Shown here piece after piece: positions 1-28,981 of a stretch of 28,981 nucleotides of DNA. The stretch is taken from positions 1-28,981 of the IMG/VR virus record IMGVR_UViG_3300028595_000051. One strand, 5' to 3'. The notes below the pieces were generated by a model. It did not search any database and was not told where the DNA came from. It worked only from the letters and a program-made list of their open reading frames with translations. The translations under genes were made by a program, and so were the position numbers. The stretch is from a virus. Position 1 is the stretch's first letter. Every line of letters begins with the position of its first letter.

Positions 1-127
1 AAACAAGGTTTGCCATATTACATAGCATCTGATAGGCGAAACAAGGTTTGCCATATTACATAGCATCTGATAGGCGAAACAAGGTTTGCCATATTACATA
101 GCATCTGATAGGCGAAACAAGGTTTGC
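1..127. repeat. 38-bp tandem repeat array, about 3.3 copies, cut by the left edge
   Basis: Identical 38-bp units begin at 1, 39 and 77, followed by a 13-bp partial unit at 115-127. Each unit starts AAACAAGGTTTGCC and ends GATAGGCG. Across each junction the string GGCGAAACAAGGTTTGCC can fold into a hairpin (GGC/GCC plus AAAC/GTTT, one bulged G, loop AAG), seen at 35-52 and 73-90. There is no spacer between units. The array lies beyond the terminator of the early operon and may continue to the left of the window. Its role is unknown: it could be a replication or packaging-end repeat, a REP-like element, or an assembly-end artefact. Confidence 0.9.
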
Positions 128-180
128 ATGAATCGGCAAAATAAAATGAATCGCATTCATTATCGGAAATTTAAAATTGA
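128..180. other. Short non-coding stretch with a 7-bp dyad
   Basis: Between the tandem repeats and the terminator there is no credible gene. It contains AATGAAT-CGC-ATTCATT at 145-161, a perfect 7-bp inverted repeat with a 3-nt loop. TGAATCG occurs twice nearby (129-135 and 147-153). The function is unknown. Confidence 0.5.
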
Positions 181-217
181 ATAAAAGTGACAGATCACCA
201 GAATCTGCCACTTTTAT
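181..217 (-). terminator. Rho-independent terminator ending the early/replication operon
   Basis: On the minus strand the core arms AAAAGTGGCAGAT and ATCTGTCACTTTT pair over 13 positions, with one G-U wobble and a 7-nt loop. Flanking ATA/TAT extends the stem to 181-217. The descending arm ends in UUUU and is followed by more AU-rich sequence. It lies about 135 nt past the ligase stop, where the leftward operon should end. The arms are nearly symmetrical, so it could also work in the other direction. Confidence 0.88.
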
Positions 218-352
218 ATGGAAATATCGATTTGATCTAAAAATTTTTTTATTACTTTTTTGATTTTCAATTTGATTTTTCAATTTCAAATTAACCGTTT
301 GGAACTCTGCCAAATCTAATGTAAAGTGAAATAAAAAATTTCAATTTGAAAA

Positions 353-1564
353 TTAACTACAAACTCTAACACACTCTGCAACCGGAAACTCAAGCATTCC
401 GCTATCAAGCACTTGTTTGTATTTCACCTTCAGCATCTTTCCTATATACCTTTCTTTGTGCAATAAAAAGTCTTCCTTCTCTACAACACTCCCTTCAAAG
501 CTTACCTCTTGTAGCTTCCTTGTTTTATTATCAAGCAGTATTACAGCCTTTCCTTGTGGAATCAGCTTTTCTCCGTCATAATAGCTTTGGATTGGTATGA
601 CATCTACAAGCATAAATTCATTGTCTTTGAATTTCTTCCCTTTAAATAAACAAGGGCTTCTCTTCTGCTCATATGGTCTGTCAAGCCTTATCATGATCCC
701 TTCATAGCCTTTATCCTCAACTTGCCTTATCACATCATAAGCATCGAAAGTCCCATCATTCATAATATAGTTAAACACTGGGAGTACGTATGAGTCATCT
801 ATAAAATAATCCATTACTTCAAGCAGCATTGCGTATCTGTTAAAAAAACACACCTTTCTGTTTTTATCAGAGTAAAAGTCAAAAATGTTATAGGTAAGAA
901 TCTCACTGTTTTTGTTTTTTGTTTTTACTGCTGATTGAATCTCTCCAAGCGTTTTCCCATGAATGTAAAGCTCTCCGTCGAGGATTACATCATCGAAATC
1001 TGGAAACATCCTTTTGAATTGAGAAACCACCATTTCAAGTCTTTCTTCAAGATTATCATTCACAATTGGGTATTCATCATGATTCCTGCTGTACTTTTTC
1101 CCATTCTTGTAATACATTCGAACACCATCTAACTTGAAACTCCAAAACACGTACTTAGTCCTATACTTATAAAATTTATTCTGCCCTTGCTCACTAAACC
1201 AATCGTATGCAAGCATAGGTTTGAAGATAGTAGCAGTATGAGCTTTTTCTGGTGAAAGCACATAGCCTTTACGTTTTTGCTGTTTTTTCCAAAGAGCCTT
1301 TGCTTCTTTTATTGCTTGTTCATGCGATGTTATAGAATTACTTTTTCCAGTATTTTTTGGTGATGAAATTGTGATACTGTCTCTAAGTTTACCTTCCACA
1401 CCTGTAACACTCTCAAGTACACCAAAAGTCTTGATCACACGATTATCTTCCACGCGTACCTTCCAGATTCTAATACTGCCGAGATTATCAAGAAGATATA
1501 ATGGTGGAAGATCTTTATAGTCGCTATTATACACCCTTGCATCTTGCATACTTGCATCTTGCAT
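353..1564 (-). CDS. ATP-dependent DNA ligase (phage type)
   Basis: Seals nicks using ATP through an enzyme-AMP intermediate, presumably on Okazaki fragments made by the neighbouring helicase and polymerase. With the start at 1564 (403 aa), the nucleotidyltransferase motif KLDGVR is at about 144-149 (Lys144 would be adenylated), DGELYI (motif III) at about 196-201, EGIMIR (motif IV) at about 288-293, LFKGKKF near 306, and GKMLKVKYK in the C-terminal OB-fold region. The first ~100 residues form a separate N-terminal region that looks WGR-like. An in-frame GTG at 1600 would give 415 aa, but it overlaps the upstream gene by 35 nt. The ATG at 1564 has AAGGGA 9 nt upstream and follows the upstream TAG stop after one base, so I prefer it. 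Last gene of the operon; stop TAA. Confidence 0.93.
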   Translation of the reverse strand: MQDASMQDARVYNSDYKDLPPLYLLDNLGSIRIWKVRVEDNRVIKTFGVLESVTGVEGKLRDSITISSPKNTGKSNSITSHEQAIKEAKALWKKQQKRKGYVLSPEKAHTATIFKPMLAYDWFSEQGQNKFYKYRTKYVFWSFKLDGVRMYYKNGKKYSRNHDEYPIVNDNLEERLEMVVSQFKRMFPDFDDVILDGELYIHGKTLGEIQSAVKTKNKNSEILTYNIFDFYSDKNRKVCFFNRYAMLLEVMDYFIDDSYVLPVFNYIMNDGTFDAYDVIRQVEDKGYEGIMIRLDRPYEQKRSPCLFKGKKFKDNEFMLVDVIPIQSYYDGEKLIPQGKAVILLDNKTRKLQEVSFEGSVVEKEDFLLHKERYIGKMLKVKYKQVLDSGMLEFPVAECVRVCS

Positions 1565-1565
1565 A
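1536..1565 (-). repeat. 15-bp perfect tandem duplication at the ligase start
   Basis: Two identical 15-bp copies (1536-1550 and 1551-1565) encode MQDAS and MQDAR at the N-terminus of the ligase. Each copy supplies an in-frame ATG, so the duplication creates two possible starts five codons apart. It looks like a recent slippage event. Confidence 0.85.
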
Positions 1566-1895
1566 CTATACATTCCCTTTAGGATATTTGCCATTAACAC
1601 TACAAAAGCGAATAATCATTTTATGTAGGCATTTCTGGCATATATCACAAGTTATATGATTGCAATCACCAAACACACTACTATAACCTCCATAAAAACC
1701 AATGTGATGAAATTCCTGAAGTTCCAGATCATAATTCATACCTTGAGATTCTTCTGTGCATTCCATACCGCAAATATCACATTTATATCCAAGAAGGATT
1801 TCCTCTGTTGTACCTTCACTGTCTTCATGAATTATTTCTCCGTTATTTGCATCATAGTATTTTGTTCTTTTGACGACATCTTTTTTAATTTTCAT
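1566..1895 (-). CDS. Small cysteine-rich, probably zinc-binding protein
   Basis: 109 aa, function not recognised. It has C39-x2-C42 (with Cys46) and, about 40 residues later, C83-x2-C86-x2-C89, the arrangement of a two-knuckle zinc-binding fold. Between them is FHHIGFYGGYSSVFGD; aromatic/glycine segments of this kind occur in small phage and bacterial zinc-finger-like proteins. The ATG at 1895 has GGAGG 9 nt upstream and follows the previous gene's TAA by one base, so translation is likely coupled. The stop is TAG, one base before the preferred ligase start. Zinc binding is inferred from cysteine spacing only. Confidence 0.75.
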   Translation of the reverse strand: MKIKKDVVKRTKYYDANNGEIIHEDSEGTTEEILLGYKCDICGMECTEESQGMNYDLELQEFHHIGFYGGYSSVFGDCNHITCDICQKCLHKMIIRFCSVNGKYPKGNV

Positions 1896-1896
1896 T

Positions 1897-2085
1897 TTAC
1901 GGAGCCTCCATTTTCAATCTGTAGGTTTTCTCTTCTACAAGTTCATATTTGATGATTCCATTAATTGCATCTATCTGGCCTTCCTTATAAGCTACTTCAT
2001 ATGTCATAGCTGCACCTACTAACGCCCCAACGAGAAGAAGACCAAGTACTGTTACGACAATAAGAATATTCTCCATTACATTCAT
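1897..2085 (-). CDS. Small single-pass membrane protein, paralogue A
   Basis: 62 aa. A hydrophobic segment at about residues 6-28 (ILIVVTVLGLLLVGALVGAA) forms one membrane helix. It is followed by a short soluble tail, YKEGQIDAINGIIKYELVEE. That tail is nearly the same as the tail of the gene just upstream (2104-2301), while the membrane parts differ, so the two are tandem paralogues with a conserved cytoplasmic or periplasmic motif. The start at 2085 has AAGGAA upstream; a second ATG lies three codons in. The function is unknown. Membrane location is predicted from composition. Confidence 0.75.
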   Translation of the reverse strand: MNVMENILIVVTVLGLLLVGALVGAAMTYEVAYKEGQIDAINGIIKYELVEEKTYRLKMEAP

Positions 2086-2103
2086 TGAATAGTTTCCTTA
2101 TTA

Positions 2104-2301
2104 TTATTTTTGAAACTTCCAGGTTTTTTCTTCTACAAGTTCATACTTGATAACACCGTTTAAAGCATCAATTTGTCCTCTCTTGTAGTATATGTTTTTA
2201 GATATTGCAACACCAAATAGAAACATTAATACTGCAAATATTGTGATAGTAATAATTATGATAATAGGTATAGTATCATTATGCGACGGCTGATATCCCA
2301 T
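2104..2301 (-). CDS. Small single-pass membrane protein, paralogue B
   Basis: 65 aa. Residues about 11-33 are strongly hydrophobic (PIIIIITITIFAVLMFLFGV) and should span the membrane. The tail YKRGQIDALNGVIKYELVEE matches that of the downstream gene (1897-2085). The start at 2301 is preceded by GGGGG with 6-nt spacing. The gene ends in two consecutive TAA codons. It lies 15 nt past the HNH gene stop and is in the same frame as it. The function is unknown; the conserved tail may bind a partner or target the protein. Confidence 0.75.
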   Translation of the reverse strand: MGYQPSHNDTIPIIIIITITIFAVLMFLFGVAISKNIYYKRGQIDALNGVIKYELVEEKTWKFQK

Positions 2302-2316
2302 GTAAACCCCCAGGTG

Positions 2317-2952
2317 CTATTCTTCCTCAGAAGATGAATTTTTAAAACTTCCGTCTGAATTTATTATGGCTTTTTCAAGAAGGTATTTGTAAGCGGTTGA
2401 TTGGCCGATGCAGGATGTGTAACCTGCATCTAACTCTGCTTTGTATCTTGCGATTACGGCATCTGTGAAGTCCTCGTAGTAGCCTGCATGAATTTGTTTT
2501 TTGTTTTTGTGTACGGATGTTTTCCATCTATTACGATAGCTATCCCAGCAAACACCTGTTATACCACTTGTGTTGGATTTTCTTAACCCCTTTACATTTT
2601 TAATATTGCATGATTGGGAGACTTCTCGGAGATTACAAATCCTATTATCATTACGTACTCCGTTTTTGTGGTCGATTAGGTGCTCAGAAAAGTAACCGTG
2701 TACATAACAGTACACAATTCTATGTGCAAAATAACTGATGCCATTTATCATCACTTTTACATAACCGTCGTTTTCATTACCTACTACTTTACCAGCAAAT
2801 CTTGTATTCCAACTTTTGTTGGCATAATCCCTCCATTTCCATTTTAATATGCCCGTACCAAGATCATAATCAAAAATCTCTCTTAGATATTCCTGCGTTA
2901 ATAGTTTTTCGTTTTCTCTTCCTTTTTCAAAATTATTCACCCTACCCTCCAT
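2317..2952 (-). CDS. HNH homing endonuclease with C-terminal AP2-like DNA-binding domain
   Basis: About 211 aa from the ATG at 2952. The N-terminal part reads FDYDLGTGILKWKWRDY, the usual lead-in of phage HNH enzymes. The HNH core contains AHRIVYCYVHGYFSEHLIDH, then NGVRNDNRICNLREVS, which supplies the two core Asn. It ends with an AP2/ERF-like segment, SGITGVCWDSYRNRWKTSV. Such genes are typically selfish free-standing endonucleases inserted beside replication genes; here it sits directly after the DNA polymerase. A TTG at 2973 would add 7 residues and overlap the polymerase, so I prefer the ATG. AAGGA lies 12 nt upstream of it, rather far. The stop is TAG. Confidence 0.9.
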   Translation of the reverse strand: MEGRVNNFEKGRENEKLLTQEYLREIFDYDLGTGILKWKWRDYANKSWNTRFAGKVVGNENDGYVKVMINGISYFAHRIVYCYVHGYFSEHLIDHKNGVRNDNRICNLREVSQSCNIKNVKGLRKSNTSGITGVCWDSYRNRWKTSVHKNKKQIHAGYYEDFTDAVIARYKAELDAGYTSCIGQSTAYKYLLEKAIINSDGSFKNSSSEEE

Positions 2953-2954
2953 TT

Positions 2955-5456
2955 TTAATGACAATCCTTCCAAGATTTCCCAATAACGTAATCCCCAACA
3001 ATCGGTACATTCATATTGTAATACTTCCCAGCATCAACAAATGCTTCTGAACACATCTCTCCAATTTTACTCCATGATAAATACCATTCACCGTTTTTCT
3101 CAAATGGGTTCCCAAAAACAAAACCACTTGTTTCTTCAATATATCTTAAACAAGAATCTTTGTCAAGGAATTTCTTGAATCTTACAAGTTTTTTACCAAC
3201 AGATAATTGAAGCTCGTCATGCATGAAGACATTAACAAGAATCTTTGAATCAAGATCTTCTTTTGAATTATCAAATGGAGATGCAAGAAACCCTTCATCC
3301 TTGCATCTTCTAAGAAAAATAACATGCTGTCTTTTCATTGTAGTAACGCCTGCCGATTGCAACAGCGTATTTAAAAGTGCGTGTTTGAATCTCGTATTAA
3401 GTAATCTTCCATCAACACCTTTGATGTGCTTTTTACCTCTACTTTCCCAATCTTTTTCAATATCTTCAACTAAAATCTTCAACGGTTTAGATTCATCCCA
3501 AAACTGATTAAATACTTTCTTTGCTTTACTTGTAGACCAGGACATACTTTTTGCAATTTTAGCTGGTTGGCCACCGTAAGAAATCATATATCTAAGAGTC
3601 TTTGCTTCATTCCTCTCAATACCTATAGCATCTGCTGTTTTTGTATGAATATCTCCATTGATGAGTTCATCTGTAAATTCAACCCCACCTTCTTTGTCAT
3701 ACGTATAATGTGCCAACATTCTTGCTTCAAGGGCACTTGCATCACTCCCAAGTTGATATTGATATTCGTTTTCAACACCAAAAAGACCACGCATATACTC
3801 TCCGTATAGGCTTGTATTCCTTGGAATATTTACTATAACACTATGCCTGAATCTTCCGGTAACTGCCGCAAGTGTATCTGCTGGTGTAGGTAATCGGCCA
3901 TCAATTTCAAGCCTTGGATGTGTTAACCAACCAGTGCCATTATCAGATAAAATACTATTTTTTCTATGTCTATAAGTCAGCCATAGAACTACGTCTTTAA
4001 CAAAATCTACTTTTTCTCCAAGTTTGATCAGATTCGGATCTATGTTCTTATCGTTATCTATTGTATATATTGGTGTTGAAAGAACAGTAAGCTTATTCCC
4101 ATTCATTTTTGACAAGAGATAAAACTTTAATGTTTCCCTGCTGCATTTTAAGTGCTTACATCTGATATCACAATACTCACTTTCAAGAGTTTCATTAACA
4201 TATCTTCCTATGCTTTCTACCACTTTACTTTGTGTTTTTTGTTTTTTCTTGCTATCTGTAAGAAGATCATTCTCATTCCAGTTTGAAGGTTGCCATCCAA
4301 TATTTACAAGATATTGTTTAATATCATCTTGATTTGCAAGTGTCATTTGTTCTGTAAGTATTGGCTGTTCTGCTTCTCTATTTTCAATCTTTGTGATGAA
4401 ATCAAAACAAAAATCCTCTCCATCAATATTAAATTTCTTGCAATAATTAATTGAGCTTACAGATAGAAGTGATTTGTGTTTGGGTACATACTTTTCAATA
4501 CTATCTTCACCATCTATTTTCATCTGTGAGATTGCAAAATTAATATCATTATCTTCCCAATCAATAAGATCAAAATAATCTTTTGCTTTTTTTGTAAGAT
4601 CACCTTTTGCTGTAAACATCTTTGAAAAATCAAATGGTTTCTTCCAAGGATTCTTTGGAAACACAGGCTGCTGGCTTTTAGGTAGCTTTCTAAGTGGCAA
4701 TTGAGGATGTACTCTATCTTCAAGCTCTTCCATTTTACTATTAAGATCTTCAACGCACCAATGTGCAAGTTCTTTATTAAATTTAAAACCGTAATGTTGA
4801 TATATACTAACAACATCTGCTATGCTTGCTTCAAGCTGATAAGACTCAAGCCAAGTATTAATAAAATTGCTACTACCACCAGCCTCTTCTATAAGTTTAT
4901 CATAAAGATATGCATTTAGATTCACATCTTGTTTGCAATATATAAGCATTTCTTCTGAAAACTCTTCCCAAACATCCTCTTCTCCATCAGAACTTCCAAA
5001 AGCAATCTTATGATTACCAAGTCGCTTGCCCCATTCTTTTAAACTGTGTCCTCCGATTCTGTCAGGATTTAATAATTTAGAGAGAATTAGCGTATCTACT
5101 ACAACAACCTTTTTGTTGCAACACACATCACAAAATACTTCGTGCTTATCATTAATACTACTTCTTTTGTGAATATTTGGATTAATACTATATGTAAAAT
5201 CTTTATCATACAATTTTAAAAATAGTAAATCAAAACCTATAATATTATGCCCTATAAGAATATCACCGTCTTGGATAATATCTTTGAATTTATATACATC
5301 ATCACCAACAAACTCAAACATTTCATTATCTACTTTTGCACATATAACATGAATCTTAAAATTATCTTTGAGTTTATATGGTAGATTACTATAATCTATA
5401 GTTGTATGATCTAATAGTCCTGTAGTCTCAATATCAAATACTATTTTTCTACCCAT
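2955..5456 (-). CDS. Family A DNA polymerase, T7 gp5-like, with 3'-5' exonuclease
   Basis: Replicative polymerase of 833 aa. Numbers are from the ATG at 5456. Exonuclease: DIETTG (Asp8, Glu10), IGHNIIGFD at about 68-76 (Exo II), YCKQD near 173-177 (Exo III). Polymerase: motif A SDASALE (Asp572), motif B R615-x3-K619-x3-Y623-x3-Y627-G, motif C HDE (746-748). The O-helix residue equivalent to T7 Tyr526 is Tyr623, which in T7-type enzymes allows dideoxynucleotide incorporation. The last residues SWKDCH resemble the WxxCH end of T7 gp5, so the C-terminus is intact. It is about 130 aa longer than T7 gp5, with extra length in the thumb region. A TTG at 5465 is possible, but the ATG at 5456 has AAAGG 9 nt upstream. 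Confidence 0.96.
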   Translation of the reverse strand: MGRKIVFDIETTGLLDHTTIDYSNLPYKLKDNFKIHVICAKVDNEMFEFVGDDVYKFKDIIQDGDILIGHNIIGFDLLFLKLYDKDFTYSINPNIHKRSSINDKHEVFCDVCCNKKVVVVDTLILSKLLNPDRIGGHSLKEWGKRLGNHKIAFGSSDGEEDVWEEFSEEMLIYCKQDVNLNAYLYDKLIEEAGGSSNFINTWLESYQLEASIADVVSIYQHYGFKFNKELAHWCVEDLNSKMEELEDRVHPQLPLRKLPKSQQPVFPKNPWKKPFDFSKMFTAKGDLTKKAKDYFDLIDWEDNDINFAISQMKIDGEDSIEKYVPKHKSLLSVSSINYCKKFNIDGEDFCFDFITKIENREAEQPILTEQMTLANQDDIKQYLVNIGWQPSNWNENDLLTDSKKKQKTQSKVVESIGRYVNETLESEYCDIRCKHLKCSRETLKFYLLSKMNGNKLTVLSTPIYTIDNDKNIDPNLIKLGEKVDFVKDVVLWLTYRHRKNSILSDNGTGWLTHPRLEIDGRLPTPADTLAAVTGRFRHSVIVNIPRNTSLYGEYMRGLFGVENEYQYQLGSDASALEARMLAHYTYDKEGGVEFTDELINGDIHTKTADAIGIERNEAKTLRYMISYGGQPAKIAKSMSWSTSKAKKVFNQFWDESKPLKILVEDIEKDWESRGKKHIKGVDGRLLNTRFKHALLNTLLQSAGVTTMKRQHVIFLRRCKDEGFLASPFDNSKEDLDSKILVNVFMHDELQLSVGKKLVRFKKFLDKDSCLRYIEETSGFVFGNPFEKNGEWYLSWSKIGEMCSEAFVDAGKYYNMNVPIVGDYVIGKSWKDCH

Positions 5457-5479
5457 ACCCACCAACCTTTCACAGCTAA

Positions 5480-5659
5480 TTAAACACCTCTACCTCTTGC
5501 AGCCCATTCCTGATATACCTTCTCAAAAGTCTTGTGATAGCTTGGCGTCTCAAGTTTGAAAAACAAAAACAGCTTCTTAAATATTCCCATAGCTTCATAT
5601 TCTTGTACACTTTCACCATATCTTCTACCAACTTCTGCAAGAAACTCATCAGCATTCAT
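5480..5659 (-). CDS. Small hypothetical protein
   Basis: About 59 aa, not recognised. It starts MNADEFLAEVGRRYGE and has an amphipathic/hydrophobic stretch IFKKLFLFFKL near the middle. The ATG at 5659 overlaps the previous gene's TGA as ATGA and has GGGAG 8 nt upstream, a classic coupled start. An upstream in-frame ATG at 5674 would overlap by 19 nt and is less likely. It sits between two small unknown genes and the polymerase. The function is unknown. Confidence 0.65.
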   Translation of the reverse strand: MNADEFLAEVGRRYGESVQEYEAMGIFKKLFLFFKLETPSYHKTFEKVYQEWAARGRGV

Positions 5660-5895
5660 ATCTTCCACTCCCATCCAATATAGTTATACGCTGCACTGTG
5701 CCTCATGTCAACATCTTCTTGTCTTAATGTGTTGAAAAACGCAATTGCATCTTTCTTTGTGTTGAACTCTTTAATTGTTCTCCCTTTAAGGGAACAATCC
5801 CAATCATTGGCCACATAGTATACAATCCAGGTCTTCTTACCTTTAAGAGGTACGCTGTCTATCGAGTAAGGTACTTCATTGGTGTTTATTGGCAT
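5656..5895 (-). CDS. Small hypothetical protein
   Basis: 79 aa, not recognised. The sequence has a compact single-domain look: KKTWIVYYVANDWDCSLKG (beta-rich), then KEFNTKKDAIAFFNTLRQ (helix). This resembles small phage proteins with a strand-helix layout, but I cannot assign a family. The ATG at 5895 has GGAG 10 nt upstream and follows the previous TAA by one base. The stop TGA overlaps the next start. It belongs to the early operon. Confidence 0.7.
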   Translation of the reverse strand: MPINTNEVPYSIDSVPLKGKKTWIVYYVANDWDCSLKGRTIKEFNTKKDAIAFFNTLRQEDVDMRHSAAYNYIGWEWKI

Positions 5896-5896
5896 C

Positions 5897-6139
5897 TTAA
5901 ATAATCTCCATCTCTTTTATTCCGTATCTCTCAAACATCCTACTTCCTACATTATAGACATACCACGGATCGGGGTCTCCCTGCTGCATAAGCTCATATA
6001 GGACTGATTGTGAGCTACATTTACTGCCAACATATATGAATTTGTTGAGATTGTCAACAAAATTCTCGGCTTCTTCTCTCAAATAAAAGATTTTTACTGT
6101 TCTTCTATATATGCAAGTCTCTACAAGGTAAACTTTCAT
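5897..6139 (-). CDS. Small hypothetical protein
   Basis: 80 aa, not recognised. It starts MKVYLVETCIYRRTVKIFYL followed by REEAENFVDNLNK: two strands and a helix, a layout like the following gene (5656-5895). The two may be distant relatives, though I see no clear identity. AGAGGA lies about 6 nt before the ATG at 6139. It is 30 nt downstream of the helicase gene and in the same operon. The function is unknown. Confidence 0.7.
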   Translation of the reverse strand: MKVYLVETCIYRRTVKIFYLREEAENFVDNLNKFIYVGSKCSSQSVLYELMQQGDPDPWYVYNVGSRMFERYGIKEMEII

Positions 6140-6169
6140 GGTTTTTCCTCTATATTATCAATACTGTAA

Positions 6170-7834
6170 TTATCCACACCAAATATCATCCGACGCATCA
6201 TAAAAAAGTCCTGTTTTTTCATCCATCTTTGTAATATCACACAGCCCTAATTTATCCGCTTCTCTATTTTTTGGAAGGTCTATCTGTACTCTCCCTCTTG
6301 TTTTATCAGGTAGAATCTCATTAGATATGCACATAACATTCCATGCAACAGATTCAAGAGATCCACTACCTCTTAAATTCTCCATTCCAGTTCTAAACCA
6401 AGTTGGTTTCTGAACATCCTTCTTTTTATCTTTACTTGCATCCCGATTTAAATGGCTGACAACAAAAAGGTGAATAGGGTTATTCTCACAAAAGCTACCA
6501 AGTTTGTCCATAGCATCGTCTAAAGCAGCAGTTTTGTTCACAATACCTGCATCTGACATTGCAAGTGTAATGTGATCAAAAAGTATAGGAAAGCAATTCT
6601 TGTTAAAATGCAAATTCTTTATTAAACTTAACAGGTATGATGATTTCAAACTACCGTAATGGTCTACACAGTGAAACAAGTCTGCTGCCCATTCATATGC
6701 CTCTCTTACTTCTTTTAGTGAGTGTCCACCACAATGTTGATCGAATTTGAATAGGTTAGGATGTACTTTTAGTCTTCTGGCTACCATTCTATTGACTGTT
6801 TTTCTAAGACGTTCTTCCAGCATCATAAGCCCTACATTGTGCCCTTGTTCTGCCATACAATACACAATTTCAAAAAAGATACTTGACTTACCTACACCAG
6901 AAAGTGCTGTGCCAACTGTTAACTCATATGGCCTAATACCAAGTATTTTGCTCATTAGTTTAGGGAATGATGGTATGTTAACACCCTTTTCAATAGGCTT
7001 CATGAAATCTTCAAATGGAAGTGCCTCTCTAATATCTACAATTTTCTCAGGTCTGAACTTTTTTAATTTTTTAGGAAACAAGATGCTGGATAAATAGGTG
7101 TAGTCACCTTTTTTTGTAAAATCACAAGGGTCTTTATACCCATCTGGTATCTGCACAACAAATACGTCTTTATCAAATAAATAAGCACCAACAGCCTCTG
7201 TAGCTTCTCTCCCTCTTATAACACTCTTAGATTCATTTTCTTTCCTGGCATCATTATCAAAACACAGAATTATCTCCGAATATTCCCTTATAAATTCTTC
7301 TCTCTCTGTAATACTCTTAACAGCATTTGGTGTACCGATATGTATTGAGACAACACATGGTATGAAATGTTTGAAGTCCTCTTTAGTTTTTAACTGCTTC
7401 CTCATAGTCTCAAAAAGAGCAAGACAGTCTGCTTCCCCTTCACTAATATATAACTTCTTTTTTGCAGTACCCTTCTCAGATGCTACCTTTTCACCGAACA
7501 ATTGACATTTAACACTTACAGTACCAACAGCCTCAAAGTAGCCGCTCTCTTCCTTTGTTTTGAACGAGTCAAGAACTTTATAGCCAATAACCTTACTACC
7601 ATCCCCACTATAATATGGGAATGCAATATACCGTATCCCTCCAAATTTACCATCATGTTCATCATAACCTACCTTAACACCGTAGAACTTCATTGTCTCA
7701 ATTGATATACCTCTATCTACCCACGCTTCTGTGTCCCACTTATTAATATCTTTAACAGAAAATTTATACTTGTATTCACTATTCATATAACCACCATCAG
7801 TACTGTATTGTTTTGTTTTTTTGTTGTGGCTCAT
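6170..7834 (-). CDS. T7 gp4-type primase/helicase lacking the N-terminal zinc-binding domain
   Basis: 554 aa. The Toprim domain has LYISEGEAD (catalytic Glu132) and CFDNDA (Asp193, Asp195). A RecA-like DnaB/gp4 helicase domain follows: Walker A SGVGKSS (Lys316), Glu340/Glu341 in LMMLEE, Walker B ILFDH (Asp420), SHLNRD at 460-465, and ENLRGSGSLE near 485-494 carrying the probable arginine finger. It should unwind the fork ahead of the polymerase encoded downstream. In T7 gp4 a Cys4 zinc ribbon precedes the Toprim domain and is needed for primer synthesis; the N-terminus here has no such cysteines, so it resembles the short gp4B form. AAGGA lies 8 nt before the ATG at 7834. Stop TAA. Confidence 0.93.
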   Translation of the reverse strand: MSHNKKTKQYSTDGGYMNSEYKYKFSVKDINKWDTEAWVDRGISIETMKFYGVKVGYDEHDGKFGGIRYIAFPYYSGDGSKVIGYKVLDSFKTKEESGYFEAVGTVSVKCQLFGEKVASEKGTAKKKLYISEGEADCLALFETMRKQLKTKEDFKHFIPCVVSIHIGTPNAVKSITEREEFIREYSEIILCFDNDARKENESKSVIRGREATEAVGAYLFDKDVFVVQIPDGYKDPCDFTKKGDYTYLSSILFPKKLKKFRPEKIVDIREALPFEDFMKPIEKGVNIPSFPKLMSKILGIRPYELTVGTALSGVGKSSIFFEIVYCMAEQGHNVGLMMLEERLRKTVNRMVARRLKVHPNLFKFDQHCGGHSLKEVREAYEWAADLFHCVDHYGSLKSSYLLSLIKNLHFNKNCFPILFDHITLAMSDAGIVNKTAALDDAMDKLGSFCENNPIHLFVVSHLNRDASKDKKKDVQKPTWFRTGMENLRGSGSLESVAWNVMCISNEILPDKTRGRVQIDLPKNREADKLGLCDITKMDEKTGLFYDASDDIWCG

Positions 7835-7854
7835 ATCACGAATCCTTATTACTG

Positions 7855-8130
7855 TTATTCACAAAACCCTCTTCTTAAAACATCAATTTCATCCTCACTA
7901 AAAGTTTCTTCAAGCTTATCATACAATTCTTTGAAAGCCCTTCTTTCAATCTCCATGTGAATAATCTCTGAGACTGCTCTCAATGCCTCTAAATCATCAG
8001 TAGACTTCATACCTTGTATGAGGCTATAGGCCTCCTTGTTATCAATACCAGAGATGGTAAATGCGCCGTTTAAACTAATACCACCAAACTTACCAGGTTG
8101 CTCTACTATAAAATCGATCTTACATCTCAT
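7855..8130 (-). CDS. Small hypothetical early protein
   Basis: About 91 aa, not recognised. The N-terminal third looks beta-rich (CKIDFIVEQPGKFGGISLNG); the rest is charged and helical (SEIIHMEIERRAFKELYDKL), ending in an acidic segment FSEDEIDVLRRGF. Two in-frame ATGs are close together (8136 and 8130). AAAGGA lies 7 nt before the one at 8130 and too near the one at 8136, so I prefer 8130. It lies between the SH3-like gene and the helicase, in one operon. The function is unknown. Confidence 0.7.
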   Translation of the reverse strand: MRCKIDFIVEQPGKFGGISLNGAFTISGIDNKEAYSLIQGMKSTDDLEALRAVSEIIHMEIERRAFKELYDKLEETFSEDEIDVLRRGFCE

Positions 8131-8156
8131 AATCATATCCTTTATATCCTTACTTA

Positions 8157-8447
8157 TTATCCAACAACCCTGTACAGCTTACCACTACCCTTAATTTGCT
8201 TAACGGTATCAATATTAATGCACCTGTAACCTTCAGACTGCAAATCATACACACTCACAAGGTTAGGCTTATGTGCGATATTACTCTTCCCTCCCTTGAG
8301 ATACTTCGTTACACGCTGTCTACAAACCATCTCCCTGTCGCTCCCATCCTTCTTAACAAAAACAACACTGGCAATCTTACCATTAGAAAACACATTGTCA
8401 AGAACACCACTAACAGCATCTCTTTTAATCTCAATAGCATCTTTCAT
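8157..8447 (-). CDS. SH3-fold-like phage protein (DUF2693-type), first gene of the early operon
   Basis: About 96 aa. The pattern ASVVFVKKDGSDREMVCR, then VTKYLKGGK, then NLVSVYDLQSEGYRCINIDT matches my memory of a small SH3-like beta-barrel protein family common in phages, often listed as DUF2693 or WYL-like. The biochemical role is not established. As the first gene after the early promoters it could be regulatory; that is inference. Tandem ATGs occur at 8450 and 8447. The ribosome binding site GAGGTGAT gives the better distance (7 nt from GAGG) to 8447. Stop TAA. Confidence 0.8.
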   Translation of the reverse strand: MKDAIEIKRDAVSGVLDNVFSNGKIASVVFVKKDGSDREMVCRQRVTKYLKGGKSNIAHKPNLVSVYDLQSEGYRCINIDTVKQIKGSGKLYRVVG

Positions 8448-8486
8448 CATATCACCTCATATGTTGTCAATACATGCAAAAACAAA

Positions 8487-8517
8487 AAGCCATGACAGTT
8501 AATTACCATCATGGCTT
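8487..8517 (-). terminator. Intrinsic terminator hairpin upstream of the early operon
   Basis: AAGCCATGA (8487-8495) pairs with TCATGGCTT (8509-8517), a perfect 9-bp stem with a 13-nt loop. On the minus strand it is followed by TTTTTGTTTTT. On the plus strand it is followed by CTTTT, so it may work both ways. It would stop transcripts arriving from the structural genes. It overlaps the expected start point of the adjacent promoter at 8520-8548. Confidence 0.75.
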
Positions 8518-8519
8518 CT

Positions 8520-8548
8520 TTTATACACCTACAGATTTTTATTGTCAA
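8520..8548 (-). promoter_or_regulatory. Sigma70-type early promoter P1
   Basis: On the minus strand TTGACA (8548-8543) and TATAAA (8525-8520) are separated by exactly 17 nt: a perfect -35 and a 5/6 -10. The predicted start is near 8513, about 65 nt before the first early gene. It should drive the early/replication operon. The prediction is from sequence only. Confidence 0.8.
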
Positions 8549-8599
8549 CAGATTTCTTCAGATATCTTGAAAAGTCTACTTTTACTACTTTGTGGTACC

Positions 8600-8629
8600 A
8601 TCGTAGAATGATCATTCTAAAGTTGTCAA
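8600..8629 (-). promoter_or_regulatory. Sigma70-type promoter P2 with palindromic operator
   Basis: On the minus strand TTGACA (8629-8624) and TACGAT (8605-8600) are 18 nt apart. The spacer contains the perfect 16-bp palindrome TAGAATGATCATTCTA (8604-8619). A palindrome lying between the boxes is a typical repressor operator position, so P2 may be repressed by a dimeric phage or host regulator. No repressor gene was recognised in the window. Confidence 0.65.
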
Positions 8630-8684
8630 GGACTGCCCCTAAAAAAATATTTCCTTTAAAATCAAGGGTTTACAAAATAATCTC

Positions 8685-8740
8685 TTGACAAGTAATGTTG
8701 GCATGCTTATTGTAATATTAAGGGTGTTTAACAAGCATGC
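8685..8740 (+). promoter_or_regulatory. Plus-strand promoter candidate with flanking inverted repeat
   Basis: TTGACA (8685-8690) and TATTGT (8708-8713) are 17 nt apart (perfect -35, 4/6 -10). The inverted repeat GCATGCTT (8701-8708) / AAGCATGC (8733-8740) spans the -10 and the expected start. It would transcribe rightward, against all genes, so any product would be an antisense or untranslated RNA; I see no credible gene after it. It could also be a protein-binding site only. Confidence 0.4.
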
Positions 8741-8959
8741 TATTTGCTTTTGCTTCTTGCGATTGCATATTGAAGTCTGCACTTATTAATAAATAATATT
8801 TAAAAAATAAAAAATAAATCAATAAGATTGCAGTATGCATACTTCAGTATGAAGATTGCTATTTAAGCTTGCATTTTACGGTTACATCTTGCAGTTGTAT
8901 TCTATGATTGCGTCCTTAGGCTTTCCTTTGTTGCTGCTATCTATATCCATACTACATTA
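8741..8959. other. Non-coding AT-rich region with repeated GATTGC hexamers; candidate origin
   Basis: No credible gene. GATTGC occurs exactly at 8761, 8826, 8854 and 8906, with further TTGC-rich sequence around 8743-8760. An A/T tract (about 8772-8824) is almost free of G and C. Dyads include AGTATGCATACT (8832-8843) and CATAC-TTCA-GTATG just after it. Clustered short repeats beside an AT-rich tract are the general pattern of a replication origin, and the replication operon begins just downstream. This is a suggestion, not a demonstration. Confidence 0.35.
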
Positions 8960-9481
8960 CTACTCACTTTTAATGATAACAGGGTCAACTACTTGTTTGT
9001 CAACAACAGTAGGCTCTACTACTTGTCTATTAACAATAGTTGGTGTTGCAGTACCAGAATTATCGGTATCACCAATATTGATAGGATTATTACTGTTTGA
9101 GCTTATACTTCCACTATCTCCGTTGTTAATTATAGTTCCACCAACATTCCCTATCACTTCCTTAGCAGCCCATCCTCCACTTAATACAGAAGCCGGTGTT
9201 GATTGCAACACTACTTTCAATCCATCAACAACAGGGTTACTTGCTTCCTTTATTGCTGGTTTTTGGATATTTGTGTTGTTTACAATAAAAATAGTTCCAT
9301 CTGGCGCTCTCATTTCTGCTATTGGCTTATTAGCAGCCTACATATAAACCATATTGGTTTCTTTTCGGGCATTATAATATGCCTTATAGTAAGTAGCCTT
9401 AGATTCGTAGTAGCTACTTGTACAGCCTGATAGCAGCAGCACAAAGCATATTGTAATAGTAAAACAAATTTTATTCCACAT
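8960..9481 (-). CDS. Phage lipoprotein gene interrupted by an in-frame TAG
   Basis: The reading frame begins at the ATG at 9481: MWNKICFTITICFVLLLSGC, a lipoprotein signal with lipobox LSGC and acceptor Cys20, then 27 residues to a TAG at 9338-9340. The same frame continues without a break for another 125 codons: ANKPIAEMRAPDGT, a Ser/Asn/Gly-rich middle and a Val-rich end (VVDKQVVDPVIIK). As I recall, phage lipoproteins of this type have a lipobox, a Tyr/Ala-rich helix and a VVDPV-like tail in one polypeptide, so the two halves look like one ~172-aa protein. CAG to TAG would explain the break. The product may be a 47-aa lipoprotein, a readthrough protein, or nothing. The start overlaps the fibre-assembly gene by 11 nt. 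It ends TAG TAA. Confidence 0.65.
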
Positions 9482-10019
9482 ATTGAAACTCATTTATCTT
9501 ATCACCAGCCATCCATATAGCGTATTGTGTAAATACATCTTGCAGTCGGTAAGCATATGCATCAAGCACTTGTCCAAGTTCTGCTGCTGTGGTATCTCTT
9601 ATTGTGTCATCTGCGAGTATCCAACCTTGTGTTGTTTCATCAGGAAGATTATTCCTGTCTGCTGTTTCAATGGCAGTTCTCATGTTATCCCGTGACTGTT
9701 GATTAATATCCCACAAAACATTCAAAACAGTTATTGGAGAGTCTGCTACTTCATCTCTGTAAGATTTTGCTGTTGAAATATTTTTCTCTATAAACGCTTC
9801 ATTTCCAGAATCCGTCCTCTCCCATACCCCATCGTCTGAGTATATATAGTAGTTATCTTTATAATCATCTGGAATCGAAGAAATCTCAATTAATTCGTGT
9901 GTTGTTGTTGTAATATTCGGCGCTTTACAGTCTTTCAATACAGCACCTGTCGATTTAAGTGTTATATACTTTCCATGAGCAATTACTTTGCCGGATTGTT
10001 TTTCTTTTATTATTCTCAT
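9471..10019 (-). CDS. Tail fibre assembly-like protein (DUF4376-type C-terminus)
   Basis: 182 aa. The N-terminal part (RIIKEKQSGKVIAHGKYI...DDYKDNYYIYSDDGVW) is a small beta-rich domain. The C-terminal ~80 residues (MRTAIETADRNNLP, GWILADDTIRDTTAAELGQV, RLQDVFTQYAIW) follow the DUF4376 pattern found in proteins encoded just after phage tail fibres. A role in fibre folding or attachment is inferred from position. The ATG at 10019 has AAAGG about 10 nt upstream. Its end overlaps the start of the lipoprotein gene. Confidence 0.78.
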   Translation of the reverse strand: MRIIKEKQSGKVIAHGKYITLKSTGAVLKDCKAPNITTTTHELIEISSIPDDYKDNYYIYSDDGVWERTDSGNEAFIEKNISTAKSYRDEVADSPITVLNVLWDINQQSRDNMRTAIETADRNNLPDETTQGWILADDTIRDTTAAELGQVLDAYAYRLQDVFTQYAIWMAGDKINEFQYVE

Positions 10020-10076
10020 ATTTTAACAACCTTTATTTTTGTTTATACTATTCATCTACTCAATCTTGTAGCACAG

Positions 10077-11987
10077 TTAAAACATGTTTGTTGTCAATGG
10101 GTAGCATTTTCCTTTACCGCTGTCACTATTGTCTGCAAAGCACACAACAGCTTGAGTACTTGAAAATGTTGTTACTGATATGTAGGATGTATTTCCACTT
10201 TCAAACTCAACAGCAGTTCCTGGAATTATTGTAGTTCCACCATCTATATCCAGTAAACATACTTTTCCTTCACTACTATCATCACTGTCTGCAAAACAAA
10301 CAACAGCTTGAGTGCTTGAAAGTATTGTTACTGATATATTGATTGCAGCTCTACTTTCAAACTCAACAGCAGTTCCTGGAGTTATTGTAGTTCCACCATC
10401 TATATCCAGTAAACATGCTTTTCCTTTGTTGCTGTCACCCTGATCTGTAAAACAAACAACAGCTTGAGTGCTTGAAAGTTTTGTTACTGATATGCAGGTT
10501 GTAACTCCACTTTCAAAATCAACAGCAGTTCCTGGAGTTATTGTAATCCCGCCGTCTATATCCAGTAAACATGCTTTTCCTTTGTTGCTGTCACCTGTGT
10601 CTGAAAAACAAACAATAGCTTGAGTGTTTGAAAGTGTTGTTGCTGATACATAACCTGTAGCTCCACTTTCAAACTCAACAGCAGTTCCTGGAGTTATTGT
10701 AGTACCTCCATCTATATCCAGTAAACATGCTTTTCCTTTACTACTGTCACCCTGATCTGTAAAACAAACAACAGCTTGAGTGCTTGAAAGTATTGTTACT
10801 GAATTGTAGAGTGTAGCTCCACTTTCAAAGTCAACAGCAGTTCCTGGAGTTATTGTAGTACCTCCATCTATATCCAGTAAACATGCTTTTCCTTTGTTGC
10901 TGTCACCCTGATCTGTAAAACAAACAACAGCTTGAGTACTTGAAAGTGTTGCTACTGATATGTAGGTTGTAGCTCCACTTTCAAAATCAATAGCAGTTCC
11001 TGGAGTTATTGTAGTGCCATCTATATCCAGTAAACATGCTTTTCCTTTGTTGCTGTCACTACCATCCCTAAAACATACAATAGCTTGAGTGCTTGAAAGT
11101 GTTGCTACTGATATATAAGACGTACCTCCACTTTCAAAAAGAGTGGTTAAAAAGTAATCAACAGAATCAGTTTCATTTGAACTTAAAGTAAAAATCTGCC
11201 ATGTCCCGTCTGAAGTTGTTCTATCTAACAGTTGAACAAAACAGTAATCACCACTTGAGAATGAGTATAAGTATTTACTACTGTTGTCTTTAATATTTAT
11301 TTGATTCTCACCTGCATTTTTTATCAAAAAACAAAGCCCGGTCGCCATAGTAGTTGCGTCTGGTAGATAAATATAACATCCGTAAGCAGTTGTTGTGATT
11401 TCCTGTACAAAATTACTTGTTGATGATAATGTGATATCACTTGAAGTTGAGACAGTAGATGCACCGCCACTACCACCTTTTATTGAATTTTCAACAGTGA
11501 TTTTCCAATACGTACCATCATCTGTGTTTGGTTGTATTGTTTGGCTATGTGCTTGTTGTGCTGTATATGCCCTATAATCTGCATTTGGATCTAACACTAC
11601 ATCACCTGCACTCCAACTATCACCAGAAGACCAGACCACTGCATTGGCAGACAAAGCAGAAGCGTTTGCTGCTGATTCTGCAAGAAGAACTTGTTGAGCT
11701 GCAAGATCTTTTTGTTCTTCTGCCTTTGCACTCCAATGTTTTGCACTGTACTTCCCTGCCTCAACTTCACTATCCTCTGCTTTGTCTGCCCATTCTTCGG
11801 CTTTATCTCTTGCATCTTCAGCTTCACCGGCGATAGTATTTATTTGACCTGAAAGTGTATTTAACTCATCTGGCATATCCTCAATGTACCCAACAAAAGC
11901 ATCTGATCTGTCTGAAAATGTATCAGGATCTTGTCTACTTGGTGCTGTTGGCGCAGATGAGATTGTTTGTGTTATATCTGTTGCCAT
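10077..11987 (-). CDS. Tail fibre / receptor-binding protein with seven-repeat C-terminus
   Basis: 636 aa. Residues 1-110: N-terminal virion-attachment and coiled-coil region rich in Ala/Glu/Lys (EDARDKAEEWADKAEDSEVE). About 115-170: a carbohydrate-binding-like module with WSSGDSWSAGDVV and a later DGTYWKI. About 175-283: a Ser/Thr-rich beta region. 284-636: seven copies of a ~52-aa repeat, the last one shortened to 42 aa. Each contains FESG, SSTQAVVCF, KGKACLLDIDG and ITPGTA. Seven such units suggest a seven-bladed beta-propeller, a common sugar-binding shape. The ATG at 11987 has AAAGGAAA upstream. It lies between a distal tail gene and the fibre-assembly gene, which supports a role in host recognition. 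Confidence 0.8.
   Translation of the reverse strand: MATDITQTISSAPTAPSRQDPDTFSDRSDAFVGYIEDMPDELNTLSGQINTIAGEAEDARDKAEEWADKAEDSEVEAGKYSAKHWSAKAEEQKDLAAQQVLLAESAANASALSANAVVWSSGDSWSAGDVVLDPNADYRAYTAQQAHSQTIQPNTDDGTYWKITVENSIKGGSGGASTVSTSSDITLSSTSNFVQEITTTAYGCYIYLPDATTMATGLCFLIKNAGENQINIKDNSSKYLYSFSSGDYCFVQLLDRTTSDGTWQIFTLSSNETDSVDYFLTTLFESGGTSYISVATLSSTQAIVCFRDGSDSNKGKACLLDIDGTTITPGTAIDFESGATTYISVATLSSTQAVVCFTDQGDSNKGKACLLDIDGGTTITPGTAVDFESGATLYNSVTILSSTQAVVCFTDQGDSSKGKACLLDIDGGTTITPGTAVEFESGATGYVSATTLSNTQAIVCFSDTGDSNKGKACLLDIDGGITITPGTAVDFESGVTTCISVTKLSSTQAVVCFTDQGDSNKGKACLLDIDGGTTITPGTAVEFESRAAINISVTILSSTQAVVCFADSDDSSEGKVCLLDIDGGTTIIPGTAVEFESGNTSYISVTTFSSTQAVVCFADNSDSGKGKCYPLTTNMF
10080..11138 (-). 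repeat. Seven in-frame ~156-bp repeats inside the fibre gene
   Basis: Units begin (phenylalanine codon) at 11138, 10985, 10829, 10673, 10517, 10361 and 10205. The first is 153 bp, the next five are 156 bp, and the last runs 126 bp to the end of the coding sequence. DNA identity between units is high, with long identical blocks around TCTATATCCAGTAAACATGC on the plus strand. Copy number could change by recombination. Confidence 0.92.
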
Positions 11988-12011
11988 TTTGTTTCCTTTA
12001 GTTTACTGTTG

Positions 12012-13022
12012 TTAAATTATCCCTTCGATTTCAAGAGAACATTCTGATAAATTAATATTACTTATTACAATATTGAAACTTTTAGGTATCCCGTATATCA
12101 ACAGGTTATCAAAAGCAGTGCCATTATCGTTTCCTTGCCACACTGTAGGCCTTGCTCTTAATTGTGTTATGACTGAATTTATAATATTCAGTTTGCTATT
12201 TTCTATAATAAGATCGCATTCCATTAACTTCCTGTAATTACCTTCTTGTATGTAATGGCTACCAAACGTTTCATCGAAAATTTTCTTACTATAATCTTCT
12301 ATTCCTGTGGATACGCCATATCTAAGATCTCCAATTACATACTCTCTTCCTGGTATTACCATACCTACACTACAATCAAGGTCAGCATATTTTTCAAATT
12401 CTATCTCAAGAATCATATTATTGTATAATCCGCCAATCGTTAGAGGATTCGCAAGGTCTCTTGTATATGAGAAATCCTTAAAAAAATACTCGTACCAATC
12501 ATTCAGTGGTTGTGTAAGATCTATAATTGCATCGTCAATAATCTTATTGCTTTCTGCTACACTGCCCCAACTTGTGGTATTCCACCCGTTTATTGTAATA
12601 TTTTTTGCTTGTACATTTAAAAAAGCTATTGAAGTAATAGCTGAACATTTTATTCTTATTATTATATTTGATGAAGATGTCGTTACAGTATTGCTATATT
12701 GATCAAACATCTTGTACATATCTATAGCACCAAGTGTACTCCAATACAACGGAGATGTCTCAGGATTTTGCCCTCTATCATCAGTGCCTCCAGTACCAGT
12801 ATTGTCGTGCATATCTTGTAGTGCTACATACTGAACATAGCACCCATTTGTTACACCACTTGTATCAAGATAATATACAGTGTCACCCTCGTCATATGCA
12901 GATGTAGCGCTCCATATACCAGAGGTAGGGTCGCTACCCACACTGCTATAAATAAGAGTAGCGAACCCATCTGTATCTGAAGCATCTTCACTAATAATAT
13001 ATTGTGGAAGTATTGTCTTCAT
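12012..13022 (-). CDS. Distal tail / virion-associated protein with carbohydrate-binding-like module
   Basis: 336 aa. Residues about 36-105 contain IWSATSAYDEGDTVYYLD, then YVQYVALQDMHDN, then NPETSPLYWSTLGAIDMYKMFD: the W..YxxGD..Y / NP..P..W..LG..D.Y.MFD pattern seen in phage virion proteins with a carbohydrate-binding module. The remainder is beta-rich with no motif I recognise. It is the first gene after the tape measure, where the distal tail protein or hub is expected in lambda-like phages, so it is probably a tail-tip component. Its ATG overlaps the tape measure... rather, its own stop (TAA) lies 25 nt before the fibre start, and its start at 13022 shares one base with the tape measure stop. 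Confidence 0.65.
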   Translation of the reverse strand: MKTILPQYIISEDASDTDGFATLIYSSVGSDPTSGIWSATSAYDEGDTVYYLDTSGVTNGCYVQYVALQDMHDNTGTGGTDDRGQNPETSPLYWSTLGAIDMYKMFDQYSNTVTTSSSNIIIRIKCSAITSIAFLNVQAKNITINGWNTTSWGSVAESNKIIDDAIIDLTQPLNDWYEYFFKDFSYTRDLANPLTIGGLYNNMILEIEFEKYADLDCSVGMVIPGREYVIGDLRYGVSTGIEDYSKKIFDETFGSHYIQEGNYRKLMECDLIIENSKLNIINSVITQLRARPTVWQGNDNGTAFDNLLIYGIPKSFNIVISNINLSECSLEIEGII

Positions 13023-16000
13023 TATGCTGTTGCCTCTGCTGGAAGTCCAATATTATCCCACTTATCAAATACTTTTTGCATCTTCACATTTGCTTTCAAT
13101 AATTGATAATTGTAGGTGTTTGTTGTTCTGACTTCCTCTCTTAATTGTTTAACTTCTTCTACAAGTTCATCATTTTCAATATAAACAGAATTATAATTGT
13201 TTACACCACCCATCATAGCCATTGTGTCTTCATGGTTATAATATCTTGCTGGCCCTGTTGCTTCAAGCTCCATACCTCTCTCACCAACAATTCTAAGACC
13301 ACCTGTATGGTAACCACCAGTTGCAAAGTAATCTGGATCTGCGAAGAAGTCCTCTATTGCAGGGCCAACACTGTTCGTAAAAGTATTAAAACTGAAAGCT
13401 TTTCTATAAATAGAGTGAACATCGTAATGGTTTTTATCAAAATAATCATTATCACCGTCATACCTGTTAGCTTCTCTTAACATATTAGACAACCAAGATG
13501 CCTTTAAACCGCTTGGTGGTTTAGAGTAAAGATCGTAGCTGCTATCTATGGCATTAAGATAGTCTTCAAGATACTCTACTGCTTTTACTCCACTATAATC
13601 ACTTTTTGTCCATATCTTGTCAAGATCCCACTGGGAATACCCTTCCTCAACTTCAGGAATATCAGGTTTTTCAATTACAATATCTGATACAATAGATGAC
13701 CCGCCAGATGACCCGCCAGATGACCCGCCAGATGACCCGCCTGTATCTGTTGGTATTACTGAAGTTGTCGCATCATCTACCTCATCAACTACATCTCTTT
13801 GAGGTCTTACATATGAATCATTAATACTTGATGATGATGTTTCTCCACCCACAACACTAATGTCAACACTTATTGGTGTTATAAGGTCTGTTGTTAAGGT
13901 TGCATCATAACCTTGAGTTCTTAACAGGTTAATTTCTTTCCAAACATAAAGAAGCACATCATTAATAGAGAATGTACTCGCATTAAAAGCTTTAGGTAGA
14001 TTTGCAATTTCTTCTCCCCATGCACTCTCGTTGAAGCTTAAAAAAGCCTTTGTGAACTCCCCAAATGTGGTTTCTGTAAGTAACTGTTCTCCAGCAAGTG
14101 TTGTTGTTACAGTAGTATCGATAAAAGAATAAAATGGCGATGTACTATCCCAATTGTTCATTAGTGCAACAGCTTGTTCCGTAGTAATACCTCTACCTGT
14201 AAACTCTGCCACAATCTCTTTTGTTATGTCATTAAGAACCATTCCATTCTTAACAAGATAATCTTCAAAGCTACTATACTGGCTATTAGCCTCAGATGGT
14301 ATTAAATCTATTGTACCTGTAACAGGATCAAAAGATACACCACTATCAATATAGAAAGGTTTAAGACTTTCCCACGGTATTTCTTCACTTTCAACAAGTC
14401 CTATTGTTGTCACTACCTGAGTAAGATCTAAGTTGCAATCATCTAAATACTCGTAAAGATCTCCGTACCCGGTTCTTTCTGCAAGAAGCTCTATTGTAGT
14501 TTCAAAAGATTCAGTATCAAATTTAACAAGAGGGTCATTTAGGTATTGCTCCATGTTCTTCCAAGGACTTTTTGTACTTGAAAGAAGTATTGTTACAATA
14601 GCTTCTGAACTCCATTGGTATTTTGAATTTCCTGTGACAGGATTAAAAAGCTCATCCATAAGATTTTTAAAACTATCATAATTTGTAGTATCAAAAGCAG
14701 TAGATGCAAAAGCTACAACCGCGTCTGTTTGATAACCACCACTTTGATCTCTAAGGAAATTAAGACCTTCCAATCTTTCTGCTATTGTGAGTCCTTGACC
14801 CCATCCTGTATAGTTAGCATAAAAAGCTACTGTTGCTTCTGTTGCCCAACCACCACTCCCTTCTACTACAAACCTAAGTGCGTTCATAGCCTCTTCAAAC
14901 GTATTGTTTGCCGATAAAAATCTTGTTACTTCACCAACATAATTCACAACAGCATCTAAAGACCATAAGCCATTTTCGCTTGCAAAATTAAGAGTATTCA
15001 TGGCTGCTACAAAATCACCTTCAAAAGCAGTCTCAAGGTTAGTCTTAAATTCTATAAAGGCTGCACTTGAAAAATCAATACCTGCTTGTGTAAGTGCTTC
15101 AATATCTTCTTCAGAGAATACTTGTAAAAGTTCAAGCCTATCAATAGCAGTGTTAAGTTCTGTAGCGTCAACATTTACAGATTGAAGAGTCTCTGGAGAG
15201 AATATGTTAGAGTAATCCTGCAAGAAATTAATAAGATCAGAATCACCGGATAATATATCTGCAAGATCATTTACTATTTGTTGTTGTTGAAGCGCAATAC
15301 GATTAAAATCTACTTCTTGCAATCCACTACTACCAGCCTCAGCACTACCAAGATTTTGTGAATATTTCTGTGCTTTACTAATACCACTGATAACCCTTCC
15401 AAAAACACCTTGATAGGCATAAAGGTCTGTTTCAGAAGCCTTTGTGAGTTCAAGAAGTGTATTTGCAACATCAGGCAGCCTGTTCATAGCTTCTGCTGCT
15501 ACTGTAGGGTCTGCACTTAATGCTGCTGAAAGAGTAGATTCATACTCTTGTCTTGCTACTTGTAGTTTTTGTTGTGGGTTTAGTGTACTAAATTCACCTT
15601 GAAGTAAACTTGTAAGATAATCATCAAGTGTGTCTGAAAGCTGCTCAAACTCATCTGTGATATTACTGATAGTAGTGCCAAGAGTTGTGAAATCTGCTGT
15701 TAGTTGCTCAACGCTTACGTTTGCAGCTTCAGCAGCGCTAACAATAGCGGTATAATCACTACCAAGAAACTCATTAAGAAAAGAAATTCTTGTGTTTATA
15801 TCAGAAAGATCTACGTTGTATCGCTCTTCAAGTTGTGCAAGGGAGTATTCTTCTTCTCTACCTGTTATTGATGCTTTAGCCGCACCTATACTGCCAAGTC
15901 TTTGTGCTTGCAAGTCCATTGTAAGAGCATTTACAATAAGCCCACCGGCCCTGAAAATCTTATCGGAGAATCCTTCAACACCTTCTATTTCAAAAACACC

Positions 16001-19000
16001 CTCATCGGCAAGATACTGAACGGCTTCTACTATGTTTTTTGTTTGCGTAACAAGAGCGTTGTATGCCTGTGTTTCTTCTGGCATTGCTATTGCTATAACA
16101 CTATTTAAAAGTGATGTGAAGTTGCTTACAACAGGATCAAGAGCCTCTTTTAGCGATGCGTTTATAAGGGCACTTTCATCTTCAACAACATCAACATACT
16201 CAAGATAGTTATTGATTGCACTATCAAGAGCTTGTTTTGTAGCCCTAAGTATATCTGTATCATTCCATTCTGAAATATAACCTGTAGCATCTGCAAGAGT
16301 TTGTGCATTATCCTCAAGTACATTGATAAAGTTCTTTATGATATTTATAAACTCAGATGTACTACTACCAAGCATATTGTTAATATTTGTAAAATCTTCG
16401 TCTGATAACTTAGAAAAAGTATCTACTACCTCTTCGATGGACATGTTCAAATCATCAACACCAAAAATATCAGCAAGTGACTTTAACCCTTGGTCTATAT
16501 TAAAAGCGTCTTCAATACCAAGAAGCTCGTTTTGTAGACTCTTTAAATTAATAAGCCTTTTACTTTCTTCATCGAGATTTGTAATAAGATCATTAATAAT
16601 ACTTGCAAAGTCTGTTAAATCTACACCAACAGTTTGTAGTACGTCATCCCACTCTTGAGGTGAAAATCCGATGAAGATGTCAAGAATCTCTTGTTTTGAT
16701 AAAGATTTTACACCAGAGCCAAAAATATTTTCAAGCTCCCTATATATTTTCCCCTCTTCAATTATGGAATCAGCAACTCCCATGGCTTTCAGTTGTAAAT
16801 CATTAAACTCACCGAATGATCTCCCAAGGTCATCTACTGATTCACTTAGTAAATCAACATACCCAAGTAAATCCTGAACAGAAATTCCAAGTTTTTCTGA
16901 TACAGTAAGAATTTCAATAAAATCAGCATTATTGGCCCAATCTACGGCGGCTTGCGCCCCTATATCATCAAGGCCGAATCTACCCATAACTTCTGATCTT
17001 GTTGATAGGGCGTCTGGTTCAGTATTTTTCCATTCTGAAAAAGCCGTGTATGATTGCTGACTTACTGTAAGATATTCTTGCTCTGCATCAAGCTGACTTT
17101 GAGTTTTTACAGACCCGTCGCTGTTTAGTAAATAACCAGGAACAGCAAGACTACCATTAGGGGTCATTCTTACGCCTTCAGGGTAGCCTTGTGCTTGAGA
17201 CCAATCGCCATAACTACCACCACCAGGTACTACCCCTGATGTAACAGTACCTGATAATTTACTAACTGCACCAATTAAACTGTCTATAGCATCAACAAAT
17301 TCTGGAGCGTCAAGGGCTGCTGTAATTACATTGATATCGTCTATAATACCATCAATTCCATTAGCAATGGCTTCTCCGGTTAGCACACCTCCAGCTACGA
17401 TTGATGACACCATATCACCTATAGCGGTGTTAATCGGTGCAATAAATGCACTATAAACAGATTCGGAAACACTTGCAACTACTGTTTTTGCTACACCTTC
17501 CTTTATCTGTTGTTTAAGAGAATTTACAAAACTGCTTGCTTGTTGTTGAGAATTGATAGCCCCCCAAATAGAATTTGAAAGTGTTTGAGCAGAAAGATTT
17601 GTTATTAAACTACCTACAATTTCATTTCTTTTTTCTTCAAGAAGTCTAAGCTCTTCTGTTGTTGCCCCAACATCTTTAAGCGTATTATAGAGATTATTAA
17701 AGGATTCTATCTGAAGTTCAATCTGAGATATACCATCAACAGATCCTATATCTTCAATAAGAGAGTCCATTACTTTAAATGTATTGACTACAGTTTCAAG
17801 ATTCTTATAAGCTACATCAGCAGACACACCTGTATTTGTCATTATATCATTAAGCCTAATGATAAAATCATCAGTAGATTGTACTGTAGTGCCAAATCTA
17901 AGAAAAGTATCTATAGAATTTTCACCAATAACACTTATCTTATCAAAGAATCCTTGGTTGAATATTTCAATATTTAGATCCTCACCACTGACACTTGAAA
18001 GCTGATTTATAAGATCCTCTTGAATATAAGAAAACATTTCATCAGACAGATTAGAAAGAGCAAGACCAAGATCTTCTTGTGCAAGATCAAGATCAAGTGT
18101 AAGGCTGAAATACTCAGCACTTGAAAGAGCATCCGATACAGACAGATTTAATCCTTCTTGTAAAGCTTTCAATTGAGCATCGATAAAAGGTACAAGAGCG
18201 TCATAGAATCGCTGTCTTGTCTCATCAGGGAGATCCTGCTGTCGTACAATATATTGAAAGCCTTCTTGAGAAGCACCTTGGCCTACGTCTTTGGTAATAT
18301 CAACACCTGTATTTGCTTGAAAAGCCGCCTCTGTATCTCTTTCAAGTCTCACCCAAGGCTCAGGATCATCACCAAACAAATCTACAAGTAAAGGTATTGC
18401 TATGGCTGCTACAGAAAGGTAAGGTACTACTTTAGCAATTGTACCGGCTATTCCTAAACCACCAAACAAACCTCCTTCTGCAACACCGCCTATACCGGCA
18501 AACTCACCGGCATAGCTTGCAGCACCGGCGGCTATTTCTGGCGATACCCCGGCATAGCTTGCTCCAAAAACACCTGTACCTATCTTGCCTATAGTACCTG
18601 ATGTAAGAGCTTTGTAAGCGCCTGTCTCAAGACCGCCTGAAACCGCATTGTAAAAAGTATTTAAATTTCCAAGAAGATTTGAAGATCCACTTGTTTTACT
18701 ACCACCGCCACCAAAAAGACCACCTATTATGCCACCAGATTCTTGATCGAAACTGCCAATAAGGTTTATTGTGATTTCCTTAGCAGCCATTTTAATAATA
18801 GCTTTTTCAAGTTCTAACAGCCAATTATCAAGCATATCTTTGAAGCCATCAGCACCACTCTTAAAGATAGATGTTAGAGAATTTTCTACAATACCTTCTA
18901 CTTTATCATATGTTTTCTTATAAGCTGCTTCTGCTTCTTCAAGCATCTTCTTTTTGTTTTTAAAGTATTCTTCATCTCTTTTTATAGCTTTATTATACCG

Positions 19001-21853
19001 ATCCTCATCTGTAGTATTCATTACAGACGCGTAATCTTCATATTCTTCCTTGTAAAACTCTTCCGCTGCTCTCTTTTTTTCTACAAGACTTATATAAAAT
19101 TCAATATCTGCTTCAAGCGCTTGTTGATCTATAAGCGGTTTTGATCTAAGCTCAAGCAGTTTTTTCTCTGCTTTATTACCAAGTTGAATAGTCTCAATAA
19201 GTTCTTTCTTCTGATTACTTCTGAAAAGATTTCTTGCTTCATCAATCTTTTTATATCTCTCTTCAAAACCTTTCAGTTGATCTTTCCACTTATTAATCTC
19301 TGATTCAGACACAAATTGTGGTTTTTTACTATTAACCTTTTGTACAAATTCATTGTACTCATCGGTAAGTTCAGAAAAATCAACGCCAACACCAGCCTTT
19401 ATGATTTGATCTTGATTATTATAATCTGTAAGCTCTTTTGATAGATCTTTTTGGGCATCAGTTAAAGATTTTAGCTTTTTAGCTGCTCTTTCAATCTCTT
19501 CATATTCTCTTTGTCGCTGTTTGATACGAGCATTAATATCTTTTATTTCGTCTTTACTTGTTTGAGATTGATCATCTTGTTCAAATTTTTCAGGTGCAAG
19601 TTGCTTATACTTATCTTTTGCTATTTCCATAGCTTTAATATAAGCATTTAACTTTTCCCTTTCAGTATCTGTTATGGTAAGCCCTTTGAGCTTAGCCTCG
19701 TTAAAAATCTCTTGTGCTTTCAAACCATTTCTAATATCTCTTTCAATTTCAGGCTTAACTTCAAGAAATTTAATATAATTTTGTGCATCATCTTGAACTT
19801 CTTTTAACTTGTTCTTAAGATCTCCTAAATTACCAAGCCTAAGTTTTTCAAGATCGAGAATAGTCTTTTCAATATCTTTATATCTGTTTAAAGCTTCAGT
19901 TATACCTGCTGTTGCTTTTTTATAATTCTCTTGAGCTTTATTTCTTTCCTCATCTGTAGTAAGCATTTCAAGACCCTTTTGTTGTAGGTCTTGTAAAGAT
20001 TTTAATTGGTCTTCAAGCGGTTTTATCTGCTCTCTTGCATATTTCAAATCGTCTTTTGAGATATCGATAAGCCTGTTTTTGTACTCAATCTGCTCTTTAA
20101 GCTGATCTGCCGTCATAGATGCGAAATCACGGGATGCAAACTGCTCTATCATTTGTTTTGTAGAGTCAATAGCGCCTTCGTTTGCTATTTTGAGTGCGTC
20201 GCCACCTTTAGCGGCATACATAAGCTCGTCTGCAAGCTTTTTAAGACCAGCGCCAAGAGCTATACCCGCAAGAATTGTAAGTACAGCAACATTTTTATGG
20301 AGTGTTGCATTGAAGATTGCTGTTGCGCCTTCTGCTGCATATATGGCAGTAGTAAGGTTTCGAAACATTGTTATAGCACCTGAGATGGCCTTACCTGCTA
20401 TAAAAACACCAACAACATAAGATGCTTGTTTACCAAACTCGACCAAATAATCAATATTATTTGAAAGCTCTTCTGCAAGATCAGGAAGTTTCTCTGCTAA
20501 TTTAATAATAGCGTCTGCAAGCTTTTCAGTAAATCCAGTAGCCTCATTAAATTTACCTATTGCTTCTGTTAGCTTATTATTCCAAACAGTTACAGCCTGG
20601 CTTACTGTAGGTGTAACATTTTCAAATTCCTCTTTCAGTTTCTCTGTTTGAGACAGCAAGGCTGTTAAAGCATCTTCAGATTTTACAAATCCTTCAAGTA
20701 CAAGTTTCCTCAATTGTGCTGTAGATACACCAAAACCCTCCGCCATTGCTCTTGCAATTCTTGGTGCACCTTCAAGAATACTGTTAAATTCCTCTGCTCT
20801 TACAACACCACTTCCAAATGCTTGGGATAGCTGAGTAAGAGCACCCCTTGCCTCTACAGCAGTGGTGTTTGTAACCCCAAGGGCATAACCAACAGTTTCA
20901 AGTGTTTGTGCTATCTCTTCTTGCCCAATTCCAAGCTCTTTACTACTGATATTCAATCTGTTGTAAAGTCTTGTTTGTGCTTCAAGATCTGTTCTTGTTG
21001 TGTTTGCAATTTCAGCTATCTTTGTTCTTACTGCTAAAAGCTCTCTTTCACTTTCAGTAGCGATACGAATTACGCTTGTAACCTTTGTCCAAGCATCTGC
21101 ATACTTTATAATTTCTTGAGCTACAAGTATTGCGCTTACACTGTAAAGAATATCTCTGAAACCTGTAAAATCTTTTTGGTATTTTTTAAAACTACTTCCA
21201 AGTCTATCTGCATTTTTAGCGGAACTGCCTAAATTATCTACAAGTTTGCTATTGGCTTTAACAAGAGCTTGTATTTGTTTTTCAATACTCTCAAGAGCTT
21301 TATTAGTAGAATTTGAATTTGTAGTAAGCTGTTTAAGATACTTATTTGTTTCCCCTACAGCACCATTTAGGTTTTTTAAATTTGCGTCTAAAGTCTTTGT
21401 ATTCTTCGCTACTTTTTTTATAGCGTTGTTTGTAGACATAGAAATATCTTGAAGGGTTTTTACACCGGCACCAAGTCTGTCATAAGCTTTTGCCATATCA
21501 CCAGCAGATTTCTTAGAAGATTGTGCAAGTATATTGAAATCTTTACTGATATTCTTTAGTTCTGTAGCAAGTAAATTCAACCCTTTAGCAGATTCTGTGC
21601 TTGTATTTTTAAGCACAGTAAGTGCTTTTTGAGTAGCTTTATTGCTATTTGTAAGTAGAGTATTACTTCTACTAATCTCATTAGCAAGTGTGCTTATGGC
21701 GCTACCATTCTTTTTAATGGTATCCTCAAGAACACCAAGTGAGTTTGCACTTGATGCTGTTGAATTGTCAATATTTTTAATACTTTTATATAAATCATCG
21801 AGTGATTTTATCGCTTGAGAAGTATCTATTTTTATTTGAGCATTTTCAGCCAT
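13022..21853 (-). CDS. Tape measure protein (giant, 2,943 aa)
   Basis: Sets tail length and is packed inside the tail tube. Residues 1-220 are helical, Ser/Asn/Lys-rich coiled coil. About 228-430 match the tape-measure N-terminal domain (LGIGQEEIAQTLETVGYALG, ALTQLSQAFGSGVVRAEEFN, EGAPRIARAMAEGFGV). Hydrophobic segments lie at about 470-535, and near 1125-1160 (KVVPYLSVAAIAIPLLVDLF). About 590-1050 are long charged coiled coil. A Gly-rich stretch follows near 1070-1110. About 2284-2590 hold degenerate 30-38-aa repeats. A GGSS linker precedes the C-terminus, which has the usual GGLRIVGERGMELEATGP motif. By the rule of about 0.15 nm per residue the tail would be near 440 nm, unusually long. The start overlaps the chaperone stop (TAATG). 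The frame is completely open. Confidence 0.96.
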   Translation of the reverse strand: MAENAQIKIDTSQAIKSLDDLYKSIKNIDNSTASSANSLGVLEDTIKKNGSAISTLANEISRSNTLLTNSNKATQKALTVLKNTSTESAKGLNLLATELKNISKDFNILAQSSKKSAGDMAKAYDRLGAGVKTLQDISMSTNNAIKKVAKNTKTLDANLKNLNGAVGETNKYLKQLTTNSNSTNKALESIEKQIQALVKANSKLVDNLGSSAKNADRLGSSFKKYQKDFTGFRDILYSVSAILVAQEIIKYADAWTKVTSVIRIATESERELLAVRTKIAEIANTTRTDLEAQTRLYNRLNISSKELGIGQEEIAQTLETVGYALGVTNTTAVEARGALTQLSQAFGSGVVRAEEFNSILEGAPRIARAMAEGFGVSTAQLRKLVLEGFVKSEDALTALLSQTEKLKEEFENVTPTVSQAVTVWNNKLTEAIGKFNEATGFTEKLADAIIKLAEKLPDLAEELSNNIDYLVEFGKQASYVVGVFIAGKAISGAITMFRNLTTAIYAAEGATAIFNATLHKNVAVLTILAGIALGAGLKKLADELMYAAKGGDALKIANEGAIDSTKQMIEQFASRDFASMTADQLKEQIEYKNRLIDISKDDLKYAREQIKPLEDQLKSLQDLQQKGLEMLTTDEERNKAQENYKKATAGITEALNRYKDIEKTILDLEKLRLGNLGDLKNKLKEVQDDAQNYIKFLEVKPEIERDIRNGLKAQEIFNEAKLKGLTITDTEREKLNAYIKAMEIAKDKYKQLAPEKFEQDDQSQTSKDEIKDINARIKQRQREYEEIERAAKKLKSLTDAQKDLSKELTDYNNQDQIIKAGVGVDFSELTDEYNEFVQKVNSKKPQFVSESEINKWKDQLKGFEERYKKIDEARNLFRSNQKKELIETIQLGNKAEKKLLELRSKPLIDQQALEADIEFYISLVEKKRAAEEFYKEEYEDYASVMNTTDEDRYNKAIKRDEEYFKNKKKMLEEAEAAYKKTYDKVEGIVENSLTSIFKSGADGFKDMLDNWLLELEKAIIKMAAKEITINLIGSFDQESGGIIGGLFGGGGSKTSGSSNLLGNLNTFYNAVSGGLETGAYKALTSGTIGKIGTGVFGASYAGVSPEIAAGAASYAGEFAGIGGVAEGGLFGGLGIAGTIAKVVPYLSVAAIAIPLLVDLFGDDPEPWVRLERDTEAAFQANTGVDITKDVGQGASQEGFQYIVRQQDLPDETRQRFYDALVPFIDAQLKALQEGLNLSVSDALSSAEYFSLTLDLDLAQEDLGLALSNLSDEMFSYIQEDLINQLSSVSGEDLNIEIFNQGFFDKISVIGENSIDTFLRFGTTVQSTDDFIIRLNDIMTNTGVSADVAYKNLETVVNTFKVMDSLIEDIGSVDGISQIELQIESFNNLYNTLKDVGATTEELRLLEEKRNEIVGSLITNLSAQTLSNSIWGAINSQQQASSFVNSLKQQIKEGVAKTVVASVSESVYSAFIAPINTAIGDMVSSIVAGGVLTGEAIANGIDGIIDDINVITAALDAPEFVDAIDSLIGAVSKLSGTVTSGVVPGGGSYGDWSQAQGYPEGVRMTPNGSLAVPGYLLNSDGSVKTQSQLDAEQEYLTVSQQSYTAFSEWKNTEPDALSTRSEVMGRFGLDDIGAQAAVDWANNADFIEILTVSEKLGISVQDLLGYVDLLSESVDDLGRSFGEFNDLQLKAMGVADSIIEEGKIYRELENIFGSGVKSLSKQEILDIFIGFSPQEWDDVLQTVGVDLTDFASIINDLITNLDEESKRLINLKSLQNELLGIEDAFNIDQGLKSLADIFGVDDLNMSIEEVVDTFSKLSDEDFTNINNMLGSSTSEFINIIKNFINVLEDNAQTLADATGYISEWNDTDILRATKQALDSAINNYLEYVDVVEDESALINASLKEALDPVVSNFTSLLNSVIAIAMPEETQAYNALVTQTKNIVEAVQYLADEGVFEIEGVEGFSDKIFRAGGLIVNALTMDLQAQRLGSIGAAKASITGREEEYSLAQLEERYNVDLSDINTRISFLNEFLGSDYTAIVSAAEAANVSVEQLTADFTTLGTTISNITDEFEQLSDTLDDYLTSLLQGEFSTLNPQQKLQVARQEYESTLSAALSADPTVAAEAMNRLPDVANTLLELTKASETDLYAYQGVFGRVISGISKAQKYSQNLGSAEAGSSGLQEVDFNRIALQQQQIVNDLADILSGDSDLINFLQDYSNIFSPETLQSVNVDATELNTAIDRLELLQVFSEEDIEALTQAGIDFSSAAFIEFKTNLETAFEGDFVAAMNTLNFASENGLWSLDAVVNYVGEVTRFLSANNTFEEAMNALRFVVEGSGGWATEATVAFYANYTGWGQGLTIAERLEGLNFLRDQSGGYQTDAVVAFASTAFDTTNYDSFKNLMDELFNPVTGNSKYQWSSEAIVTILLSSTKSPWKNMEQYLNDPLVKFDTESFETTIELLAERTGYGDLYEYLDDCNLDLTQVVTTIGLVESEEIPWESLKPFYIDSGVSFDPVTGTIDLIPSEANSQYSSFEDYLVKNGMVLNDITKEIVAEFTGRGITTEQAVALMNNWDSTSPFYSFIDTTVTTTLAGEQLLTETTFGEFTKAFLSFNESAWGEEIANLPKAFNASTFSINDVLLYVWKEINLLRTQGYDATLTTDLITPISVDISVVGGETSSSSINDSYVRPQRDVVDEVDDATTSVIPTDTGGSSGGSSGGSSGGSSIVSDIVIEKPDIPEVEEGYSQWDLDKIWTKSDYSGVKAVEYLEDYLNAIDSSYDLYSKPPSGLKASWLSNMLREANRYDGDNDYFDKNHYDVHSIYRKAFSFNTFTNSVGPAIEDFFADPDYFATGGYHTGGLRIVGERGMELEATGPARYYNHEDTMAMMGGVNNYNSVYIENDELVEEVKQLREEVRTTNTYNYQLLKANVKMQKVFDKWDNIGLPAEATA
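13694..13741 (-). repeat. Four perfect 12-bp tandem repeats encoding a GGSS linker
   Basis: The plus-strand unit AGATGACCCGCC occurs four times without change (13694, 13706, 13718, 13730). On the coding strand it gives Gly-Gly-Ser-Ser four times, at about residues 2705-2720 of the tape measure. It is in frame, so slippage would change linker length by 4 residues at a time. Confidence 0.95.
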
Positions 21854-22814
21854 TATCTTTTTCTCGCTTTTTGCTGACTACCGTTATTATTCTTTTTACT
21901 TTTTTTCTTCTCTTTCTCTTGTAATTCTCGTTGATACTCCATATAGGTAGAATCCATAGCAGTAATCACTCTTTCGAAAAACTCGTAATCGTTTCCTGTC
22001 AGCTTCCATCTTACGGCATATCTATCTATCGCATCCCATGGTATAGGCCCACTTCCTCCCATACTGCCTAAACTTCTACATGTTGTTAGTTTTTGGAATG
22101 CTATGAAATAAAACAAAAAAGGATGTTCTTCATGAAGATAGATATTGCAATTATTATCTACAATAGCATCTGTTACAAATGAAAAAAGGCCGGAATCCTC
22201 ATCTTTTTCAACATCAGGATTATCCTCTATTCCCTTCAGCTTCTTATATAAAGACGGATCACGGCCTCTCTTTTTCATAAGCCGTAAAACTGCATCGTCT
22301 ACGGCTTTTTCTTCAGACTTTCCAGATGATTGTAGTTGCTGTAAGAGGAAGTCTGTTAGTTTTTTACTATTTCATCTTCAACCTCTTTTTGAAAATTTGT
22401 AAGCTCATCAGCAAAATCTCTGATAGATCTAAACAAATCAGGAAGAGCAACAAGAATATTTACAACTGCATCTTTATTAAAATCAGAAACACTTACATTT
22501 CCTTCCTCGTCAAAGACGTGAATTTTACCATCTTCATAGATACATGCACCTGTTTCTGCATCTCTTTCAACTTCAATACCCCAATTCTTGACAATGTGTT
22601 TTGCATAAACTTCAGCAAGAATTTTTTGTTGGGCAGAATCATTCATCTTGTTAAGATTCTTATAACGCTTTGTAATCTTACCAAGTTCTTTCAGATAGCC
22701 TTGGTTTCTGTTTCCAGCTCTTGCTACTTTAACTCGAAAACCATCATACTCATTCCAAACGCCATCTACTTCTTTGTCGGTCTCAGTCATAAAACTTGCA
22801 TAGGGATTTGTCAT
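21853..22814 (-). CDS. Tail assembly chaperone, -1 frameshift fusion product (lambda gpGT-like)
   Basis: Predicted ~320-aa protein made when ribosomes slip back one base at 22359-22365. It joins the 152-aa upstream protein to a 168-aa extension beginning LTDFLLQQLQSSGKSEEKAV and ending in a very basic, low-complexity tail (KEKKKSKKNNNGSQQKARKR). The extension frame is open from the slip site to a TAA at 21853. The first ATG in that frame (22278) has no ribosome binding site, which favours synthesis by frameshift. In lambda, gpG and gpGT coat and deliver the tape measure during tail assembly; the same location just before the tape measure gene supports that role here. Confidence 0.88.
22356..22365 (-). 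promoter_or_regulatory. Programmed -1 ribosomal frameshift site, A AAA AAC
   Basis: The codons GTA AAA AAC TAA contain the slippery heptamer A AAA AAC (22365-22359) in the correct phase, directly followed by the zero-frame stop. Slipping back one base gives CTA ACA GAC and enters the long open frame that ends at 21853. AGAGG lies about 16 nt upstream and might act as a stimulatory Shine-Dalgarno-like element. I see no obvious strong stem-loop just downstream. Confidence 0.88.
22356..22814 (-). CDS. Tail assembly chaperone, short form (lambda gpG-like)
   Basis: 152 aa, produced by normal termination at TAA 22356-22358. It starts MTNPYASFMTETDKEVDGVW, then EYDGFRVKVARAGNRNQGYL, a pattern common to siphovirus tail chaperones, followed by a helical body. 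AAAAAAC lies immediately before the stop. The ATG at 22814 has GGAGA 7 nt upstream. It lies between the tail tube and the tape measure, the usual place. It is expected to be much more abundant than the frameshifted form. Confidence 0.9.
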   Translation of the reverse strand: MTNPYASFMTETDKEVDGVWNEYDGFRVKVARAGNRNQGYLKELGKITKRYKNLNKMNDSAQQKILAEVYAKHIVKNWGIEVERDAETGACIYEDGKIHVFDEEGNVSVSDFNKDAVVNILVALPDLFRSIRDFADELTNFQKEVEDEIVKN

Positions 22815-22915
22815 TTTTATTTCTCCATTTCATTGTCGGTATTGTCCGGATTTAAAATAGATGATGAGTGCATCCCGACATACACCCACCATCCAATCGT
22901 ACATGTACAACATTA
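22815..22915. other. Intergenic leader upstream of the tail chaperone gene
   Basis: No gene that I can support. A short frame of about 24 codons (MYDWMVGVCRDALIIYFK onward, stop at 22830) lies here on the minus strand without a ribosome binding site. On the minus strand, TGTCGG and CCGACA (about 35 nt apart) could pair. GTACATGTAC is a perfect palindrome near 22899-22908. The left copy of the MITE-flanking direct repeat is at 22905-22915. Confidence 0.4.
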
Positions 22916-23067
22916 GGGGTGTCTGAAAATCCACTTTTTTGCTCTCTTTTAGTGCTCGATTTTTGGGCCTACTGAAATTGGCGGAAAAGCCTGTTATTGA
23001 AGACTTATCAGCAATCAGAAAGAGGGCCAAAAACAGAGCAACACCAAATGGGACTTTTAGACATCCA
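22916..23067. mobile_element. MITE-like 152-bp insertion with terminal inverted repeats
   Basis: The left end GGGGTGTCTGAAAATCC and the complement of the right end (TGGATGTCTAAAAGTCC) match at 13 of 17 positions, and at about 18 of 26 when extended. Further inward, TTTTTGGGCC (22960-22969) faces GGGCCAAAAA (23024-23033). The element is flanked by near-identical 11-bp direct repeats, GTACAACATTA (22905-22915) and GTACAATATTA (23068-23078), as expected for a target duplication. There is no transposase gene, so it is a non-autonomous or decayed insertion element. The end sequence resembles insertion-sequence ends starting GGGGTGTCTGAAAA, but I cannot name the family. A 66-codon frame (22830-23030) crosses it and is not a credible gene. 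Confidence 0.6.
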
Positions 23068-23081
23068 GTACAATATTACTT

Positions 23082-23109
23082 ATAGTAATACATTTTAATC
23101 ATTTGTCAA
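23082..23109 (-). promoter_or_regulatory. Sigma70-type promoter upstream of the tail chaperone/tape measure genes
   Basis: On the minus strand TTGACA (23109-23104) and TACTAT (23087-23082) are 16 nt apart. It points toward the chaperone, tape measure and fibre genes. The MITE-like element lies between this promoter and the chaperone gene, so transcripts starting here would carry the insertion in a ~260-nt leader. A weak dyad AATAAC-TT-GTTATT (23127-23140) lies between the tail tube stop and the promoter. Confidence 0.5.
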
Positions 23110-23145
23110 CTTGTTACATTGTAGATAATAACTTGTTATTAACAA

Positions 23146-24699
23146 TTAGTATGTGTCAGGAACATACGGAAAATAAGAACAAGAAAGAACATAACCAAGA
23201 GCATCTGATTTAAACATAGTCTGATCAAGGTTAATTTTAATAGTCTCGCCTCTTGTGAGATCTCGACCAGCACTTCCAAGGTACATAGCAGGTGCATCAA
23301 AAACAAGAGCACCATCATCATTATCTACGCCGAAAGTCATGCTTACAGTCTCGTTGTTTCTAACAGCAGAGATGGCTTCTGTAGTTGTGAAAACAACAGA
23401 TGCGCTACCAGTGATATTGAGATCACCGAAACTGGTAAATTTAGGGCCAAGGTAACCAAGAACAGCCTCACCACTTGCATTATTGTTAATGGTAAGATCG
23501 AGACTTGTGAGATATGTTCCCATATCAGCAGATGTAGAATCTTTCAATGAAATCCAAGCAATATCGTTGGTTGTGTTGAAAGCATCTGTCTGGTAAGGTT
23601 CAATATCAATAACTGCATCACCATCACCATCAGTAATACGAGTCGTGACAGGTACTGGAGTATCAAGACCGACAAAGCTGAAAGAAGCTGTAGCTTTATC
23701 AGTAAGAGGGAAGCTAACAGACATCTGATTTGCTCTATTACCCTCTGAATACTCATAGTAGGTGGTAGTAGTATCGTAATCGGTGTATGTAGCTTCAAAC
23801 ATGTATGTTTCTTCAACAAAATCGTCGTCGTCAAGGGCCACGTTCCTTAGGAAACCGCCAAAATAAAGGTCTACAAGCTTACCTGTACCTGCATCAGCAG
23901 CAAAGGTGAATTGTTTGTTGTCAAGTGTAAGTTTATTAGCCTCGATAAGCCTAATTCTTGCAAATCCGTAGTTATTGCTATCACTTGCTTGTTTTGCAAA
24001 TTGATTAGCAGTAGCGTCACCGCCAACATAAATTAACTGACCAACAGAAAGAGGAAGATCAGTAAAATCTTTAGCAGTAGAAGTTAGATTACCGTCTGCA
24101 TCTACTACAAGATCGCCAACTGTAAATCTAAACCCACAGACTTCTACTTTTGCAGCCTTAGGTGGATCTACCTCAGCAGTAAGGGTAGCAGTTACTTCAA
24201 TAGAAGTAGAGCTATTAGTTGTACCATCATTTACTACTTTAATTCCGTTATTACCGCTGTTTGTAAACCCACTTGCATAAACAAGAGTGTTTTCAGCAAG
24301 CTCAGCGGCAGTAGCGCCATTAATAGAAATAGCAGTGACAGTGTAAGAATCTGTAGTTACAGCAGTAACTTCACTTTTCTGGCTTTCTTTACGTACTCTA
24401 TTTTTCCATGTACTTGTAAAATATCCTTGAGAAAAATCCATAAAGCTGTCTACTGTTAGGTCAGCATTATAACCTACAGAACTCTCAAGATTTGTTACAG
24501 TACCTTTCTTTGCCATCCTATCAGGGCTGATAGGGTTACGTGCAACTGTAGAAAGTACAGGTGCGTAATCGGTAATATCATCTGGCTCAAGGGCTTTGAA
24601 ATATGCTACGTCACTTAAACGTGCATTACCTGTGCCTGTACCAGCGTCACTTGCCTCTACAGAATATTTAATTGTAAAATCATTAGTTTTTACAGCCAT
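23146..24699 (-). CDS. Major tail protein (tail tube subunit)
   Basis: 517 aa. The N-terminal half has VARNPISPDRMAKKGTVT, then SSVGYNADLTVDSFMDFSQGYF, a pattern I recognise from siphovirus tail tube proteins. The C-terminal half is beta-rich, with YMFEATYTDYDT, ASFSFVGLDTPV, SLKDSTSADMGTYLTSLDLT and GNRANQMSVSFPLTDKA. It is larger than the lambda gpV type (about 250 aa), so extra surface domains are likely. AAAGGAA precedes the ATG at 24699. Gene order (terminator, tube, chaperone, tape measure) fits. Stop TAA. Confidence 0.9.
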   Translation of the reverse strand: MAVKTNDFTIKYSVEASDAGTGTGNARLSDVAYFKALEPDDITDYAPVLSTVARNPISPDRMAKKGTVTNLESSVGYNADLTVDSFMDFSQGYFTSTWKNRVRKESQKSEVTAVTTDSYTVTAISINGATAAELAENTLVYASGFTNSGNNGIKVVNDGTTNSSTSIEVTATLTAEVDPPKAAKVEVCGFRFTVGDLVVDADGNLTSTAKDFTDLPLSVGQLIYVGGDATANQFAKQASDSNNYGFARIRLIEANKLTLDNKQFTFAADAGTGKLVDLYFGGFLRNVALDDDDFVEETYMFEATYTDYDTTTTYYEYSEGNRANQMSVSFPLTDKATASFSFVGLDTPVPVTTRITDGDGDAVIDIEPYQTDAFNTTNDIAWISLKDSTSADMGTYLTSLDLTINNNASGEAVLGYLGPKFTSFGDLNITGSASVVFTTTEAISAVRNNETVSMTFGVDNDDGALVFDAPAMYLGSAGRDLTRGETIKINLDQTMFKSDALGYVLSCSYFPYVPDTY

Positions 24700-24715
24700 T
24701 GTTCATTCCTTTCAA

Positions 24716-25135
24716 TTATTTAGTTTCTTCAAACCAAAAATCAATGATTCCATTATATTGAAACCAAATCTCGTCTTTACCTGTAGGTGTAAAATATCCA
24801 GCTTCAAAATCAACACCATCAAATCCTTCACCTTCAAATATATCTATGATCTTTTGACATATATTGCTACCAGTATATGTACCTGTACCACCTAAAACAA
24901 AAACCTGAAAACTAATAAATCCGTATCTCCCAAACTTCCTTAAAGTTTTCATACCAAGTGAGTTTTGTTTTGATTTCCTATACTTAATACTAATCCTTAC
25001 AAAAGATTCGTTATTAGGAACCTCAGTTTCATCGTTATCAAAGAGTACAGGGATACTGGAATAAGGGTTTCCAGAAGCAGACCATGCTGTGTTGAAATAA
25101 AGTTGGATGTAATCATTAGCTTCTGGTATATTCAT
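24716..25135 (-). CDS. Tail terminator-like protein (DUF4128-type)
   Basis: 139 aa. The order of elements is typical of tail terminators: YIQLYFNTAW at the start, PVLFDNDETEVPNNESFVRI, then GRYGFISFQVFVLGGTGTYT, then ICQKIIDIFEGEGFDGVDF, and a C-terminal strand NGIIDFWFEE. In lambda the equivalent gpU caps the finished tail tube and joins it to the head. The start overlaps the upstream stop as ATGA, so the two are translationally coupled. It ends 16 nt before the tail tube start. Confidence 0.75.
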   Translation of the reverse strand: MNIPEANDYIQLYFNTAWSASGNPYSSIPVLFDNDETEVPNNESFVRISIKYRKSKQNSLGMKTLRKFGRYGFISFQVFVLGGTGTYTGSNICQKIIDIFEGEGFDGVDFEAGYFTPTGKDEIWFQYNGIIDFWFEETK

Positions 25136-25590
25136 TTGCCTTCTGCCTCTCTAACTGCATTCTCAATAAAATTAACAGCGCCTCTTTTATTATTACCGGC
25201 ATTTAAGGTGTTAATATAAGGTGTATTGTTTGTAAGCCAAACAGATAAATAGTCTTTAACATACCAATTATTAGAAGGTGTTGCTGATTCAGAACTAAGT
25301 TCTTTCTCTACAACATTCATGTTTGCTTCTTGTTGTGTCTCAGAAGCAGATACTTCTGCTGGTGTTGCACTTATTGCGACATCTCTATCAATAGGCTTGT
25401 TGAGACTCATTCTCCAATTAGACTTACACCAACCTGTATCTTTTGGTGTACCATAAGGGTGTGTCTCGTCTAAAAGAATCTCCATAGCCTTAAAGCTACG
25501 CTCTTTTATGATCTCACCGACACTTTGTATTGCATTTAAAAATACATCATCAAGTTGCCTGTCTATAACTGTTTTAAATCCATCCGCCAT
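25132..25590 (-). CDS. Tail completion / neck protein, HK97 gp10-like
   Basis: 152 aa. The helical N-terminus is followed by TPKDTGWCKSNWRMSLNKP, matching the DTGxxRxNW signature of HK97 gp10-type head-tail joining proteins. VWLTNNTPYINTLNAG matches the family's TNNxPY..xLxxG element, here without the usual Tyr/Glu after the Leu. A loop of about 40 residues rich in Glu/Ser/Thr is inserted between these motifs. The ATG at 25590 starts 4 nt after the upstream stop and has only a weak ribosome binding site, suggesting coupling. The stop TGA overlaps the next start. Confidence 0.8.
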   Translation of the reverse strand: MADGFKTVIDRQLDDVFLNAIQSVGEIIKERSFKAMEILLDETHPYGTPKDTGWCKSNWRMSLNKPIDRDVAISATPAEVSASETQQEANMNVVEKELSSESATPSNNWYVKDYLSVWLTNNTPYINTLNAGNNKRGAVNFIENAVREAEGK

Positions 25591-25594
25591 ATCA

Positions 25595-25957
25595 TTACTT
25601 TTTCAAATATACTTTAGCAAAGTTAAATTTTGTTGTTATATGATAATGCTGAATCTTTACAATCTCGTACACATTTTCTGTACTTATATGCTTTAGTGTA
25701 TCGTTCTCTTTTAATTTTGAATCGCTATAAACATATATAACTTCGTCTATTTGGTTGTACACCTCATCAGGAAAAGCTTTTTCGATATAATAACTGTAGA
25801 TTATTGTTATATCTTCTTCTGTTGTAGTATAAACTTTTCCTTTAGATGGATGACTTGGATCTACGTATGATGCAGTCTTTGATTTTGATAACAGTTTAAA
25901 TTCATTATCAAGACCATAACGGTTAATAAATCGCTGAACAGATACTTCATCTATCAT
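25595..25957 (-). CDS. Head-tail connector/adaptor-like protein
   Basis: About 120 aa from the ATG at 25957 (MIDEVSVQRFINRYG). AAAGGG lies 5 nt before it. The sequence is beta-rich: VDPSHPSKGKVYTTTEEDITIIYSYY, then VIYVYSDSKLKENDTLKHIS, then YHITTKFNFAKVYLKK. Its size and place, directly before the gp10-like gene, are those of a head-tail adaptor; the family match is weak. The frame is open upstream to a TTG at 26188 (197 aa), but that would overlap the previous gene by 107 nt and includes a repetitive, atypical segment, so I prefer the shorter form. Stop TAA. Confidence 0.6.
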   Translation of the reverse strand: MIDEVSVQRFINRYGLDNEFKLLSKSKTASYVDPSHPSKGKVYTTTEEDITIIYSYYIEKAFPDEVYNQIDEVIYVYSDSKLKENDTLKHISTENVYEIVKIQHYHITTKFNFAKVYLKK

Positions 25958-26081
25958 TATATCCCTTTCAATAGTAATCTCATCACATTGACGATTATTA
26001 TACCCCTCAAGCCATCCCACTGAATCACCTTGTGAAGTCACATCTTGTGAAATCACATGACAACCTTGTGCGCCTCCACAG
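25958..26081. other. 124-nt gap with a cluster of short dyads
   Basis: If the downstream gene starts at 25957 this stretch is untranslated. Between about 26025 and 26060 it holds repeated TCAC...GTGA elements: TCAC-CTT-GTGA, then TCACA-TCT-TGTGA, then TCACATGA, in which TGTGA and TCACA face each other across 2 nt. These could be binding sites or a structured leader. The same bases are open in the downstream frame (reading SQDVTSQGD), so they may be coding. Confidence 0.4.
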
Positions 26082-26480
26082 CTACTCTGTTGCGTTGAAT
26101 ATTTCAGTATCTTGCGTGTTAAATTTTCCTGTTCTTGTGTAGATTGCAAAATCTGATTGCTTAGTGATTCTTTGTACTCTTTCGTCAATTCTTGCTACGT
26201 GTACCTCTATACCATGAATTTTATCAGACTGTTCTCTTAAAATGCCAAGAATCTCGTGATGGTTTTTTTGGATTTCTCTTTGCATTTCTTTTAATTCGCA
26301 TTTATATGATTCTTCGTTTTTTTTACTATCTTCCTCATGCTTATCAAGTTTCTTATCTACATTGAAGATTTGCTGTTTATTCTCTGCATTATTAACTTTT
26401 ATAACTGTATATGAGCCTATAAAAGTAACAATAACAACAATCAATGCTCCAATTATAGATGCTCTCATGTTACTGTCCAT
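26082..26480 (-). CDS. Membrane-anchored coiled-coil protein
   Basis: About 132 aa from the ATG at 26480. Residues about 6-26 (ASIIGALIVVIVTFIGSYTV) are one membrane segment. The rest is a long charged coiled coil (KKLDKHEEDSKKNEESYKCE, EILGILREQSDKIHGIEVHV). It looks like phage membrane proteins with one helix and a soluble coiled coil, some of which take part in lysis, but no function can be assigned. Its place between virion genes is odd for a lysis gene. GGGG lies 8 nt before the ATG; a GTG at 26489 is a weaker alternative. The stop is TAG. Confidence 0.65.
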   Translation of the reverse strand: MDSNMRASIIGALIVVIVTFIGSYTVIKVNNAENKQQIFNVDKKLDKHEEDSKKNEESYKCELKEMQREIQKNHHEILGILREQSDKIHGIEVHVARIDERVQRITKQSDFAIYTRTGKFNTQDTEIFNATE

Positions 26481-26498
26481 TATTAACACCCCAACTTA

Positions 26499-28076
26499 TT
26501 AATTTTCAACAAGAACAATATCAAATCCTGCACTTATAGCCCCACCACTACCGCCCGTGGCAGTCATTTTAACTCTCATTTCTATATCTGTTTTTTGTTG
26601 AAATACTTCCGGCTCTTCATATCTGTGTTGGACATATGACGTACCAAGATCGTTAATAGAAGAGATGTGCTTTAACTGGAAAACACCCATCTTGCTTTCA
26701 TCTTCAATATACTTTCTTGCTCTTAATTGGATTATGTAACCACTATCTTTATTAGCACCTGCTGTAGAGCAATACCAATCTCTCAAATAACCTGTATATC
26801 CAGCCGGTATTGTATAGACAGCCATAAGAGTCTGATTATACCCATTCTCTATGATAGCCCTTACTTTAGTTGTGTCTGTAGGTACTCCACCAGAAATAGC
26901 AGTATTTTCATACACATAAACATATCCATTAAGATCCGCAAAACAATCATTTTTCATTCTAAATATACGTAGAAGCGGTGTTGTTAATGCCACTCTACTT
27001 TGACCGTTAAGAGTTGCTTGTTGAGTAACAAGATTAAAACTTGCATCTAAACCTTGTATTTGTATACACTGCGTATCTAATGCACTACTGCTGCCTACAC
27101 TGTCTATGGCCGCTGTTGTAGAATAATTATAAAGAGTCTCGTCGATACCGTCATTATCACTGCCATCCCAAACAGTACAAAAATCGTCTGCTGTAGATAT
27201 TGAAGGTGCATACCCAAATTTATGGATAAAAGACTTACCTGTCACTTTACCTTCAGCTATTGAAAGACCGGATGAGTTATCACCAATAGATAAATCACCA
27301 TCACTTGTGACATTAACTTCAAGTACATTGCCATCTGGTGTAGTACCTTGAATAGTAGTGTTTGTTTGGATACTCTTTTGAATTGTGATATTACTTATAC
27401 AAACAATGTCTGCTGTATTAAATTCAAGTATAAAACCATTATATGCAGCAGTACCAAATTCTATAAGCCTGCTATTTGTATCTCCACTACTTATCACAGT
27501 CTTTCTTACAACTTCACCACTACCAAGCAACTTCAAGGTAATGCTGTCTCCAAAGCCGCCTGTTAGGTTATCACAGCCAAGTCCTATGCTATGAGAGTAT
27601 ACTGTCCTATTAAACCATAACTTGAGAATCTTTGGATTATCATCTGTTGTGTTAGAATTTACTGTTTTTAGGCTATCAAAATAATCAGTTATACTGCCGG
27701 AGAAGTCTCCATTATCGCAATTATCAATATCAAGATCTTTTATATAGACGCTGTCACTGTCACTTGGTGCTGGATTCTGAATATAATAATCATTAACATC
27801 AAACGTAGATACTGCTTTTCCAACTTCTTGTACAAGTATTCTACCTGTACCTATTACCCATACATTTGAAAAACCCCTATCGATTTTAATAGGGGATTTA
27901 TTATATTGCTCATATAGATAACCGTCTGTGTTTGTTGAAGAAGGCTGTGAAGTAGTATTTGTGTTTATGATAAGTCGCTGGCTACTCTTATTTTGAATAA
28001 GAAGCGATTTTCCTACATCAATACCTGTCTCTGAATAAATATCAACATAGGAATTTTCAAGCAGTATGTTATACAT
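26499..28076 (-). CDS. Large virion structural protein (unknown placement)
   Basis: 525 aa. It is almost entirely beta-rich and Ser/Thr/Asn/Gly-rich, with no signal peptide. The middle contains SFIHKFGYAPSISTADDFCTVWDGSDNDG, here split as SFIHKFGYAPSISTADD and FCTVWDGSDNDG. The C-terminal half has RVALTTPLLRIFRMKND and YTIPAGYTGYLRDWYCST, patterns I recognise from phage structural proteins encoded near the capsid, often seen in marine phages. It may decorate the head or neck; this is inference. The ATG at 28076 shares one base with the upstream TGA (TGATG) and has GGGGA 8 nt upstream; a TTG at 28091 is unlikely. Stop TAA. Confidence 0.72.
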   Translation of the reverse strand: MYNILLENSYVDIYSETGIDVGKSLLIQNKSSQRLIINTNTTSQPSSTNTDGYLYEQYNKSPIKIDRGFSNVWVIGTGRILVQEVGKAVSTFDVNDYYIQNPAPSDSDSVYIKDLDIDNCDNGDFSGSITDYFDSLKTVNSNTTDDNPKILKLWFNRTVYSHSIGLGCDNLTGGFGDSITLKLLGSGEVVRKTVISSGDTNSRLIEFGTAAYNGFILEFNTADIVCISNITIQKSIQTNTTIQGTTPDGNVLEVNVTSDGDLSIGDNSSGLSIAEGKVTGKSFIHKFGYAPSISTADDFCTVWDGSDNDGIDETLYNYSTTAAIDSVGSSSALDTQCIQIQGLDASFNLVTQQATLNGQSRVALTTPLLRIFRMKNDCFADLNGYVYVYENTAISGGVPTDTTKVRAIIENGYNQTLMAVYTIPAGYTGYLRDWYCSTAGANKDSGYIIQLRARKYIEDESKMGVFQLKHISSINDLGTSYVQHRYEEPEVFQQKTDIEMRVKMTATGGSGGAISAGFDIVLVEN

Positions 28077-28537
28077 CAAACACATCCCCAAACACTATCG
28101 CTACTTCCAGAAGCATATTCGATAAACTCATCCTCTGGATCTGGTTTATCTCCGTAGAAAATCCCAATCTTACCATAAAGAGATTCAGTTGTTGGTGTTT
28201 CCTCTATGTAGCCAAAACCACCACAAATATCCGGGAGGCTATCAAGATATGTTTGCCAAGCATCGCCGCCTACACCGCCACTGTAAAATTGCTCTTCAAG
28301 ATCACCGAGTTTTGATTTCTTCAGATTCCCTATATTTGCATCTACATCAGCCTTGTTTTTTTGTGCTGCAAGTTTAAGACTTTTACAAAGGACTTCTTCA
28401 TAATTATCGCTATCATCACCAAGCTTTGTAATTACGATTTCACAAATTTTATTTAGCCCTACATCACTAATAGAATTTGATGATGGAAGCCAAAACTTCA
28501 TATCTTCAAGCAAAAGTGTTCTATTCAAAGTTGCCAT
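28076..28537 (-). CDS. Probable head completion / neck protein
   Basis: 153 aa from the ATG at 28537. It begins MATLNRTLLLEDMKFWLPSS and then NKICEIVITKLGDDSDNYEE, a helical N-terminal half followed by DAWQTYLDSLPDICGGFGYI and an acidic C-terminus. It resembles small proteins that follow the capsid gene in siphoviruses and help join head and tail; the family is not certain. AAGGAAG lies 4 nt before the ATG. An in-frame start at 28582 would run through the hairpin after the capsid gene and is unlikely. The stop TGA overlaps the next ATG. Confidence 0.65.
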   Translation of the reverse strand: MATLNRTLLLEDMKFWLPSSNSISDVGLNKICEIVITKLGDDSDNYEEVLCKSLKLAAQKNKADVDANIGNLKKSKLGDLEEQFYSGGVGGDAWQTYLDSLPDICGGFGYIEETPTTESLYGKIGIFYGDKPDPEDEFIEYASGSSDSVWGCV

Positions 28538-28556
28538 TTGACTTCCTTTATAAAAT

Positions 28557-28590
28557 AATAGTGGATGACCTAATAAGGCCACCCATTACT
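28557..28590 (-). terminator. Hairpin downstream of the capsid gene (partial terminator or processing site)
   Basis: On the minus strand AGTAATGGGTGGCC and GGTCATCCACTATT can pair over 14 positions with one mismatch and a few G-U pairs, around a TTATTA loop. The following TATTTTATA is only a weak U tract. It begins about 10 nt after the capsid stop. It could let capsid mRNA be more abundant than the downstream genes. Confidence 0.6.
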
Positions 28591-28598
28591 AATAGTTA

Positions 28599-28981
28599 TT
28601 ACGTATTGCTCAAAACTCTTACAAGCTTCGGTCTTGGGTTAAAGAAAAGTATATTTTTCTCTTGAAATACACTAACACCCTTGAACTCATCAGTTTTAGT
28701 CCATGAATAAGCCTCAAGAGCTTGTGTGTTCACATAAGATCTTGTCTGAGCAGGTGCGTATACAAGCTGCATGAAATCAGCACCACGAGGAATAAGATAC
28801 GCCTCAGTGTCACCGATCATTGGAGTACCTGTAATACCAGCACCGTAGTTAATATAACGGATACCGTCACGAGCACCAACAAAGTTAGCATACTGAAAAG
28901 AACCCGGAGTATTGAAAGATTACATAGGAATCTCTTCTGATGCAATATCAAGAGACTGGCGCATTTCTCTTGCAAGACCTG
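28599..28981 (-). CDS. Major capsid protein, 3' part, with an in-frame TAA
   Basis: Partial gene; the 5' end lies beyond the right edge. The frame GLAREMRQSLDIASEEIPM is followed by TAA (28920-28922) and then continues without a break for 106 codons: SFNTPGSFQYANFVGARDGI, then GDTEAYLIPRGADFMQLVYA, PAQTRSYVNTQALEAYSW, and NPRPKLVRVLSNT. The order AYLIPRG..FMQ.VYAPAQ...YVNT.ALEAYSW ... NPRPKLVRV matches the C-terminal part of lambda gpE-like major capsid proteins. The first ATG after the TAA (28820) lies well inside the domain. CAA to TAA would account for the stop. Read as written, the capsid would be truncated and non-functional unless the stop is suppressed or is an error. Confidence 0.75.

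Follow-up and report, generated by a model that had tools for sequence, protein, structure and literature searches.

An in-frame stop codon in a structural gene is a typical first sign of stop-codon recoding or suppression in phages, and gut phages in which TAG or TGA is recoded provide examples. Such a codon, TAA, lies at 28922..28920 on the minus strand (TTA on the plus strand) in the frame of a major capsid gene of the Phage_cap_E family, in an IMG/VR contig of 28,981 bases, IMGVR_UViG_3300028595_000051, analysed here at its full length as the window. The question is whether this stop belongs to the phage, as a suppressed codon, a lesion or a gene boundary, or to the assembly from which the contig came. 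Searching with the part of the capsid gene that follows the stop retrieved a second IMG/VR contig, IMGVR_UViG_3300028595_000018, of 51,325 bases, referred to below as the sister contig. The features that bear on the question are as follows.

28599..28979, minus strand: major capsid gene of the Phage_cap_E family, 3' part only, interrupted by the contig end and terminating in TAA TAA.
28920..28922, minus strand: TAA codon; at the corresponding codon (L004 3998-4000) the sister contig has TCA, for residue Ser253 of the capsid protein.
28562..28585, minus strand: terminator-like hairpin directly after the true stop of the capsid gene.
28795..28981, minus strand: overlap of 187 bases with the end of the sister contig, with a single mismatch at position 28921.
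1..127, plus strand: 38-bp tandem repeat in 3.3 copies at the far contig end; this repeat also stands, in opposite orientation, at the start of the sister contig (bases 1-96).

The sequence-only reading had described the frame as coding on both sides of the TAA, and in the letters as given this is real. The codons 5' of the TAA read GLAREMRQSLDIASEEIPM and those 3' of it SFNTPGSFQYANFVGARDGI; over a longer stretch, the capsid frame runs through GLAREMRQSLDIASEEIPM, the TAA and SFNTPGSFQYANFVGARDGIRYINYGAGITGTPMIGDTEAYLIPRGADFMQLVYAPAQTRSYVNTQALEAYSWTKTDEFKGVSVFQEKNILFFNPRPKLVRVLSNT to a closing TAATAA. The frame starts at 28979, 2 bases in from the end of the contig, and the 19 codons upstream of the TAA are coding, matching the sister contig's capsid gene at 100% identity. 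The middle base of the TAA codon is 28921, which leaves 60 bases to the end of the contig. The head-tail genes around the capsid gene are open and in order.

That the part after the stop carries the capsid C-terminus was likewise borne out. According to profile searches, this part (28919..28605) matched Pfam PF03864, Phage_cap_E, over profile positions 235-324 of 329, as well as the major head protein of PHROG 29. The missing first part of the gene is present on the sister contig with a Phage_cap_E match of its own. The scores were 25.6 bits for the C-terminal part in the window and 37.8 bits for the N-terminal part on the sister contig, against a curated cut-off of 22.9.

We then compared the stop with the sister contig. 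The match to the post-stop capsid part was 100% over 41 residues, up to the end of the sister contig, and the mismatch at 28921 falls on the second codon base, C in the sister contig (TCA, Ser) and A in the window (TAA). As expected of a contig-end artefact, an overlapping copy thus lacks the change, and 28921 is the sole mismatch in the 187 bases. An exact pattern in which the variable base was left open matched only the sister contig among the viral contigs, a search from which the window's own record was possibly excluded. Raw reads with a sense codon at the position had been proposed as a test, and TCA in an overlapping contig of the same phage comes close to it. The suggestion that the TAA had arisen from CAA (Gln) by a C-to-T change did not hold, as the position is a serine and the contigs differ at the second base of the codon (C or A).

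To place the residue in the family, the site was aligned with homologues, as the sequence-only reading had recommended. No stop occurs at the aligned site in any of 13 IMG/VR capsid loci, the sister contig counted. The column holds Ser in 10 loci, five of which look near-identical, so that these are not 10 independent cases, with Ile in two and Met in one; the Ser codons are TCA or TCT. The nearest relatives carry Ser. Homologues whose capsid ends at this column with a separate second gene following had been named as a possible counter-example, and neither a gene boundary nor a stop was found there (0/13 loci). In four annotated phages of the family, the capsid is one frame. Two named phages with this capsid type, Alteromonas phage vB_AmeM_PT11-V22 and Limnohabitans phage DC31, belong to Phage_cap_E (PF03864) by profile, as do both gene halves of the window phage, and share with it one continuous frame of about 335-365 aa; their identity to the window phage is only about 28%, over the first part of the protein. 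Closer capsid relatives (about 50-60% identity) are other uncultivated IMG/VR contigs. Judged from these sequences, the residue that belongs at the TAA position is serine.

The two contigs also resemble each other beyond the overlap. They are alike in G+C (35.8% and 34.5%), and the correlation between the two tetranucleotide profiles is 0.97. The unit of the tandem repeat at their far ends is AAACAAGGTTTGCCATATTACATAGCATCTGATAGGCG, and this repeat probably broke the assembly there. Away from the ends, the contigs have in common only a few dispersed repeats and no other long stretch. Because both contig ends meet, composition is similar and no other long stretch is shared, the simplest reading of the window and the sister contig would be as complementary parts of a single phage genome with a size of about 80 kb. 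Their fit at each end also suggests that the contigs came from a common sample.

Two of the dispersed repeats lie in non-coding or mostly non-coding DNA. A stretch of ~140 bases at 22927-23066 recurs with 96% identity in the sister contig (bases 23762-23901); it has inverted repeats at its termini, which fold into one long hairpin (z -2.7). In appearance it is a small repeat of either mobile (MITE-like) or regulatory type, and when the viral contigs were searched with an exact pattern of 27 bases taken from its left end, none matched. A mostly non-coding repeat of ~360 bases at 8604-8967 has two more copies in the sister contig, one in each orientation (88% and 81% identity). Among the genes of the window, an ORF of 636 aa at 10077-11987 carries a unit of 156 bp (52 aa), of the type SSTQAVVCFTDQGDSNKGKACLLDIDGGTTITPGTAVEFESG, repeated in tandem about 6.6 times; its product presumably belongs to a tail fibre or an adhesin-like protein. 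The tape measure gene at 13022-21853 is very long, encoding 2943 aa, and has a TMP_3 match. An Rfam search of the window and a plasmid search gave no match.

These data allow the explanations of the stop to be weighed. Suppression or recoding of the TAA, with read-through to the full capsid protein, has in its favour the open frame on both sides, and the window capsid gene resembles those of recoded phages in carrying an in-frame stop in a structural gene. Unlike in recoded phages, there is one such stop only, at a contig end, and TAA is a normal stop: in a mechanical list of non-overlapping ORFs it terminates 20/27 in the window and 55/84 in the sister contig (75/111 pooled), being the commonest stop in each. 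The capsid gene itself ends in TAATAA, and the coding fraction under table 11 is 0.95. ARAGORN found no tRNA gene, suppressor or other, in either contig. The interruption of many genes under the standard code that marks recoded phages was not seen: no other long frame of the window, including the 2943-aa tape measure gene, is split by an in-frame TAA; nor has TAA been lost from gene ends in either contig. With a sense codon in the sister copy and no stop in the homologues, suppression is contradicted and unnecessary, and we consider it extremely improbable. The same very low probability attaches to a decaying prophage or to a capsid gene naturally split into two separate products, for which nothing speaks beyond the TAA itself. 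Comparison with the 13 capsid loci and the four annotated phages, in which the protein is single and uninterrupted, ruled out a split gene. As for decay, what was seen of the phage is intact apart from the stop: the neighbouring head-tail genes are open and in order, TAA interrupts no other long frame of the window, and the contigs join each other at either end. When bacterial and archaeal genomes were searched with the capsid alignment, no relative turned up, and hence no sign of an integrated form.

A genuine nonsense allele is the more serious alternative. It would be present in a minority of the phage population, in a transient mutant or in a defective genome propagated by complementation, and the assembler would have routed it into the window contig where the graph forked at the variant. 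Both versions do occur in assembled contigs, and a graph fork usually takes more than one uncorrected read. Truncation at 28920-28922 would leave the capsid protein without its conserved C-terminal part. By contrast, the sole other copy available and the nearest relatives have Ser, and the stop-bearing version extends only 60 bases upstream of the site and differs from the sense version at none of the other 186 bases. We regard such an allele as unlikely, at somewhat under one chance in five. That genomes made defective by it persist through co-infection, in which intact siblings complement them, is more doubtful still.

Since the TAA lies near a contig end and the overlapping contig has Ser, it stems from an error in the assembly or the reads, or represents at most a rare or minor defective variant; it is neither a suppressed codon nor a mark of prophage decay. 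Among the three explanations that the sequence-only reading had left side by side, error or variant is thus the one that survives, with the TCA of the sister contig behind it. More specifically, we favour, with a probability of roughly 0.8, a contig-end artefact of short-read metagenome assembly, the phage itself having an intact capsid gene with Ser at this position. The overlap, the lone mismatch, the sense codon of the sister contig and the Ser of most relatives support this reading.

The contig ends suggest how the artefact may have arisen. The sister contig ends exactly 126 bases past the mismatch, and the repeat run at the far end of the window is exactly 127 bases. In published JGI pipelines the assembler is metaSPAdes, with 127 as the largest k (PMC7311315, PMC11584781). 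If the sample was assembled by such a route, the distances of 126 and 127 bases would be the expected marks of a k=127 graph that forks at a variant base or meets a repeat. A few reads with A for C at 28921, from sequencing or library error or from a minor population variant, would have opened a fork in the graph. The fork would then have split the phage genome into a 51-kb contig with the sense codon and a 29-kb contig whose last 60 bases continue beyond the variant base. The case resembles known contig-end artefacts of short-read de Bruijn assembly in its single-base difference beside a contig end and in its two overlapping contigs broken at a variant, with the other end at a tandem repeat; no difference from them was seen. 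Nothing direct emerged from the literature when it was searched for the sample number and for assemblies broken at variants. We infer that a graph fork was the origin and that the A is an error, not a rare real allele. Nevertheless, errors or variants backed by one or two reads are often removed by tip clipping and read correction, so the A may be real in a minority of molecules.

Whether the A is a read or library error or a rare real allele, the conclusion about the phage does not change: in the one other copy available, the capsid gene is intact. When a lone in-frame stop lies no further than about a read length from the end of a metagenome contig, caution is called for, and overlapping contigs should be compared before recoding or decay is inferred. 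Judging by the overlap, a single tailed phage of ~80 kb very probably accounts for both IMG/VR records, each being one half of it; the 2943-aa tape measure protein would predict an unusually long tail for a phage of this size.
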